Source: Novosphingobium sp. KA1 (GTDB taxonomy: Bacteria > Pseudomonadota > Alphaproteobacteria > Sphingomonadales > Sphingomonadaceae). From it: a DNA stretch of 64,000 bases. The notes under the pieces are model-generated. The model saw nothing but the letters and a program-made list of their open reading frames with translations, was not told the DNA's origin and did not search any database. Position numbers and translations under genes: made by a program. Below are positions 1-64,000 of this stretch, one piece after another (positions within the stretch are counted from its first letter, which is position 1; the number at the start of each line of letters is the position of its first letter). The stretch covers positions 186,001 to 250,000 of the forward strand of contig NZ_CP021249.1 of NCBI RefSeq assembly GCF_017309955.1, given 5' to 3'.

Positions 1-431
1 GACTTGGGGTCCAGCGGCTCGGGGTAGTAGTGCGCCGGCAGCCCCTCGATCTGCGAGGCGTTAAAGACGTGGTTCCACTTCATGAACCGGATCGTCTTTT
101 CGCTCTTTTCACCGGTCTCGCGATCGGTGTCGGTCTTGCGCGCCGAGCTGTAGAACACGCTGAACGAGCCGCTCTCGCCCTTGCGGACATGGGCGCCGAG
201 TTCGAGCGCCTGACGGAAGGTCATCCAGTAGGGGCTGGCGTAGCCCCGGCTCTCGGCGACCGCCCAGAGGAAGAAGGTGTTGATCCCCGAATAGGGGACC
301 CCGTTGTGGCGCAGCGGCCGCGTGCTGGTCGCGGTCCAGGGCTTGAGCCACGGGGCCGTGCCGGCGGCGATCTTCTCGAGGATCAGGTCGGTGATGACCT
401 GCGCGACGTCGGGCTTGGGGTGACGGGTCAC
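1..431 (-). CDS. ardC: ArdC-like antirestriction / ssDNA-binding protein, 3' end beyond window
   Basis: Reading leftward from a GTG at 431, the frame stays open to the window edge (143 codons). It encodes a conserved N-terminal ArdC-type domain: a short helix ending in APWLKPW, then GVPYSGINTFFLW, SPYWMTFRQALELG and HVRKGESG, all typical of the DUF1738/ArdC single-stranded DNA-binding region. ArdC proteins protect incoming plasmid DNA from restriction during conjugation. The GTG overlaps the TGA of the upstream GHKL ATPase gene by four bases, so the two are probably translationally coupled. The C-terminal metalloprotease-like domain would lie outside the window and cannot be checked. The start is inferred from the overlap and the conserved N-terminus. 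Confidence 0.85.
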   Translation of the reverse strand, partial: MTRHPKPDVAQVITDLILEKIAAGTAPWLKPWTATSTRPLRHNGVPYSGINTFFLWAVAESRGYASPYWMTFRQALELGAHVRKGESGSFSVFYSSARKTDTDRETGEKSEKTIRFMKWNHVFNASQIEGLPAHYYPEPLDPK

Positions 432-2092
432 TGGACGGGGCCCTCCTGGGCAGGATCGAGCGAGAGGTCGGAGGCGGCGTTCGACCAGGAGAGGCGCAGC
501 GTGCGCCCGTGCGGGATGCGCCAGGCGACCCGGTCGGCGAAGGCCATGCGGATGCCGGCAAGGATCGCGGCGTCCTCGCCTTCGAGGATGGCATGGGCGC
601 GCACCGCCGCATCGTGTCGGAAGCGGGTCTCCTGGGTGTCGTAGCTGTCGGCATCTGAATCGTCGGAAGGGCTGAACACCGCATCGATGATGAGGTCGGT
701 GAGATCGTCGGGCCCCAGCGCGGTGGTCCGGGTCAGCGCAATGTGCGCGCAGTCGGGATCACCCCAGGAATCGGCATCTTCCAGAATCGCAAAGTCGGTC
801 TCGAGATCGAGCCGCCGGTCGTGCTGATCGGTGAGTTCGATCGTGATCGCGTCGGGGCGGACGGTAACGGCACCCTCTTCATCGGTCGGCTTGCCGCCAT
901 CGAAGGTGAAGCGCTCGCCGGTACGGACGAAAGCCGGGAGGGCATCGTACCAGGGATAGCCGATGAAGTTGGTGATCGGCTCGTGGAAGGCGCGCGGGTC
1001 GGGGCCGCCGAGGCGGTGCATCTCGCCCCCGTTCGAGCGCCGCAGGGCACGGCCGAAGGTGACGGCATCGAAGGAGTCCGTGTCGTCATAGATCGCCGCG
1101 CCCGGCTCGAGGTCGGCAAAGCGCGGCACCTCGCGGTAGCTGTCGCGGGCGAGCGTCGGGTACCACAGCGGCAACTGCCGCGCCGCCTGCGGGAAATTGT
1201 CGTAATACAGGCTCGCCTCGAGCCAGTCCTCGAAGCTCAGGCGGTGGAACGGTTCCTCGCGGATGACCGAAAAGATCGCCTCGCGGCAGAGTGCCACGAG
1301 CCGGTCGAGCGCGGCGTTGCGGTAGATTTCCTTGCGGGCGGGCAGGACCAGGACGAGATCGGGCGCGTCGATCACGTCGACCTGCACGGACCACTGGGTG
1401 TGATGGACTTCCTTCACGACCGGGAAAGCGTGTTTGAGGGTGACCCCGTGGAAATTGAGCGTCGCCACGTGCGGCGAGTGCCGGTCGCGGAACACGCCGA
1501 TCCGGAACCCCTCCCGCTCGATGACCTTGTGCGCGTCGGCGAGGAAATCGGCGCTGGCGAGGTCCTTGCCGTTGTAACTGACGGCAAGCGGCAGAAACCG
1601 GGCCGCCGCCTCGACGCAGCGTTCGAGCTTACCGTCAGGCTGCGGATCGAACCGGAAGGCGATTGCCGTGCCGCGCGGCCCGTCGAAGGGCAGCACATCG
1701 ATGTCGGCCTCGCCGGTCCAGGCATCGCCTGTGATTGCCAGCGAGAACGCACCACCCGCGCTTTGCGAACTGACCACGGTGTCGAGGCCAGCAAGGCTGA
1801 AGAAGCCCATGCCCGCCGGGTCCTCGCGGGTTCGACACTCCTCGGACCAGTCGGACTGGCCGAGTGAGAGGAGGTCGACCGGGTCGGCGATCCCGGCGCC
1901 GTCATCGCTCACCGTGATGAGGCAGGCATCTGCCATGTGCTCGGCGGTGACGGTGATGCAGGTCGCGCCCGCGCGGCGGGCATTCTGGAAGAGTTCGTTG
2001 AAGATGTCGTCGAGGGTCCCGTTGAAAATGCGGGTGACCTTCGAGATCGCGTGCGGTGAGACCCGGGCGCGCAGCTTGGTGATCATGGTCAT
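428..2092 (-). CDS. GHKL-fold ATP-binding protein (plasmid backbone)
   Basis: A 554-aa protein whose first 130 residues carry the Bergerat ATP-binding fold: an N-box (NELFQNARRAGA), a DDGAGI motif binding adenine, and a GMGFFSL glycine box. This is the HSP90/MutL/histidine-kinase ATPase class. The rest has no domain I can name, and no histidine-kinase dimerisation box is visible, so it is not a sensor kinase. The ATG at 2092 is preferred because AGGA lies about nine bases upstream; an in-frame codon at 2119 would add nine residues. It lies between a large ParB-like gene and ardC on the same strand, consistent with a conserved plasmid-maintenance or transfer role. Exact function unknown. Confidence 0.75.
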   Translation of the reverse strand: MTMITKLRARVSPHAISKVTRIFNGTLDDIFNELFQNARRAGATCITVTAEHMADACLITVSDDGAGIADPVDLLSLGQSDWSEECRTREDPAGMGFFSLAGLDTVVSSQSAGGAFSLAITGDAWTGEADIDVLPFDGPRGTAIAFRFDPQPDGKLERCVEAAARFLPLAVSYNGKDLASADFLADAHKVIEREGFRIGVFRDRHSPHVATLNFHGVTLKHAFPVVKEVHHTQWSVQVDVIDAPDLVLVLPARKEIYRNAALDRLVALCREAIFSVIREEPFHRLSFEDWLEASLYYDNFPQAARQLPLWYPTLARDSYREVPRFADLEPGAAIYDDTDSFDAVTFGRALRRSNGGEMHRLGGPDPRAFHEPITNFIGYPWYDALPAFVRTGERFTFDGGKPTDEEGAVTVRPDAITIELTDQHDRRLDLETDFAILEDADSWGDPDCAHIALTRTTALGPDDLTDLIIDAVFSPSDDSDADSYDTQETRFRHDAAVRAHAILEGEDAAILAGIRMAFADRVAWRIPHGRTLRLSWSNAASDLSLDPAQEGPVQ

Positions 2093-2169
2093 GGGTTCAT
2101 GTCCTGGATGGACCGGCACGCTGCCGCAGGTCGCTAGAGAGGTACGGGCAGCGTGCCGGCAGGGCTGTA

Positions 2170-4224
2170 TCAGGCGTCGACGGTCTCGCCGGCTTCGGCG
2201 TCCTGCTCGTCGGCAGGTTCGACTTCGCCGGCATCGCTCTCGGGATCGTGCTCTACCGGGCCTTCTTCATCAGGCTCACTCGCAGCCAGCACCCGGAAGC
2301 GCATGGCCTCGGGCACCCAGGCGAGTGCAGCCTGCTTGACCTCGGGTGCGACGATGGTCTCGCCGGCGAACAGCTTTTCGCAGGAGGCCGAGAGATCGCC
2401 CTTCTTCGAGCCCATGAAGCTCGCCGCCATGGTCGGTCCGCCGACTTCGCTGACGTGGGCGAGCAGCGCCTGCTTGCTGACCCGGTCGAAGTAGTTGGCC
2501 GAGGTCGGCCGCCAGTGGCTGGCGACGTTGATCCCCATCAGCGCGGCGAGATGGTCGTGGAGGTCGATCGGCTCAGGGCCGGACTGCCCTGCCTTCCTGT
2601 CGATCCCCATGCTGGCCTCGAGCGTCTTTGCCATGCACCAGGCGAGCCAGTTCGCCTTGGCATCGTCGTCGAGCGCGCTGAACGCGGAGAACCGGTCGAC
2701 CGTGCGGCGGTGCTCGGTCCACGACAGGTCGAGCGTCTCGCGGATATCGGCCATCAGCGTGTGCGCCGGGCTTTCAGGGTAGTTGGCTAGGTAGAGCGAG
2801 GGCGACGGGGCGCGGAGCGTCGTGCCCAAGGCCTGCGCACTGTAGAGCGCGCGAGAGTCGGCAATGGCGAAGATCAGGTAATCGAGCGCGATCGCCGGGT
2901 TCGAAGCGAGGTTGATCGCGAGAATGTCGCGGCGCTGGACGGCGAGTTCCTCGACCAGCTTTTGCGACAGAGGCTTGGGTGCGGCAGAAGCACTACCGCC
3001 CTCCCCTGCTGCCCCGCTGGCGCCGTCTCCCGCTTCGGACCCACGCGCCTTACGGCGTTCGAGCGGCTTGTCGCTGTAGAGGCCGCTCGCAACCACAGGC
3101 TGGCCGTCAGCGCCAATGATCACGAAGCAGCCAACATTGGCCTTCATCTCCTCGGGGATCACCGGGGGTTTGTCGTGGAGCGCATCGTAGGCGCTGCTTG
3201 CGGCATCCCATCGTGCCTGGAAGTCCGCGGCGGCAGCCTCGTCGTCCTCGTCCAGGGTCTCGCTTTCGGCTTCGAGCACCGAGATCGTCTCGAGCAGCTT
3301 GTCGGCCTCGACCTGCTCCTCCTCGGTGAGCGGCGGGGGTTCGAGATGGATCTGGTGGAGGTCTTCGGTTGCGTTGTAGGTGACGCGGGTCTCGAGGATC
3401 GGGCGCACCCAGGCATAGCCGGAGGTTTCGGCAATTTCGGCCGCGAAAGCCTGGAGCTTCTCGCCGGCGATGCGCTGGGCGATCTCCGCATCGATCCACG
3501 TCTCGCCGCCGTCCTCGGTGAAAAGGTCGCGCTCAATCTTGCCGCCGGCGGCGAGGTAGTCGGCCTCGCTGGCAAGCTTGGCCATCGGCGAGGACGAACG
3601 GATCGCGCTGTGCGTCACCATGCGGCGGATCGAGTCCGGATTGTTGCCCTGCCAGGAGTTCGACAGCTCGTTCCAGACCATCATCTGGCGGTCGTGGTTG
3701 GGCGTCGTCGCATAAGCCTTGGCGACGTCGAGGGTGATCTTGCCCTCTTCGAGCGCGGCGAAGATCGGATCGGCGAGGTCGGCAAGCCGCAGGCGGCCTT
3801 CGATGAACCGGCGGGTGCGGCCGAACCGCTTGGCGATCGCGTCGAGGTCGCTGCCCTCATTGACGAAGTGCTTGTAGGCCCGGATCTCGTCGGTCGGCGT
3901 CATGTCGAGCCGGATGACGTTCTCGATCAGCGAGAGTTCGGACTGCTCAGCGGCATCGATGTCGAGGACGCGGCAGGCGACGGGGTGGTCCTTGGGAAGC
4001 TTGCCCGCCGTCAGAAGAAAGTTGAGGGCGCGCAGGCGCCGGCCGCCCGCGGTCACATCGAACATGCCGCGCTTCTTGGCGGGCACGACGATCAGGTTCT
4101 GGAGGAGGCCCTTGGCCTCGATATTGGCGGCCAGTTCCTCGATGAAGAGGTTGCTGTCGTTCTTGCGGACGTTGGCTTCGGACAGGCGTAGCTTGCCGAG
4201 CGGGATCAACTCGATGTCGTTCAT
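2170..4224 (-). CDS. Large ParB/RepB/Spo0J-like DNA-binding protein
   Basis: A 684-aa protein. Residues 1-110 form a ParB N-terminal domain (IPLGKLRLSEANVRKN at the start, then TAGGRRLRALN, the ParB GxRR box, and SLIENVIRLDMTPTDEI). A helix-turn-helix follows at about 110-150 (LDAIAKRFGRTRRFIEGRL). The long C-terminal half, with an acidic stretch and an acidic tail, is typical of the oversized ParB-like proteins on sphingomonad and rhizobial plasmids, not of partition ParB. The ATG at 4224 has AGGAG at good spacing and begins the conserved domain, although the frame extends further upstream. No ParA gene is adjacent; the true parAB pair is at 16.4-18.8 kb. It may act in regulation or transfer rather than partition. 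Confidence 0.85.
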   Translation of the reverse strand: MNDIELIPLGKLRLSEANVRKNDSNLFIEELAANIEAKGLLQNLIVVPAKKRGMFDVTAGGRRLRALNFLLTAGKLPKDHPVACRVLDIDAAEQSELSLIENVIRLDMTPTDEIRAYKHFVNEGSDLDAIAKRFGRTRRFIEGRLRLADLADPIFAALEEGKITLDVAKAYATTPNHDRQMMVWNELSNSWQGNNPDSIRRMVTHSAIRSSSPMAKLASEADYLAAGGKIERDLFTEDGGETWIDAEIAQRIAGEKLQAFAAEIAETSGYAWVRPILETRVTYNATEDLHQIHLEPPPLTEEEQVEADKLLETISVLEAESETLDEDDEAAAADFQARWDAASSAYDALHDKPPVIPEEMKANVGCFVIIGADGQPVVASGLYSDKPLERRKARGSEAGDGASGAAGEGGSASAAPKPLSQKLVEELAVQRRDILAINLASNPAIALDYLIFAIADSRALYSAQALGTTLRAPSPSLYLANYPESPAHTLMADIRETLDLSWTEHRRTVDRFSAFSALDDDAKANWLAWCMAKTLEASMGIDRKAGQSGPEPIDLHDHLAALMGINVASHWRPTSANYFDRVSKQALLAHVSEVGGPTMAASFMGSKKGDLSASCEKLFAGETIVAPEVKQAALAWVPEAMRFRVLAASEPDEEGPVEHDPESDAGEVEPADEQDAEAGETVDA

Positions 4225-4273
4225 GGGAGTGCTCCTGAAGGCCGGATTTGGCCGAGCCCTTCGGCTCACCCCT

Positions 4274-4293
4274 TCCAGCCCCCCTCCCCTCAC
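4274..4293 (-). repeat. Polypurine leader motif, copy 1
   Basis: Upstream of the large ParB-like gene, the minus strand reads GTGAGGGGAGGGGGGCTGGA. The same 20 bases occur at 13659-13678 upstream of the strawberry-notch gene, again 40-50 bases before the start codon. Both are also preceded by TCCTGAA. A shared leader suggests common regulation or an mRNA element, but no function is established here. Confidence 0.5.
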
Positions 4294-4480
4294 GGTTTCA
4301 GGATTGCCCGAATTCCCGGGCGCAACCGCGCGTCCCAGGGCGGGCCGCTTGGTGCCATGAGGCATAAATGATCGATTTATGCCTCATGGATCGGACCTGC
4401 ATCGGAACCTGAGGCGCACAACTTGGTTGCGTTTATTTCGAATATGCGCTTCGGGATATCGCCATCAGCGGAGAGAAACG

Positions 4481-4939
4481 ATGACACTGCCAGCCAATGC
4501 CTTGCCCTTCGGCAACAGGCCGCCCTCTGCCGATGATCGGCAGATCGCCAACCAGCTACGGCGTATCCTTGCCTCGCAGAAGCCCGGCGAAGCCAAACTG
4601 CACTTGACCGATCCCAAGACCAGGAAGCCGGTAGAAATCTCGCTGACACCGGCGATGTCGGACCTGTTCCTCAAGTTGCTGCGTCACATCGGGAGCGGAG
4701 ATGCCGTCACGCTCGTGCCGATCCAGCAGATGTTGACGACGCAGCAGGCAGCAGATCTGCTCAACATGTCCCGTCCCTATCTCATCAGGCTTATCGAGAA
4801 GGGCGATGTCGCGCACAGCATGGTGGGCCGGCACCGTCGCCTCAAGGCTGAAGACGTGTTCGCGTACAAGGCGGAGCGCGACAAGATTCGTTCGAAAGCG
4901 ATGGACGACCTGATTGCGGATGGCGCGGGTCGGTATTGA
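4481..4939 (+). CDS. HTH (excisionase/antitoxin-like) DNA-binding protein
   Basis: A 152-aa protein with an excisionase/MerR-type helix-turn-helix at about residues 86-130 (QAADLLNMSRPYLIRLIEKG, then HRRLKAEDVFAYKAERD). Proteins of this size and layout are commonly the antitoxin half of HTH/PIN toxin-antitoxin pairs, with the toxin just downstream on the same strand. Here the downstream PIN gene lies on the opposite strand and already has its own Phd-type antitoxin, so this gene is an orphan or a free regulator. The ATG at 4481 follows GGAGAG and was chosen over a longer frame starting at 4379. Confidence 0.75.
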   Translation: MTLPANALPFGNRPPSADDRQIANQLRRILASQKPGEAKLHLTDPKTRKPVEISLTPAMSDLFLKLLRHIGSGDAVTLVPIQQMLTTQQAADLLNMSRPYLIRLIEKGDVAHSMVGRHRRLKAEDVFAYKAERDKIRSKAMDDLIADGAGRY

Positions 4940-4958
4940 TCTGACGCGAGCGGAACAA

Positions 4959-5345
4959 TCAGACCTGTCGGATGGGTCCGGAGTACCGGCAGACTGTTTC
5001 GTCTGATGTGAGCAAGGTGATGCCCTCGACGATCGACTGAGCGATCAGCATTCTATCGAATGGGTCCTTGTGAATCGGAGGCAACTGGGAAATTGCAACG
5101 GCGTGTTCGCTTGAAATGGCGAGCTCGACGTATCCGTTGTCGATCAACGCCCGGCGCAATACGCGTGCGTCGACTGCGAAGTCTTCCCGCCCGAGCCCGT
5201 TCTTGATCGCGATTTCCCAAAGGCTGGCAGCGCTGAAGACCAGTTCGTTGCCCTCATCGTTGATCAGTTTCCGGGCGGCAGGCGTCAATCGTTCCGGAAA
5301 GCCCGCTGCCCAGAGGAGGACATGTGTATCAAGGAGAAATTTCAT
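4959..5345 (-). CDS. vapC: PIN-domain ribonuclease toxin (VapC type)
   Basis: A 128-aa single PIN domain. It has the acidic first motif (LLDTHVLLW), the central ASLWEIAIKNGLG segment and the HKDPFDRMLIAQ motif of the subgroup paired with Phd/YefM antitoxins. These are Mg-dependent RNases that cleave RNA unless bound by the antitoxin. It starts three bases after the end of the antitoxin gene, the usual toxin-second order, and ends 19 bases from the convergent HTH gene. The likely role is post-segregational stabilisation of the plasmid. All expected acidic residues seem present, so it is probably active. Confidence 0.9.
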   Translation of the reverse strand: MKFLLDTHVLLWAAGFPERLTPAARKLINDEGNELVFSAASLWEIAIKNGLGREDFAVDARVLRRALIDNGYVELAISSEHAVAISQLPPIHKDPFDRMLIAQSIVEGITLLTSDETVCRYSGPIRQV

Positions 5346-5348
5346 CGC

Positions 5349-5588
5349 TCAGGCTTCGAACAGCGCTTCAATTTCACCCTCGCCCATACGGTCGAAATCT
5401 TCCGGCACGCGCATTTCCCCTTTGAGGAAACCCAGGCGCTTGATCTTGGACGGTGCAGCAGTGTCGATTGGCACCATTTTCGCAATCGGCTTGCCCGACC
5501 GGGCGATCACGACCGCATTCCCGCGCAGCACGCGCTCGAGCAAGCGCGACAAATGCGTCTTTGCTTCATGAATGTTGACCGTGTCCAT
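5349..5588 (-). CDS. vapB: Phd/YefM-type antitoxin (VapB role)
   Basis: A 79-aa protein starting MDTVNIHEAKTHLSRLLERV, the N-terminal signature of the Phd/YefM fold, followed by a variable C-terminus (GEMRVPEDFDRMGEG...) expected to wrap around the PIN toxin. It neutralises the downstream toxin and, with it, should repress its own promoter. AAGG lies about eight bases before the ATG. A perfect 10-bp palindrome and a repeated CTAAGT just upstream (5599-5623) are plausible operator sites. It directly precedes vapC with a three-base gap. Confidence 0.9.
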   Translation of the reverse strand: MDTVNIHEAKTHLSRLLERVLRGNAVVIARSGKPIAKMVPIDTAAPSKIKRLGFLKGEMRVPEDFDRMGEGEIEALFEA

Positions 5589-5598
5589 TTCCAGTTAC

Positions 5599-5623
5599 CT
5601 TAGCTAAGTTCTATAAACTAAGT
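5599..5623. promoter_or_regulatory. Candidate vapBC autoregulatory operator
   Basis: CTTAGCTAAG at 5599-5608 is a perfect palindrome, and CTAAGT recurs at 5618-5623, 11-35 bp upstream of the antitoxin start in an AT-rich spot. The position suits autoregulation by the TA complex. It overlaps the 3' end of the interrupted strawberry-notch fragment. Confidence 0.45.
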
Positions 5624-7497
5624 CTACCACATCCGTTCGCGTCTGCAAGCTCCTCGCAAGGTGCCTGTCCAATCAGGCTTGCAAGGATTTGGTCGGCCTT
5701 GTCCGTCGGCACGAACACCCGCGTCTTGTAGGCAATGATTTCCGTGAAGCAGCCCTTGGCCTTGAGCTCGGGGATGCGCGCGGCTTCGGCATCGACGATC
5801 TCGATCCTTCGGGAACCGTTCACGCGTGATGTGCGGATCGTGAAATTGAGCGGATGAGGCGCCTTCCAGGTGCCCCCGCCAAGGATGGCAGCCGCAATCT
5901 TGGCAGGATCAGTCTGCGCCTTGCGGGCCACCCCGAGCTTTTCGAGGGTCGCATCGACGTAGAGGTCGTGGACATGGCGGCCGAGCCAGGAAGCACCTGA
6001 CTTGTCGACGATGCGGTTGACCGTGAGGTCTTCCTTGGGAAGCGCGCCCCAGATCGGCAGGAGCAGCCCGGTCGCGAGACAGACCGTCTCAGTGACGAGC
6101 TGGCTTTCGTCGGCGGCGTATTCCTCTTCCCACAGCGCGCTGAACCTGGCCTTGGTCACGGGCTCCCAGGCGGACTCATCGAGCCGGTCAGCGCGCAGGT
6201 ACTCGCTGCGCAGCGGCCGCACGAGCTCGTAGCGGCGGATCATGTGGCCCTCCTCGTCCATGTGCGAGGGCGCCGCGATGCCAAGCGCGACCTTGCCCGA
6301 CTTGTCATTGCGCAGGAACAGCGGCTGTTCCTCATAGGATGCCAGCTTGAGCACGCGTTCGAGCGAGAGAACCTTGCGCCGCTGCGTCAGTGACAGCTCA
6401 AGCAGGTGCGAGGTCGCGCCCGTCACAGAGTCGGTCCGGATCACAGTGTCGGACAGCACCTCGCAGGCCTCGACCGCCACGGTCTCGACCCCGATATCGA
6501 AGGTGCCCGCTTCCTTCGCCGCCGAGACGCGGGTTTCGACAAGGGTGAGGAACTCGTCGAAGATCGCGTTCTGGACGGCGATCTTCATGGCAAGGATGCG
6601 GTTGAGCCAGCGCTGGATCGGCGGCAGATCCTCGCGCAGCACCCCGTCCTGGTCGGTGAGTTCGAGCCCGCTCATCCGCTGGAACTCCGACAAGGTCGTG
6701 CTCTTGAGCTTGGCCATAGCGAGGAGGCCATACCAGTCGTGGAGCGCGTGCTTGGCGTAGATGCTCTCGAGGTTGTCGCTGGCATCGAACATCCCCTGCC
6801 CGCCGGTCTGGCGCTGGCCGCGGGTGAGCGCGCCCAAGGCGTCGAGGCGCCGCGCGATCGTGCTGGTGAAACGGGCCTCGCCCTTGCAGTCGGTGGTGAC
6901 CGGGCGGAACAGCGGCGGGCAAGCCTGATGGGTGCGGTGGGTGCGCCCAAGTCCCTGGATCGCCCGATCAGCACGCCATCCGGGCTCGAGCAGGAAGTGG
7001 ACCCGGCGCTGCTGGTTTTTCGCATCGAGGCTCGCGTGATAGCTTCGGCCCGTACCGCCTGCATCGGAGAACACGAGGATGCGCTTGGCCCCGGTCATGA
7101 ACGCGGTGGTCTCGGCAAGGTTGGTCCGGGGTGAGCGGCTTTCGAGGCGCTGCTGCCCTGAGCCGTCACGGACCAGGCGTTTGCTGCGACCGGTCACCTC
7201 GGCGACGGCCGTTACCCCGTAGTGCTCGAGCAGCGCATCGAGCGCGGTCGGGATCGGCGGCATGGCGCAGATATGCTCGATCAGGTCGGCGCGCGCGGCC
7301 TCGGCCTGCGGGTTGTGGACCGGATTGCCCGCCTCGTCCCACATCGGCCGCGAGCGCACGTCGCCAAGTTCGTCCGTGTATTCCTCCATTTGCCGGGTCG
7401 GGAAGGCGCGGGTCAGATAGTCGACGACGTATTCTTTGCAGTCCGCGATTATGTCGAGTCCGGCAGCCGGAGGCTCGGATTTGCGTCGGTTCGTCAT
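5611..7497 (-). pseudogene. Strawberry-notch family helicase, C-terminal part (split by RIT element)
   Basis: A 628-aa frame matching the C-terminal half of bacterial strawberry-notch (SBNO) proteins, SF2-type helicases of large plasmids. Recognisable segments are VVDYLTRAFPTRQMEEYTDE, SRSPRTNLAETTAFMTG, ILVFSDAGGTGRSYHA, the arginine-finger region GLGRTHRTHQ, and LTRGQRQTGGQ. The N-terminal half is at 11148-13616. The 3.7-kb RIT element separates them, so the pair corresponds to one protein of roughly 1,430 aa. The first 24 residues of this frame (MTNRRKSEPPAAG...CKEYV) are encoded inside the element's terminal repeat, which supplies an ATG. The fragment may thus be translated separately, but without the helicase N-terminus it is unlikely to be functional. 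Confidence 0.85.
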
Positions 7498-7515
7498 GAT
7501 TTTGCTCCAGATAAT
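7426..7515. repeat. RIT left terminal inverted repeat
   Basis: A 90-bp repeat that is the reverse complement of 11041-11130 with two adjacent mismatches. It begins GACGTATTCTTTGCAG at its outer edge and ends with ATAAT at the inner edge. On the minus strand it encodes an ATG and a 24-codon frame that continues into the SBNO C-terminal fragment. Confidence 0.9.
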
Positions 7516-7545
7516 ATGAGCGTTGGGGGAATGTCCGGGGACGGG

Positions 7546-8550
7546 CTAGGCCCGCCTCCGAACGTCGGTAAGCATGGTGATCAGGGCATCGGATGGCGGC
7601 TTGAAGCGCCCGGGTTTGATGGCGGGCGCGCCGTGAGCCGCGAGGATTTGCAACTTCTCGTCGGGATCGGCGCGTAAATAGGCCTCGGTGCTCTGGATGC
7701 TGGCGTGGCCGAGCCATAACGCGACCTTGCGGATGTCCCCGGTCGCTGCGAGCGTGTGCATCGCACAGGAATGGCGCAACACGTGCGGCGTGACGCGCTT
7801 GCCAAGGATCGACGGCTGCTTCTCTGCCGCGGTCTTGACGTGCTCGGCCAAACGGAACGCAAACCCGTCGCGGGTCATCGGCTGCCCGTTGGCATTGAGG
7901 AATATCTCGGCGACCTCGGCGTCGGGGCGGATCGCAAGCCATGCGCGCAACGCGAACTGGGTCTCCTTCCAGAGCGGTAGGACCCGTTCACGCCGACCCT
8001 TGCCCATGATGTGCACGGTGGACAGGGAGCGGTCGGGAAAATCGCGCAGCTGCAGCGTTACGAGTTCCGACACTCGGAGCCCGCCAGCATAGGCCAGATG
8101 CAGCATTGCGCGATCGCGGGTGCCAAGGCGTGTCCTGGGATCGGGGGCATCCAGCAATGCCTTGATCTCTGCCCGGTCGAGATAATCGATGAGCGCCTTG
8201 TCAGTCTTCTTGCTTGGGATCGATCGAACCCGAAGCGCCTGGTCAAGACAAACCGGAACTCGATACTCGATGTACCGGAAGAAGGACCTGATCGCCGCCA
8301 ACCTGCCATTGCGGGTGCGCACGGAGCTGCCGCGCTGGGCTTCGATATGGTCGAGAAATGCCAGGATTAGATCGATGCCGAGATCCTCGACCTCCAGATC
8401 GGTCGGTCGGCGCTTCAGCCGATCGGCAGCAAACCGGACTAGCAATACGAAGCAGTTGGCATAGGTCTTCACCGTGTGCGGGCTGACGGCGCGTTCCCGC
8501 GGCAGATGTTCGCGGAGGTATGCCGTGAGATGGGGAGCGAGCGCCGTCAT
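7546..8550 (-). CDS. ritC: Tyrosine recombinase of RIT element, third gene
   Basis: A 334-aa tyrosine site-specific recombinase. The N-terminal SAM-like core-binding domain spans residues 1-110 (SPHTVKTYANCFVLLVRF). The catalytic domain shows R159 (GGLRVSEL), a lysine in the beta-hairpin near 184 (IMGKGRRERV), H256 and R259 (HVLRH), H282 (LGHASIQST) and the nucleophile Y291. All catalytic residues are present, so the enzyme should be active. The ATG overlaps the stop of the preceding recombinase gene (ATGA at 8547-8550), indicating coupled translation. The trio is thought to mobilise the element by recombining its ends, though the division of labour among the three is not established. Confidence 0.9.
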   Translation of the reverse strand: MTALAPHLTAYLREHLPRERAVSPHTVKTYANCFVLLVRFAADRLKRRPTDLEVEDLGIDLILAFLDHIEAQRGSSVRTRNGRLAAIRSFFRYIEYRVPVCLDQALRVRSIPSKKTDKALIDYLDRAEIKALLDAPDPRTRLGTRDRAMLHLAYAGGLRVSELVTLQLRDFPDRSLSTVHIMGKGRRERVLPLWKETQFALRAWLAIRPDAEVAEIFLNANGQPMTRDGFAFRLAEHVKTAAEKQPSILGKRVTPHVLRHSCAMHTLAATGDIRKVALWLGHASIQSTEAYLRADPDEKLQILAAHGAPAIKPGRFKPPSDALITMLTDVRRRA

Positions 8551-9461
8551 GCCACTTCTCCCAGAAAGAGGTGTTCGCTCGCGGTAGCGATGTCGCGCAG
8601 CAGCACCGGGGTGGCTTCGAGATACCAATAGGTGTTGGCGATCGAGGCGTGCCCCAGATAGGCGCTGAGTCCGGCCATGTGATGCGCAACGGCCTCCCTG
8701 TCCGGCGAACACGACTCCAGCGAGCGCACGGCGAAAGTGTGCCGCAAATCGTGTAGCCGCATTCCGGTCGTACCGGTTGGTCCACGATAGCCGAGCTGTC
8801 GCGCCAGTCTGACGAACACGATATGAGCACGCACCTTGTGGGGTGCTCTTCCCCGGATCGTCACGAACAGGTCGCTGCCAGTGGCGCCGAGCCTTGCCCG
8901 GGTAGCGAGATAGGCTTCGAGCGCCTGACGGGTCGATGGCTGCAACGCTATCAGGCGCTGCTTGCCGAACTTGCCGTTGCGAATGATCAGGCCGTCTCCG
9001 CCCAGATCGTCGCATTGTAGCGCCAAGGCTTCGGAAATCCTGAGGCCCGTCGCAGCCAGCAGTCCAAACAGGCAATGGTAGGTATGAGGGCTGATCATGC
9101 CCATGGGCGGCAGGTCCAGTGCTGCTGCCATGATCGCCCGAACCTGTTCCGGTTCGATGATGGTCGGCGTGGGGCGCGGACGCTTGCCCCGACCGAAAAC
9201 GCCTGCAGGTGGGACCTGGTGTCCTGAATCTTCGGTGTGGGCGAATAGGCTGAAGTTGCGAACCGTGTCGAACCGCCTTTGGGCCACGTTCTGCGAGCTC
9301 GATGTGTGGCACCAGTCGTATATCCGTTGGACCTTGGTCCGTCGGTCACCGAATCCTTCGGCGTATGCTGCGTAGAGTCTGAGCATCCGGTCCTGTTCGC
9401 GGAACTTCCGGCCCAGGCTGCGATGCAGCGCGACGTATCTGGAAATATGCGTGTTCAGCAT
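8547..9461 (-). CDS. ritB: Tyrosine recombinase of RIT element, second gene
   Basis: A 304-aa tyrosine recombinase. Visible catalytic residues are R141 (TGLRISEAL), K164 in RNGKFGKQR, H237 and R240 (LHDLRH), H271 (LGHASIANT) and Y280. The N-terminal DNA-binding part has a basic segment (HRSLGRKFREQDRMLRLY). It overlaps the upstream recombinase gene by seven bases and the downstream one by four, so all three are made from one transcript. It appears intact. Assignment as the second RIT gene is by position. Confidence 0.9.
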   Translation of the reverse strand: MLNTHISRYVALHRSLGRKFREQDRMLRLYAAYAEGFGDRRTKVQRIYDWCHTSSSQNVAQRRFDTVRNFSLFAHTEDSGHQVPPAGVFGRGKRPRPTPTIIEPEQVRAIMAAALDLPPMGMISPHTYHCLFGLLAATGLRISEALALQCDDLGGDGLIIRNGKFGKQRLIALQPSTRQALEAYLATRARLGATGSDLFVTIRGRAPHKVRAHIVFVRLARQLGYRGPTGTTGMRLHDLRHTFAVRSLESCSPDREAVAHHMAGLSAYLGHASIANTYWYLEATPVLLRDIATASEHLFLGEVA

Positions 9462-11002
9462 GACAGATCTCCTGGCCAGGGCTGTGCGATCTTCATGAGC
9501 ATCGGCAAATCGACCTTGGCGTAGATGGCAGTGGTCTCGGGCGAGCTGTGACGCAGGATGGTCCCGACGGACTCCAGGCCTGCGCCCGCGCGCAGCATGT
9601 TGGTGGCAAGCGAATGCCGGAATATGTGTGATCCGGTCGGCAGACCTTCGATCCCGCTTCGCTCCAATGTGCGTGCAACGATGCCGGCAATCTCAGCCGA
9701 CGAGCTCAACGACCGAAACGGGGCATGCGCGCGCAGGAACAGGTGTCTGTCGATCGCCTTTGGACGAGCCGTCGACAGGTAGGCCAAGATCGCGTCGCCG
9801 ACATCCTGGGGCAGTGGCAACCGCTCCGATCGTCGTGACTTGCCCTTGACTATCAAATGGCCGGAACGCCAATCGATGTCGTCGAGGCGCATATCCCGAA
9901 TATCACTTGCCCGCAGGCCGAGCCTGGCAAGCAAGAGAATGATGGCCTTATCCCGGATCTGCACTGGCCGGTCAGTCGGACAGGCCGAAATGATCCTCTC
10001 GATCGTTGCCGGGTCAACATAGCGCGGCAATGTTGAAAGGCGGTATCGCTGCACAGAGGGTATCGCGTGCAGCAGTGCGGGACGGCATTGGCCTTGACCA
10101 ATGAGAAAGCGAAGAAAGCTCCGCATGATCGTAACGAGCAGCGATACCGATCCCGGCGTCTCCTTGCTTCTTCGCGCGAATGCGCTTCGTAGACCGGCGG
10201 CATCCCACAGCACGGGTGCGCCAAGCATGGCTATCAACCGGTCGACCTCCGGCCGATACCGACGGATAGTCGCGTCGGTTGCGCCGCGATGCTGCTTGAG
10301 CCAACCGAGATAGGCCGCGACATCCGGATGTACTTCCAGCTTCGCTTCGACTGGCGCGATAGCACCGCGATCACGAAGAAACGCGACGAAGTGCCGAATG
10401 AAACGACGACGCCTCTTCATACCTGAAGAGGCCAACTTGCCGCGTTTGCGAAACGCCGGGCAGCGACAGTCGTGACCCGCGTATTGCTCGATCACCCCCT
10501 CATCGACTTCGGTCCAAGGTCGTCGCGACACGCGAAGCCAGATGGCGAAGTGCTCGGCCTCTGATCGATATGCTCCCGATAGCGCCTCAACGAGCTGGAG
10601 AGCATCGATCTGGTGCGAGTAGGCTGCCAGATGCCCACCGAGATCATCGATCCCATCGGCGACCACGATGTAGCCCTGATCTTCGAGAAACCGAATAAAG
10701 CGCCTGACACGCGCCGCAAGATCGGCCTTGTAGGCCGGCTCTTGCGCTGAATATCCCGGGCACCGGCATCGATGCTTCTCAAACCGGTGCGCGACGTGGT
10801 CGTCGAGCGTCTCGAGCGCAATCCCACGTAGTCCCAGCCAACTGAGAAAGTGGCGGACCGCTGCGCTGTACAGGACCGCACAAGCCGCCCCTTCGTCAAC
10901 CGACAGAGAGGAGAGGAATGCGGTGAATAGGGCGTCGGGACTGGGCGGATCTTCAATCCTGCGCGGCGCGGGCCGAAACGACGCAAATGATCTTGTTGGC
11001 AT
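9455..11002 (-). CDS. ritA: Tyrosine recombinase of RIT element, first and longest gene
   Basis: A 515-aa tyrosine recombinase whose C-terminal 190 residues form the catalytic domain: R364 (LGLRASDI), a hairpin lysine near 387-388 (VKGKSRR), H459 and R462 (HIFRHS), H485 (LRHSSPETT) and Y494. The N-terminal half is unusually long and contains a repeated unit: HRCRCPG near residue 77 and HDCRCPA near 177, each followed about 20 residues later by RRFIR and FL-x-D-x-G. This suggests a duplicated core-binding module. The ATG at 11002 follows AAGGA, and that ribosome binding site falls in a predicted hairpin. It is the first gene of the trio. Confidence 0.9.
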   Translation of the reverse strand: MPTRSFASFRPAPRRIEDPPSPDALFTAFLSSLSVDEGAACAVLYSAAVRHFLSWLGLRGIALETLDDHVAHRFEKHRCRCPGYSAQEPAYKADLAARVRRFIRFLEDQGYIVVADGIDDLGGHLAAYSHQIDALQLVEALSGAYRSEAEHFAIWLRVSRRPWTEVDEGVIEQYAGHDCRCPAFRKRGKLASSGMKRRRRFIRHFVAFLRDRGAIAPVEAKLEVHPDVAAYLGWLKQHRGATDATIRRYRPEVDRLIAMLGAPVLWDAAGLRSAFARRSKETPGSVSLLVTIMRSFLRFLIGQGQCRPALLHAIPSVQRYRLSTLPRYVDPATIERIISACPTDRPVQIRDKAIILLLARLGLRASDIRDMRLDDIDWRSGHLIVKGKSRRSERLPLPQDVGDAILAYLSTARPKAIDRHLFLRAHAPFRSLSSSAEIAGIVARTLERSGIEGLPTGSHIFRHSLATNMLRAGAGLESVGTILRHSSPETTAIYAKVDLPMLMKIAQPWPGDLSC

Positions 11003-11005
11003 GGT

Positions 11006-11036
11006 GGTTCCTTCGACGTGTTGAGGTCGAAGAACC
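11006..11036 (-). promoter_or_regulatory. Hairpin covering the ritA ribosome binding site
   Basis: GGTTC-c-TTCGAC at 11006-11017 pairs with GTCGAA-GAACC at 11026-11036, leaving an eight-base loop and one bulged base. It lies four bases before the ritA ATG, and the AAGGA ribosome binding site (minus strand) is within the stem. Folding would hide it, a plausible way to keep recombinase expression low. Confidence 0.45.
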
Positions 11037-11040
11037 CGTA

Positions 11041-11130
11041 ATTATCTGGAGTGAAATCATGACGAACCGACGCAAATCCGAGCCTCCGGCTGCCGGACTC
11101 GACATAATCGCGGACTGCAAAGAATACGTC
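11041..11130. repeat. RIT right terminal inverted repeat
   Basis: The inverted copy of 7426-7515 (88 of 90 positions identical). Read on the plus strand, it encodes the same 24-residue peptide starting at 11059 and ending with a stop directly after the repeat. The N-terminal SBNO fragment begins about 18 bases further right. Confidence 0.9.
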
Positions 11131-11147
11131 TAATCTGGATCTCAACA

Positions 11148-13616
11148 TTATACATACTCCTTACAGTCATAGGCTATGTCGAGGGCCTCACGCTCAGCCG
11201 GCTCCAGTTCATCGAGCCGCCGGTTGAGGATGGATTCCGCCGTGCTCACCAGTTGGACGACCACGCTATCCCCTTCGCCCAAATGCTCGTCGATCGCGGG
11301 GTAGATCGAGGGCAGTTTCAGCGAGAGCAGGACTTGCGCAAAGAAGCGCTGCTTGGTTCCCTCGAACCGACTGCGGGCCGCCGCCTTGGCGCCGCTGTTG
11401 AGCGTCCGGTTCTCAAGCCCGTCGACGATGCCGGTGAGTTCAAGCGCGGCTTCGAGGTTCTGGTGAATGATCGTCCAGGCCTCGCAATAGGTGTCGTAGA
11501 CCGTGATCTGCTCAACCGTCAGGTCATGGCGCAGGATGTCGTATTCGATGCCAGCAAAGCTGAGCGCCCGGGCGAGGTAGAGCCCTGAAGCCTTGAGGTC
11601 GCGGGCCACCAATTCCATCGCGGCAATGCCGCCGTCGCGGATCTCGCTGATGAACTGCTCGCGGTTTGCAAACGCCGTGCCCGGCCCCCACAGGCCAAGC
11701 CGGACAGCATAGGCGAGGTTGTTGACGTCCGAAGCACCGGTGGCCGATGCATAGAGCACCCGGGCGCGGGGCAGCGTGTTCTGGAGCAGCACGCCGGCGA
11801 TGCCCTGGAGCGAGCCCTGCTTCTGGCCCCCTGACTTCTGACCAAATCCCCCTTCCCCGCCCGCAACGCCGCCCATTTCGTGGGCCTCGTCGAAGACGAT
11901 CACGCCTTCGAACTCCTCACCGGCCCAGCGGACGATCTGGTCGAGCCTGGTGTCCTCGACGCGTGAGCTGCGCAGCGTGCCATAGGGAACAAACAGGATG
12001 CCTTCGGGCGCGGTGATCTCCTCACCGATCTTCCAGCGGGCAAGGTCGAGAATATCTGACGGCAAGCCGCCGATCGCGGTCCAGTCTCGCTGCGCGTCTT
12101 CGAGCAGCGGCGCATTCTTCGAGATCCAGATGTGTCGGCGATTGCCCTTCAGCCACTGGTCGAGAATGCAGGCCGCCGCCTGCCTCCCCTTCCCAGCCCC
12201 GGTGCCGTCGCCGAGGAAGAACCCGGTGCGGTAGAGCTTGCCGTCAGGATTCTCCTTGAGCGCCACTTCGCCGGCGGGATGGCTGAACCGGCCGTGAAGA
12301 TCGCGCGACCAAGCTTCGCCCGCATAGATCACGGTTTCGAGCTGGGCGGCGGATAGCAACCGCGCGGTCACTGTGCGTTCGGGCAGGGAGGGCACGTAGC
12401 CGGGTTTGGGCGCCGCGATCGAGGCCATGGCGGCGGATTCGACGAGGTGGGTCGGATGTTCGCCAGCTTCCGCGATCACGACACGCGAGGGCCGGTAGTC
12501 GGCATAGACCCCGCGCTGCTCGCCCATCGCGGCGGGTTCGGCCAGCACGTCATAGGCGACCGGGCGGACGTCGTTGGTCTGGGGGGCGCGCACGACCACG
12601 GGCCGGGCTGGACCGGTCTTCACCGAGCGGAACAGGCTGAGCTTTGGTCGGGGCGCTACCGCCTGCGTCGGGTCACGCAACGGCGCCCGAAGCGGCACCG
12701 TAGGCAGCGCGGCGAAGAGTTCGCCGACCGAACCGCGATTGATGGTCGATACGCCGATCTCGCCTGGCACCTTGTCGATCACCAGCACGCGAACGGCGAT
12801 CCCGGTGCCGTGCTTGACGTAGCCTCCCTTGTCCAGACGGAGCGACAGCACGACCCGCGCGCCTTCAAGGGTGCACCGGAAGGTTTCCTCATACCTTGCT
12901 GAGGGTGAGAACCAGTCCGGCATGATCGCAACGATCCGGCCACCGGGCAGCAGATGGTCGAGGGCGGCCCGCAGGTGCCTGGCGGCGGTGTTTTGATCCT
13001 CACCGCGTGATTGCGACACCGAGAACGGCGGGTTCATAACAGCGACGCTTGGACGTTCAGTCCCGGAGAGAACCGCGCTGAGTTTCGCGCCATCGTGGCG
13101 ATAGACCTTCGTGCCCGGAAACACGGCCTCGAGCAGGTCGGCACGGGATGGTTCGAGTTCGTTGAGAATGAGGCCCTTGACCGCGCCCTTGGCAAGCGAA
13201 GCGATGATACCGGTGCCCGCGCTCGGCTCCAGCAACACGTCGTCGCCGGAAAGCCCCGCCAGATGAACAACGAGCCTGGCCAGCACCGGCGGCGTCGAGA
13301 ACTGCTGGAAATGGATCTGGTCCTCGCTGCGTACCGTGTGGGTCGGCAGTTCGCGCGCCAGCGCCTCCAGCGTGCTGATCGCCGCGCCGACGTCCATGCG
13401 GCTGACAAGCTCGGGAATGGCGAGGGAGAGCGCGACTTCCAGCGCTTCGAAACTGTCGCGCTGCTGCCAGGCACCTGCGGCGTCATTGCCGCCTGCACTC
13501 TCGGTCATGGCTTCGCTTAGAGCGGCGCGGTCGATCGGAACAGCGAGGAGTAGCTTGGCGGCAAGTGTGCGCGCAGCGCCGAGAATGGCGCTCGCGCGCG
13601 GAATTGTTGTGGTCAT
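11148..13616 (-). pseudogene. Strawberry-notch family methyltransferase/helicase, N-terminal part (split by RIT element)
   Basis: An 822-aa frame. Residues 100-300 resemble an N6-adenine methyltransferase domain: EPSAGTGIIASLA as the SAM-binding motif and NPPF as the catalytic motif. Residues 430-800 hold the N-terminal helicase lobe, with a Walker-A-like GDGTGAGKGRQAA and a VIVFDEAHE box, followed by conserved SBNO sequence. The frame stops at 11148 just after LDIAYDCKEYV, where the RIT element is inserted; the continuation is at 5611-7497. These giant proteins are common on large proteobacterial plasmids and phages, and their role is poorly defined. AGGAG lies nine bases before the ATG at 13616. 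The polypurine leader lies further upstream. Confidence 0.85.
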
Positions 13617-13658
13617 GCGGAGATCTCCTGAGCTTGTGCCGATCAGCGGCACGCCCGC

Positions 13659-13678
13659 TCCAGCCCCCCTCCCCTCAC
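13659..13678 (-). repeat. Polypurine leader motif, copy 2
   Basis: An identical 20-base copy of the motif at 4274-4293, about 43 bases upstream of the SBNO start and overlapping the last codons of the primase-like gene. Confidence 0.5.
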
Positions 13679-14517
13679 CGCTTCAGGAGCTGCGCCCAGT
13701 CGTTCATGCGGCCCGGCGGCCATTCGGTCTCGATTGCGAGGCCGGGGCGGCGGTAGGTTTCGGCAGCGCGATCGCGGGCCCGCCTGCCCTCGGCGTCGTT
13801 GTCGGCCAGCAGGATGAGGGTTTCGACTGACGCCGGGATGTCGACCTGGTGGAAGCGTTTGGCACCCATCGTCGCCCAGGCCTGGATACCCGTGAGCGAC
13901 GTATAGGCAGCCGCAGTCTCGAAGCCCTCGCAGATGCCGATGGTCTTGGCTGGCGGGCCATTGGTCCATGCCGCGCCAATAGCCTGTCCCAGGACCAGCT
14001 TGTCGGTGTAGGTCGATGTCGCCGGATCGAGGAAAATCCGCTGGATCGCGGCAATAGCGCCCTCCTTGCGCATCGCGACGAGGAGTGCCGGCTCGAAGCT
14101 GGCCAGCTTCCCCTGCCCTCGCGCACAACGGGGGTGAAAGCGCAGGTCTTCGAGTGGTGCCCAGATCTGGCGAACCCCGCGCACATATCGCTCCGCCAAA
14201 GTCCCTTCGATTGGTCGACCGGCTTGCCAGATTGCGAGGTGAATTCCCGTGTTGCGCTGAAAGCTGGGGGTCATGCCAGAGGCATCGACCGTCGGCAGGT
14301 CTGCTATGCGTCGAAGAGCTCTGATTACGTCCCGGCTGTCGCAACCTGCGTGGCAAGTTACGAGAATGGCTCGATCACCTTGGCGGATGGACAGAGATGG
14401 GGTTCTGTCGGCATGGCAAGGGCACCGACACATTGCGGTATTACCGGACCACGTGCCACCGAGGCGCCGAACAAGGCTGCGTAGGTCCGGACTGGGATTG
14501 TTGTTGACGATGGGCAT
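13675..14517 (-). CDS. Primase-like protein with zinc finger and Toprim domain
   Basis: A 280-aa protein. Residues 25-70 hold a CHC2-type zinc-binding region (CRCPCHADRTPSLSI and CHAGCDSRDVI). The rest matches the Toprim fold of plasmid and phage primases: GICEGFETAAAYTSL as the glutamate motif and LILLADNDAEGRRA as the DxD motif. Such proteins make primers or act on single-stranded DNA during plasmid or conjugative replication. It lies between the RepA gene and the SBNO gene on the same strand, with 76 bases separating it from repA. A polypurine run (GAGGGGGAGGGGAG) lies just upstream, similar in character to the leaders of the neighbouring backbone genes. Confidence 0.8.
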   Translation of the reverse strand: MPIVNNNPSPDLRSLVRRLGGTWSGNTAMCRCPCHADRTPSLSIRQGDRAILVTCHAGCDSRDVIRALRRIADLPTVDASGMTPSFQRNTGIHLAIWQAGRPIEGTLAERYVRGVRQIWAPLEDLRFHPRCARGQGKLASFEPALLVAMRKEGAIAAIQRIFLDPATSTYTDKLVLGQAIGAAWTNGPPAKTIGICEGFETAAAYTSLTGIQAWATMGAKRFHQVDIPASVETLILLADNDAEGRRARDRAAETYRRPGLAIETEWPPGRMNDWAQLLKR

Positions 14518-14593
14518 GACTGCCCAGTTCGACCCTACTCCCCTCCCCCTCGTCCTGCGCTTCAGCTTAACCGAAGTGCTCGGAAATCATCGG

Positions 14594-15898
14594 TCAGCCA
14601 GCATCCGAATTTGCGCGTCGCTCGGCATAACGAATGACAAATGCTTCCCAGACTCTCAGCCACTCCGCATCGGTCCGCTCTTGTTTGATACCGGGAAAGC
14701 CGCTGCGGAATGCGTTCGCCATGGTGTCGACGCACCAGGGCTTACCCTTCTCAAGCCCGATTGCTCGGAACTTAGTTTCCCTTTCGCCATAGGTCAGGCT
14801 GCCTGCTGGGAAAGGGAATACGGGCTCGGAGACCTTGATGTCCCGGACAGTCGACCGAGGAGCTTTGGTGACCGATGATCTCGGTGCGGTTTCCGTGGCC
14901 GGAGCGCCCAGCAACCGCAAGTGCGGGCCAACGAGCTTCCGCTCTAAAGGTGCCGGCGAAGGCCGCAGCACTACTTTCCTGCCGCTGAAATCGACGTCAG
15001 CGTTTGGGTAGACAGCGGAGACCAATTGCATTGTTTCGCGTACAGTCTGGCGGAAGCGTTTGCTGTCTGCGTCGTTCCCCAAGTGCTTGGCCAACTGGTC
15101 CCACGAGATTACCTGGCCTCGATCGCTGCTGATGCGCGGGAGCCTATACGCGAGGTACGTATAGAGATCGAGCGCTGTGGGCGTGCCCTTGAGCTCACGG
15201 ATTGCAATCTCGTTCAACGGAACGGCGTGGTCGATAAGGTGACTATAGAACGCCTCAGACATCCGGATTTCGCGAGCAAACGCGCCATTCTTTTCCAGCG
15301 ATCCGGCGTATTCGTTTGAAATCTTTACGTCTCGCACGGCGAATGCGTTGTCGCCGGCGTCGTTGCCTTCCCAACGAATTTGCCATTCACACGCAAGCAG
15401 TCGGTCGACTTGCTCGCGCATCAGATTGGCCGTTCCCCGTGGGCCATAAGAGACGGTCTGGTAGCCAAGTCGGCGCATCCATTCCGTGAAATTACGCCCC
15501 AAATAAACGTCTCGCGATCGCTTAGTGACGGCCTGAGAAAGCAGATAGATCAGCGCGACGCGGGGATAAGCTCCATAGGGCACACCAACGCTTCGTAGCA
15601 CGGGCTTACCGTCCACCGTCTGGAGAACCGGCCGTGGATTGATGGCTAATGCATATTTTCCGTCTTCGCGAAGAATCGGTAGAGTATCGTCTTTCGGACG
15701 CTTGGTCGGAAGCGACATGGCGCACAATGCGGAATGCAGAAATGCCGGAACGGGTTCTTCGTCCTGGACGCGAAGGAAGGCATCCATCGTAAGCTGAGTG
15801 CCCGCAGACTGCGCTAGAGAGCGGACTCGCTCTTCACCGCCGCCTAGCATTGCTAGGGCGTATTGATGTCCGATTGGACGCAGTGTGTCTCCGCTCAT
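14594..15898 (-). CDS. repA: Plasmid replication initiator RepA
   Basis: A 434-aa protein resembling the RepA family with the RepA_C domain found on alphaproteobacterial plasmids. Its central part (VPYGAYPRVALIYLLSQAV, then LGRNFTEWMRRLGY and GTPTALDLYTYLAYRLPRI) is typical of the winged-helix initiator core. It is expected to bind iterons and open the origin. Iteron-like repeats (CCGAGATCATCGG type) lie upstream at 16020-16368, one copy lies inside the gene at 14872-14884, and one spans its 3' end at 14581-14593, so the initiator may also control its own expression. It is divergent from parA across the putative origin. Confidence 0.85.
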   Translation of the reverse strand: MSGDTLRPIGHQYALAMLGGGEERVRSLAQSAGTQLTMDAFLRVQDEEPVPAFLHSALCAMSLPTKRPKDDTLPILREDGKYALAINPRPVLQTVDGKPVLRSVGVPYGAYPRVALIYLLSQAVTKRSRDVYLGRNFTEWMRRLGYQTVSYGPRGTANLMREQVDRLLACEWQIRWEGNDAGDNAFAVRDVKISNEYAGSLEKNGAFAREIRMSEAFYSHLIDHAVPLNEIAIRELKGTPTALDLYTYLAYRLPRISSDRGQVISWDQLAKHLGNDADSKRFRQTVRETMQLVSAVYPNADVDFSGRKVVLRPSPAPLERKLVGPHLRLLGAPATETAPRSSVTKAPRSTVRDIKVSEPVFPFPAGSLTYGERETKFRAIGLEKGKPWCVDTMANAFRSGFPGIKQERTDAEWLRVWEAFVIRYAERRANSDAG

Positions 15899-16019
15899 TG
15901 AACCGTCCCTTCCCGACTCATTGGAGCCTCGGGTTGGTCGCTAAACAACAGGTTTGAGCTTCGAAAGCAAGGCCATTGGCAGTTTTGACGGGTTTCCGGG
16001 CCTAAAACCTCCAAGTTGG

Positions 16020-16368
16020 CCGATGATCTCGGAGCGGTTTGGCGGGGTGAAACCAAATCCAATCTCAATTTTGAAAAAAGCGATTCGCGAATCGGTTTTT
16101 CTAGGAGATTCCTTTAGTAGGTATGGGCTCCGAGATCATCGGTCCAAAGGGAACCGAGATCATCTGGGAAACGCACTGAATTCATCGGCTTGCACCGAGA
16201 TCATCGGTGATTGTCCACAGCCCGATCAATTCGGCCGTCTGGGCGCCCAACTGACTGTTGGAATGTCGCCTGCTGGCCCCCTTCCCTGGACCCGACATCA
16301 TCGGTCTGAACCACTACGTGCTGCATATGGCCGACTCCTGATTCGCAAAAGGGCACGGAGATCATCGG
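16020..16368. other. Putative replication origin with iterons
   Basis: The 554-bp gap between repA and parA holds six copies of CCGAGATCATCGG or its complement: 16020-16032 (inverted), 16130-16142, 16154-16167 (imperfect), 16195-16207, 16292-16304 and 16356-16368 (both with one or two changes). A 14-bp perfect palindrome (CGATTCGCGAATCG) lies at 16081-16094. TTGTCCACA at 16211-16219 differs by one base from the DnaA-box consensus. AT-rich sequence at 16055-16125 could be the unwinding region. This arrangement next to repA is what an iteron-controlled origin looks like. Confidence 0.75.
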
Positions 16369-16452
16369 TCAATCTGTAAGGTTGGTGGCCGAAGTTTGCT
16401 CGAAACTGCCAAGAGTGCTAATTGGCGCCCTCAATCTCACAAAGCGGTGATC

Positions 16453-17658
16453 ATGGCTACCGACGCAGCGCTCGACGCACAACCCGATGAACTCTTGGAA
16501 GACGGCCTTGGCAATCTGCACCGCAAGGCCCTCACCATCCTGAAGCGCATTCGTGACGGTGCGCTCGATCCGGAGACCGGGCAAAAGGTTGGCCCATCGT
16601 ATTCCATTTCGAAAGCAGCCTCCCTTGTGGGGCGAACAGCGTCTGCAATTCGCGAAGCGGAGCGTGATGGTCGCCTCCCCCAGCGCGACCGAACCGCTTC
16701 TGGCCACCGGGTCCAGTACTCATTGGAAGAATTGGATCATATGCGTGCCGTATTTGGCACTCGCCCGTGGCGCGCTCCGACGGACACCCCGGCGGTCATC
16801 TCCGTCTCGAACTTCAAAGGGGGCGTCGGTAAGTCGACCGTGGCCCTGCATCTCGCACAGCACTTTGCGATTCACGGCTACAGGGTTTTGTTTATCGACT
16901 GCGACAGCCAGGCCAGTTCGACAATGATGTTTGGCTATCGGCCGGATGTCGATTTGACCGAGGATGATACCCTCTACGGACACTTCCATAATCCTGAACT
17001 GTTGGGCGTTCGCTCGATCATCCGGAAGACGCACTTTTTCGGGCTCGACCTGATCCCCGCCAATCTCAAGCTCTATAATCTAGAATACGAGATCGCGGGC
17101 TACTTGGCACAAAATCAGAACTTCGACATCATCGACCTGATTGCCGAAGCCATCGATACGGTCGTCGATGACTACGACATCGTCATCATGGATCCGCCTC
17201 CGGCACTTGGCATGGTTTCGATGGCAGTGCTGCAGGCGGCTAATGCGATGGTAATTCCTGTGCCGCCGAGCGTCATCGACTTCGCATCGACCGTGTCGTT
17301 TATCGACATGGCGCGTACAACGATGAAGCAGCTCGAGCAGCTCGCGAAGCGGGTGAAGCCTGCCTACAACTTTATCCGCCTCGTTGGCAGCAGGGTGGAT
17401 GAAAGCAAGTCCATGCACCGCGAAATTCTCTCGATGATGCGGCAGGTCTTCGGGGGTTCGATGGCGACTTCTGTCCTCAAGACCAGCGCAGAAATCGACA
17501 ATGCCAGCTCGCGCATGAAGACAGTCTTTGAACTTGATCGACCGGTGACGTCCCACGAGGTTCACAACCGGTGCATGAAGTATTTGAGCGACGTTTGCAG
17601 AGAAATCGAGGCGGATGTCATTCGGTCCTGGGCGAGCAGGGCAGGGGAGGCGGTCTAG
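16453..17658 (+). CDS. parA: Plasmid partition ATPase ParA
   Basis: A 401-aa type Ia ParA. The N-terminal region (residues 45-100) carries a helix-turn-helix (SISKAASLVGRTASAIREAE), allowing autorepression. The deviant Walker A box FKGGVGKST is at 121-129, followed by LFIDCDSQAS and the Walker B-like VIMDPPPALG. It moves plasmid copies along the nucleoid with ParB and parS. The ATG at 16453 was preferred to a TTG at 16396. parS-like palindromes and parB follow, as expected for one partition operon divergent from repA. Confidence 0.95.
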   Translation: MATDAALDAQPDELLEDGLGNLHRKALTILKRIRDGALDPETGQKVGPSYSISKAASLVGRTASAIREAERDGRLPQRDRTASGHRVQYSLEELDHMRAVFGTRPWRAPTDTPAVISVSNFKGGVGKSTVALHLAQHFAIHGYRVLFIDCDSQASSTMMFGYRPDVDLTEDDTLYGHFHNPELLGVRSIIRKTHFFGLDLIPANLKLYNLEYEIAGYLAQNQNFDIIDLIAEAIDTVVDDYDIVIMDPPPALGMVSMAVLQAANAMVIPVPPSVIDFASTVSFIDMARTTMKQLEQLAKRVKPAYNFIRLVGSRVDESKSMHREILSMMRQVFGGSMATSVLKTSAEIDNASSRMKTVFELDRPVTSHEVHNRCMKYLSDVCREIEADVIRSWASRAGEAV

Positions 17659-17661
17659 GGC

Positions 17662-17679
17662 CGTTGCCACGTGGCAACG
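17662..17679. promoter_or_regulatory. parS-like palindrome 1
   Basis: An 18-bp perfect palindrome with the core GTTGCCACGTGGCAAC, in the parA-parB gap just after the parA stop. The central CCACGTGG resembles the CACGTG heart of canonical parS sites. Confidence 0.75.
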
Positions 17680-17716
17680 TACCAAGAAGCAGGGTGAAAT
17701 CGAGGCACGGATAGGG

Positions 17717-17738
17717 CTTGTTGCCACGTGGCAACAAG
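17717..17738. promoter_or_regulatory. parS-like palindrome 2
   Basis: The same 16-bp core GTTGCCACGTGGCAAC, here extended to a 22-bp perfect palindrome. It lies 57 bp (centre to centre) from palindrome 1. Two identical sites between parA and parB make a ParB loading site very likely. Confidence 0.8.
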
Positions 17739-17776
17739 CAGCCGACAAAAGTGATTTGAAAGGTTTGGAGTAGGCG

Positions 17777-18757
17777 ATGGCAAAGGGTAACCGAGGCTTC
17801 GGCAGCAGTTTGACAGAGGGGCTCGACGACGAAATCGACGTCGGCAGCCCCGCGCCATCGGAAAGCATTATGGCGAGCCGTAGCCAGAGCCTTGCAAGAA
17901 TTGCTGCCGGTAAAGTCGTCACGGATCGCACCGAGTGGGTCAACCCGGCTCGTTGTCGTCCCTGGCGTCTGCACAACCGCGATCTGGACCACTTGAACGA
18001 AGAGAGTTGCCGCGATCTCATTGATGCATTCCTCTCCGCTAAGAAGCAGCGCATTCCTGCGATCGTGCGCCGACTCAAGGATGACCCAGACTACGATTTC
18101 GAAATTATCGCGGGCGTAAGGCGATGGTGGACCGTTCAATGGCTCCGTGAGCATCATCATCCGGAATATGAATACCTCGTCACGATCCAAAACGTTTCCG
18201 ACGAGGAAGCGTTCAGGGTTTCGGACATCGAGAACCGGTCGCGCAAAGATATCTCAGACTGGGAGCGGGCGAAGGAGTATTCACGGGCGCTGGAGGAGTT
18301 CTACGATTCCAACCAGAGTGAAATGGCAGAGCATCTGAAGATTTCGCGCTCATGGCTCAGCCGCCTGCTCGATGTGGCGCGGTTGCCAGCCGAGATAGTG
18401 AATGCCTTTCCCGACACGCATGGCATCACCGTCCGCATCGCAAGAGACATTAAGCCACTCACTTCAGAGAAGCGCACTCTGGACTTGATGGTCGCAGAAA
18501 GCAGGGCAATTGTTGCTGAGCGCGACGATCTGGGAACGGCTTTGCCCGCTCCGGAAGTCGCAAAGCGCCTTATTCGGGCAACTGTCGTTCCTGCAAAGCC
18601 TGCTGGCGGCGAGGTCGAAGTGAAGGGTGCCGCTGGCAAAGTGATCTTGCGCTATGCCCATTCTGCAAGAAGCGGATATACCTTCAAGGTGCCTGCGCGT
18701 AGCGGCGCTTCGGCAACTGAAGTCTTGAAGGCCATCGAGGCTATCCTGACGTCCTGA
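17777..18757 (+). CDS. parB: Plasmid partition protein ParB
   Basis: A 326-aa ParB. The N-terminal segment carries the ParA-interacting region. A ParB nuclease-like domain follows (VNPARCRPWRLHNRDL, then IIAGVRRWWTVQWL with the GxRR box, and DIENRSRKDISDWERAKEY). A helix-turn-helix lies near residues 175-205 (QSEMAEHLKISRSWLSRLLDVA) and a short dimerisation domain at the C-terminus. It should bind the twin palindromes directly upstream. It shares the transcript with parA. Confidence 0.93.
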   Translation: MAKGNRGFGSSLTEGLDDEIDVGSPAPSESIMASRSQSLARIAAGKVVTDRTEWVNPARCRPWRLHNRDLDHLNEESCRDLIDAFLSAKKQRIPAIVRRLKDDPDYDFEIIAGVRRWWTVQWLREHHHPEYEYLVTIQNVSDEEAFRVSDIENRSRKDISDWERAKEYSRALEEFYDSNQSEMAEHLKISRSWLSRLLDVARLPAEIVNAFPDTHGITVRIARDIKPLTSEKRTLDLMVAESRAIVAERDDLGTALPAPEVAKRLIRATVVPAKPAGGEVEVKGAAGKVILRYAHSARSGYTFKVPARSGASATEVLKAIEAILTS

Positions 18758-18761
18758 CCTT

Positions 18762-18950
18762 TTGGGGGGCGTCATCGGGTCCGTTAGTCGCGTCACAAAT
18801 CGCCTGGGGCGGATCGGTTCGCACTGCCAGGGGAGGGCGGTCTCGTTTGCGAGCGAGGACGAGGCGTCGCGCTTTGCGCTCCAGTTGCTGCGCCGCCGGG
18901 CGTCCGCGCCCAAGCGGATCGGGGTGGCGCACCGCGAAGTCTCGTTCTAG
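18762..18950 (+). CDS. Small hypothetical protein, doubtful
   Basis: A 62-codon frame just after parB (MGGVIGSVSRVTNRLG... ending RIGVAHREVSF). The middle (VSFASEDEASRFALQLLRRR) looks protein-like, but no family is recognised. GC-rich DNA gives such frames by chance. It could be a remnant; the 206-bp gap it fills shows nothing else. Confidence 0.2.
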   Translation: MGGVIGSVSRVTNRLGRIGSHCQGRAVSFASEDEASRFALQLLRRRASAPKRIGVAHREVSF

Positions 18951-18963
18951 CCGCGGGAAGCCC

Positions 18964-19609
18964 TCAGGAGGCCATTCTGGGGCGTTTGGGGGCCAGCGCA
19001 TGGTCTCCGGGGCGCAAGGCGGCCAGATCAGCCTTCTCGAGCGCCTGGGCGGCTTGTGAGGCGGTGCGGCGGGTCACGCCGAGCGCTCGCGCCAGTTCGG
19101 CGCGGGTGAGGGGACCCAGCCCGCCAATCAGCTGCCACATCGCCGGCGCCTGCGACGAGGCGTAGAGGCCCGCGAGGCATTCTTCCCCGCGCGCAACCAT
19201 GGCCGTGACGGCGGCTAGGTCCGTGGCGACGTCGCTCGCTGCAGCGCCGATTGAACCCGCCAGCAGGGCGGGGAGGGGGCGTTCGGGCTCGGCGCGGAAG
19301 AGGTTGCGCGGGGCGAGCCCGGCAAGCGCCAGCGGCGCCGCGCCCAGCGCGAACAGCTGCGGGCGCATCGCGGCCGCGAGCGAGGCGGCCCAGGCACTCC
19401 CGCGCTGCGCGAACCGCTGGAACACGCGGCCCTCGATCAGCACTTCTTCGCTGCCGCCCTCGAGGAAGTCGACTTCGTGCTCACGCAGCTGGTGGAGCCA
19501 TTCGGTCAGGGCTGCCAGGGGCTCGCGCGCCGGGAGTAGGGCATCGAGCCGGTCCAGCGCCCGGTCGGCGGCCGCAAATGTCGATGAGAAGCTCTCGCGC
19601 GCGTCCTTG
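18964..19609 (-). pseudogene. DUF1612/HTH_13-like protein, 5'-truncated by transposon
   Basis: The frame is open from the transposon edge at 19609 to the stop at 18964 (about 215 codons) but has no proper start. Sequence such as SEEVLIEGRVFQRFAQRGSAWAAS and RPQLFALGAAPLALAGLAP is typical of the DUF1612 family. A C-terminal winged-helix segment follows (GPLTRAELARALGVTRRTASQAAQALE). The coding frame ends abruptly where TGTCAGCCGAC begins, so insertion of the TniABQ transposon removed the N-terminal half. DUF1612 proteins are frequent beside rep/par modules of sphingomonad and rhizobial plasmids; their function is unknown. A second, intact relative is inside the transposon at 23508-24710. Confidence 0.7.
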
Positions 19610-19775
19610 TGTCAGCCGACATAATAGACCGCAGTTCGTCTAAACGGCGATAAATCAGATACATAGATCATAGTTTCTGCAGGACACTCTGTCCGAGCCC
19701 GATTCCACCATCGCGGTAGCAGCCAGATTGAGCTACATTCCCGCGCGCAGGGGAAGTTGTCGTGGAGCCAATCCT

Positions 19776-21449
19776 ATGATTGAGCGAAAGCCTTCTCCTG
19801 CGCCCAGACGCAGCCTCAAATCTCTGGAGGCGGGATTGGCCCTTTTCCCGCATTTCCGGGAACACATTTCACAGTCTGGGCCGGTGACGAGCGCTCAGGT
19901 CGCAGCAATTTCCGAGGCTACCGGTCTCAAGGAACGGCAGATTCGGACGCTGGCCGCGCGCTACCGGGACCATCCCGTGGCCGAATCGCTTGCGCCGAAG
20001 CCGCGAGGGCCGGTTGTTGGCTCACACCGGATAGATCCCGAAGTCAGAGGTGCTATTGACGCACTGATCGATGAGATCGCGCTCAAGATGGTGCCTCCCT
20101 CGCGTGCGGAAGCGGCGCGGCAGATTTGGGGACTGCTCCATGCCGACAACGGAGAACATCGGTTTTCCGCCGATCTGATCCCGAGCGAGAAGACCATCGA
20201 GCGGCTGCTGGCCGAGATTGCGAGCAGTGTGTGGGCCAAGGCCAGCATGGGCTCCAAGACCCGCAGCGCGCAGGAAGCGCATCCTGGGGAATACCACAGC
20301 GATGGTTTCCTCGATCTTGTCCAGATGGACCATACCAGGGGTGACGTCATCCTGGTCGATAGCCTGAGGCGGGAAGAGCTCGGACGGCTGTGGATCACGT
20401 TCCTGATTGAAATCTGGACCCGTTCGATTCTCGGCTACTATGTCAGCTTCGGCGATCCCTCGATTTTCCGGTGTGGCAGGGCCGTTGCGAGCGCGCTGCT
20501 GCCCAAGCAGCCTGTTCTCGCGCATCTGGGCGTCGATGTCAGCTACCCGATGTTCGGCCTGTTCCGGCGCCTGCATGCCGATCAGGCCAAGCCGCATCGC
20601 TCGGAGTCGTTCCGGCGGGCCTGCGTGCGCAATGGCATCGACCCGGATGTCCGCAAACCCGGCCCGGCCCATCTGGGCGGCCATATCGAGCGGCTGATCG
20701 GAACAATGGTCGGAAAACTGCGGCTTTTACCGGGTGCGACGGGATCGAACGTGTCGGCACGCGATGGCTACGATGCCGAAGCCGACGCGGCGATGACCCT
20801 GGCAGAATTCGAGCGCTGGCTGCTGTGCCAGATCGCGGTTTATCATCACGCGCCGCATTCCGCGCTTGGCGGCCTGTGCCCGGTGCAGGTGTGGGAACGC
20901 GAGGCGGCGCGACATGGCCCCTTGCTTCCGGTTTCGTGCAATACTGATGAGCTTTTCCGCCAATTTCTGCCGTCGAAATCGCTGACGGTCCATTCCCGGG
21001 GGATCCAGATCAAACACCGCCATTACTGGCACCCGGCGCTTGGCCAGCGAATCGGCCAGAAGATCGAGGTCAGCTGGGACGAGCGGACGATCCAGCATGT
21101 CTATGCCGAGCTCGATGGCAGTTTCGTGCAACTGGCGGTTATCGGTCAATATCCCGATGTCTGGGAGGCGGACTGGGAAGCTGCCAGAGCCAGGGTGAGG
21201 GCCATGGGCCGGGCTTACCAGGCCGATGGCGGGCGGACGGCGACGGCCCGCGCGATTGCTGCCGCCAACCAGGAAATCCATCAGGCTCGCCTGCGCACCA
21301 AGGAGGCCCGGCGCCGGGCGAAACGGCGGGAAGGGGAGGGGACGACGCTCGCGGATCTGCGGTCACCCGAAAGGCCTGAAAAGCCGCCCGTTCAGTGGAG
21401 ACCGGTCGCGGAACTTGGCGAGGATTCCTGGTTGAAGGTGCAATCGTGA
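19776..21449 (+). CDS. tniA: DDE transposase TniA/TnsB family
   Basis: A 557-aa transposase with an N-terminal helix-turn-helix region (residues 30-75, TGLKERQIRTLAARY) and an rve-type DDE catalytic core. The first Asp is in LDLVQMDHTRGD, the second in RLHADQAKPHRSE and the Glu in LGGHIERLIG, followed by a Mu-transposase C-terminal beta-barrel region. It cuts and joins the transposon ends. GGAG precedes the ATG at 19776. It ends by overlapping the tniB start. The length matches TniA of the Tn5053 family. Confidence 0.9.
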   Translation: MIERKPSPAPRRSLKSLEAGLALFPHFREHISQSGPVTSAQVAAISEATGLKERQIRTLAARYRDHPVAESLAPKPRGPVVGSHRIDPEVRGAIDALIDEIALKMVPPSRAEAARQIWGLLHADNGEHRFSADLIPSEKTIERLLAEIASSVWAKASMGSKTRSAQEAHPGEYHSDGFLDLVQMDHTRGDVILVDSLRREELGRLWITFLIEIWTRSILGYYVSFGDPSIFRCGRAVASALLPKQPVLAHLGVDVSYPMFGLFRRLHADQAKPHRSESFRRACVRNGIDPDVRKPGPAHLGGHIERLIGTMVGKLRLLPGATGSNVSARDGYDAEADAAMTLAEFERWLLCQIAVYHHAPHSALGGLCPVQVWEREAARHGPLLPVSCNTDELFRQFLPSKSLTVHSRGIQIKHRHYWHPALGQRIGQKIEVSWDERTIQHVYAELDGSFVQLAVIGQYPDVWEADWEAARARVRAMGRAYQADGGRTATARAIAAANQEIHQARLRTKEARRRAKRREGEGTTLADLRSPERPEKPPVQWRPVAELGEDSWLKVQS

Positions 21450-22288
21450 GCACCGCGGCGCTGACGCGATTACCGGTCCAGGCAGCCTCATTCTGGATCG
21501 ATTTCAAGGAAGCGCGCAACGCCGTCGAAACCATCGTCGAGGTCGCGCATGACGATCCGGAAGAGCGACCGACCTGCATCGTGCTCACAGGCCAGTCCGG
21601 CATGGGCAAGACCTCGATCCTGCGCGAAGCGCAGCGGCGTCTGACCGAGGCTTTCCCCGAACCTGCCGATTGGGGCGAAGCCCGCTACCAACCGGTCCTG
21701 CGCACGGTCATTCCCTCGAGCCCGACCTCGCTCAAGATCAACCTGGCCCTGCTCTGGCAGCAGGGCTGGCCGATCCGGGCCAACACGCACAAAACCGCCG
21801 ATTTCAAGGTTGTCGATCTGTTGGCCGCGCAGGGGACGAGGCTGGTCGCGATCGACAATGTCCATGTGATCCTGACCGCGAGCGGGGTCGCGCGGCGCGA
21901 CACGCTCGATGCCTTGCGCTTCCTGATGAGCGCAGGCAATGTGCCGCTGGTCGTGGCCGGGCTGGATGTCGCCCGTCAGATATTCGCCGACGATGTCGAG
22001 CTGGCCTATCGTTCGATCATGCTCAAATTGCCCCTGTGGGAGCCGGGCGAGCCCTCGCAGCGGCTGATCAGGGCACTGGCGCGCGGAATGGGGATGGCGG
22101 TGCCCGAGCATCTCGCCGCGCCCGCATTTGCCGAGCGGATTTGGCGCGAAAGCGGCGGGGTAACCGGCAATTTCAAGCGGATCCTGCACTGGTCGGCCAA
22201 GGTTGCGAAACGGCACGATCGGGCGCTGGTGACGCATGACGATATCAGCCAGGCCTTGCAGCTCTTTACCCCCTATAGCCCGGATTGA
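21446..22288 (+). CDS. tniB: AAA+ ATPase TniB (transposition regulator)
   Basis: A 280-aa protein with Walker A (TGQSGMGKTS) and Walker B (RLVAIDNVHV), homologous in layout to TniB/TnsC. It selects target DNA and activates the transposase. The GTG at 21446 overlaps the TniA stop (GTGA), indicating translational coupling. Its own end lies nine bases before the tniQ start. All key ATPase motifs are intact. Confidence 0.9.
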   Translation: MSTAALTRLPVQAASFWIDFKEARNAVETIVEVAHDDPEERPTCIVLTGQSGMGKTSILREAQRRLTEAFPEPADWGEARYQPVLRTVIPSSPTSLKINLALLWQQGWPIRANTHKTADFKVVDLLAAQGTRLVAIDNVHVILTASGVARRDTLDALRFLMSAGNVPLVVAGLDVARQIFADDVELAYRSIMLKLPLWEPGEPSQRLIRALARGMGMAVPEHLAAPAFAERIWRESGGVTGNFKRILHWSAKVAKRHDRALVTHDDISQALQLFTPYSPD

Positions 22289-22296
22289 GTGCCGGG

Positions 22297-23676
22297 ATGA
22301 GCGCTGGAGCGGGAAGGAGCGAGATAGAGCCGCTGGCCTACCGGGTCAGGCCGATGGCCGGGGAATGCTTCGAATCCTGGCTGCAGCGCCTCGCCGCGCG
22401 GCACGAAACGACGCGCAAGGCGCTGTTCGCGCATCTCGGCATCGAGACAGTGCTGGCCGCCTGCGATCTGGCCTCGTCAGCCTATGGCACCGCGCAGCGG
22501 CACCGGGTCATGGTCGAGCGGTTGGCCTGGGCGACGGCCCTGCCCGAGAAGGCGATTTCGAGGACTTTGGTGGGCTGCACACGCGGTGACCTGCTGCCGC
22601 CGGCGCTGCGCTCGATCGGGTGCCCGCAATGTTGGCTCGACTGGCTGGAAAGCGGCGCGCCGTGGCGGATCGAACGCAACTGGATCCTGCGGGTTGCCCT
22701 GCGCTGCGAGCACCACGATCTGCTGCTGACCGACCTTCGCAGCATCGTGGTGCTGGGGCGCACGATGGCGGCGAAGCGGCTGCTGGAGGAGACGGTGGAC
22801 CGGACAGGCGAGCAGATGGCGCGGTTTACCCTGGTCGCCACGCGCCTCGCCTGGAATCGCGTCATTTCCCGTGCCCACCTGCGCGGCAGTGAGCCCAACT
22901 CCTACGCGTTTTCAAGGCGATACATGGCGGCGTTGGTCGGCAACCGGTTTCATTTTGCGCCGTCGCGCCACCTCTTGCTGGCGGCGCTGCACAGCAGCAA
23001 TGTGGAACAAGCCGAACGGGTGGAGCGACTATTCCGCTTCGATGCGCAGCCGGTGTATAGTCCGGCGAGGCGTGGCTCCAGCGGCTCCGTGCCCGGGCTA
23101 GCGGATCTCGCGGCTGCGATCACAGGGGTGGGCCTGCGTCAGCTTGGCCGCAAGCGCCACGTGCTGGAAGTAGCCGGACAGAAGCTTGAGCAGGCCTGGC
23201 GGAACTACCCTGCGGTGCATGCGGCGCAAATGCTACGCCGACGGCGCGCGGTGCTGGCGAGCGAGGTGCGCCGCCGCTATGCGGCCGAGATTGTCGGTGC
23301 TGCGAAATCCCCGCTGACCTGCTTACGCGGGTTCCAGGATGCGCTGTTTTTCCTGAAACAGTGCGGAATGGCGGATGATGCCGTTCCCCCGGCGACCGGG
23401 CGCCCCGATCCTTGGGAGGATTGCCTGGGAAATCCGAGACTGTTGCACGAGCGGTTGAGCCGGCGCTTCGCCCATCCCGCGTTTCGCACTGTTCTCGACC
23501 TGCCGGGTCACTCGTTCGATGGCGACGCATTCGAGCGCGCGAGCAGCCGGTCGATGGCGGCCATCGCTGCATCAAATTCGGCGAGGCTTTCGGCCGAGAG
23601 CACGGGAGACGGGCCCGGTCCAGGACCGGACTCGCTCGCCTTGCCGTCAGCCAAGCTCGCACGGATCAGAATCTGA
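22297..23676 (+). CDS. tniQ: TniQ family target-selection protein
   Basis: A 459-aa protein with the TniQ N-terminal region (RVRPMAGECFESWLQRLAAR) and a zinc-binding segment (CPQCWLDW and CEHH at about residues 108-150). TniQ/TnsD proteins recognise target sites and recruit the TniB ATPase. The ATG at 22297 is chosen; a TTG four codons upstream is possible. The last 56 codons run antisense into the convergent DUF1612-like gene and are low-complexity (SAESTGDGPGPGPDSL), so the native C-terminus may end earlier. Confidence 0.85.
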   Translation: MSAGAGRSEIEPLAYRVRPMAGECFESWLQRLAARHETTRKALFAHLGIETVLAACDLASSAYGTAQRHRVMVERLAWATALPEKAISRTLVGCTRGDLLPPALRSIGCPQCWLDWLESGAPWRIERNWILRVALRCEHHDLLLTDLRSIVVLGRTMAAKRLLEETVDRTGEQMARFTLVATRLAWNRVISRAHLRGSEPNSYAFSRRYMAALVGNRFHFAPSRHLLLAALHSSNVEQAERVERLFRFDAQPVYSPARRGSSGSVPGLADLAAAITGVGLRQLGRKRHVLEVAGQKLEQAWRNYPAVHAAQMLRRRRAVLASEVRRRYAAEIVGAAKSPLTCLRGFQDALFFLKQCGMADDAVPPATGRPDPWEDCLGNPRLLHERLSRRFAHPAFRTVLDLPGHSFDGDAFERASSRSMAAIAASNSARLSAESTGDGPGPGPDSLALPSAKLARIRI

Positions 23677-24710
23677 CCACGATGCCGCTCGATATCGGCA
23701 AGACTAGCGGATTTCAGCGATTTGACCAGTTCGCGCACGCCGTTCTTGGACAGGTGCAGCGCGCGTTCGATCTGGCCCGGACGCAAGGGCCCGAACCCGG
23801 CGAGCAGGGTGTAGAGCAGGGGCGCGCGCGAATTCGAGCGCAGGGCGGCGAGCGCGCGGGTCATGTGGGAATGGCGCGTCCAGGCCTGTTCGACCAGCTT
23901 GGCGAGCCGGTCGGCGCAGGCCGTGAGCGCGTCGGCCACCAGAATGTCGCGCTCGCGCGGCCAGAGCCAGGGCGCCAGTGCCTCGGCGCGCAGCGCGCCG
24001 GGGCAGGGGAGGGGGACCATCCCGGGGGTGGCGGCGGATAGGGCCTGGCCTGCCGCAAGATCGATTGCCCAGAGCGGCGGTCTGGCGCGCGGCTGCGCGA
24101 AGGCCATCGGCCCGCCCGGAAACTCGAGCAGCCGGTGCTCGGGTTCGGCGGGGGCGAAGTGGGCCGATGCCGCAGCCTGCGTATGGAGGTCGTCGATGGC
24201 CGCAAGCGGCCAGGTGCTTTCGCCGTGCTGTTCCGCAACGCTCGCCAGCTGGCCGGCGAGCGCGATCGCCTCGCGCGGCGAGAGCGCGTCAGCGGGGCCG
24301 ACGATCCCGTGATCTGAGCCGGCTGCCGCCCGCAGTTGCTGCGCGACCCGCGCGACCGGCTCCCAGCGGGCCAGCGACAGTTCGGCGAGGATCGCATCGG
24401 CGATTCCCCACGGCCTCGCGAACACGTGCGGGCCTTCTGTTGGCGCTGCGGCTAGGCAGCAAAACCAGAGATCGAACTGCGCGGCGGCACCGGCATGACC
24501 CGCCTGGAGCAGGGCTTCACACAGCTGTGCATGAATGACGCTGGCGGCGAGCAGATGGGCGACGCCGGGCTCGAGATGTGCTACCAGCCCCTGCAGTCGG
24601 CCCCATGAAAGCGCGGCGCGCGAACGGGCCAGCATGAGCGCTTCGGGCGAGGCGTCTTCGTCCGACTGGAGCGGATGGAATCCGGTAAAATGGGCTTCGA
24701 AATTCGCCAT
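23508..24710 (-). CDS. DUF1612/HTH_13-like protein
   Basis: A 400-aa protein distantly similar in layout to the truncated gene at 18964-19609. The N-terminal half is helical (ARSRAALSWGRLQGLVAHL, HAQLCEALLQAGHAG). The C-terminal winged helix is at about residues 300-350 (GFGPLRPGQIERALHLSKNGVRELVKSLKSASL). It lies between tniQ and the tyrosine recombinase and is divergent from the latter. It may be a regulator carried by the transposon or a plasmid gene captured by it. Sequence divergence from the truncated copy argues against recent duplication. Function unknown. Confidence 0.6.
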   Translation of the reverse strand: MANFEAHFTGFHPLQSDEDASPEALMLARSRAALSWGRLQGLVAHLEPGVAHLLAASVIHAQLCEALLQAGHAGAAAQFDLWFCCLAAAPTEGPHVFARPWGIADAILAELSLARWEPVARVAQQLRAAAGSDHGIVGPADALSPREAIALAGQLASVAEQHGESTWPLAAIDDLHTQAAASAHFAPAEPEHRLLEFPGGPMAFAQPRARPPLWAIDLAAGQALSAATPGMVPLPCPGALRAEALAPWLWPRERDILVADALTACADRLAKLVEQAWTRHSHMTRALAALRSNSRAPLLYTLLAGFGPLRPGQIERALHLSKNGVRELVKSLKSASLADIERHRGQILIRASLADGKASESGPGPGPSPVLSAESLAEFDAAMAAIDRLLARSNASPSNE

Positions 24711-24775
24711 TTCAGGAAGTCTAGCAAACAGGACTTAACTGCACCATCCTTGGCATGGTCTTTTTACGCACTAAT

Positions 24776-24792
24776 GATAATGGTATCTTATC
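24776..24792. promoter_or_regulatory. Palindromic candidate operator or recombination site
   Basis: GATAA-N7-TTATC in the AT-rich 121-bp gap between the divergent DUF1612-like and tyrosine recombinase genes. It could be an operator or part of a resolution site. Evidence is symmetry and position only. Confidence 0.3.
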
Positions 24793-24831
24793 GGTAGTGA
24801 CATTGCCAATTTGCGCGGCTATTCCCGGGAA

Positions 24832-26118
24832 ATGAGCCGCGCAGCGTCGCCAAGGAAAGTCAAAACACTCCCCACCGCTATTGTTCCAGCGGCGAGCGCC
24901 GAAATTGTCACGGTGCTCGCCTCGGGCGAAGGCATTCTGCCGCAACGCCGCCGGTCAACGAAGCCGACGCACAAAGAACGCCTTGTCGCGGTCCTCGGAT
25001 CCTTGCTGGGGGAGGGGACCCAGGTCGCCGAGCTTAACTTCACCACCGCGCTCGCCGCACGCAGCAGCGCGACACTGCGCGCTTTGGCTGCCGATCTTGA
25101 ATGCTACAGCGGGTTTTGCCTCGATCATCCTCGGCCAGGACTCCCGGCTTCGCCCGAGCGCTTGACCGGGTACATCGGCCATCTCGAGGCCAGGCGGCAA
25201 AGTCCTGCAACGATTTCGCGCAAAGTTGCCTCGCTGGGCGCGGTGCACCGTATCCTCGATCTGCCATCGGCGACTGCGGCACCGCTGGTGCGCGATGCCT
25301 TGCGCGGCATGCGCAAGCGACAGGGCGTGGCGCAGCGCCAGGCGGGCCCCTTGCGGTTCGGCGCCGAGATCGGCCGCGAGCCAGCCAAAGGCTTGACTCT
25401 CACCGCGCTGCTCGATGCCTGTGGCGGCGATCCGCCGGGCTTGCGCGATGCGGCGTTGCTGTCGCTTGGCTATGATGCCGGGCTCAGGGTGTCCGAGCTG
25501 GTCGCGGCTACTTGCGAAAGTGTCCAGCTTCAGGACGATGGCTCGGGCCTGCTTCATATCGAGCGATCCAAAACCGACCAGCTGGGGGAGGGGAGCTATG
25601 TCTGGGTCTCGCCAGACACCATGCGGCGGATTGCGTTATGGCGCGATGTGAGCGCAATTAGCGCAGGCCCGCTGTTTTGCCGGATCGCCGTGCGGCGACG
25701 CAAAGTAGTTCTCGCGCGCCGGGCGCTGACCATGGCCGATCTTGCGCCTAATGCGAAGGTGGACCGGGAGCGAATGGCCGCCGTGCAAGCACGCGATCCC
25801 GGAGTCACCTATGCGATCGGGTCGGCAGCGCTCACGCCCACTGCTGTGCGGCATATTATCAAGCGCCGCGCCCGCGCCGCAGCCGATGCGGGTCTGGTGA
25901 CGCTGATGGGCAAGAAGCTCGATCGCGCTATAGCTGCGCTCAGTACGCATTCGTTGAGGGTCGGGCTGACACAGGATCTATTTGCCAGCGGGGCCGATGC
26001 AGGCCCTGTTGCCCAGGCGCTGCGCTGGACATCGACATCGACCGCGCTGCGCTATGGACGCAAGCTCGCCCCTGCCTCGAATGCCGCAGCGGCTATGCTG
26101 GGGAAGGTGAGAAGGTGA
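24832..26118 (+). CDS. Tyrosine site-specific recombinase (transposon-associated)
   Basis: A 428-aa tyrosine recombinase. The core-binding domain is at residues 60-180 (TGYIGHLEARRQSPATISRKVASL). The catalytic residues seen are Arg in GYDAGLRVSEL, a lysine in ERSKTDQLG, His and Arg in THSLRVGLTQ, Trp in RWTSTST replacing the usual second His, and Tyr in ALRYGRK. Tn5053 transposons resolve cointegrates with a serine recombinase (TniR); this enzyme might fill that role. The ATG at 24832 directly follows the palindrome TTCCCGGGAA, with no clear ribosome binding site; a TTG at 24811 is an alternative. Confidence 0.85.
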   Translation: MSRAASPRKVKTLPTAIVPAASAEIVTVLASGEGILPQRRRSTKPTHKERLVAVLGSLLGEGTQVAELNFTTALAARSSATLRALAADLECYSGFCLDHPRPGLPASPERLTGYIGHLEARRQSPATISRKVASLGAVHRILDLPSATAAPLVRDALRGMRKRQGVAQRQAGPLRFGAEIGREPAKGLTLTALLDACGGDPPGLRDAALLSLGYDAGLRVSELVAATCESVQLQDDGSGLLHIERSKTDQLGEGSYVWVSPDTMRRIALWRDVSAISAGPLFCRIAVRRRKVVLARRALTMADLAPNAKVDRERMAAVQARDPGVTYAIGSAALTPTAVRHIIKRRARAAADAGLVTLMGKKLDRAIAALSTHSLRVGLTQDLFASGADAGPVAQALRWTSTSTALRYGRKLAPASNAAAAMLGKVRR

Positions 26119-26217
26119 CAAGTGAAGCCGAACGGAAATGTAGCCGTGGCCACTGCAGGTAATTTTGTCGGTCCTTGGGGCGCTTCAAAATCGGCTCGTT
26201 GCAGTCAATTCCGTCCG

Positions 26218-27005
26218 CTCACAGGTGGCGACCGTCATTCGGGCAGGATCGAAGCGCACGGTGACTTCATTCGGGAACTGATCGCCGAGCAGGGCGACAT
26301 GACCCTGGTCGAGGTTCAGGCGCGGCTGATCGAGCGCGGCACCTTGGTTGGGATCGGCACCGTGCATCGCTTTTTCGTCCGTCACGGGATCACGCGCAAA
26401 AAAAGACCGGGCACGCGATCGAGCAAGATCGTCCCGACGTCCTGAGGCAACGCCAGCGCTGGTTCGACGGACAGATCGACCTCGAACCCGAACGCCTCGT
26501 TTTCATCGACGAGACCTGGACCGCCACCAACATGACCCGCAGCCACGGCCGTTGCGCCAAGGGTGAGCGGCTGCGGATGGGCTACCCGCATGGTCATCGC
26601 AAGACCACCACGCTGGTGGCCGGCCTGCGAATGACCGGCATGGTCGCGCCGATGGTGCTCGATGGTCCGATCAACGGCGACTGGTTCGAAGCCTATGTGG
26701 CGCAGGTTTTGGTGCCAGATTTGCGGCCCGGCGACGTCGTCATCATGGACAACCTTTCAAGCCACAAGCGGGCCGCCGTGAAAGAACGGATCGAAGCGGC
26801 GGGAGCAACCCTGCGCTTCCTCCCGCCCTACAGCCCCGACTTCAATCCTATAGAAAAAGCATTCTCTCGCCTGAAAGCCATGCTGCGCAAGGCGGGCGAA
26901 CGAACCGTCAGCGGGCTGTGGGGGCTGATCGGCAGGCTCGTCGACATCTTCCAACCCGCCGAATGCGCAAACTACTTCAGCTCGTGCGGGTATGAACCGG
27001 AATGA
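26218..27005 (+). pseudogene. IS630 family transposase, 5'-truncated
   Basis: The frame enters at TGGDRHSGRIEAH, about 70 residues into a normal IS630 transposase, and runs to ITRKK. It then continues in the other frame as TGHAIEQDRPDVL...FIDETWTATNM, through VIMDNLSSHKR to PYSPDFNPIEKAFSRLK, the DDE signature. The switch occurs at a run of seven A followed by G (26397-26404), the slippery site used for programmed frameshifting in this family. The missing N-terminus, not the frameshift, makes it inactive. Sequence upstream appears unrelated to IS630. Confidence 0.8.
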
Positions 27006-27020
27006 GTGGAAACCGCTCTA
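26218..27020 (+). mobile_element. IS630-like element remnant
   Basis: The right boundary lies at about 27018-27020, where TGAGTGGAAACCGCTC meets TA inside the flavin reductase gene; IS630 elements insert at TA. The left end is missing. Confidence 0.6.
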
Positions 27021-27243
27021 ATATGTTCAGCCCGAACCTTGTGCATCCGGCAAACTCATCATGCAGGAAAGCGGACTTGTTGATGCACGCCAGAATGCTT
27101 GGCGGTTCAAGCGCCAGCGAGCAAACCGCGGTTGCAACCATTCCGAATGGTTGACCTTCAAGCTCCAGCGTCAGGACGGTCACAGTTGCGGCTAGCCGCC
27201 GCATTGCCAGACGAAATTCGGCTTGGTTCGCGCTCGTTGTCAT
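26977..27243 (-). pseudogene. Flavin reductase domain protein, truncated by IS630
   Basis: The first 75 or so residues match the flavin_reductase fold of HpaC-like FMN reductases (FRLAMRRLAATVTVLTLELEG, then FGMVATAVCSLALEPPSILAC). The gene is cut after FGLNIL by the IS630 end at about 27020, and the final dozen residues are IS sequence. An intact protein would be about 160 aa and would supply reduced flavin to a two-component monooxygenase. No such oxygenase is in the window. The ATG at 27243 opens the conserved domain. Confidence 0.75.
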
Positions 27244-27341
27244 TCCTACATGGTAAGGTCTGGCTTGACTCCGAACGACCAAAGAATACTGAGCCTTCCA
27301 CCGACTATTTGGCTGTCCACCGCATCAGACTGCTCATCTCA

Positions 27342-27827
27342 TCAATCGTCGCAAGCGACTGCTTCGGTCCGCAATCGGAGTTCGGCAGCCAGGTTTCTCG
27401 AAACTCTTGCGAGTACCGATAGGCAGATTGCCACTTCATCTGCCGGAATATCGGCTGACGCCAAGCCATTGATGCTGGTGGCATGATGCATCAGCCTGGT
27501 TTCCAGCTCGCGACCGGGCTCTGTCAGCACGATGTTCTGTTTGCGCCGGTCGCCAAGCTGTTGCCTGCGCTCGACCAGACCATCCGCAACCATGCCGTTG
27601 ATCATTACAACGGTTGTGTTTTCAGCGACATTTGTCCGATCGCTGAGTTGTTTTTGAGTCAGACCGTCCTCTAACCACAAGGCTCGCAGATAATACCAAT
27701 ACCCTGCCTTCAGCCCCTCGCGCGCCAAGACCGAATTGAGCAACCTGTCAAACCTGCGGTGACAGCGCCGGACCTGGTAGCCAAGACTCTCTTCGGGCTG
27801 GAGCGTTTGCGGTCTCGGGTTCGGCAA
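27342..27827 (-). CDS. MarR family transcriptional regulator
   Basis: A 161-aa winged-helix protein. The recognition region is LTQKQLSDRTNVAENTTVVMINGMVADGLV split by the usual turns, followed by the wing motif QLGDRRKQNIVLTEPGREL. MarR proteins in catabolic clusters usually repress until an aromatic ligand binds. It lies 132 bases from the 3' end of the Rieske oxygenase gene, same strand, and so could be downstream in the phthalate unit or independent. An inverted CGTGT/ACACG pair flanks an A-run about 50 bases upstream (27881-27905). Confidence 0.8.
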   Translation of the reverse strand: MPNPRPQTLQPEESLGYQVRRCHRRFDRLLNSVLAREGLKAGYWYYLRALWLEDGLTQKQLSDRTNVAENTTVVMINGMVADGLVERRQQLGDRRKQNIVLTEPGRELETRLMHHATSINGLASADIPADEVAICLSVLARVSRNLAAELRLRTEAVACDD

Positions 27828-27959
27828 CGCGGATTCTCCCAGATCTCAAGATGACGGCCGCGCCGGGTGCGTGACCGTGTACGAAAAAAATGTCGAACAC
27901 GGCCGCACTATCAATTTTCTACGCGCAAGCGAAGTGGGGCGTGACCACTTTGCCGCGCC

Positions 27960-29288
27960 TCAGCCGGCCAGATCTTCGACAAGATCTCCCTTGTCCTCCG
28001 CCGCGCTCGAAAGTCGGCGTTCCTCATCGGAGACATTGAGAAGGCGCCAGTCGTCGCCCTTGGGCACCATGCCCTCAAAGGACATCAGCTTGGCATGGGG
28101 AATGCGCGACTCCCCTGTCCCGATCGCGGGCTCGCCGCGTTCCACGGCTTGGGCCGCACGATACATCAGCGTCCGGAACGTGAAGATAGCCTTGTCGCTC
28201 GATCCTAGGCGATCCTCGCTGCGGTCCGCGATCGGACCCATCGATTCCCACATGGCCATGTCCTGTGCCGGAATGCCGTAGATGCCGGTGAAGTCCCCGG
28301 CCTTCATCGCGGCGCGATCCTGCAGATAGTTGTTTTCGGCGTTACGGATCTTCTTGAACGTGACCGGCTCGACATCCTGGCCGAGTTCGGCACCGCAGAA
28401 CTTCCGCCAGGCATCCTGCGAAATCCCTTTCTCGGGGTGCCAGGCAATCCAGTAGAACATGGTGTTCTCGTCATCGACCGGCACCAGCATCTGGCTAAGG
28501 TGGTATTGGTCGTTCGACGGAATGTGGACCGTGTAAGGGGCGACAAACAGCGTCATCCGCACATAGTCCTGCTTGTCGGGTTCGACGATCGGCTTGCGGA
28601 TTGCAACATAACGGAAGCCGAACGGGGTCTTCTGAACCTCGATACGTGGCGCCTTGTCGGCCGATGGGCGCAGCCAGGCGCTGTCGGTCGCGGTCGATCC
28701 GCTCACTTCGGTTGCCGTGGGCATGTTGGTGGAATGCAGGCTCGAACTGTGCGCAGAATCGATCGATCCTTCAAGTATCTGAGCCCAGTTGCAGGCTCCA
28801 TGCATCTTCACGATGCTGATCTTGTCTGCCGGAGCGGCAGTCCAGTTGGGCGGATCGAAAGGCAGCACATTGTCGGTATCACCCATCCAGACCCAGACAA
28901 ATCCCCCCGCTTCACGAACCGGATAGGCCTTGGTCTTCATCGTCTCGCGCAGCTTGGCGTCGGCGGGCTCGGAGGACATGTCGAGGGCGTTGCCGTTCAC
29001 GTCGAACTTCCAGCCATGGTAGAGACAGCGCAATCCGCATTCTTCGTTGCGGCCAAAGGCCAGCGAGGCGCGGCGATGCGGGCAAAGTTCGTCGAGTGCG
29101 CCGATCCTGCCTTCGCTGTCCCGGAACACCACCATGTTTTCGCCGAGCAAGCGAACGCGCAGTGGAGTGCCGTCGGGTTCGGCGACTTCCTCGATCATGC
29201 AGGCCGGAAGCCAATGCTGGCGCATCAGGCGGCCCATCGGGGCATTGCCTTCAACGCGGCAAAGCAGGTCATTCTGTTCAGGTGTCAT
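27960..29288 (-). CDS. pht3: Phthalate 4,5-dioxygenase-like Rieske oxygenase component
   Basis: A 442-aa single-component-type Rieske oxygenase. The [2Fe-2S] ligands are C69, H71, C88 and H91 (CPHR and CLYHGW). The mononuclear iron facial triad is D177, H180 and H185 in EGSIDSAHSSSLH, typical of the phthalate/vanillate oxygenase group rather than three-component alpha subunits. The predicted reaction is phthalate to cis-4,5-dihydro-4,5-dihydroxyphthalate. Support comes from the neighbouring dehydrogenase and decarboxylase genes and the linked quinolinate phosphoribosyltransferase. A matching reductase gene (FMN/ferredoxin type) is not in the window. It lies 55 bases downstream of nadC, probably in one operon. 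The substrate is inferred from context. Confidence 0.75.
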   Translation of the reverse strand: MTPEQNDLLCRVEGNAPMGRLMRQHWLPACMIEEVAEPDGTPLRVRLLGENMVVFRDSEGRIGALDELCPHRRASLAFGRNEECGLRCLYHGWKFDVNGNALDMSSEPADAKLRETMKTKAYPVREAGGFVWVWMGDTDNVLPFDPPNWTAAPADKISIVKMHGACNWAQILEGSIDSAHSSSLHSTNMPTATEVSGSTATDSAWLRPSADKAPRIEVQKTPFGFRYVAIRKPIVEPDKQDYVRMTLFVAPYTVHIPSNDQYHLSQMLVPVDDENTMFYWIAWHPEKGISQDAWRKFCGAELGQDVEPVTFKKIRNAENNYLQDRAAMKAGDFTGIYGIPAQDMAMWESMGPIADRSEDRLGSSDKAIFTFRTLMYRAAQAVERGEPAIGTGESRIPHAKLMSFEGMVPKGDDWRLLNVSDEERRLSSAAEDKGDLVEDLAG

Positions 29289-29343
29289 TGTGTTTCTCCC
29301 TAGCGACTTTTCTATGGGGTGGGTCGGTCCTCTCCGGGATTGA

Positions 29344-30201
29344 TCAGGCCGGGCTGTAGTCCAGCCCGATGTCGGCAGCGGGGGCGCTCTGCGTGATCCG
29401 CCCGACCGAGACGAAGTCCACGCCGGTCTCCGCGATCTCCCGGATGGTGTCGAGCCTGACGCCGCCGGAAGCTTCGATCGGAACCCTGCCGCCGACGATC
29501 TTCACGGCTTCGCGCAGCATCGCGGCAGACATGTTGTCGCACAGCAGCCGCTCCGCCCCCGCCGCCAGCGCGAGTTCGATCTGCTCCAGCAGGTCGACCT
29601 CGACCTGGATTTCGAGTTCAGATGCCTTGGCGAGGCCAACTGCCCGTTCGACACCACCGCACAGCGCGATATGATTGTCCTTGATCAGGACTCCATCATC
29701 GAGCCGCATGCGGTGATTGGTGGCACCGCCCATGCGGGCTGCATATTTCTCGATGACCCTGAGGCCGGGAATCGTCTTGCGGGTGTCGAGCAAGGTGCAT
29801 CCGGTTCCGGCGATCTTGTCCGCATATTCGCGGGTGAGCGTGGCTATGCCTGACAGGTGCTGCAGGCTGTTGAGCGCCGATCGTTCGGCCGAAAGCATGG
29901 CGCGACCATTGCCCTCCAGGCGCATCAACACGTCTCCCCGTGCGGCGCGTTCGCCGTCGCTCTTCAGAAGTTCGATCTTGATGCCAGGATCCAGCTGGCG
30001 GAAAAATGCGACTCCCAGCTCCAGGCCCGCCACCACGATATCCTGTCGGGTAGCGATGACTGCGCTGAGGCGAAGGCCATCTCCAATCGTCAGATTGGTG
30101 GTAACGTCGCCGCCGGTGCCCAGATCCTCGGCAAGCACGGCAGTCACGAAGCTCGCGAGTTCCTGGCGACCAAGTCCGGCAACCGTTTCAGGCTTGGACA
30201 T
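29344..30201 (-). CDS. nadC: Quinolinate phosphoribosyltransferase (nicotinate-nucleotide pyrophosphorylase)
   Basis: A 285-aa NadC: EDLGTGGDVTTNL, LNSLQHLSGIAT, DTRKTIPGLR, the HRMRLDDGVLIKDNH active-site region and IEASGGV near the phosphate site. It converts quinolinate and PRPP to nicotinate mononucleotide in NAD synthesis. Phthalate is a quinolinate analogue and known ligand of this enzyme, so a copy inside a phthalate cluster likely protects NAD synthesis from inhibition by the growth substrate. GGAGG precedes the ATG at 30201. It is first gene of the leftward unit with the Rieske gene and divergent from the dehydrogenase gene. Confidence 0.92.
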   Translation of the reverse strand: MSKPETVAGLGRQELASFVTAVLAEDLGTGGDVTTNLTIGDGLRLSAVIATRQDIVVAGLELGVAFFRQLDPGIKIELLKSDGERAARGDVLMRLEGNGRAMLSAERSALNSLQHLSGIATLTREYADKIAGTGCTLLDTRKTIPGLRVIEKYAARMGGATNHRMRLDDGVLIKDNHIALCGGVERAVGLAKASELEIQVEVDLLEQIELALAAGAERLLCDNMSAAMLREAVKIVGGRVPIEASGGVRLDTIREIAETGVDFVSVGRITQSAPAADIGLDYSPA

Positions 30202-30350
30202 TGGCCCGATCCTCCGGTTGCTTCGTTTCGAATACTCTGCGCATCGTGTTTCCCTTGTTTCATTGCATGCATGGAGATTGGCTTCGCCGCCGACGGTCAA
30301 ATTTGGCTTGCCGGCGGTGCATGTCCGCACTCTGAGTAGCTTGCATATGC

Positions 30351-30362
30351 TTCTATATAGAA
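30351..30362. promoter_or_regulatory. Palindrome in divergent pht promoter region
   Basis: TTCTATATAGAA is a perfect 12-bp palindrome in the 221-bp gap between nadC (leftward) and the dehydrogenase gene (rightward), 60 bases before the latter. TGCATGCA at 30264-30271 is a second palindrome nearer nadC. Either may bind the IclR or MarR regulator encoded nearby. Confidence 0.4.
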
Positions 30363-30422
30363 CTATCGGGAATTCAAGCGGGGCCGCCCAATTCAGTTCC
30401 CCAATTGTGCGAAAGGTTAGCG

Positions 30423-31613
30423 TTGAAACACATACGCCTCGGAATCGTGGGTCTCGGACGAGGTTTCATGTTGACCTTGCCTGCCCTTCGTGCCCATCCT
30501 GCGGTGCAGCTGAGCGCGGCCCACGACCTGCGCGATGAGGCCCTCGTCCGGTTCGAGTCGCAGTTTGGTGCGACGGTGCACCGCACATATGAGGCGTTGC
30601 TGGCGGATTCGGGCGTGGATGCGGTCTACATCGCCACACCGCACGAGCTGCACGCCGCTCAGGCCATTGCCGCGCTCGAGGCGGGAAAACACGTGCTGGT
30701 CGAGAAGCCGATGGCGACTTCGGTTGGTGATTGCGCGGCGATGGCGAGGGCGGCAGAGAAGGCGGGCAAGGTGCTCATGGTCGGACCGAGCCACGCCTTC
30801 GACGAGCCGGTCCGCGTAGCGGCGGAACTCGTGGCGACGGGGCGCTTTGGCAATGTGCGCTTGGTCAACGCCTTCAACTACACCGATTTCATGTATCGTC
30901 CGCGACGGCCCGAGGAACTGGACAGCCGGCGGGGCGGCGGCGTGGTCTACAGCCAGGCGGCGCACCAGATCGACGTGGTCCGGCGGCTCGTGCACCAGCC
31001 GGTGGAATCGGTTCGCGCGGTCGCGGCCAACTGGGATGCATCGCGGCCGAGCGAAGGGGCATACTCGGCGCTGATGACGTTTGCATCCGGCGCCGCGGCC
31101 ACGCTCACTTACAGCGGCTATGCCCACTATGACAGCGACGAGTTGCTCGGCTGGATTTCGGAGCTGGGCCGGCCGAAGGATCCTGCGCGCTATGGGGAAG
31201 CCCGGAAAGCACTGAAGCAGCTTTCGCAGCAGGACGAAATCGATGCCAAGCTGGCCCGGACGTTCGGATCGGCCTCTGCGGGCGATCCTGCCGGCGCGCC
31301 TCACCACGAACATTTTGGATTCGTCCTCGTGAGCTGTGAGCGGGCCGACCTCAAGCTGCTGCCGGCCTCGATCGAGGTCTTTGGCGATGAACGGCGCGAG
31401 ACCATTCCGGTCGCCCCGCCGACGCTTCCCCGCGCAAATGTGATCGACGACTTCGCCGCCTCGATTCTCGGCGCGAGGCCGCCGGTCCACGACGGCTGGT
31501 GGGGTCTCGAAACCATGGCCTGCTGCGCCGCACTGCTGGAATCCAGCCGCATCGCGACCGACGTCAAGCCCCAGACCATCATTCAGGAATCAAAAGGAAA
31601 CACCATTCAATGA
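30423..31613 (+). CDS. pht4: cis-4,5-dihydrodihydroxyphthalate dehydrogenase (Gfo/Idh/MocA family)
   Basis: A 396-aa Gfo/Idh/MocA oxidoreductase. The Rossmann motif GIVGLGRGF is near the N-terminus, and HVLVEKPMA, the family's EKP signature, at about residue 95. The length and C-terminal half (HHEHFGFVLVSCERADLKL) fit the phthalate dihydrodiol dehydrogenase branch. It rearomatises the dioxygenase product to 4,5-dihydroxyphthalate with NAD(P). The start is a TTG at 30423 preceded by AAAGG; no suitable ATG is near. Its stop overlaps the decarboxylase start (ATGA at 31610-31613), so the two are coupled. Confidence 0.85.
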   Translation: MKHIRLGIVGLGRGFMLTLPALRAHPAVQLSAAHDLRDEALVRFESQFGATVHRTYEALLADSGVDAVYIATPHELHAAQAIAALEAGKHVLVEKPMATSVGDCAAMARAAEKAGKVLMVGPSHAFDEPVRVAAELVATGRFGNVRLVNAFNYTDFMYRPRRPEELDSRRGGGVVYSQAAHQIDVVRRLVHQPVESVRAVAANWDASRPSEGAYSALMTFASGAAATLTYSGYAHYDSDELLGWISELGRPKDPARYGEARKALKQLSQQDEIDAKLARTFGSASAGDPAGAPHHEHFGFVLVSCERADLKLLPASIEVFGDERRETIPVAPPTLPRANVIDDFAASILGARPPVHDGWWGLETMACCAALLESSRIATDVKPQTIIQESKGNTIQ

Positions 31614-32602
31614 GCCGTCTCAATCTATCTTTCGCCTGCTGGGGATATGACCGGACCGAAGCACTCCAGACCGGCCAGGTCCGGCCCGACGGGATCGATC
31701 TGAACTTTCAGGTTCTCGATGTGGAGGAGACGTTCTTCCGCATGATCCGCAACCGCGAGTTTGACGTGGCCGAAATGTCGATGTCGTCCTATTGCGTCAC
31801 GCTGGGGCGCGAGGATCCGGGTTTCATCGCCATCCCGGTCTTTCCTTCGCGCTTCTTCCGGCATGCGGGCATCTTCGTCTCGGCGAAGAGCGGGATCGAA
31901 AAGCCCGCGGATCTTGTCGGCAAGCGGATCGGCGTTCCGGAGTACCAGCTCACCGCGCCGGTGTGGATCCGCGGTATCCTGCAGGATGAATACGGCGTCG
32001 ATCCGTCCTCGGTGACCTATTTCTTCGGCGGGGAAGAGGAGCCGGGCCGGGAAGAAAAGCTCAAGATCAATCTCCCCGAGAAGTTCAAGGTCATTCCGAT
32101 CGGACCCGAGCAGACCATTTCGCGAATGATCGCCGATGGCGAGCTTGACGCGGTCTATGCGCCCCGCGCGCCTTCGACCTTCTATTCCGAACCCGATAAG
32201 GTCCGGCGCCTGTTTCCGGACTTCGTCGCGGTCGAGAAGGCCTATTTCGCGAAGACGGGCATATTCCCGATCATGCATGTCGTCGCGATTCGTCGCGATG
32301 TCTACGAGAAGAACCGTTGGGTCGCCCAGGCCCTGTACAAGGCGTTTGTCGAGGCTCAGAAGCTTGTCTACGAACAACTGATGGTCTCGGCGTCACTCAA
32401 GACAATGCTGCCCTGGCAGATCGCTGCGGTCGAGGACACGATCGCAACCATGGGCAAGGAATGGTGGCCCTACGGCATCGATCGCAATCGGCACGTCATA
32501 GAGACGTTCACGCGCTACCACCATGAGCAGGGTCTTTCGCCCCGGCAGTTGACGGTCGAGGACATGTTCGCACCGGAAACGTTCTCCGAATTCCGAATCT
32601 GA
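31610..32602 (+). CDS. pht5: 4,5-dihydroxyphthalate decarboxylase
   Basis: A 330-aa protein of the 4,5-dihydroxyphthalate decarboxylase family, which shares the periplasmic-binding (NMT1-like) fold but has no signal peptide. Typical segments are the N-terminal SFACWGYDRTEAL, FDVAEMSMSSYCVT, KRIGVPEYQLTAPVWIRG and DGELDAVYAPRAPS. It removes one carboxylate to give protocatechuate. Translationally coupled to the dehydrogenase gene. Together with the Rieske enzyme this completes the 4,5-route from phthalate to protocatechuate. It appears intact. Confidence 0.88.
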   Translation: MSRLNLSFACWGYDRTEALQTGQVRPDGIDLNFQVLDVEETFFRMIRNREFDVAEMSMSSYCVTLGREDPGFIAIPVFPSRFFRHAGIFVSAKSGIEKPADLVGKRIGVPEYQLTAPVWIRGILQDEYGVDPSSVTYFFGGEEEPGREEKLKINLPEKFKVIPIGPEQTISRMIADGELDAVYAPRAPSTFYSEPDKVRRLFPDFVAVEKAYFAKTGIFPIMHVVAIRRDVYEKNRWVAQALYKAFVEAQKLVYEQLMVSASLKTMLPWQIAAVEDTIATMGKEWWPYGIDRNRHVIETFTRYHHEQGLSPRQLTVEDMFAPETFSEFRI

Positions 32603-32707
32603 CGACTGCCGTGGGGTGTTGCGCGCTTCGCGGGGGCAGGGCTCCTGTCCCCGCGAATGTGGGGTGCGCGCGCGCCCTTGCCGATCCGTCCTGCCGGCGC
32701 GGTAGGC

Positions 32708-33943
32708 TCACACTGCCCGTTGCGCGGAGTTGTAGCGAGGCAGAAAGAGGATGGCGATCATCAGCACCGCGATCGACGACCAGCACATGGTTAGGGCCAG
32801 ATCGTAGTTGCCGGTCCTGCTCGCTAGTGCGGCAAAGACGATTGGCCCTCCGGTGGCTCCGAGCGAATAGGATGCAAACATCAGCGAGAACATCGTCGTA
32901 AACACCGACCGGTCGAAGTACTTGCTGATCATGAACCCGAGGAAATCGACCTCGGCCCCGATGCTCAGGCCGATGCCGAGCGCGGCCACGGCAAACGCGA
33001 ACGAAGAACTGCCGAACTGGAGCGTCAAGAGCCCGCCGGCGGTTATCAGGAGAATGGTGGCCATAACCCTGGGCGCGAAAATCCGGTCGAATGCCGCGCC
33101 GCCGGCCAAGCGGCCGACCAGGATGGCCGCGCCAAGGAGGGACTGATAGGTGGCGGCGTCGGTCAGGCTCAGGTTGCGGGCCATCAGAAGGGGTACGAAG
33201 TTGGCGACGCAGGAAACCAGCACGGCGCCGGTGAAGAACGCAAAGGCCAGCATGAGCCAAGTCCGGGGGGTACGAAAGGCGGACCAATCGAACCTCGATC
33301 CCGCGGCCCGGCCATTCGCTGGGGCGGCCATGGGCTCTGAAAACGGTCGCAGGAAGACTATCGCAATTGGCAGGGCGACGGCAAAGACCATGCCGGCAAA
33401 GGACAGTGCGGTAATCCGCCAGCCGAAATGTTCGGTTATCTGTGCTGCCAGGATGGGGAAAACGGCCGCGCCGACCCCGACGCCCAGCATGGTCGCGCCA
33501 AGGGCGAGGCCGCGGAACCGGTCAAACCAGCCCACCACGATGCTGGCGAAGGCGGGCGGCAAGGTCCCGCCGGCCAGAATGCCGACCGCAAGAAATGCCA
33601 GGCCCGCAACCACCGGGTCACGCGGAACCGCTGCAATCGCGACGAAGCAGATGCTCAGCATGACAGTCGAAAAAATGATAATTCGCCGAGCCCCGATGCG
33701 ATCGGCTGCGACCCCCCACAATGGGCCGAACAGAGCAGACCCAAGACTATACGAAACAAATATCATGTTTCTATCGACGACATCCCATCCCAAATCGGAC
33801 GCCATTGCCGTAGCCAATACGCCATACGTATAAATGACTAGGACGCCTACGCTAAGCATCATTCCAATAAACGCAGAAAACACAACAACCCAACCTGCGC
33901 GGGAATCCTTTTCTCTTGAAATGTAGGTCATTTCAGTGGCCAT
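32708..33943 (-). CDS. MFS transporter, probable aromatic acid uptake
   Basis: A 411-aa major facilitator with about 12 predicted membrane segments and the loop signature GVAADRIGARR between helices 2 and 3. The layout fits monocarboxylate/oxalate-type MFS carriers. It converges with the decarboxylase gene and is divergent from an IclR gene, so phthalate or a related acid is a reasonable substrate, but nothing in the sequence fixes it. AGGGA precedes the ATG at 33943. Confidence 0.8.
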   Translation of the reverse strand: MATEMTYISREKDSRAGWVVVFSAFIGMMLSVGVLVIYTYGVLATAMASDLGWDVVDRNMIFVSYSLGSALFGPLWGVAADRIGARRIIIFSTVMLSICFVAIAAVPRDPVVAGLAFLAVGILAGGTLPPAFASIVVGWFDRFRGLALGATMLGVGVGAAVFPILAAQITEHFGWRITALSFAGMVFAVALPIAIVFLRPFSEPMAAPANGRAAGSRFDWSAFRTPRTWLMLAFAFFTGAVLVSCVANFVPLLMARNLSLTDAATYQSLLGAAILVGRLAGGAAFDRIFAPRVMATILLITAGGLLTLQFGSSSFAFAVAALGIGLSIGAEVDFLGFMISKYFDRSVFTTMFSLMFASYSLGATGGPIVFAALASRTGNYDLALTMCWSSIAVLMIAILFLPRYNSAQRAV

Positions 33944-33995
33944 TTCTAATCCCTTGGTATCGCATATTTCAATATGGGCAGGATTGTCCTAGCCC

Positions 33996-34046
33996 TGCAA
34001 TTCCGTATTCGGCACGGTGGCCAGATTGCGAGCAGTTTGCAATTCC
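33996..34046. promoter_or_regulatory. Repeated TGCAATTCC in MFS-IclR intergenic region
   Basis: TGCAATTCC occurs at 33996-34004 and again at 34038-34046, 42 bp apart (four helical turns), in the 254-bp gap between the divergent MFS and IclR genes. A possible IclR binding pair, based only on repetition and spacing. Confidence 0.3.
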
Positions 34047-34197
34047 AATTATCACATGGCAAGAAGCGGGAATGAATTTTGCTCCCGCAGGCATGCGGTT
34101 AGGGTTGAAGTCGTTTGGTGCCGTATCAGGGGGCTGACCTCATGTTGCGATCGCCAGCCGGCTCGATAGAATGGGCTGTCCATCGTGAGGAGCAGGT

Positions 34198-34959
34198 GTG
34201 GGTACAGTTGATAAGGCATTGGGGTTAGCGGGACTGTTCTCGATAGAGGAGCCGCAATGGACCGTCGAAGCAGCGGCTAGCCGCACTGGAATCCCGACGA
34301 GCACGGCCTATCGGTATTTTCGCAGCTTGAACGAAGCTGGTCTGATCACGGATTTCTCCGCCGGTCGTTATGTGATTGGTCCAGCGGTCATTCATCTGGA
34401 CAGGGTCGCACGGGGGACCGACCCGCTTGTGCTGGCAGCCCAGGATGCGATGGACAATCTGATCAATCGTGGGCCGGACAGGAGTGTGGTCATTCTTGCA
34501 AGAATTTTCGACCGCCGTGTCATGTGTGTCGATCAACGACGCAAAGGCTACCATCCGCTAACGATCAGCTATGAACGGGGGCGGCCGATGCCGCTTTACC
34601 GCGGTTCGGTGTCCAAGATTATCCTGGCCCACTTGTCTCCACGACTGATTGTTCGCTGCTTTCATGACGATCGGATTGATATTGAGGAGGCTGGCCTCGG
34701 ATCGGACCTCAAGTCGTTCCGCCGGAATCTGCGGCTGATACGGCGCGCCGGCTACAGCGTCACCCACGGTGAGGTCGACAAGGGAGTGATCGGTATTGCC
34801 GCGCCGATCCTGTCGCCCAATGGCGACGTGTTCGCGTGCCTGTCACTGGTCGTGGCGGAAGAGACCACGCCGGAGGGCAGCATCGAGAAGCTCGTGGCTC
34901 TGGTACGCAAGGAAGCTTTGGCAGTGACCGCTTCGCTTGGCCTGATGTCAGACAACTGA
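34198..34959 (+). CDS. IclR family transcriptional regulator
   Basis: A 253-aa protein with an N-terminal winged helix (TVEAAASRTGIPTSTAYRYF, residues 22-41) and a C-terminal IclR effector domain (residues 75-250, GRPMPLYRGSVSKIILAHL and VDKGVIGIAAPI). IclR regulators of aromatic clusters often activate with their ligand. The GTG start follows GAGGAG. Divergent from the MFS gene and close to the pht genes, it is a candidate regulator of phthalate catabolism. Confidence 0.88.
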   Translation: MGTVDKALGLAGLFSIEEPQWTVEAAASRTGIPTSTAYRYFRSLNEAGLITDFSAGRYVIGPAVIHLDRVARGTDPLVLAAQDAMDNLINRGPDRSVVILARIFDRRVMCVDQRRKGYHPLTISYERGRPMPLYRGSVSKIILAHLSPRLIVRCFHDDRIDIEEAGLGSDLKSFRRNLRLIRRAGYSVTHGEVDKGVIGIAAPILSPNGDVFACLSLVVAEETTPEGSIEKLVALVRKEALAVTASLGLMSDN

Positions 34960-34969
34960 AGGGTCGATC

Positions 34970-35437
34970 TCAGATCCGTTGCGGCGCACGGCTGAGGTCA
35001 TTGGCTCCGTCAACCGCTTTGCGCAGGAGGCGCAGGAGCTCGTTCGCCTCTTGTGCGCTCAGCCCTCGGGTCATGAGCCGTTGGGCTGCTTCCACGCCCG
35101 GGCGGACCAGCTCAAGAGTCGATCGTCCTTCCGCAGTAACAGCCAAGGCGCGCGCGCGCCTGTCGTTCTTGCTGATGCTCCGCTCAATGAGGCCTTTGCT
35201 TTGCAATCTGTCGACGACGCCTGTGATCGTAGTGCGATCAAGGGCGATCTCCTTTGCCAGGCTTGCCTGGTCGAGACCTGGACAGGTATTTATCGCGGCA
35301 AGCGCGGCGTATTGAACGGGCGTTATGTCGCATCCGATCGCATCCATCTCGGATTGGAACACTGCAACGGCGATCTGCTGGAAGCGGCGGGCAAGATGGC
35401 CCGGTTTGTTTTGGTAATCGCGGTCGGTCGTGCCCAT
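34970..35437 (-). CDS. MarR family regulator, divergent from mobA
   Basis: A 155-aa MarR protein: GLDQASLAKEIALDRTTITG as recognition helix region and SKNDRRARALAVTAEGRSTL as wing. The ATG at 35437 follows GAGGGG. It is divergent from the 3-hydroxybenzoate monooxygenase gene, with a tandem palindrome between them (35468-35495), so it probably represses that gene in the absence of the substrate. Confidence 0.88.
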   Translation of the reverse strand: MGTTDRDYQNKPGHLARRFQQIAVAVFQSEMDAIGCDITPVQYAALAAINTCPGLDQASLAKEIALDRTTITGVVDRLQSKGLIERSISKNDRRARALAVTAEGRSTLELVRPGVEAAQRLMTRGLSAQEANELLRLLRKAVDGANDLSRAPQRI

Positions 35438-35467
35438 GGGACCCCTCGGATAACACAAATGGTATTG

Positions 35468-35495
35468 TCAGTACACTGAGGATCAGTATACTGAG
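35468..35495. promoter_or_regulatory. Tandem TCAGTAYACTGAG operator
   Basis: Two near-identical 13-bp palindromic units, TCAGTACACTGAG (35468-35480) and TCAGTATACTGAG (35483-35495), lie 15 bp apart in the marR-mobA gap, about 30 bp upstream of the marR start. They have the size and symmetry of MarR sites. Confidence 0.65.
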
Positions 35496-35569
35496 TTGCT
35501 CCCGATGTCCAACAGCCAATTTGGCCAACAGGGCGGAGGACTCAGCGCATCGGAACCGGAGGACGGCAA

Positions 35570-37480
35570 ATGCAATATCATCTGAACGGATTTCATCCCG
35601 GAGATCCCGACATTTCCCCAGCCGCAGCAAACACCACAATTGAACGAGCCCGGCTTCCTCGGGAGGTGGATGTTGTCATTGCCGGATGTGGCCCTGCTGG
35701 GCTTTGCCTTGCCGCGCAGCTATCGCGCATCGCCGAGATTTCGACTTTGATTGTCGAGCCCAAGGCGGGGCCCATGGAGCGCGGACAGGCCGATGGTATC
35801 AATGTGCGTTCCATGGAGATGTTTCAAGCTTTCGGGTTTGCCGAGAAGATCAAGCGCGAGTCGGTCTGGATCAATGAAACCACCTTCTGGAATCCGGATC
35901 CTGCCGATCCTGCAAGGATTCGCCGCGTAGGCCGGGTGCAGGATGTCGCAGACGGGCTCAGCGAGATGCCGCACATCCTGATCAACCAGGCGCGTGTGCA
36001 TGATATGTATCTCGACATCATGCGCAACTCTCCGACTCGGCTTGAGCCGGAGTACGATCTCAAGGTGGCAACCCTTTCGGTCGATCACGATGCCGCCGAC
36101 TATCCGGTGACCGTAACTCTCGAACACACTTCACCCGAACGTCTGGGACAGACCGAAACGGTCCGGGCCCGCTACGTCGTCGGTTGCGATGGTGCCCGCT
36201 CGAACGTGCGCAATGCCATCGGCGGGGCACTCCATGGTGACGCAGCGCACCAGGCCTGGGGAGTCATGGACGTACTGGCGACGACCGACTTCCCTGACTA
36301 CCGCATGAAGGCAATCATCCAGTCGGAAAGCATGGGTTCGATCCTCGTTCTTCCGCGCGAAGGCGGCTATCTCGTCCGGCTCTACGTTGAACTGGACAAG
36401 CTGAATGAGGACGAGCGGGTCGCCGACCGCGGGTTGGGCATCGATGACGTAATCGCCAAGTGCAAGCGCATTCTCCATCCTTACACAATCGATGTGAAGG
36501 AAGTGGTGTGGTGGTCGATTTACGAAATCGGCCATCGACTGACCGACACTTTCGACGACGTGCCCAAGGCGCTGGTTGGCAAACGCACGCCCCGGGTTAT
36601 GCTCGCGGGGGACGCCTGTCATACGCACAGTCCCAAAGCAGGTCAGGGCATGAACGTCTCAATGGGCGATACTTTCAACCTGGGCTGGAAGCTGATTTCT
36701 GTTCTCACTGGACGATCCGGCCCCGAACTTCTGCAGACCTACTCGGCCGAGCGCTGGGCCGCCGCAAAGGGCTTGGTTGATTTCGACCACCGATGGGCGC
36801 GGGTCGTCGGCACGCGATCCGAAGTCGATGCCAACGACGCGATGCCGCGATTCCAGCGTGAATTCATCAACAATGGCGAATTCACGGCAGGCCTTACAGT
36901 TCGCTACGAACCATCGGTCCTGACCGGAACCGACAGCTGGCAGGAACTTGCCACAGGCTTTCCGATTGGCATGCGTTTCCATTCCGCGCCGGTCATCCGC
37001 CTTGCCGACGCCAAGCCCATGCACCTGGGCCATGCGATCGATGCGGATAACCGCTGGCGGATATTCACGTTCGCGCCACAAGACGACAGCGGCCAGGCCG
37101 GAGGCGCGATCGATTCGCTCTGCGCCTTCCTTGAAAGCGCGCCGGACTCCCCGGTACGCAAGCATACCCGCTCCGGAGAGGATATCGATGCGGTGATCGA
37201 TGTCCGGGCTGTTTTCCAGCAGGGATTCCGCGATCTGGAGCATTCGGCGATGCCGGCCCTGTTGCGGCCTGTCAAAGGCATCTATGGTCTGTGCGACTAC
37301 GAAAAGGTCTTCTGTGCTGACCTGAAGAGTGGCGACGACATCTTCGACATGCGAGGCGTCGACCGGCGGAAGGGATGCGTCGTCGTTGTACGCCCTGACC
37401 AGTACGTGGCGCAGGTCTTGCCGATCGACGCCTACAGCACACTTGCACAGTTCTTTGCCGGATTCCTCCTGCCAGTGTGA
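35570..37480 (+). CDS. mobA: 3-hydroxybenzoate 4-monooxygenase-like FAD monooxygenase
   Basis: A 636-aa class A flavoprotein monooxygenase. It has GxGxxG (VVIAGCGPAGLCLA, near residue 38), the NADPH/FAD region VVGCDGARSNVRNAIG and the GDACHTHSPKAGQGMN flavin motif. The extended C-terminal thioredoxin-like domain puts it in the phenol 2-monooxygenase/MobA length class (about 640 aa). The likely reaction is 3-hydroxybenzoate to protocatechuate. Adjacent MarR and TetR genes and the phthalate cluster support an aromatic role. Other phenolic substrates are possible. Confidence 0.82.
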   Translation: MQYHLNGFHPGDPDISPAAANTTIERARLPREVDVVIAGCGPAGLCLAAQLSRIAEISTLIVEPKAGPMERGQADGINVRSMEMFQAFGFAEKIKRESVWINETTFWNPDPADPARIRRVGRVQDVADGLSEMPHILINQARVHDMYLDIMRNSPTRLEPEYDLKVATLSVDHDAADYPVTVTLEHTSPERLGQTETVRARYVVGCDGARSNVRNAIGGALHGDAAHQAWGVMDVLATTDFPDYRMKAIIQSESMGSILVLPREGGYLVRLYVELDKLNEDERVADRGLGIDDVIAKCKRILHPYTIDVKEVVWWSIYEIGHRLTDTFDDVPKALVGKRTPRVMLAGDACHTHSPKAGQGMNVSMGDTFNLGWKLISVLTGRSGPELLQTYSAERWAAAKGLVDFDHRWARVVGTRSEVDANDAMPRFQREFINNGEFTAGLTVRYEPSVLTGTDSWQELATGFPIGMRFHSAPVIRLADAKPMHLGHAIDADNRWRIFTFAPQDDSGQAGGAIDSLCAFLESAPDSPVRKHTRSGEDIDAVIDVRAVFQQGFRDLEHSAMPALLRPVKGIYGLCDYEKVFCADLKSGDDIFDMRGVDRRKGCVVVVRPDQYVAQVLPIDAYSTLAQFFAGFLLPV

Positions 37481-37614
37481 AAAGCTTGGCGCCCTGCTCC
37501 TTCCGGTGGTCCAGATGGAACAGGGCACCCTTTCCACTGCGCTGGCTGCAGTTCCCCAGAAATAATGCCTTTGCCAGCACCGCTGGAATGAATAGTATCG
37601 ATCGAGCCCATCGT

Positions 37615-38277
37615 ATGAGGCACGGCGCGTCCGGCAAACTGGGCGGGATTTCTCCAATCTTCGGGAAAGTGAGAGTGTCTGTTCCGGCCAGAGCCCTGAG
37701 AAAGGAGCAAAAGGACCTTACCCGTGAGCGGATACTCGAGGCCGCGACCCGCTTGCTGGCAGACAGCGGTTATGCTTCGCTACGTGTGGCCGCCGTTGCG
37801 AAGGAAGCAGGCGTGTCGCTCGGCGGACAACTTCACCACTTTCCCACCAAGGACGACCTGGTCCTTGCCGTGCTGGAGCGGTTGTCCATTCAGATCATTG
37901 AGCTGGCTCGGACCGATGCATCGCAAGCCGACGGGAATCCGGACGTGTTCGGGCTAATCGCCGAAAGTGCCCGCCGTTTTTATGCAACCGAGGAATTTCT
38001 GATATTCCTCGACATATTCCTGTCGGTTCGTCGGCATAGCCTGTTTGGCGACGCGGCCAAGTCTCTGATATCACGCGAACGAACTGCAGTCGAACAGGTC
38101 TGGAAACCCCATCTCGTCAAGAGGGGAGTGGATGGCGACCGGGCATTGGCCATTATTCGCGCCATTTGGGCGCTTGCTCGCGGCCAGGCGATTTCATCGT
38201 CTGAGGAGCACCGGGCCGCCAACGAAACCGTCATGTCTCTCGTCATCGAGGCTCTGAAGGCGGAGTTGAACGGGTGA
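37615..38277 (+). CDS. TetR family transcriptional regulator
   Basis: A TetR protein with the helix-turn-helix near its N-terminus (TRERILEAATRLLADSGYAS, then VAAVAKEAGVSLGGQLHHFPTKDDLV). A C-terminal ligand domain of about 140 residues follows. The start is uncertain: ATG at 37588 or 37615 and GTG at 37670 are in frame with no clear ribosome binding site. It follows the monooxygenase gene by about 130 bases and may share its transcript. Target unknown. Confidence 0.8.
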   Translation: MRHGASGKLGGISPIFGKVRVSVPARALRKEQKDLTRERILEAATRLLADSGYASLRVAAVAKEAGVSLGGQLHHFPTKDDLVLAVLERLSIQIIELARTDASQADGNPDVFGLIAESARRFYATEEFLIFLDIFLSVRRHSLFGDAAKSLISRERTAVEQVWKPHLVKRGVDGDRALAIIRAIWALARGQAISSSEEHRAANETVMSLVIEALKAELNG

Positions 38278-38471
38278 TTCCGCCCGCGGGGGCGCGTGGC
38301 ATGCAGACTTCGGGTTGGCTCCCGAGCAAACAATGTCGCTCTTCTATCGATCAATAGGCGCGCAGGTGCATGATCAAGGCCGGACCCGCCGGTGGCGAGC
38401 TTGGCGACACCAGTGGCCCGGGCAGGGCGGCATGACGCCGGCGCCGGTGCTTCCCCCCGGTCGAACAAGCG

Positions 38472-38966
38472 TCAAGGGGCGAGTACCGACTCCAGCGAAC
38501 TGCGAATGCGCGCCACCATGCGGCCGAATTCCTCTTTCTCCTGATCGCTCAGGCACCCGACTGCGAGCGCCTCGACATCCACGGCGCTCGCTCTCGCCAG
38601 CGCCTCGACCTCGACCCCGCGCGCCGTCAGCTTGTAGCGGGTCTTGCGGGCATCCACGCGATCCTTGTACCGTTCAACCAGCCGCTTTTCTTCGAGTATC
38701 CTGAGTGCCGATACGGTAGTCGGCGAGCGAACGCTGAAGTATTCGCTCATTTCCTTGGGTGTAATCCCCGCATGCATGCCGATGACTGCGAGGTAGCGGC
38801 AGGCATTGGTCGACAGACCGAAGCGACGAACCCGCTCGTCGATCGCCTGATTGAACAAGCGATACAGATCGCGCGCCAACAATCCAATATCGGTCTTGAC
38901 GGGGTTGAAAGCGAGCTGGCTTGGCAATTCCTGCCCTTCATCGGATGGGAGGCTGATCTCGTCCAT
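38472..38966 (-). CDS. MarR family transcriptional regulator
   Basis: A 164-aa MarR protein (GITPKEMSEYFSVRSPTTVS as recognition region, wing DRVDARKTRYKLTARG). The ATG at 38966 has AAGGA about ten bases upstream. It is divergent from the TonB receptor gene at 39117, whose promoter region includes an inverted repeat that this protein may bind. It is the third MarR gene in 12 kb. Confidence 0.85.
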   Translation of the reverse strand: MDEISLPSDEGQELPSQLAFNPVKTDIGLLARDLYRLFNQAIDERVRRFGLSTNACRYLAVIGMHAGITPKEMSEYFSVRSPTTVSALRILEEKRLVERYKDRVDARKTRYKLTARGVEVEALARASAVDVEALAVGCLSDQEKEEFGRMVARIRSSLESVLAP

Positions 38967-39030
38967 GATCTTCAATCCTTAGGCGAAAGAGCGGCATCGT
39001 CAACACCCCTGGCAGGGACGAACGAAAATA

Positions 39031-39075
39031 AATAGATACTCTTCCTATTGACAGTGTGAATCGACTTTGTATGGT
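39031..39075 (+). promoter_or_regulatory. Promoter with overlapping inverted repeat
   Basis: TTGACA (39048-39053) and TATGGT (39070-39075) with a 16-base spacer form a good sigma70-type promoter for the TonB receptor gene. AATAG-N9-CTATT (39031-39049) overlaps the -35 box, as for a repressor site; the divergent MarR gene is the obvious candidate. Confidence 0.5.
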
Positions 39076-39116
39076 TCGTCACAAGCCAACAAGCCGTGGC
39101 AATAGGGGAGGGAGAA

Positions 39117-41356
39117 ATGCGTCGTACCGCGATGGCCGACTACCGGGTGGCCTTGCTCATTGCCGCGGCAGGATATTGCGCGCCGGCCTGGGCGCAGGCA
39201 AATGCGGAGCGCCCTGAACACCGGCCCTGGCCGGCGCCGACGAGGAAGCCATCCGCGCCACCGGGCGGCCCGGCGCGTCGGGCGACGAGATCGTTGTCAC
39301 CGCGTCGCGGCGCGAACAGCGCCTTCAGGATACCGCCCTCACCGTGAACGCGGTCAGCGCGGATCGCCTCGATGCGGCCAACGTGACCGACACCGCGGGG
39401 TTGCAGACCACCGTGCCTTCGCTCAACATCGCCACCAGTGCCGGATCGAGCTTCGTCTACGTGCGCGGTGTCGGCAGCAACGTGTTCGGATCGTTCACGG
39501 ATAACAGTGTTGCAACCTACGTGGACGGGGTCTACATCCCGCGCAACACTTACGCGATCCAGGAACTGTTCGACGTCGACCGCGTGGAAGTGCTGCGCGG
39601 TCCGCAAGCGACGCTCTACGGGCGGAACGCGACCGGTGGCGTCATCCTCATCTCCACCGCGGCGCCTACCGATACCGTGAAGGCATCCGCCGATTTCCAG
39701 GTCGGAAACCATGACAGCCTGCGCGCCCGGGGCATGATCTCGGGGCCGCTGGTCGACGGTCTGCTGTCGGCCCGCTTCAGCGCGGTTCGCAGCAAGCACG
39801 CCGGCTATTCCAAGGACCTGGGGACCGGCCAACGCTACGACGACAAGGATTTCTGGGCTGTCCGGGGCGCGCTGCGGGCCACGCCGGCGCCCAATCTCAC
39901 CATCACCCTCTCCGGCAACTATAGCAAGGAGAACGGGGCGCCGGGGACGATCAAGGCGATCGATCCCAATGCCTTTCCATTCGTGACCACCCCGGCAGGC
40001 CCCGGGGCCCCCTTCTCGGCTGATCCCCGTGCATCGTATCACAGCGTCGTCGACAGCAATCCGATGAAGAGCTACGGCGGCAACCTTCGCATTGTCCTGG
40101 ACACGAGCATCGGCGTTCTGCAGACGAACACCGCCTACAACCGCTACAGGCTTGGTCCGACGGTCCTCGATCTGGACGATTCCATCGTGCCGCTGCTGGA
40201 ATATCGCGGCCAGCTCAGCACGACCGATTTCTTCTATCAGGACATCACCCTGACATCGAAGCCCGGGGATTCCCGTTTCGACTGGCTGCTTGGTTTTACC
40301 TATGCGGATGAGGATACCGGCGGACTGCTGCCGGTGCTGACCCCCGGCGGCCTCAGTTCCACGATCTCGGGCACGAAGGTCAAATCCTACGCCGGGTATG
40401 CCGAACTCGGTTTCAGGATTTCCCGGCAGCTGAGGATCGTCGGCGGGCTGCGCTACAGTTCCGAGGAGCGCTTCGGCACTTCGGCCCGGACGATCGCGGG
40501 CGCCACGGCGACCGGAACCAATCGGAAGAAATGGACCGACTGGTCGCCCAGGGCGTCGCTCGAGTTTCGACCCGCCGATGACATTCTTGTTTATGCGAGC
40601 GCGACGCGGGGGTTCAAGAGCGGGGCATTCGATCCGCAGAACGTGGCGAGTGCGGCCAATCCCGAATCGATCTGGAACTATGAGCTTGGCCTGCGCACCC
40701 AGTTCTTCGACCGGCGGTTGACGTTGAACGCCACGGCCTTCCATTACGACTATCGCGATCTCCAGATATTCAATGGCCTCCTGCAGGGAACCCAGGTCCT
40801 GACCTTCCTGCAGAACGCCGGTCGCGCCAAGGTGGACGGACTGGAACTGGAAGGTTCGTTCCTTGCGGTCGAAGGCGTGCGGATCGGCGGAACGCTATCT
40901 TTCCTCAATGGGCGCTATTCGCAAGGCACCGTCCTCGCTGATCTTGCCAACGCCATTCCCGGCCGTCCGCCGGCGACACCGGCGATCGTCCAGTATCTCG
41001 ATGTCGGCGGCAACCGGATGATCCAGTCGACGCGCTTCACCGGAACCGCCTTTGTCGAGATCGAGGTGCCGCTCGGATCGGTGGGAAGGCTGCAATTCTA
41101 TGCCGACTATTTCCGTCAGTCGCGGCGGTACTTCACGGCCTTCGAGGACCCGACGGTGTCCGCGCCGGCCTACGACACGATCAATGCCAGGCTGACCTAT
41201 CACCTGCCGGGTGACAACATCTATATTGCCGCCTACGTGCGCAACGCGGGCAATACGCTGGTCACCAGCATCATGTCGCGACAGCCGCCGTTCGGCACCA
41301 CCGAGACCTATGCGCCGCCGCGCCTGACAGGCATCGAGGTCGGATTCCGCTTCTAG
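39117..41356 (+). pseudogene. TonB-dependent receptor, one frameshift near the N-terminus
   Basis: A signal peptide (MRRTAMADYRVALLIAAAG...APAWAQA) begins at 39117 after a strong GGGGAGGGAG site. The mature protein continues in another frame from about 39240: DEIVVTASRREQRLQDT (TonB box and plug start), EVLRGPQATLYGRNATGG, and a long beta-barrel ending in EVGFRF, the C-terminal outer-membrane signature. One single-base indel between about 39205 and 39240 separates the frames. Without it the protein would be about 745 aa. These receptors import large or hydrophobic aromatics in sphingomonads. It may be a real lesion or a sequencing error. Confidence 0.8.
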
Positions 41357-41433
41357 TTTGGGCGTCGGACAGGCGCGCGGGCGGTTCGCGCGGCTTGTCC
41401 GCCGGCTGCCTGCAAATGCGAGGATGGCCTCAT

Positions 41434-42764
41434 ATGCCGCAGAATGGCAAGAGCGATGCTTCCGATGGCAGTTCGGCAATCGGCAAGATCAATCTTCGTA
41501 TCCTGCCGTTTCTGTTCTTCGTGATTTTTGCCGCCTTCGTCGACCGGACGAACGTAAGCTACGCCGCCCTGCCGATGTCCTCGCACCTTGGCCTGACGGC
41601 GAGCATGTTCGGCTTCGGCGCGGGCATATTCTTCCTGGGCGAGGCGCTCTTCTCGGTTCCCAGCACGATGGCCGCCCGCCGGGCGGGAGTGCACAAGTGG
41701 ATTCCGCTGTTGATGGTGGGTTGGGGGACTTGCGCCAGTGCGATGGCTTTCGTCACCGGCCCTGTCGCATTCTATGTGCTGAGATTCCTGCTCGGGGTCA
41801 CAGAATCCGGCGTGATGCCGTCCATGATCCTCGCCGCCGCGCTGTGGTGGCCGGAATCGCATCGGGCGCGGGTCATCACCGGGATTACCTCGGGCACCGG
41901 CGTCGCGATGGTCGTCGGCGCGCCATTGGCCGCCGTGCTCATTGAGATCGAGGGGGCGCTGGACCTGGCCGGCTGGCGCTGGCTGTTCCTGTTGGAGGGG
42001 CTGCCGGTGATTGCGGTCGGGTTGGTTGCGCTGTTGGTGTTTCGGCCGGCCCCCAGTCCGCGCGATGGCTCAGCCAGAGCCAAAAGCACTGGCTGGCCAG
42101 GCAGATGCAAGGCGACGCGGCTCGACGGTCAGAGTCCGGCGACGATGCGCCCCTGCCGCTTTCGTCGCAGCTCGATCTGCTGCTGGTCGCGGCCCTTCTC
42201 AATTTCTCGGCGGCCGGCGCAATCGCGACGCTTGGGTTCTGGTTGCCTCAGATCGGTCAGCAATCGCTCGGCTTCTCGCTCGGCGACATTGGACGGCTGC
42301 TCGCGCCGCTCTACTTCGTCGGCATAGGCCTGGCCTATATCGTGAGCCATGTCAGCGATCGACGTCAGAGTCGGTACCCGATCGTCGCGGGCTGCTCCGT
42401 GGGGACGGCAGCGATCATCGCGGTATCGACGAGCCTCGGCACGACCGTGACGGCCTTCGTCCTCCTGGTGATCGCTTCGCTGGTGGCACGGTGCATGGGC
42501 GGCGTGTTCATGGCGGCGATCTCGGAAGACATGACCGGAAGAATTGCCGCCAAGGGCCTTGGCATCGTGATGATCTCGGCCGCGATCGGCATGTTCTGCG
42601 GCAACTGGGTGTTCGGCGTCCTGCGCGATGTCAGCGACGGCTTCGGCGCGGGGCTGGGGGCGCTGATGGTGCTGATGACCGTCGCTTGCCTGTGCGCGCT
42701 CTATCTCGAGCGCCGCCGGGCTCGGTCCCAAAAATGGCATTTTCGACCGCCTGATGTTGATTGA
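41434..42764 (+). pseudogene. MFS transporter (ACS family), one frameshift
   Basis: The first half (41434 to about 42050) reads LRILPFLFFVIFAAFVDRTNVSYAA and ends in the central loop at VALLVFRPA. The second half resumes in another frame as ARWLSQSQKHWLARQMQGD and runs with the remaining helices to 42764. This is the anion:cation symporter layout of about 440 aa with 12 helices. The break is a one-base shift near a C-run at 42045-42060. The family takes up organic anions including aromatic acids. It follows the TonB receptor gene and may serve the same substrate. Confidence 0.75.
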
Positions 42765-42794
42765 GCGGGGCAGTGCCGCGCGTACTATGCAGGG

Positions 42795-44225
42795 TCACGC
42801 CTTTCGCAATTGTAAATTCCTCAAGAGCCCGATCCCTGCGGCAATCGCGGCAAGTACCGCAGCCACAGCGATTACCCGGTGCGATTCTTCCCCCGCCAAC
42901 TGAAAAAGCATGGCGACAAGTGCCGTTCCGGAGATCAGACCGGAAAGGCGGGCAAGCGCCTGCATGCCTGCCGCTCCGCCGCTCCTTTCAGGCGGACCGG
43001 ATGTCAAGGAGGTACGGTTGTTGGGTGTCTGGAACAATCCAAAGCCGATACCGCACGTCAGCGAACAGATGGATAGCACGGCCAAAGATGTCGAGCCTAG
43101 GGCCAGGGTGAATCCGATCAGGCCAAGGGCAAGCACGGCTGCTCCCAAGGCCTCGAGTTGACCAGGATTATGCTCGGTTCGGTGGCCGGCGACGATTGCA
43201 CCTATTGCTGTCGCGATAGCCCAAGGCGTGAGCACAATACCAATCTTGAACGTGTCGAGTCTGAAGTGGGTGTGCAGGATGAAGGGCAAGGACACCATTG
43301 CCATCATCTGCGCGGCATAGACGAAGAAAGAGGAAGAATAGGCGATTTTCAACGGACGGATACGCAACAGATCGACCGGGAGGATGGGGGTGCTTTGGTG
43401 TCTTGAGATCGCGACAAGTCCGCTCAACGCGATGATTCCCATTCCTGTTTGCAAGACTACGGGCCAACCGAACTCACCATGCGCGAACTGGACAAGGCCG
43501 AGTGAAGACAGTCCCAGAGCAAGAATGTACAAGGCCGTAGAACGCATGTCGAAGCTTGGCGAATTGCCTCGCTGCCTTGGGAAAGTGAACGCTCCGACCG
43601 CGAATGCGGCGACGCCGAGCGGAACGTTGAGCGCGAATAACCACGGCCAATCCAGAAATCTAAGGATCACTGCGGCGATGCCCGGCCCAGCCGCCGACCC
43701 GATGGCGATCACCAGGGCGTTGTATCCGATTCCACGCCCTAACAGTTCTTTCGGATATATGAATCGGACGAGTGCCCCGTTGACCGCTATCATTCCTGCC
43801 GCCCCAAGACCCAGGAAGAACCGCGAAACCACGAGAACCGTCAAGTCGCGGGACAATGCGCAGGCGGTCGAGGCGGCGACAAACAGCGCAAGCCCCGACA
43901 GATAGACTCGGTAATAGCCGAAACGTTCACCCAGCGCGGACAACGGAAGCAGCGTGGACAGGACCGCAATCTGATAGGAATTGATGACCCAAATCGAATA
44001 GACAGGCTCTGCGCCGAGATCTCGCGCGATCACTGGAAGGGCGATATTGGCGATGGTGCCGTCGATAGTAGAGATTGCGATGATCAGCCACATGGCGCTG
44101 GCCGCGAACCATCGCTTGGGAGCCGGTAACCCGTCCGTCTGTTCTGACTCTGGTTTCAATCGGCTGCTTGCGGTATTCTGATACCCTGATCGGGTGTGCT
44201 GTGGGAATGAAATTTTGTCTTCCAA
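42795..44225 (-). CDS. MFS transporter, 14-helix DHA2 type
   Basis: A 476-aa MFS carrier of the EmrB/QacA drug:proton antiporter group. Visible are STIDGTIANIALPVIARDLG in helix 1, SALGERFGYYRVY in the first loop and SRFFLGLGAAGMIAVNGALV in helix 5, with about 14 hydrophobic segments. It is likely an exporter of toxic aromatics or antimicrobials. It ends 31 bases from the convergent MFS pseudogene and is followed downstream by nothing in its own direction. Intact, unlike its neighbours on both sides. Confidence 0.82.
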   Translation of the reverse strand: MEDKISFPQHTRSGYQNTASSRLKPESEQTDGLPAPKRWFAASAMWLIIAISTIDGTIANIALPVIARDLGAEPVYSIWVINSYQIAVLSTLLPLSALGERFGYYRVYLSGLALFVAASTACALSRDLTVLVVSRFFLGLGAAGMIAVNGALVRFIYPKELLGRGIGYNALVIAIGSAAGPGIAAVILRFLDWPWLFALNVPLGVAAFAVGAFTFPRQRGNSPSFDMRSTALYILALGLSSLGLVQFAHGEFGWPVVLQTGMGIIALSGLVAISRHQSTPILPVDLLRIRPLKIAYSSSFFVYAAQMMAMVSLPFILHTHFRLDTFKIGIVLTPWAIATAIGAIVAGHRTEHNPGQLEALGAAVLALGLIGFTLALGSTSLAVLSICSLTCGIGFGLFQTPNNRTSLTSGPPERSGGAAGMQALARLSGLISGTALVAMLFQLAGEESHRVIAVAAVLAAIAAGIGLLRNLQLRKA

Positions 44226-44282
44226 TCTAATTCATGATTCTTTTCTATGACCTGGCGGTTTCTCTCCAGGTGCTGCCATGAA

Positions 44283-45045
44283 TCAACCTGCGACTAGACC
44301 GCCATCAGCCTTGATATCAGAGCCGGTAATGAACGAACTTTCATCCGAAGCAAGAAAGAGAGCTGCGTAAGCAATTTCGTGTGGCTTGCCGGCACGTTTG
44401 AGCATGTGGCGGCCCAGTACGGTAGTGACCCAATCCGCATCTTTGAGCAACTCTAGCGTCTGTTTCGTTTCAATCACGCCGGGAGAAATGGAATTGACCC
44501 GGATGCCTAGCGGCGCTCCTTCTGCCGCGAGTTGGCGAGTCATGGCGATTATTGCACCTTTTGCGGCTGCGTGGGCGGTCGAATCCAATTCACGCATGCC
44601 CAATCCACCCGGCGGTGGACGCTGTGGAGATCACGGATCCACCCTGCCTGCTCAGATACTCCCAGGCAGCGCGGGTCAAATTGAAGACGAGATGCAGTTC
44701 CTCATTGATCGTGCTGTGCCAGACGGAATCGGGCATAGATGAAAAAGGGGCGAAATAGGCCATGGCGGCATTGTTGTAGAGAACGTCGATCCGCCCATGC
44801 GACCTGATGGCCAGATCGACGAGTTCCCGGCAGCTCTCTGGATTTGTCAGATCGCAAGGGTGCATGGAGACCATGCTTCCGCCTTTGGACCGAACTTCGG
44901 CAAGCGTTGCTTCGGCAGCACTCGGATCGATATCGCAGCCCACCACATGCGCGCCCTCCTTTGCGAAGAGCCACGCCGTGGCCTGTCCGATACTCCCGCC
45001 GGTGCCTGTAATCACGCAGACTTTCCCTGCTAATCGTCCAGACAT
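44283..45045 (-). pseudogene. SDR dehydrogenase, one frameshift
   Basis: The first part (45045 to about 44600) has the NAD motif TGTGGSIGQ, YNNAA and a STAST active-site serine. It runs into a stop at WIGHA, where one extra G in a GGG run shifts the frame. The second part continues MRELDSTAHAAAKGAI...RVNSISPGVIETK...ITGSDIKADGG to 44283. In the restored frame the catalytic Tyr of YxxxK is replaced by His (HAAAK). Divergent from the ring-hydroxylating oxygenase operon, it could have been the dihydrodiol or alcohol dehydrogenase. GGGAG precedes the ATG at 45045. Confidence 0.75.
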
Positions 45046-45343
45046 CAAGGGGCTCCCTTCGACTGCAATGCAACAATGCCTGATCGAAGCCGGACGTCAG
45101 TCTGTCCGGTCCCGAAGTGCCTGGGTGCCGGTGGAGTACGGCCCGCGACGGGTGCGGTCAAGCTCCGAACGGCTGCGGAATCTGAGGGCGATCCTGGACG
45201 AGCCCCGCCGCACCGACATCCGTCGCAACGGCCATCCATGCAAATTTGGCATTATATTCATCCAAACAATTCAATAGACAGATAATTCATGCGGGTTTAG
45301 TCCAATCCAGAGATGCAGCACGGAATGCTGGAGGAGAGGCGCC

Positions 45344-46705
45344 ATGAGTTTAAACCAAGCCTTGCACGAGGCTGTCGATTGGCGGAACGGGCGGATCGCC
45401 GCAGGCGTCAATTTTGATGAACAGTTGTACCGCACAGAGCGCCGCAAGGTCTTCGACCGCGCGTGGCTGGTCGTCGGCCACGAACAGATGATTCCCCGCC
45501 CAGGGGATTACGTGTCGAGCTATATGGGTGAAGTGCCGGTCATCGTCGTGCGCGACAGCGGCAGCCAAGTTCGTGTACTTGTCAACCGATGCCCTCACCG
45601 CGGCAACCAGATTTGCGTACACGATCGCGGAAAGACTAAAGGCTTCACTTGCTCGTATCATGGGTGGAGCTTTTCGCTAGACGGCACTCTGGTCGGCGCG
45701 CCCATGGAAAAGGCGCTTTACGGCAGAGAGCTCGATAAGGCGCAGTGGAGCGTGGAGCGCGTGAAGAACGTGGCGAGTTTTCATGGTCTCATTTTCGCAT
45801 CATTCGATCCGGATGCCCCTCCGCTCGAGCAGTGGCTTGACGAGGATACGCGATGGTGGCTCGAGAACTTCGTACTTGCCCTGCCATTGGGGGGGCTTGA
45901 AGTTCTTCACGGATTCCACCGCAACAGTGCCAAGGGTAACTGGAAGATTGTTGCCGAGAATTTCATCGGCGACAACTATCATTTCTTTGCCGCAACGCAC
46001 CATTCGTATTTCTCGGCCGTCAATGCATTCCAGAATGCGGGCGAACTCATTCCCATCGTAACCTATCCCGACGTGGCGAGGGCGGGTGTCACGCTTCGCG
46101 AACTCAGTTGCGGCGGAAACGGCAGGGCGACCTTGCTCGGGCTGGGCCTGGTGTCGATCGAAGACGATGTACTGCATGAGCAGGATCTCGCCGATGCCAA
46201 AAGGCTGGGCAGGGAAGCTGTCGAATGGGTTGAATACCGGCACCGGCGGTTGTCCGAAGTCCTCGCCGGCAGGCCGCGGAAGCCATTCGGTTTTATGAAC
46301 GGCCTGCTGTTCCCAAACCTTGGCCTCATGGGCAATTATTCGCCCATGCTTGGCCGGCACTTCCACCTGTTTCATCCCAGGGGCGTTCTGGAACATGAGT
46401 CCTGGCAATGGACGATGGTGGAGAAGGATGCTCCGCAGTCGGTCAAGGATATTGCGGTGCAGCGTGTGTACCAAGGGCAATACATGGCTGGCCTTCTGGC
46501 GCCCGACGACATCGAGAACTTCGAACGCATCGTGGATGCCGGCCGCCCTGAACGGAGCTGGAGCCGTCCGATGAACTACGGGTTGCAGCTCGATCGGGAG
46601 GTGGAAGGTGAAAGCGGACTTCCCGGCCGCCTGGGGCCGAACCCCAACGAGATGAATCAGCGGCAGTTCTACCGCTGCTGGCTTCAGATGATGGAGGCAG
46701 CGTAG
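45344..46705 (+). CDS. Aromatic-ring-hydroxylating dioxygenase, alpha subunit
   Basis: A 453-aa alpha subunit of a multi-component Rieske dioxygenase. The [2Fe-2S] ligands are C83, H85, C103 and H106 (CPHRGN, CSYHGW). The catalytic iron site is D210, H213 and H219 in GDNYHFFAATH. It inserts both oxygen atoms into an aromatic ring as a cis-dihydrodiol. Beta subunit and ferredoxin genes follow in the same operon; no ferredoxin reductase is in the window. The substrate cannot be read from sequence; an angular or polycyclic substrate is a hypothesis from the downstream extradiol and hydrolase genes. The ATG follows GGAGGAG. Confidence 0.9.
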   Translation: MSLNQALHEAVDWRNGRIAAGVNFDEQLYRTERRKVFDRAWLVVGHEQMIPRPGDYVSSYMGEVPVIVVRDSGSQVRVLVNRCPHRGNQICVHDRGKTKGFTCSYHGWSFSLDGTLVGAPMEKALYGRELDKAQWSVERVKNVASFHGLIFASFDPDAPPLEQWLDEDTRWWLENFVLALPLGGLEVLHGFHRNSAKGNWKIVAENFIGDNYHFFAATHHSYFSAVNAFQNAGELIPIVTYPDVARAGVTLRELSCGGNGRATLLGLGLVSIEDDVLHEQDLADAKRLGREAVEWVEYRHRRLSEVLAGRPRKPFGFMNGLLFPNLGLMGNYSPMLGRHFHLFHPRGVLEHESWQWTMVEKDAPQSVKDIAVQRVYQGQYMAGLLAPDDIENFERIVDAGRPERSWSRPMNYGLQLDREVEGESGLPGRLGPNPNEMNQRQFYRCWLQMMEAA

Positions 46706-46709
46706 TCTT

Positions 46710-47195
46710 ATGACGGATTGGAATACATATAGAGAGATCGAGGACCTGCTCTTCCGGGAGGCCCACCTGCTCGATGAGCGACGGTTCCACGAGTGGCTCG
46801 ATCTCTTTGCCGATGACGCAATCTACATCTTGCCATTACGCGAGAATCTGCAGGGCGATGTTCCGCCCGCCGGGCATCCGGTCATCAAGGACGACAAGGA
46901 CATGCTGAGAGCGCGGGTCCATGCGCTCCATAGCGGACATACAAATGCCGAAACACCGCCGTCGATGACATGCCACATGGTGGCGAACGTCGTGGTGGAT
47001 GAGGTTTCGCAAGGCGAAGCGGCGGTACGCAGCGCTTTCATGATCCGGCAGGTCAGAAAGCAGCATGACGAAGCCTGGTGGACAGGTCGTAGACATGACG
47101 CGCTGCGTCTCGAAAGTGGGGGATGGAAGATCTTCAGGCGCGAGGTACTGCTCGATGCCACGATCCTGCCTCGCGGTATCCATATCTTTTTCTGA
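46710..47195 (+). CDS. Aromatic-ring-hydroxylating dioxygenase, beta subunit
   Basis: A 161-aa beta subunit with the SnoaL/NTF2-like fold (EIEDLLFREAHLLDERRFHE, then WLDLFADDAIYILP near the N-terminus and WKIFRREVLLDATIL near the end). It has a structural role in the alpha3beta3 oxygenase. It starts four bases after the alpha gene. Slightly shorter than most beta subunits (170-190 aa) but complete. Confidence 0.88.
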   Translation: MTDWNTYREIEDLLFREAHLLDERRFHEWLDLFADDAIYILPLRENLQGDVPPAGHPVIKDDKDMLRARVHALHSGHTNAETPPSMTCHMVANVVVDEVSQGEAAVRSAFMIRQVRKQHDEAWWTGRRHDALRLESGGWKIFRREVLLDATILPRGIHIFF

Positions 47196-47259
47196 ATATT
47201 CCGGCAGCCGGGAAGCCATCCTTGTGCCGATGAACGACAATTCCTTGGGAGAACGCGCA

Positions 47260-48090
47260 ATGACCAGTGTTGATCCGGCGGCGACCGGAAAGATCGTCAA
47301 GGCCGGCGACTATAACGTGCACTATCACGAAGCTGGCGAAGGGCCGCCGGTCATAATGCTCCATGGTGGTGGGCCGGGGGCGACCGGATGGTCGAATTTC
47401 GCAGGGAACCTCCCGGCCTTCGCGAAATCGCACAGGACTCTCCTGGTCGACATGCTCGGTTTCGGCAAGTCGGCATCGGCTGTCTACGATAAAGAGGCCG
47501 CCACGACCGTGCGAGCGCGCGCCTTGCGCGATCTGATGGACGTACTCGGCATTGAGCGGACCAGCTTTGTCGGAAATTCGATGGGAGGAACGGTCGCTTC
47601 GGCGTTTGCCGTGGATTACCCTGATCGCGTCGACAAACTGGTGTTGATCGGCGCTTCTGGGATGTCGCGCACGTTGCTCGCGCCTCAACCGACCGAGGGA
47701 CATCGCAGAATCACCGAGGCGGTGAACGATCCCACCGTCGAAACCATGCAGGCCCTGATCAATGTTATGCTTTACGATCCCAGCATCGTTTCGAAGGAAA
47801 TGATCGAGGATCGGGTCGCCGCGGCAAGGAACGCGGCACACAGGGATGCCGCGGCGCGGTCGACCGCGCCCTGGCGCGACCAGTCGCAGGAGTTTGCGAG
47901 GATAAAGGCCAAGACGCTCATTACGTGGGGGAGGGAAGACCGTGTAAACCCCCTTGAAATAGGTCTGTTCCTGTTCCGCGAGATACCCGAATCCAGAATG
48001 TACATTTTCAAGTATTGTGGACATTGGGCCCAAATAGAACATCGGGACGAATTCAACCGCGTTGCGCTGGACTTTCTTGGGAGCGATTGA
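47260..48090 (+). CDS. Meta-cleavage product hydrolase (alpha/beta hydrolase)
   Basis: A 276-aa alpha/beta hydrolase. The nucleophile is S107 in GNSMGG, the acid D227 in GREDRVNP and the base H255 in CGHWAQIEH; the oxyanion segment is LHGGGPGATGWSNF. This GGGPGA signature is typical of C-C bond hydrolases (BphD/HsaD/MhpC class) that split ring-cleavage products into a carboxylic acid and 2-hydroxypenta-2,4-dienoate. The ATG at 47260 follows GGGAGAA; the ATG at 47230 is possible. It lies between the oxygenase and ferredoxin genes. Confidence 0.88.
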   Translation: MTSVDPAATGKIVKAGDYNVHYHEAGEGPPVIMLHGGGPGATGWSNFAGNLPAFAKSHRTLLVDMLGFGKSASAVYDKEAATTVRARALRDLMDVLGIERTSFVGNSMGGTVASAFAVDYPDRVDKLVLIGASGMSRTLLAPQPTEGHRRITEAVNDPTVETMQALINVMLYDPSIVSKEMIEDRVAAARNAAHRDAAARSTAPWRDQSQEFARIKAKTLITWGREDRVNPLEIGLFLFREIPESRMYIFKYCGHWAQIEHRDEFNRVALDFLGSD

Positions 48091-48420
48091 ATGTCCTGTA
48101 GCCTGGAGGTGCGTGTCTGCTCCGTGAATGATGTTCCCGAGGACGGTGGGATCGGATTCGATCTTGAAGGGCTTCCGGAGTCGATTGCGATTTTCAAGCA
48201 TCAGGGGGAATATTTCGCTGTTGCTGAAATGTGCACTCATGGCGATTTCTCGCTTGTCGGAGGCGAAATCGAGGACTGCCAGGTGGAGTGTCCCATGCAT
48301 TTCGCACGTTTCGACCTTCGCACGGGCGCTTGTACATTCCCTGCCTATGTCCCGTTGAGGACTTATCCGATCAGAGTGGAGGGGGGAGAGATATTCGTCG
48401 ATCCCTCGCCGAACGTCTAA
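48091..48420 (+). CDS. Rieske-type ferredoxin
   Basis: A 109-aa ferredoxin with a Rieske cluster bound by C48, H50, C67 and H70 (CTHGD and CPMH). It carries electrons to the ring-hydroxylating oxygenase. Its ATG directly follows the hydrolase stop. The reductase that would feed it is absent from the window and presumably encoded elsewhere. Confidence 0.9.
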   Translation: MSCSLEVRVCSVNDVPEDGGIGFDLEGLPESIAIFKHQGEYFAVAEMCTHGDFSLVGGEIEDCQVECPMHFARFDLRTGACTFPAYVPLRTYPIRVEGGEIFVDPSPNV

Positions 48421-48441
48421 CCATCACACCTAGGATGCACC

Positions 48442-49380
48442 ATGTTTGTTCTTGGGATCGCCTGCTCACATGCCCCAACGCTGCTGCTTCCCACCGACAT
48501 GTGGGAGGAGACATATCGGGCGATGGCGGGTGATGTTCCGCAGCCGAACGCTGCAAGCTCCGAAGACAAGCGGACCTTGGAGGATACCAGGCTGCGCCTC
48601 GATTCAGGGATCGAGAAAATGAAGCAGATGCTGACTCGGTCGAGACCGGATGCAATAGTCATTATCGGTGACGATCAGCGCGAGGTGTTCCCATCATGGC
48701 TGAATCCGGCATTGGCGGTATTCTGTGGCGAGGAAATAAGCGGACACACGCTCCATAATTACCGGAATAGACCGGGCATCAACCAGAAGATCAACCTGGC
48801 CGGCTCCCCCAAGTTGGGCCGGGACATCGTTTCGGGCCTGATCGAGCGCGGGTTCGATCCCTTGGCCCTAGCCAAATTTGGGCTGTCGGGCGAGGAATAC
48901 GAAATCGGGCACGCATTCGCGCGCCCAGCCCATTTTCTCGGACTGGCCGAATTGGGTGTCCCAGTCGTGCCCCTGTTTCTGAACATGTATTACGACCCGC
49001 TTCCCAGCGGCCAGCGCTGCTACGATATGGGTGCTGCCTTGCGCGAAATCATCGACGACCAGTCGCAGCGGATCGCGGTAGTCGCATCCGGCGGGTTGTC
49101 GCACGATCCGCTAGGTCAGCGGGCGGGCTGGATAGATCAGCGTCTGGACCGGTGGGTGCTCGATCGGGTCGCCAGCGGCGATGGTCATGCGTTGACCTCG
49201 TTGTACACATTCGAATCCGATACCCTCGTTGGAGGCACCGGCGAAATCCGGTCATGGATTGCCATGGCAGGAGCCGTCGGCGCGTTGCCCGCCGAAGTCA
49301 TTGATTACGTCCCGCTGCATCACGCGGTGACGGGACTCGGGTTTGCTGTGTGGGCGCCACATGAACCTTCCTACAATTGA
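48442..49380 (+). CDS. Class III (LigB-type) extradiol ring-cleavage dioxygenase
   Basis: A 312-aa LigB-superfamily catalytic subunit: SHAPTL with the first metal His at residue 10, the central HAFARPAHFLGL segment, PLPSGQRCYDMG and GGLSHDPLGQRAGWID with the second conserved His. It opens catechol-type rings next to the hydroxyls using Fe(II). No separate alpha (LigA) gene is adjacent, so it may act alone or as a homo-oligomer. Placed after oxygenase and ferredoxin, it likely acts on the dihydroxylated product and feeds the hydrolase. Confidence 0.85.
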   Translation: MFVLGIACSHAPTLLLPTDMWEETYRAMAGDVPQPNAASSEDKRTLEDTRLRLDSGIEKMKQMLTRSRPDAIVIIGDDQREVFPSWLNPALAVFCGEEISGHTLHNYRNRPGINQKINLAGSPKLGRDIVSGLIERGFDPLALAKFGLSGEEYEIGHAFARPAHFLGLAELGVPVVPLFLNMYYDPLPSGQRCYDMGAALREIIDDQSQRIAVVASGGLSHDPLGQRAGWIDQRLDRWVLDRVASGDGHALTSLYTFESDTLVGGTGEIRSWIAMAGAVGALPAEVIDYVPLHHAVTGLGFAVWAPHEPSYN

Positions 49381-49404
49381 AACTTTCAAATTCTGGAGTG
49401 CACT

Positions 49405-50463
49405 ATGTCAACGAATCAAGCATCGAAGCCGGCCGGCTCGCAGGCAAGGGCGCGACAGGACCGCATGGTGGAACGCGCCTTGCGCGAATGGGGCGGGCAG
49501 GTCGATGGGAAGGTGGCCGTCGTCACAGGGGGCGCTCGCGGTCTTGGAGAGGTCATGGGCCGTGCCTTGTCGCGGGTGGGGGCAAAGGTGGTCGCCATCG
49601 ACAAGAGCTGGGCCGGGGCAGACGCGTTGCGTCAGTCGTTGGAGGCGGGCGGCGGGCTCGCCGTCCAGGCTGACATCACAAGCGATGCAAGCCTGGACGC
49701 GGCCTATGGGCAGGTCATGGAAAAGTACGGCACCGTCGACATCCTGATCAACAACGCCGCCTTGGTCTCGGAGACGCTGTTTCCGCCGACGGGGCATCGC
49801 GACACTCTCGATACGACGGATGAGGACTGGGAGGCGATGTTCCGCGTGAACGTCTTCGGAACGGTCAAAGTGACCCGCCGCTTCGTCGTGCCGATGCGCG
49901 AAAAGCGACAGGGCAGTATCATCAACGTCGTAAGCAGCGGTGTCTTGGCGGTCGCCAACGGCGGGGCCTACTTCGGAGCCCGGCCTTGGACCGCCGAAAT
50001 GCCCTACCAGGCCACGAAGGCCGCGGTCACCGTATTCGGGTTCTATCTTGGAGAGGAACTGCAGAAGGAAGGCATTGCGGTGAATTCCATCATGCCTGGT
50101 CATACACGCACTTCATGGTTTGATACCACGGCAAGAGCCTTCAACGAAGGCGGGATAGTCTATTTCAATCGTCCCGTTGTGTCCGAGCACCTGCTTCCGC
50201 TCACCCTGTTTCTTTCGACGCAAAGCGCCGAAGGCGCGACAGGGCGACTCTATTTCGCGCCGGAATGGAACTACGATTACGGTTACGGAGATTACGCCGC
50301 ATGGCAGGACCAGGAATTGCCCGGCGACATGGAAGCGATGTACGGCGGCCTCGAGGCCGCGACGCCGCCCTTCGGCAGATCGGGTGTATCGCAGCTTTCC
50401 TTCGATGCCCAGAGCGCGCTGTTCGTGGCAGGGCTGGGGGGCTTGAAAAAGCACGATGGTTAG
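49405..50463 (+). CDS. SDR dehydrogenase, probable dihydrodiol or alcohol dehydrogenase
   Basis: A 352-aa short-chain dehydrogenase with TGGARGLGE at 41-49, ILINNAA, a serine in NVVSSG and the catalytic pair Y201/K205 (YQATK). It is about 80 residues longer than the standard SDR, with an N-terminal helix of about 35 residues and a C-terminal extension (DYGYGDYAAWQDQE...). It follows the extradiol gene by 24 bases. It could rearomatise the dihydrodiol; the divergent frameshifted SDR is the alternative. Confidence 0.83.
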   Translation: MSTNQASKPAGSQARARQDRMVERALREWGGQVDGKVAVVTGGARGLGEVMGRALSRVGAKVVAIDKSWAGADALRQSLEAGGGLAVQADITSDASLDAAYGQVMEKYGTVDILINNAALVSETLFPPTGHRDTLDTTDEDWEAMFRVNVFGTVKVTRRFVVPMREKRQGSIINVVSSGVLAVANGGAYFGARPWTAEMPYQATKAAVTVFGFYLGEELQKEGIAVNSIMPGHTRTSWFDTTARAFNEGGIVYFNRPVVSEHLLPLTLFLSTQSAEGATGRLYFAPEWNYDYGYGDYAAWQDQELPGDMEAMYGGLEAATPPFGRSGVSQLSFDAQSALFVAGLGGLKKHDG

Positions 50464-50586
50464 GCCGGTCAATAGACTGGGGCCATACCCGGGAACTTCG
50501 CTTCGCTGCGCAGCGCCCGGACCCTTCGATTGCCGGCTCTGTCATGGTCGGCGCCACGGGGGCGCTTGGATGAAAGGAAGAAGCTC

Positions 50587-50964
50587 ATGCCGATAGCTAA
50601 ATTCGAAAATGTCGTACCTTCGATGTCTTTTCTGGAGCAGCAAGAGATCGACGCGAATGGTCCTGTGGTCCTGCTGAATACATTCACGGTCCCACTCGAA
50701 CAAGTTGATGCAATGCTCGAAAATTGGCGCGAGGATGCCCTGATCATGAAGCGGCAGCCGGGGTTTATTTCGGCGCAGCTTCATTGTGGCGTCGGTGCTC
50801 CCAATGTTATTGTCAACTATGCCGTGTTTGAGTCCATGGATGCCTACCGCGCGGCGTTCAGGAACCCCGAATTCCAGGCCACAATCGCCAAGAGCCCGGA
50901 AGGCGCTGTAATGAGCCCTGTGTTGCTGCAAAAGCTGGCGGTTGAAGGGGTTTGCGTCGTTTAG
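50587..50964 (+). CDS. Antibiotic biosynthesis monooxygenase (ABM) domain protein
   Basis: A 125-aa ferredoxin-like-fold ABM domain (VVLLNTFTVPLEQVDAMLEN, then QPGFISAQLHCGVG and YAVFESMDAYRAAF). Some members are cofactor-free oxygenases and others only bind or isomerise aromatics. AAGGAAG precedes the ATG at 50587. Its place in the operon suggests it acts on a pathway intermediate, but its activity cannot be told. Confidence 0.8.
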   Translation: MPIAKFENVVPSMSFLEQQEIDANGPVVLLNTFTVPLEQVDAMLENWREDALIMKRQPGFISAQLHCGVGAPNVIVNYAVFESMDAYRAAFRNPEFQATIAKSPEGAVMSPVLLQKLAVEGVCVV

Positions 50965-51040
50965 GAATTGTCAGAAAGGGCCGGTAATTGGGTTCTATAC
51001 CTTGTTGCGGCGGCAAGTTGAGAATGGGGAGGAGGATAGT

Positions 51041-53293
51041 ATGAAGCGAATTTCGGCATTGATGGTGGGAGTCGCGCTGGCTGGGCTTTGTGGTTCGGCT
51101 TCGGCGTTTGCGCAGGATGCTGCGGGCCAGCGGGGGGCGGAGGCTTCGGGTGACGAGGATGGCGGCGACATCGTCGTCACGGCACGCAAGCGCAGCGAAC
51201 TGCTTCAGAATGTTCCGATTGCGGTATCGGCGATCACCGAGGAGACGGCGGCACGCAGCGGCGTGACGGGGATCGAGGCGGTGACGTTTTCGACGCCGAA
51301 CCTGCAGTTCAACCGCGAGATTTCGCAGGGCGCGACCCCGTTCCTGCGCGGGGTGGGTTCTCCCCAGGCCTCGGCCGGCGGCGAGTCGCCGGTGGCGGTC
51401 TATATCGACGATGTCTATATCGGTTCGCCCAACGGCAACATGTTTGAGTTCAACAATATTGCCTCGGTCCAGGTGCTCAAGGGGCCGCAGGGCACGCTGT
51501 TCGGGCGCAATGCCACAGGCGGCGTGATCCAGGTGCAAACCAAGGCGCCTTCGTTCGATCCGGCCATGGAGATCAGGGCCGGCTACGGCAATTACGACAC
51601 CTATTCGGGCGCTGTCTATGCGACGGCGGGCCTCGGCGAAAATGTCGCGTTCAACATCGCAGCCTCGGGCAGCAAGCAGAATGATGGTTGGGGCCGTTCG
51701 CTGATAACGGGCCGCGAGATCCATAAGGGCTGGGACTGGAACGTTCGCGGCAAGCTGCTGTTCCAGGCCGGCGAGAACACTGAGCTGACGCTCAGCGGTG
51801 ACTACGGCAAGCAGAGTTCGGACATCGGTTCGAACGCCACCGTTTATCCTGGCTCGGTTGCTTTGTCCGGTCCTACTTTCCAGGGCCGCAACACGCAGAC
51901 GGCGGGACTCGATTTCGCCGACGTGAAGCAAGGCGGTGTCAGCCTCAAGATCGACCACGAAGCGTCCTTCGCCGATCTGGTGAGCATCACGGCGTACCGC
52001 TACACCAAGGTTGCGTTCGATCTCGACCAGGATCTCGGTATGGCGCCGCTGGTCCAGGTGGGTACCGTGGTCACGCCGACTAAGACCTTCACCCAGGAAC
52101 TGCAGATCGTCTCGAAGCCCGACAGCCCGATCAAGTGGATTGTCGGCCTCTACTACCTGCACACCAAGACGGGTTACGATCCGAGCCGTTCCTCCGGTGT
52201 GTTCATCGTCGGTCCCTATGCCGGCGTGGGCGTTACCAATTCCGTCTCGCTTTTCGACACGCAGAAGCTGAACTCCTACTCGGCGTTCGGCGAGGCGACC
52301 GTGCCGGTCCTTTCGGATACCAACCTGACGGTTGGCCTGCGCTACACCCGCGACGTCTACGATCTGCAGGTTGATGGCCGCGTCGGTGACGACACGTTCA
52401 CGATCCCGGACGCGCGCGGCGCGCCGTTCGCAAAGCACGACGTGTTCCCGAAGCTGACCTATCGGGCGATTCTGGATCACAAGTTCACCCCCGACATCAT
52501 GGCCTACGCCTCCTACAGCCGGGGTTTCCGCAGCGGCGGCTATCAGCTCGCCTTCCCCGGTACCTCGGTGGCGCCGGCTGCGGTGGTCAAGCCCGAAGTG
52601 CTGGATGCCTTCGAAGTCGGCCTCAAGACCCAGTTCTTCAATGGGGCGCTTACGCTCAATGGCGCGGCATTCTATTATGACTACAAGAACATGGCGATCA
52701 GCTTCGTCCAGCCCGGCGGCAACCTCATCGAGAACGCGGCCGCCGCCCGGATCAAGGGCCTGGACATCGACTTCATCGCGAACCCGGTCAAGGGGCTGCG
52801 GATCAGTGGCGGCATCGGCATCCTCGATGGGGAATACACCGACTTCCCCAATGGCCCGATCCTGCTTCCGCTCACCACGCCGACGCCCGCCAATTGCTTT
52901 GCGCCACCGCCGCAGCAAGTCGCGGGCGGCAACCTGGTCTGCTCGGGCAATCTGAGCGGCAAGACGACGATCAGGACACCTAAGTTCACCCTGACGCTGG
53001 CTCCCAGCTACACGTTCGAGACGGGGATAGGTTCGTTCACGATCGGGGCCAACTACTACCACAACTCGGGCTTCTTCTGGGAGGTGAGCAACCGCACCTC
53101 GCAGGCGGCCTACGATGTCATCAACGGCTCGCTCTCCTGGAAATCGCCGAGCGATTCCTTCGAGATCCGCCTGTGGGGCAAGAACCTGACCGACAAGTAC
53201 TACGCGGTCTATTCCAGCCCCACCCAGCTCAACGACTTGCTCGCCCCCGCAGCACCCCGGACCTATGGCGTAACCGCTACCGTCAGGTTCTGA
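51041..53293 (+). CDS. TonB-dependent receptor
   Basis: A 750-aa outer-membrane receptor. The signal peptide is at residues 1-25 (MKRISALMVGVALAGLCGSA then FAQDA). The TonB box and plug follow (DIVVTARKRSELLQNVPIAV, VLKGPQGTLFGRNATGG). The barrel ends with a terminal aromatic (YGVTATVRF). It lies 76 bases after the ABM gene and is the last gene of the operon. Likely uptake of the aromatic substrate across the outer membrane. Intact, unlike the receptor gene at 39117. Confidence 0.92.
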   Translation: MKRISALMVGVALAGLCGSASAFAQDAAGQRGAEASGDEDGGDIVVTARKRSELLQNVPIAVSAITEETAARSGVTGIEAVTFSTPNLQFNREISQGATPFLRGVGSPQASAGGESPVAVYIDDVYIGSPNGNMFEFNNIASVQVLKGPQGTLFGRNATGGVIQVQTKAPSFDPAMEIRAGYGNYDTYSGAVYATAGLGENVAFNIAASGSKQNDGWGRSLITGREIHKGWDWNVRGKLLFQAGENTELTLSGDYGKQSSDIGSNATVYPGSVALSGPTFQGRNTQTAGLDFADVKQGGVSLKIDHEASFADLVSITAYRYTKVAFDLDQDLGMAPLVQVGTVVTPTKTFTQELQIVSKPDSPIKWIVGLYYLHTKTGYDPSRSSGVFIVGPYAGVGVTNSVSLFDTQKLNSYSAFGEATVPVLSDTNLTVGLRYTRDVYDLQVDGRVGDDTFTIPDARGAPFAKHDVFPKLTYRAILDHKFTPDIMAYASYSRGFRSGGYQLAFPGTSVAPAAVVKPEVLDAFEVGLKTQFFNGALTLNGAAFYYDYKNMAISFVQPGGNLIENAAAARIKGLDIDFIANPVKGLRISGGIGILDGEYTDFPNGPILLPLTTPTPANCFAPPPQQVAGGNLVCSGNLSGKTTIRTPKFTLTLAPSYTFETGIGSFTIGANYYHNSGFFWEVSNRTSQAAYDVINGSLSWKSPSDSFEIRLWGKNLTDKYYAVYSSPTQLNDLLAPAAPRTYGVTATVRF

Positions 53294-53428
53294 GCAAGGA
53301 AAAATCAGGCTGGCATCGATTGTAAATGCAGTGGCCAGGTGAAAGAGGTCAACTGGTCACTGCCATTTGGACGCGAGCAAACCAAAGTGGCCCGCTCGGT
53401 TCCGCAACGCCAATTGGCTATATGCGAC

Positions 53429-54304
53429 CTATCTTGCGTTTCTGATATGGCGTACAAATAGCTCGGCTGGCGGTGCGAGTGCCCGGCGCGCCGACCAATA
53501 CATCCAGATGGGTGTCATGATGGGGCCGCGTTCGTCGCATAGTACTGGCCAGGTCGAATCGGCGTTGCTCTGGATGATGTCGTCTCCCACAATGCCCACT
53601 CCCAAGCCGGCGCGTGCCATCGACACAGTTGTCGAGATGTTGACGGATTCGTGGACGATATCCAATCCGAGCCCGAGTTCACGCAGCGTCGGCTCCAGAA
53701 GCCGCCGCGAAAGACTAAGCGGACCACCGGTGACGACGGGAACATTGGCGAGATCGGACACCAATATTTTCTTCCGGTGACGCCAGGGGTGATCGTCTGA
53801 AGTAACCACGATGATTCGTGCTTCGCCAAGTTGCTTGCCGACAAGGTTGGGATCAGCCTGAACGAGCGACGTGAGAAAATCGACCTCGCCAAGCACCAGC
53901 GCTTCCGTGCGCGGCAACTCGGAAAGTTCGTGGAGCGCGACGTGGACTTGGGGGTGTTCGCGGCGAAATCCGCCTATCAGCGGCATCAGAAACTTGGGTA
54001 TATGGGGATAGGCACATGCGATCGTGACCAATCCAGCCCGGCCGACCGAAAGTTCGCGGCCCATCACGAGAAATTTCTCGGCCCGCGAAAGCAGCTGCTC
54101 GGCCTGCGGGAGCAGTAAGGAGCCGGAACTGGTAAGCCGCACTCGCCGCCCGAACCGTTCGAACAGTGCAACGCCGAGATTTTCCTCGAGCGCTTTCGTT
54201 TGCCGCCAGAGCGAAGGTTGGGCAACGTCAAGCTCGGACGCCGCCCGGGTGAACGAGCCGAATTGCGCGACGGCAACGAAGTAGCGGAGTTGCTGCAGAT
54301 CCAT
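53429..54304 (-). CDS. LysR family transcriptional regulator
   Basis: A 291-aa LysR protein: N-terminal winged helix (LQQLRYFVAVAQFGSFTRAA, SELDVAQPSLWRQTKALEE) and a periplasmic-binding-like effector domain. Divergent from the aldehyde dehydrogenase gene across a 108-bp gap with a T-N11-A type site, so it probably activates the ALDH-ThDP unit and perhaps the upstream aromatic operon, which converges with it. Confidence 0.9.
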   Translation of the reverse strand: MDLQQLRYFVAVAQFGSFTRAASELDVAQPSLWRQTKALEENLGVALFERFGRRVRLTSSGSLLLPQAEQLLSRAEKFLVMGRELSVGRAGLVTIACAYPHIPKFLMPLIGGFRREHPQVHVALHELSELPRTEALVLGEVDFLTSLVQADPNLVGKQLGEARIIVVTSDDHPWRHRKKILVSDLANVPVVTGGPLSLSRRLLEPTLRELGLGLDIVHESVNISTTVSMARAGLGVGIVGDDIIQSNADSTWPVLCDERGPIMTPIWMYWSARRALAPPAELFVRHIRNAR

Positions 54305-54381
54305 TTATATTCCGAGAGCATTGTTTTCATTCAATCAATGCTATGGACGAATTATCTGGCGCCGCATAGACAGAATCTCGT

Positions 54382-54403
54382 TTGACCGTTCACAAGCGGT
54401 CAA
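54382..54403. promoter_or_regulatory. LysR-type inverted repeat
   Basis: TTGACCG at 54382-54388 and CGGTCAA at 54397-54403 form an inverted repeat with an eight-base centre in the LysR-ALDH gap, near the ALDH start. The arms fit the T-N11-A recognition pattern. Confidence 0.55.
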
Positions 54404-54412
54404 CGAGCGTGG

Positions 54413-55900
54413 ATGGTCGACATGAGTAAGAGTTTAGATCTAAATTTCAATCAGTTGGGATTGCGTGGCCTGTTCTACGGTGGAGGTTGGCACAAACCTG
54501 TGGCGGTCGGATATGCGCCGACGCTGTCTCCCGGTTCCGGCCGGAGTATCTGTGACGTCGCTCAAGCGACGGCGCCTGATGTGGACGCTGCAGTTGCCGC
54601 GGCACGATCCGCTTTTCCGGCGTGGCAGGCGGTTTTGCCGCTCGAACGGGCAAGAATACTGCGGTCAATAGCGGACGTCATTCGGCGGCATTCGCGAGAA
54701 CTGGTCGAAATCGACGCGGAAAATTGTGGCAACCCGGTATCCGAATTAATGGGGGATGCCGCGACGGCGATTGCCATGCTCGAGTTCTTTGCCGGTCTCG
54801 TTACCGAGATGAAGGGACAATCGATTCCGTCTGGTCCAAACGCGGTTAATTTTAGCCTGCGTCAACCCATGGGCGTAGTCGCACGGATTCTGGCCTTCAA
54901 TCATCCCTTCATGTTCTGCGCGGCGAAAATTGCCGCGCCGCTGGCAGCCGGGAACACGGTGATTGTGAAGCCGCCGGAACAGGCCCCGCTGTCCGCGCTG
55001 CGTCTGGCCGAACTTCTCGAGGACGTTTTGCCACCGGGCGTTTTCAATGTTCTCCCAGGGGGGAGCGAAGCGGGGTCGGCTCTTGCCGAACACCCGCATG
55101 TCGCAAAAGTGTCGGTGATTGGCAGCGTAGCCGCAGGACGCAATGTCATGCGGGCGGCAAGCGAGACGATAAAGCCAGTCCTGTTGGAACTGGGTGGAAA
55201 GAACGCGTTGATCGCGTTCCCGGACGCCGATCCGGAAGCGGTCGCCGATGCGATGGTCCAGGGGATGAATTTTGGCTGGTGCGGGCAATCGTGCGGATCG
55301 ACCAGCCGAGCCTACGTCCAGGAAGCGATCTACGAGACCGTATTGGGGCTGCTGCCAGACCGGATCGGGCGCTACAAGCCAGGTGTGCCTACCGATCCCG
55401 GCACGACCATGGGGGCACTGATCAGCGAGAATCACCTGGACCGCGTTCTCGACTACATCGCTTCCGCGAAGGCGGAAGGAGCCCGTCTGCTGACCGGCGG
55501 CGGGCGTCCATCGGACCCGGTCCTGTCCGGCGGCTACTACCTCGAACCGACGGTCTTCTGCGACGTCACCTCCTCGATGCGGATCGCACGGGAGGAAATA
55601 TTCGGCCCGGTCCTCTCGGTACTCAAATGGACCGATGAGCAAGAAATGCTGGCGCAGGTCAACGCGCTGGACTTCGGTCTGACCTGTTCGATCTGGAGTC
55701 GCGATATCGATGCCGCTTGCCGAACCGCCTTGGCGGTGGAAGCCGGCTTCGTCTGGATCAACGAGGTTTCGAAGCATTACCTCGGTGCGCCGTATGGCGG
55801 GGTGAAACAATCGGGTATCGGCAGGGAAGAATGCCTCGACGAACTCATCAGCTTCACGCAGGAAAAGAACATTCACATACGCATTTCGCCTGCATCGTAA
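54413..55900 (+). CDS. NAD(P)-dependent aldehyde dehydrogenase
   Basis: A 495-aa ALDH. It has the cofactor-binding region (AFNHPFMF, KPPEQAPLS), the general base Glu in LELGGKN, the nucleophilic Cys in WCGQSCGSTSR and EEIFGPVLSV. It oxidises an aldehyde to the acid. Starts at 54413 or 54422 are both in frame with weak ribosome binding sites. The next gene encodes a ThDP enzyme 55 bases on; together they suggest decarboxylation of a 2-oxo acid followed by aldehyde oxidation. Substrate unknown. Confidence 0.88.
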   Translation: MVDMSKSLDLNFNQLGLRGLFYGGGWHKPVAVGYAPTLSPGSGRSICDVAQATAPDVDAAVAAARSAFPAWQAVLPLERARILRSIADVIRRHSRELVEIDAENCGNPVSELMGDAATAIAMLEFFAGLVTEMKGQSIPSGPNAVNFSLRQPMGVVARILAFNHPFMFCAAKIAAPLAAGNTVIVKPPEQAPLSALRLAELLEDVLPPGVFNVLPGGSEAGSALAEHPHVAKVSVIGSVAAGRNVMRAASETIKPVLLELGGKNALIAFPDADPEAVADAMVQGMNFGWCGQSCGSTSRAYVQEAIYETVLGLLPDRIGRYKPGVPTDPGTTMGALISENHLDRVLDYIASAKAEGARLLTGGGRPSDPVLSGGYYLEPTVFCDVTSSMRIAREEIFGPVLSVLKWTDEQEMLAQVNALDFGLTCSIWSRDIDAACRTALAVEAGFVWINEVSKHYLGAPYGGVKQSGIGREECLDELISFTQEKNIHIRISPAS

Positions 55901-55955
55901 TCAGGCGCGGCAACAAACGTATTTGTGAATAGATCATTTTCGGGAAAATAATTTC

Positions 55956-57719
55956 ATGTCGGTAGAAAAACCCACTCCCTTCCATTCGAGTGAAGCGCAA
56001 TTCGGCTCCGACGTCATTGCGGAAACGCTGCGTGATGCAGGCATCCCCTATATCGCTCTCAATCCGGGAGCCAGTTTTCGCGGGCTGCATGACAGTCTGG
56101 TAAATTACCTTGGCAACGAGCGGCCGAGCATGCTGCTTTGCCTCCATGAGGAGCACGCGGTTGCCATTGCCCATGGCTATGCAAAGGTTACGGGCCGCAC
56201 GATGGCGGCAGCCGTGCATTCGAACGTAGGCCTGTTTCATGCGACGATGGCAATGTTCAACGCCTGGTGCGATCGCATGCCCGTGGTGGTCGTCGGTGCG
56301 ACCGGTCCGGTCGACGCGGCCAAACGGCGTCCGTGGATAGACTGGATTCACACCGCCCGGGACCAGGGCGCGATCGTGCGCCCATACGTTAAATGGGACG
56401 ATCAGCCTGCATCCGTTGCGGCTGCGCGGGAGTCGGTCGTTCGAGCAATCCAGGTGGCGCAGACTTATCCGCAGGGGCCGGTCTATGTGAATTTCGATTC
56501 CGAGGTACAGGAAACGCGGCTTGGAGAGGCTCTACCTTCCCTGAACCTCGCGCGAATGATGCCTTCGGTTGCGAACGGCCCTTGTATGGAGGCTGTCAGC
56601 AAGGCCGTTGCGGCCCTCGAAGGAGCTGAGCGCCCTGTGGTGATGATCGGCCGGGTCTCGCGCGATGCGTCCGCCTGGAAAGATCGCATCGCTCTTGCCG
56701 AGGCGCTGGGCGCTAAAGTCGTCACGGATCTGAAGGTCGCCGCAGCCTTTCCGACCGAGCACCCATTGCACGTCGGCACGCCCGCCTACTTCGCCGATGC
56801 CGAAACGATGGCTGCATTGAGGGACGCGGACGTTATCCTGAGCCTGGACTGGGTGGATCTCGCCGGCACGATGAAGATGAGTATCGGCGACGCGGAATAT
56901 CCGACCGTGATCCATGCTTCGCTCGATCATGTCCTGCACAACGGTTGGAGCATGGATCATCAGGCACTGCCACTGGTCGATGTGGCGTTCGCCTGTAGCC
57001 CGGATTCCGCTGTCGCCTCCATCCTCAAAAAGCTCAAGAAGACGAGTTCGGCCTCCCATGCTATGGAAGCCGCGCCGATCCCCGACGTGGAATTGTCCGG
57101 ACCGATTTCGGTGGACGGGCTGGGTATCGCCCTGCGGCACGCATCCCAGGGACATCCCGTATCGCTTCTCCATGTCCCACTTTCCTGGAATGCGGCGATC
57201 TGGCCGCTGCGCGGTCCATACGATTTCCTCGGTTCCGATGGGGGCGGTGGTATCGGGGGCGGGCCGGGCATTGCGGTCGGTTCGGCTCTGGCCCTGCGCG
57301 ATTGCCTGCCCGAGATGCTGCCGATCGCCATTTGCGGCGACGGCGATTTCATCATGGGGGCCACCGCGATCTGGACTGCCGTGCACTATCGCGTGCCGCT
57401 GCTGGTCGTGGTCGCCAACAACCAGTCGTTCTATAACGATGAACTGCACCAGGAGAGAGTCGCACGCATCCGCGGGCGCCCGGTGGAGAACAAGTGGATC
57501 GGCCAGCGAATGATCGATCCGGAAATCAACATCGGCGAACTGGCGAGCGCTCAAGGTGCAGTGGCATTCGGCCCGGTTCACGACGGAGCGGAGCTTAACG
57601 ATGTCTTCCGCAGGGCCATCGCCGAGGTCAGGTCCGGCCGCGTGGCGGTCGTCGATGTGCGGGTGCGCCCCGGATACAATCCGAACATGGCATCGGCCCT
57701 CACGCGGGACGGGAAATAG
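55956..57719 (+). CDS. Thiamine diphosphate-dependent enzyme (benzoylformate decarboxylase / acetolactate synthase-like)
   Basis: A 587-aa three-domain ThDP enzyme. The pyrimidine domain has the conserved Glu in LLCLHEEHAVAIAHGYAK. The central domain is near residues 200-330. The pyrophosphate domain has the ThDP motif ICGDGDFIMGATAIW ending in VVANNQSFYND. Such enzymes decarboxylate or ligate 2-oxo acids. With the adjacent ALDH it could convert an aryl-2-oxo acid to an aldehyde and then an acid, but a lyase or synthase activity is equally possible. Confidence 0.85.
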   Translation: MSVEKPTPFHSSEAQFGSDVIAETLRDAGIPYIALNPGASFRGLHDSLVNYLGNERPSMLLCLHEEHAVAIAHGYAKVTGRTMAAAVHSNVGLFHATMAMFNAWCDRMPVVVVGATGPVDAAKRRPWIDWIHTARDQGAIVRPYVKWDDQPASVAAARESVVRAIQVAQTYPQGPVYVNFDSEVQETRLGEALPSLNLARMMPSVANGPCMEAVSKAVAALEGAERPVVMIGRVSRDASAWKDRIALAEALGAKVVTDLKVAAAFPTEHPLHVGTPAYFADAETMAALRDADVILSLDWVDLAGTMKMSIGDAEYPTVIHASLDHVLHNGWSMDHQALPLVDVAFACSPDSAVASILKKLKKTSSASHAMEAAPIPDVELSGPISVDGLGIALRHASQGHPVSLLHVPLSWNAAIWPLRGPYDFLGSDGGGGIGGGPGIAVGSALALRDCLPEMLPIAICGDGDFIMGATAIWTAVHYRVPLLVVVANNQSFYNDELHQERVARIRGRPVENKWIGQRMIDPEINIGELASAQGAVAFGPVHDGAELNDVFRRAIAEVRSGRVAVVDVRVRPGYNPNMASALTRDGK

Positions 57720-58040
57720 CGCCTGCTTTTCCGAAGCCCCGGCGCACCCGCCCAAATCACGCCACGCATACTCTGCTCGTTCGTGCTGAGGAAGGCCGAG
57801 AGTGGAGGTCGAGGGCCTGTCTCGAAGCCCCGGGCGTGGCGCGAGGCCCTTCGACACGGTGTTTCAGCCTTCAACTTCAACACCTACTCAGGGCAGACGA
57901 AGCAGCTGGACACCTCGAAGAACCGTCTGATTTCGGCATGATGGCGACGTGAAGGCGCGCGAGTGGATGGTGAGCCCCGGTTTCGGGGGCTGATCCGCTG
58001 ATTTCCGTGTCGGAACCGACTGCAGGGGCTGGCTTTTGCG
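57720..58040. other. Intergenic region without recognisable gene
   Basis: No coding sequence recognised in these 321 bp. A GCCCC/GGGGC stem at 57974-57990 may belong to the end of the adjacent IS5 remnant or act as a terminator, though no T-run follows. Confidence 0.4.
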
Positions 58041-58376
58041 TCATGCGGGCGCAGGACGCCCCTCAAGCCAGGCAAGACGCTGGAAGTTATAGGCCAGGTT
58101 CGCCATTCCGATCTTGATGCGGGCTCGCGCGATGCCCTTGGCGAGGAATGCTTCGTTCTTCTTCGACCGGTAGGCCGTATCGGCCCAGATCCCCGAGCCG
58201 GTGTTGTCCTTGCTGACCACGTCAGGCAGCCGGGCACCGTCATGGGCATTGGCGGCACTGGCATGGCCATGGGTGCGGTCGATGCCTATATGGTTCTTGT
58301 AGCCGAACATCGGGATGGCGAGGTCGACCGGCTTCGCCGCCTTGGAAGCGGCGCCCTCCTTCACTTGGCCTTGGTG
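58041..58376 (-). pseudogene. IS5 family transposase remnant
   Basis: About 107 codons of IS5 transposase sequence: YKNHIGIDRTHGH, AHDGARLPDVVSKDNT, WADTAYRSKKNEAFLA, then GIARARIKIGMANLAYNFQR. The N-terminal half is missing. Compared with the usual IS5 order there are internal deletions after DRTHGH and between AFLA and GIARAR. It ends at the left boundary of IS66. Clearly inactive. Confidence 0.75.
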
Positions 58377-58455
58377 TACTTGACGCGTAAGCGGTAAAAA
58401 TCCCCCACGTAGTGGTGGAGCGGCCGTGGCGGGTTTGACCCTGTAATTTCGGCGA

Positions 58456-60069
58456 TCAAGCGGCGGTGGCGATGTTGCTCATTTCGAACATGGTTTGTCC
58501 GGCGTGTGTATCGATCCAGTTGTATGGGAGCAGGTCGTCGATTGGATCGGTGTCGGATCGGGTGATGATCCGGGAGAGCGCATCGGAGAGATAAGCGTAG
58601 GGCTCGATGTCCAGCATCTTGCAGGTTTCGACCAGTGAGGCGATCGCCGCCCAGTTTTCGGCGCCGAGCTGGTGACCGGCGAACAACGCATTTTTTCTCT
58701 GGAGAGTCACCGGCCTGATGGCCCGTTCGGCGGAGTTGTTGTCGAGTTCGATCCGGCCGTCGTAGAGGAAGCGGGTGAAGCCACCCCAGCGCTTCAGTGC
58801 ATATTTCATTGCATCGCTCGTCGCCGAGCCGGCCATGATGCGGGGACTGGTGGCGACGAACCAGGCGTGGAGCTTGTCGACCAGCGGACGGCTTCGCTCC
58901 TGTCGGACAGCGAGGCGCTCCTCGGCCGGATACCCTCGGACTTCCTTCTCGATGGAGTAGATTCTGGCGATGCGCTGCAATGCATCCTGCGCTATCGGAG
59001 CATCGCTGCCCGCATCCATAAACTTGCGGCGCAGATGGGCCCAGCAGTAGGATTTCTCGACGCCAGCATTGGCGCTGACGTCCTTGCCGAACTGGTCGTA
59101 GGCTTGCCAGGCATCGACCTGCAGGATGCCCTGGTAGGTTCCGAGCAACTGTTTGGCCCACATCTTTCCGCGACCCGGCAGGTAGGTGTAGAGCGCCAGC
59201 GGCGGATCGGCACCGCCATGGGCCCGGTCGTCACAGACGATGACCCACATGTAGCCGGTTTTGGTCTTGCCGGTTCCCGGCGCCAGCACCTTGACGGTGG
59301 TTTCGTCGACGAACAGCCGTGATCGGACAAGCGCATCCACGCGCATCCGGTTGACGATCGGCATCAGCGCCGCGATGCCCCGGCCGACCCAGTTGGCCAG
59401 CGTGGCGCGGCTGATCTCGATGCCCTGCCGCGCGAAGATCTTCGACTGACGGTAAAGCGGAAGGTGATCGCAGTATTTGTTGATGAGCACATTCGCGATC
59501 AGTGCCTCGGTGGGCAAGCCGCCGGGCACCACATGTGCCGGTGCCGACGCCTGGTGTACGCCGTCGGTGCAGCAGCGGCAGGCATAGCGCGGCCGGATCG
59601 TCACCATGACGCGGTGTTGCGCCGGGATGATGTCGAGCCGCTCGCAGCGGTCCTCCCCGATTCTGTGCAGCGCGCCGCCGCAGGCGCATTCCAGGTTGTC
59701 GGGCTCGATCACCACCTCGAAGCGCGGCAGATGCGCCGGCAGCGATGCCCGCTCCGCGCCGGCAGGCCGCCGCTTGCGAGGCCTGAGGCCATAACGCTCG
59801 GTTTCCTCATCCGTCTTGTCCTGCAGGCCCTGGGCTTCGCCAAGGGCGACTGCCTGGTCTTCCAGCGCCAGGGCGAGCTGATCGGCGGACAGCTTTTCAG
59901 AGCGCTTGCCGAAGGTCGTGCGGTTGATCAGCTTGAGGATATGCTCGAGCCGCGCCGTGCGGGCGCGCTCGGCCAGCAGCATCGCCTTGAGCTGCTCGAC
60001 GTCGTCGGGAAGCTCGTCGTATCCGGCCTCTGCGCCAGGTCCGACAGGGGGTTCAGGATGCGCCGCCAC
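58456..60069 (-). CDS. tnpC: IS66 transposase TnpC
   Basis: A 537-aa DDE transposase: coiled-coil start (LKAMLLAERARTARLEHILKLI), zinc-finger domain (CACGGALHRIGED, CRCCTDGVHQ), catalytic core (LFVDETTVKVL, QVDAWQAYDQF, YCWAHLRRKF) and the C-terminal IS66 segment ELDNNSAERAIRPVTLQRKN. Complete. Confidence 0.93.
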   Translation of the reverse strand: MAAHPEPPVGPGAEAGYDELPDDVEQLKAMLLAERARTARLEHILKLINRTTFGKRSEKLSADQLALALEDQAVALGEAQGLQDKTDEETERYGLRPRKRRPAGAERASLPAHLPRFEVVIEPDNLECACGGALHRIGEDRCERLDIIPAQHRVMVTIRPRYACRCCTDGVHQASAPAHVVPGGLPTEALIANVLINKYCDHLPLYRQSKIFARQGIEISRATLANWVGRGIAALMPIVNRMRVDALVRSRLFVDETTVKVLAPGTGKTKTGYMWVIVCDDRAHGGADPPLALYTYLPGRGKMWAKQLLGTYQGILQVDAWQAYDQFGKDVSANAGVEKSYCWAHLRRKFMDAGSDAPIAQDALQRIARIYSIEKEVRGYPAEERLAVRQERSRPLVDKLHAWFVATSPRIMAGSATSDAMKYALKRWGGFTRFLYDGRIELDNNSAERAIRPVTLQRKNALFAGHQLGAENWAAIASLVETCKMLDIEPYAYLSDALSRIITRSDTDPIDDLLPYNWIDTHAGQTMFEMSNIATAA

Positions 60070-60136
60070 GCCCGTATCCTAACGGATTTTGCGCCGCCAG
60101 AAACGGCCTTGCGCCAAGCGGATTCAGGCATGCGAC

Positions 60137-60490
60137 CTACTGCGCATGTAACGGTTTGGGCACTCGCGGAACATGCACGCGCGACCAGTCCAACCCTTCG
60201 ATCAGCGCCGAGGCTTGCGCCGCCGACAGCTTCATCACCCCGTCTCCCGGGCGTGGCCAACGGAACTTTCCATCGTGCAGGCGCTTCGTCACCAGCACCA
60301 GCCCGGTTCCGTCCCAGACCAGGAGCTTTATCCGGTCCGCCCTGCGCGCCCGGAAGATAAACAGCATGCCAGAGAAAGGATCGAGTCTGAGCTCGCGCTC
60401 GACCAGCGAGGCGAGGCCCACCATTCCTTTCCTGAAGTCTACGGGCTGCGTCGCAACCAGCACCTTTAAGGGGCCAGGCGGGATGATCAC
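60137..60490 (-). CDS. tnpB: IS66 accessory protein TnpB (Orf2)
   Basis: A 117-aa IS66 Orf2 protein (VATQPVDFRKGMVGLASLV, FIFRARRADRIKLLVWDGTG). Required for transposition; its exact role is unclear. The GTG start overlaps the tnpA stop (GTGA at 60487-60490). Confidence 0.92.
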   Translation of the reverse strand: MIIPPGPLKVLVATQPVDFRKGMVGLASLVERELRLDPFSGMLFIFRARRADRIKLLVWDGTGLVLVTKRLHDGKFRWPRPGDGVMKLSAAQASALIEGLDWSRVHVPRVPKPLHAQ

Positions 60491-60906
60491 GCGCTCACCT
60501 GCACGGCCAGCAGCACCCGCTCGATATGATCGGCGCTCACGTCGTCGGGCACGCGGATCACCAAGCCGCCGGTCTCGATGACGATCTGTCCGCTCACCGA
60601 TTGCGGCGGCGGGCCGGGCAATGCGCCAGCATTCTCCCTCTCGACCATCGCCGGAACGAAACTCATGGCCTCCGCCCGTTCCCGCAATCCTCGACGCCAT
60701 GTGTACAGCTGCTGCGGAAACAGCCCGTGTCGGCGCGCCACCGCCGACACATTCGCTCCAGGCTCCAGGCTCTCCGCAATAATCCGCGCCCGGGCCTCCG
60801 GTGTCCACCGGCGCTTGCCACCGGCGGTTTCGATCACATCAAGCCGTTCCGCACGGCCCGGCACGCTCGTTTCGACACTCGTTTCGAAATCAGTTTCATC
60901 ACTCAC
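60487..60906 (-). CDS. tnpA: IS66 accessory protein TnpA (HTH)
   Basis: A 139-aa protein with a helix-turn-helix (RRWTPEARARIIAESLEPGA, SAVARRHGLFPQQLYTWRR). It binds element ends in the IS66 family. First gene of the IS66 operon, translationally coupled to tnpB. Confidence 0.92.
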   Translation of the reverse strand: MSDETDFETSVETSVPGRAERLDVIETAGGKRRWTPEARARIIAESLEPGANVSAVARRHGLFPQQLYTWRRGLRERAEAMSFVPAMVERENAGALPGPPPQSVSGQIVIETGGLVIRVPDDVSADHIERVLLAVQVSA

Positions 60907-61175
60907 CGGTCACCTCGCCGTCCATCGCGGCGAAACTACCAAACTCGGACAATCTGAAAATGTGGGGGAGGTTTACCGCTTACGATCAGATTACCGATGG
61001 ACTAAATAAACTGCACGTCGCGATGCGGCGATCGGGAGTGAGCGATAAACTCGCCGTCATGGCCCGTTGCTCTATCGTGGGGCACATCATAGCAAAGTCG
61101 CCGTATGGGGATCGATCGCAGCCGCTGCGCGGCGTAGATACGTTCTTCAATAATGAACCTCTAGAAGGCGGTGAG

Positions 61176-61607
61176 ATGTTTGGAATTTTTGGCCAAAAAC
61201 CGAAGGACGGACCTCCCAACAGCGTTGGTGAGGCCAAGAAGCTTATAGAACGTCTCGGCCAATCTCGTGGTGGCGAAATCATCAGAGCCGGGGCGCTGGC
61301 TGGAAATGTGTTCTGCCAGATATTCTTGTCCCAAGCCGGGCTTTCTATTCCGAAGGAACGGAGAAATGACAAACTCCAGCATGACTTGGTGATGTTTACC
61401 GAAATGGCGGCCAAGTCCGGTGACGCGGGGTCTCAGTTTAACCTGGGTAAACTGTATATGGACAAGATTGATGCCAGCGCTGAATATCTCGATCAAGACG
61501 ATATAGATAATATAAAACAAGCGAAGTATTGGTACGGAATGGCTTCAAGGCAAGGCCTGCCTGAGGCTATCAGATCTCTGAAAAACCTAGAAGTATTTGA
61601 CTTTTGA
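61176..61607 (+). CDS. Sel1-repeat-like hypothetical protein
   Basis: A 143-aa protein with an apparent Sel1/TPR-like repeat in its second half (AGSQFNLGKLYMDKID, then IKQAKYWYGMASRQGLPEAI). Sel1 repeats mediate protein contacts. The ATG at 61176 was chosen after AAGGCGGTGAG; the frame is open upstream into IS66, so an earlier start removed by the insertion is possible. Base composition is AT-richer than the neighbours. It leads a three-gene group ending in a DarT-like toxin. Confidence 0.6.
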   Translation: MFGIFGQKPKDGPPNSVGEAKKLIERLGQSRGGEIIRAGALAGNVFCQIFLSQAGLSIPKERRNDKLQHDLVMFTEMAAKSGDAGSQFNLGKLYMDKIDASAEYLDQDDIDNIKQAKYWYGMASRQGLPEAIRSLKNLEVFDF

Positions 61608-61627
61608 AAACTTAAAGGGGTGATTTA

Positions 61628-61912
61628 ATGGGTGCTGTAGCGGGAGGGCTAATTGTTATATACGTAATTGGTAAAATTACGGAATGGGCGGCATGGAAGC
61701 GAATTTTTGAGAGTTACAGATTAATGGTATGGGTGAGCTCCATAGCTGCTTTTGCAATAATCTTTGCTCTATGGTTTTCACAACGGAATAAGGTCTACGC
61801 CTTTAATCCTGCAATGTTCATCGACTATGCAATCGCAGGTATCGTCTTGCCTATTATTAGAACTATCTGGCGGAATCGTAGGGAAGCGAAGGCAAACCGT
61901 TCGGAGCGCTGA
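61628..61912 (+). CDS. Small membrane protein
   Basis: A 94-aa protein with two or three hydrophobic segments (VAGGLIVIYVIGKI, VWVSSIAAFAIIFALWF, IDYAIAGIVLPII) and a basic cytoplasmic tail (RNRREAKANRSER). No family recognised. It lies 20 bases after the Sel1-like gene and two bases before the DarT-like gene, so probably one transcript. Confidence 0.6.
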   Translation: MGAVAGGLIVIYVIGKITEWAAWKRIFESYRLMVWVSSIAAFAIIFALWFSQRNKVYAFNPAMFIDYAIAGIVLPIIRTIWRNRREAKANRSER

Positions 61913-61914
61913 AA

Positions 61915-62574
61915 TTGGCAAAGATCGGCTATCGAGATAAAATTCGAGAGATCGTCGCCTATCGTGGCATCGAGTACCTTTGCCATTTCACGCCAGCGCC
62001 CAATTTGCCCAACATCATAGCGCATGGTTTGCTATGTCGAGCTCACCTATCAACGGCCGGAATGCCCGCATACACCAGCATTGACCATCGCCTAGATGGT
62101 GAAGACCAAGCCATCTCTGTTTCGATCTCCGCAATCAACCATAGAATGTTTGAAGCTAAGCGAGCAGCGTCGGGTCGAACTGACTGGATCGTCCTGTTTC
62201 TCTGCCCCAGCATCCTTTGGACGCATGAATGCCGTTTCTACGCTCGCAATGCTGCACGGCGTGAAATGCTCGATCACCGGGGCTTTCTGGGCGGTCCCTG
62301 GGCATTCAATAGGATGTTCTCGGAGTCATCTCATCCAAACGGGTTCACCGGATATTCTTATCGCGTGGATACCGGCATTGCCGATGCTCTTACGACTTAC
62401 TCCGATGCGGAAATTCAGGTGCTCGAGCCGATTTCTCCCGAATATGTGATAGGAGCATGGGCCAATAATATGCCCCTCGCCGAAATTGCGCAGAGCTGTC
62501 TAAACCGACTAAGTGGCTCTGAGCGTGACGTTCAGGTGAGCAGCCCCCACCGGGTGGTCCGGGCTGATAGTTAG
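61915..62574 (+). CDS. DarT-like ADP-ribosyltransferase (DUF4433 family), no DarG partner
   Basis: A 219-aa protein resembling DarT/DUF4433. N-terminal YLCHFTPAPNLPNIIAHGLL (H24 and N30 match the NAD-binding H and N of the family), a mid segment WIVLFLCPSILWTHECRFYARNAAR typical of one DarT branch, and DAEIQVLEPISPEYVIG with E166 as probable catalytic Glu. DarT enzymes ADP-ribosylate thymidine in single-stranded DNA and are toxic unless paired with the macrodomain protein DarG, which is not present. TTG start after GGAG. The last dozen residues may derive from the adjoining IS3 fragment. Confidence 0.68.
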   Translation: MAKIGYRDKIREIVAYRGIEYLCHFTPAPNLPNIIAHGLLCRAHLSTAGMPAYTSIDHRLDGEDQAISVSISAINHRMFEAKRAASGRTDWIVLFLCPSILWTHECRFYARNAARREMLDHRGFLGGPWAFNRMFSESSHPNGFTGYSYRVDTGIADALTTYSDAEIQVLEPISPEYVIGAWANNMPLAEIAQSCLNRLSGSERDVQVSSPHRVVRADS

Positions 62575-62710
62575 TGCATTGTTGTCTCGGCCGCCATTGC
62601 CGGTCGGAGGTGGAGCGGAGCGGAACCGGAGACCGGCAATGGCGGTGTCGCCGCTTCCGGCGCCGGCGGGCGGTAGCCGAGGCTGCTGTGCGGCCGGACG
62701 GTGTTGTAGG
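62571..62710 (-). pseudogene. IS3 family transposase C-terminal fragment
   Basis: About 46 codons reading YNTVRPHSSLGYRPPAPEA, the C-terminal signature of IS3 orfB, then an extended tail to a stop at 62571. It is cut off on the right by the IS21 end. Only the last part of the gene remains. Confidence 0.75.
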
Positions 62711-62922
62711 TGTCAACCGGCGCGCAAAACTGACCCCCTATCGGCGCCCAATATTGACCCCACCTTTCGGCAGCGCGGCGGTTATCCCGGTAGTCGATAG
62801 GAGGGGCCCACGGACGACGACGCGCACCGTCAGGTGTGCTGGCGGCGGCGTCCGTGGGAGGTCCCTGTTGACCCACCGGGTTAACCGCCGGGGATGGGGG
62901 TCCGGGGGAAGGGGTTTTGGGC

Positions 62923-63651
62923 TCAGTTTCGGTTTTTGAACCGCCAGCTGTCGTTGCCTGTCTCGATGATGTCGCAATGGTGGGTGATGCGATCAAGGAG
63001 CGCGGTGGTCATCTTGGCGTCGTGGAAGACGCTCGGCCATTCGCCAAAGGCGAGATTGGTCGTGATGATCACCGAGGTCTTTTCGTAGAGCTTGCTGATC
63101 AGGTGGAAGAGCATCTGGCCGCCGGAACGGGCGAACGGGAGATAGCCCAGTTCATCGAGCACAACGAGATCAAGCCGTGAGAGTTGAGCGGCAAGGCTTC
63201 CGGCTTTGCCCAGTCGTGCTTCTTCCTCAAGCCGGTTCACCAGATCAACCGTATTGAAGTATCGGCCTCTGGTGCCGGCGCGTACCACTGCGGCAGTGAT
63301 GGCGAGCGCCAGGTGGGTCTTGCCCGTGCCCGTTCCACCTACCAGCACGATATTGCGCCGTTCCGGCAGGAAGGAGCCGGCGTGCAGGGAGCGGATCAGC
63401 CCTTCGTTGATCGGCGTTCCGTCGAACATGAACCCATCCAGGTCCTTGATTGCCGGAAGCTTCGCCGCGGTCATCCGGTAGCGGATCGACGCTGCCTCCC
63501 GATGTGCAGTCTCGGCACGCAGCAGGTCGGCCAGCATCTCCATGATCGTTCTGTCGCGGCGGATGCCATTGGTGACGGCATCATCGAAGGCAGTGACCAT
63601 GCCCTTGAGCCCCAGCCCCTTGAGGGCTGCCACAATCTCATGCCGCTGCAT
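62923..63651 (-). CDS. istB: IS21 ATPase helper protein IstB
   Basis: A 242-aa AAA+ ATPase with Walker A ([13 protein letters not shown]) and Walker B ([10 protein letters not shown]), plus sensor segment [13 protein letters not shown]. It assists the IstA transposase. The ATG at 63651 overlaps the istA stop region by 14 bases. Confidence 0.92.
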
Positions 63652-64000
63652 TGAGGCCTCGCACCGTGTCGTAGCGGGCGCAGTCTGCAATCGGCGGATG
63701 CTTGAGCTTCAGGTTGACGACGACGTCCATGGTCTGGGCATCGCGAGGCTCACGCCGGCGGGACAGGATGTTGAGGATGACCTCGTCGCTGACCGTTCCT
63801 GCGCTGAGGGCCTCGGCGACTGCGGCTTCAACAACCTCGAGGCCGTCGTCGGGAATGGCGGCCAGGACGCGGACGAAGCGGCGATCCGCATCATCGCCCT
63901 TGCCCAGCTTGCGCCGCAGTTGGGCCAGTGCAGGTGGGAGAGCCCAGTCCTGGAAGGGGGCGCCATTGCGCAACGCACCGGGCTTGCGGGCGAGGATGGG
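63638..64000 (-). CDS. istA: IS21 transposase IstA, C-terminal part
   Basis: The last 120 codons of IstA ([21 protein letters not shown], then [13 protein letters not shown]) run in from the right edge. The catalytic core is outside the window. It overlaps istB as usual for the family. Confidence 0.85.

Follow-up and report, generated by a model that had tools for sequence, protein, structure and literature searches.

Apparent tags of the current target and of two previous ones in a RIT element that splits a plasmid SBNO helicase gene

The window, which is the whole stretch of DNA analysed here (64,000 nt of Novosphingobium sp. KA1, NZ_CP021249.1, 186,001-250,000; coordinates are positions within it), contains a RIT (recombinase in trio) element inserted in a strawberry-notch (SBNO) gene. 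RITs related to this element sit mostly at one codon boundary of the plasmid SBNO helicase gene. Each copy apparently bears 6-letter tags from the site it occupies now and from the two before it, and the cut-off half of SBNO may still be translated from an SD-like sequence and ATG borne by the element. The whole explanation, comprising site-specific insertion in SBNO, the tag rule, alternating ends and a restart cassette, is considered probable. The tag rule would account for the end sequences of RITs and reveal recent mobility from sequence alone, and with it the donor, the recipient and the direction of a jump could be deduced from a complete genome sequence. Through the restart cassette, a mobile element could interrupt a gene and yet leave it expressed.

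The preliminary description of an SBNO gene split by a recombinase trio with 90-bp repeats has been reproduced, including the identity of the repeats at 88 of 90 positions; the only two mismatches are at repeat positions 78-79. Absent from that description are the 20-bp imperfect palindrome separating the target from the right end, the SD-like sequence and ATG of each repeat, and the variable 6-bp tags. The features of the locus are listed below.

5611-7497, minus strand: C-terminal SBNO half (Helicase_C_4), preceded in frame by the leader MTNRRKSEPPAAGLDIIADCKEYV that the element encodes; 5611-7425 is native
7426-7515: left inverted repeat with a putative minus-strand restart cassette (SD-like GGAG at 7505-7508, ATG at 7495-7497, 24 codons)
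7426-7431, minus strand: C-side 6-bp tag TACGTC, taken to be the native 6 bp of the current target (the same in the intact relatives L036 and L145)
7432-7443, minus strand: terminal 12-bp core GACTGCAAAGAA, left end
7546-8550, minus strand: ritC, tyrosine recombinase, 334 aa, PF00589
8547-9461, minus strand: ritB, tyrosine recombinase, 304 aa, PF00589
9455-11002, minus strand: ritA, long tyrosine recombinase, 515 aa, PF00589
11041-11130: right inverted repeat with the same putative cassette on the plus strand (SD-like sequence at 11048-11051, ATG at 11059-11061, here then TAA)
11113-11124, plus strand: terminal 12-bp core GACTGCAAAGAA, right end
11125-11130, plus strand: y tag TACGTC, presumed to be the previous target's 6 bp
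11131-11150: 20-bp palindrome TAATCTGGATCTCAACATTA, imperfect in the window; its TAA terminates the N-terminal SBNO half
11151-11156, minus strand: N-side 6-bp tag TATGTA, presumed to have arrived with the donor element
11157-11186, minus strand: native-gene LDIAYDCKE block, where most relatives have SPRE; probably left long ago by an element end
11148-13652, minus strand: N-terminal SBNO half (AAA_34 domain), ending in DCKEYV and TAA

The interval between the repeats is taken up by the three recombinase genes. As in RITs, these are adjacent on one strand with short overlaps (4 and 7 bp), and each has a PF00589 match. Terminal inverted repeats with a palindrome at one end are likewise those of a RIT. 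RITs are further defined by a long RitA with an extra domain beside RitB and RitC; of the 515-aa recombinase here, about 225 N-terminal residues lie outside the recombinase matches. In the 3.7-kb elements examined, the three recombinases are the only genes annotated, and in many relatives of the window's element the palindrome is perfect (20/20).

The insertion separates the two helicase domains, AAA_34 and Helicase_C_4. In the intact relative L036, LDIAYDCKEYV is directly followed by VDYL, which places the insertion point in the window exactly between EYV and VDYL. The comparison covered 80 of 118 related loci and 22 stretches out of 139 matching plasmid records. An SBNO half is present at this same codon boundary in 54 of the 80 RIT loci (53 and L111). 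There are 70 C-side and 66 N-side junction rows, which include L015 and L035, respectively, both duplicates of the window. The target reading in the N-side rows is SPRE in 51, TPRE in 10, DITP in 2, SPKD in 1 and DCKE in 2, the last being the window and L035. The sequence common to the targets, taken by eye from alignments that include L117, is approximately GAR-N6-NTSGAYTW. It had been anticipated that comparing copies would reveal the choice of target, and the targets do share this sequence and, mostly, one SBNO boundary. No solved structure was found for the C half of SBNO.

The junctions have a standard anatomy: the donor's 6 bp, the 20-bp palindrome, an older 6 bp, the element and the target's own 6 bp. 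Two loci break it, L089 with palindromes on both sides and two N halves around one RIT, and L132 with no palindrome and two C halves around one RIT. The tags have been compared in 22 split genes having a close intact relative, with the window duplicates L015 and L035 excluded. In 14 of these genes the C-side tag equals the 6 bp of the relative, and in 6 the N-side tag does; the mean numbers of mismatches are 0.36 and 1.73, respectively. Exact C-tag matches stay at 14/22 because a close relative is not an identical one.

We infer a circular form, in which the joint would be composed of core, tag1, the 20-bp palindrome, tag2 and core. Such a joint would amount to two back-to-back attachment sites sharing the palindrome, and the junction sequences support recombination of one of them with approximately GAR-N6-NTSGAYTW in the target. 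After insertion, the element core would border on the 6 bp native to the target, with the downstream half of the gene beyond, and the donor's 6 bp and the palindrome would adjoin the upstream half. The end beside the palindrome at the old site would recombine next, reversing the orientation at each jump, as supported by pairs of identical copies. The C tag would then denote the current target, the y tag the previous one and the N tag the one before that. No circular joint was found in any locus examined.

Two plasmids of a single strain carry, in L001 and L002, oppositely oriented elements without any difference over 3,693 bp; such identical copies at separate places within a strain point, from sequence only, to a mobile RIT. 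All seven same-strain pairs with zero element mismatches fit the tag rule in exactly one direction, and the orientation flips in all seven. These pairs are six from the first scoring and L188/L189, admitted by an element-length limit wider than 6,500 bp, with strain labels from a list made by hand. Four of the seven include at least one member obtained after the tag rule was fixed, and the flip was spotted later. When the tags are replaced by random draws from their own pool, 2.1% of trials fit. L191/L192 and L188/L189 fit but are little informative since their tags are common. Among 12 identical-element pairs, four do not fit, all of them from different strains. The same-strain sets with non-identical elements (L009/L010, L088/L118, and L191 or L192 with L193), which were left out of the pair tests, do not fit either.

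The distribution of copies could also be attributed to homologous recombination between plasmids instead of transposition, with the tags being mutations or conversion tracts, and the chimeric L089 and L132 are what such exchange might leave. However, identical elements are found in different SBNO alleles, in opposite orientation and with the tags exchanged as predicted, and the copy in L117 retains SBNO-type tags in an unrelated, DUF932-like gene. Spread by homologous recombination is therefore hardly credible, and transposition with transfer of tags is the preferred reading.

The likeness of the element end to the target at the right junction, pointed out in the preliminary description, has been confirmed. 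A direct match of 7427-7458 to 11152-11183 covers 32 nt at 72%, and both sequences encode LDI--DCKEYV in frame with mostly synonymous differences. In the 30 bp upstream of the 6-bp tag, the window's target matches the element end at 22 positions, while 94 of 99 native SBNO sites reach 19/30 or fewer, so the resemblance exceeds chance. The ends were suggested to have evolved from a captured, diverged SBNO allele, with targeting by homology. This suggestion draws on the in-frame, mostly synonymous resemblance and on the existence of DCKE genes, but did not hold up. The ends of L126 contain CTCGACATAA (LDI codons) and those of L014, inserted in another gene, contain CTCTACATAA, both without DCKE, so that this looks like the element's own sequence. 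The targets used are almost exclusively SPRE or TPRE, and alignment of the homologues places DCKE at only 5 of 99 native sites, limited to two groups amid close SPRE relatives. This confinement makes it more likely that DNA moved from element to gene, and capture of an SBNO allele is very improbable. The DCKE block probably belongs to the element, and the five DCKE native sites probably received it from an element.

Recognition of LDI--DCKEYV by the recombinases, the other reading proposed at the outset, was rejected because nearly all targets lack this block. Mimicry as a target rule is also contradicted by one copy, L117, which has the same kind of repeats in a gene without LDI--DCKEYV. As to one or two origins of the DCKE genes, the label requires three changes on the SBNO tree, whose backbone is poorly supported, and a constraint keeping these genes together has p-AU 0.055. 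A search by pattern in 397 family genomes, of which 14 matched, recognised no recent scar that keeps the element end exactly. The matches comprise element ends, two type A sites (the window's own and that of L036 in G196) and type B sites in G116 and G722; a second type B place in G722 and a type A-like hit in G741 are matches by pattern.

Within the inverted repeat, an SD-like sequence and an ATG precede a leader whose frame continues into the downstream half of the gene. An in-frame ATG leader is present in 70/70 C-side rows; it is preceded by an SD-like sequence in all 56 elements with both ends, compared to 2.5% of random window ends, and the repeat extends to such an SD in 55 of the 56. 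Of the C halves not ended by a contig edge, 61/64 have at least 480 aa. The helicase is split between its domains, and with this arrangement at both ends both halves could be translated; we infer the expression and helicase function of the halves. If a two-subunit helicase is formed, the element could reside in a gene on which its plasmid depends.

It is also conceivable that the open frame is a mere by-product of the recombinase site and that the ATG and SD-like sequence have no role. The substitution test finds weak coding constraint on the leaders (p = 0.019 for the whole leader, 0.29 for variable columns only), the core and its frame are inherited together, and a second RIT in the same gene persists despite an in-frame stop in 12/12 C-side rows (L017 by eye). 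On the other hand, three groups of leaders that by eye seem unrelated upstream all keep the SD-like sequence and in-frame ATG, the repeat length follows the SD position, and the C halves are nearly all intact. A frame without a role is thus judged unlikely, and translational restart remains the preferred reading. Among 58 N halves with enough sequence, 12 are themselves cut by a second RIT, which has no restart, and another two are interrupted; even counted as two pieces, those genes are probably incomplete. A stronger version is offered tentatively, with rather more doubt than belief: that RITs of this group always alternate the recombining end and so invert at each jump, that their last three targets can be read in order from the three tags, and that the repeats evolved into restart cassettes making a working two-subunit helicase.

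RIT elements have been known since 2009, and Van Houdt 2009 and Ricker 2013 are said to be the two main papers on them. In the excerpts of the literature cited here, RITs are described as three adjacent, overlapping tyrosine recombinase genes of ~3.5 kb with terminal inverted repeats, found inside genes (PMC3414803, PMC2864759, PMC8138268). The repeat length is given as 34 bp (PMC10214605), and a 28-9 bp inverted repeat and overlapping palindrome are mentioned (PMC3414803). As of 2012, RIT mobility was still to be shown experimentally, and the ends did not fit usual attachment sites (PMC3414803). The window's element shares the gene trio, size class, terminal inverted repeats and location inside a gene. 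It differs in its repeat, which is 88-99 bp in most copies and includes the putative restart cassette, and the excerpted descriptions assign no roles to the palindrome or the 6-bp tags.

In strand-biased circularizing integrative elements (SE), as excerpted, the 6 bp adjoining motif C are carried along by the element; in the new attR the spacer of the joint lies beside motif C', and in attL the 6 bp of the target lie beside motif C (PMC10214605). Further hallmarks of SE are a double-stranded circle intermediate and the lack of a vacated site. This 6-bp fingerprint and footprint rule is common to both systems, here as read from junctions. SE are described with intA, tfp, intB and srap and one spacer, a gene set absent from the 3.7-kb elements examined, whereas the window's element has three recombinases, its palindrome lies between two spacers, and its ends seem to take turns. 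GInts, in the excerpt available, have three recombinase-type genes, short hybrid att sites and 6-nt staggered cuts, and their target is thought by the authors to be probably not fully inactivated by insertion (PMC5385486). They require ginD, carry cargo and use an outward promoter, whereas translation restart is proposed for the window's element, which lacks the four-gene ginABCD operon.

A literature search covering few subscription papers did not find the tag rule, end alternation or a restart cassette described in RITs and, judged from titles, nothing relevant on SBNO with recombinases. Relative to that literature, the insertion anatomy with tags, the restart cassette and the SBNO-tagged copy in an unrelated gene were not found described. 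Five stretches of viral contigs were looked at, none of which was confirmed. A class-wide search with Methylocystis RitB matched two genomes out of 385, including that of the window.

The strawberry-notch helicase gene (SBNO) of the window is split by a recombinase-in-trio (RIT) element, which leaves the AAA_34 domain in the N half and the Helicase_C_4 domain in the C half. The insertion point, EYV|VDYL, is contiguous in the intact gene of another genome (locus L036). The Novosphingobium sp. KA1 plasmid record NC_008308.1 is identical to the window across the tested 3,821 bases.

Features of the RIT element in the window
7426-7515 and 11041-11130: 90-bp inverted repeats, differing at 2 of 90 positions
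7546-8550, minus strand: tyrosine recombinase gene, between the inverted repeats
8547-9461, minus strand: tyrosine recombinase gene, between the inverted repeats
9455-11002, minus strand: tyrosine recombinase gene, between the inverted repeats

The window element shows 19 differences in 3,693 positions from those of strain YBL2 (L001, L002), and its imperfect palindrome (11131-11150) has the opposite orientation to theirs with respect to the rit genes. The genome to which the window belongs carries a second SBNO gene (G000:C2:550235-552721); its open frame is 1430 codons long, and it shares 49% identity with the N half.

Related copies were collected from named genomes (80 loci encoding RitB relatives, out of 118 matches), from family genomes (17 of 298, with 20 places) and from plasmids (22 stretches). 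In 54 of the 80 loci taken from the 118 matches, an SBNO half adjoins the element at one shared codon boundary. Elements of rhodobacters, Mesorhizobium and Bradyrhizobium whose RitB is only 54–56% identical use the SBNO site too, as do two Methylocystis plasmid elements. Among the 26 other loci, L117 has its element within a DUF932-like gene, and L129 adjoins a helicase-type gene resembling, by eye, the one that holds the L014 element. The remaining 24 are contigs of 3.3–6.2 kb that lack an SBNO match, and many start and stop where the element itself does. Contigs L066-L068, L073, L094, L106, L107, L114, L115, L122 and L128 measure 3,699–3,710 bp and are bounded by RIT ends or tags, as multi-copy elements would lead one to expect. 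The RITs at L014:4856-8589 and L129:4222-5157 lie inside another large gene, near an SGTPITN motif; the joined flanks of L014 form an open frame of 399 codons, and a similar protein is encoded next to the RIT of L129. Some copies are 5,110 bp long and hold a passenger gene (L005:4271-5575) for a 434-aa protein that matches nothing in Pfam. The ~6 kb contigs L136 and L138 combine a RIT with a long opposite-strand frame of 877 and 836 codons, respectively. In L136 this frame shares its starting peptide with the one at the opposite end of the contig, and the element looks as if it carried a large passenger.

Where a copy is flanked by the two halves of a single gene, the order in SBNO orientation is SBNO-N, a 6-bp N tag, a 20-bp palindrome, a 6-bp y tag, the core (the terminal 12 bp of the element end), the element, the core, a 6-bp C tag and SBNO-C. 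At the level of sequence, the site, tags, palindrome, frames, identical copies and pair rule can be regarded as established. Judged by close intact relatives, C tags are mostly native, with 14 of 22 exact and 0.36 mismatches on average, and N tags mostly foreign, with 6 of 22 exact and an average of 1.73. Two loci are exceptions: N halves and palindromes flank the RIT on both sides in L089, and C halves do so in L132, where the palindrome is absent, a pattern suggestive of recombination between two target genes via the element. A similar palindrome (TTATGCCGATATCGGCATAA and similar) occurs in the distant RIT loci L014, L023-L025, L029, L032-L034, L153 and L154, and is absent from some of the loci searched. 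Orientation is the same in 43 rows and opposite in 26 (69 rows), or 37 and 27 among 64 distinct complete elements. A second RIT type, with genes of ~1233, 1356 and 1005 bp, is found at L001:8067, L003:8081, L097:8371-12203 and other places; its site in SBNO is ~105 codons farther upstream, and its palindrome and tags are arranged in the same way.

The tags also relate copies to one another. Under a rule fixed before the later pairs were collected, the N and y tags of a recipient must equal particular tags of its donor. The first round of seven identical pairs gave four fits, including all three same-strain pairs in that set. Of the 3,080 ordered pairs that all elements form, 51 fit. The rule also fits the later pairs L003/L187, L012/L190, L191/L192 and L188/L189, the last with identical elements of 6,546 bp containing an IS256 gene. 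Overall, the 7 same-strain identical pairs all fit, each in one direction only, and identical pairs of any origin fit in 8/12 cases. When tags were drawn at random from the same pool, 2.1% of trials gave a fit. Since their tags are common, L191/L192 and L188/L189 weigh little; the clearest pair is L003/L187, with tags GCGATC and TACATA. Orientation changes in all seven same-strain identical pairs, a regularity spotted post hoc. The movement may involve a circular form with its joint, a strand bias and, as the mechanism, alternation of the ends. According to PMC10214605, SE elements follow the same 6-bp rule but differ in having one spacer and another gene set. RITs are described in PMC3414803 as having an inverted repeat and an overlapping palindrome that do not fit the usual binding sites, and the insertion anatomy found here accounts for both features as described there.

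The L117 copy (L117:4313-8040) is an SBNO-type RIT close to the 3' end of a DUF932-like gene on a plasmid. The native residues of this gene are E-SI, and the C tag encodes SI. The N and y tags, encoding YV and AV, are both SBNO-type; the copy therefore seems to derive from SBNO. A homologous gene in L153 has a RIT-type palindrome and end at the equivalent place.

Read outwards, sphingomonad ends contain an SD-like sequence, an ATG and a run of 24 codons that is in frame with the downstream gene half. The 70 C-side rows (69 distinct places) each show an open ATG leader in frame, and every one of the 56 elements with both ends has a leader preceded by an SD; a comparable restart occurs at 2.5% of random ends in the window. 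The SD-preceded leaders of other groups have 22 to 44 codons, and the L117 leader is in frame with the DUF932-like gene for 59 codons up to the gene's own stop. Leaders read MENRRK/MTNRRK/MSSSRK...DCKE in sphingomonads, MIMPSGDPEMKKQIRDLTRRALHNADAAYYV-like in rhodobacters and rhizobia, and MPRNHRAFPRKTGESSRPLGISGNVAEYV in Methylocystis; by eye, those of the different groups show no relation to one another upstream of the core. The length of the repeat tracks the SD position: repeats of 88–91 bp have the SD at 83, those of 96–98 bp at 84 (126 in one case) and those of 99 bp at 98–100. Rhodobacter-type repeats span 69–191 bp, and one (L135) ends before the SD. The 70 C halves comprise 61 complete ones (at least 480 aa), three short ones and six that run off the contig. 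The C half may be translated from the element end, and the two halves could form a working two-part helicase. Three observations count against a restart: the codon substitution test on the leaders is weak, the N half is interrupted in 14 of 58 cases with enough sequence (12 by the second RIT type), and the end of the second RIT type has an in-frame TAA in 12/12 C-side rows (L017 by eye).

The preliminary description held that the element ends resemble the SBNO target, and sequence comparison bears this out. Among 99 native sites, drawn from 33 intact genes and from 66 N-side flanks with near-copies included, five match an element end at 21–25 of 30 positions, the others at 19 or fewer. The five are the window, L036 and L145 (LDIAYDCKE), and L038 and L150 (LDITTDCKE); close relatives of the window's SBNO gene (L007, L037, L146-L149) have ELDLSPREAI. 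The DCKE genes do not form one group on an SBNO tree built without the junction columns (three changes; p-AU 0.055, a borderline test). In our reading, a few SBNO genes would have received DCKE-type sequence from an element end, perhaps upon loss of the element through recombination between direct copies. CTCGACATAA, which covers the LDI codons, is found in the ends of L126, a contig of the element only, with no DCKE, and CTCTACATAA is found in the ends of L014, whose element is located in a gene other than SBNO.
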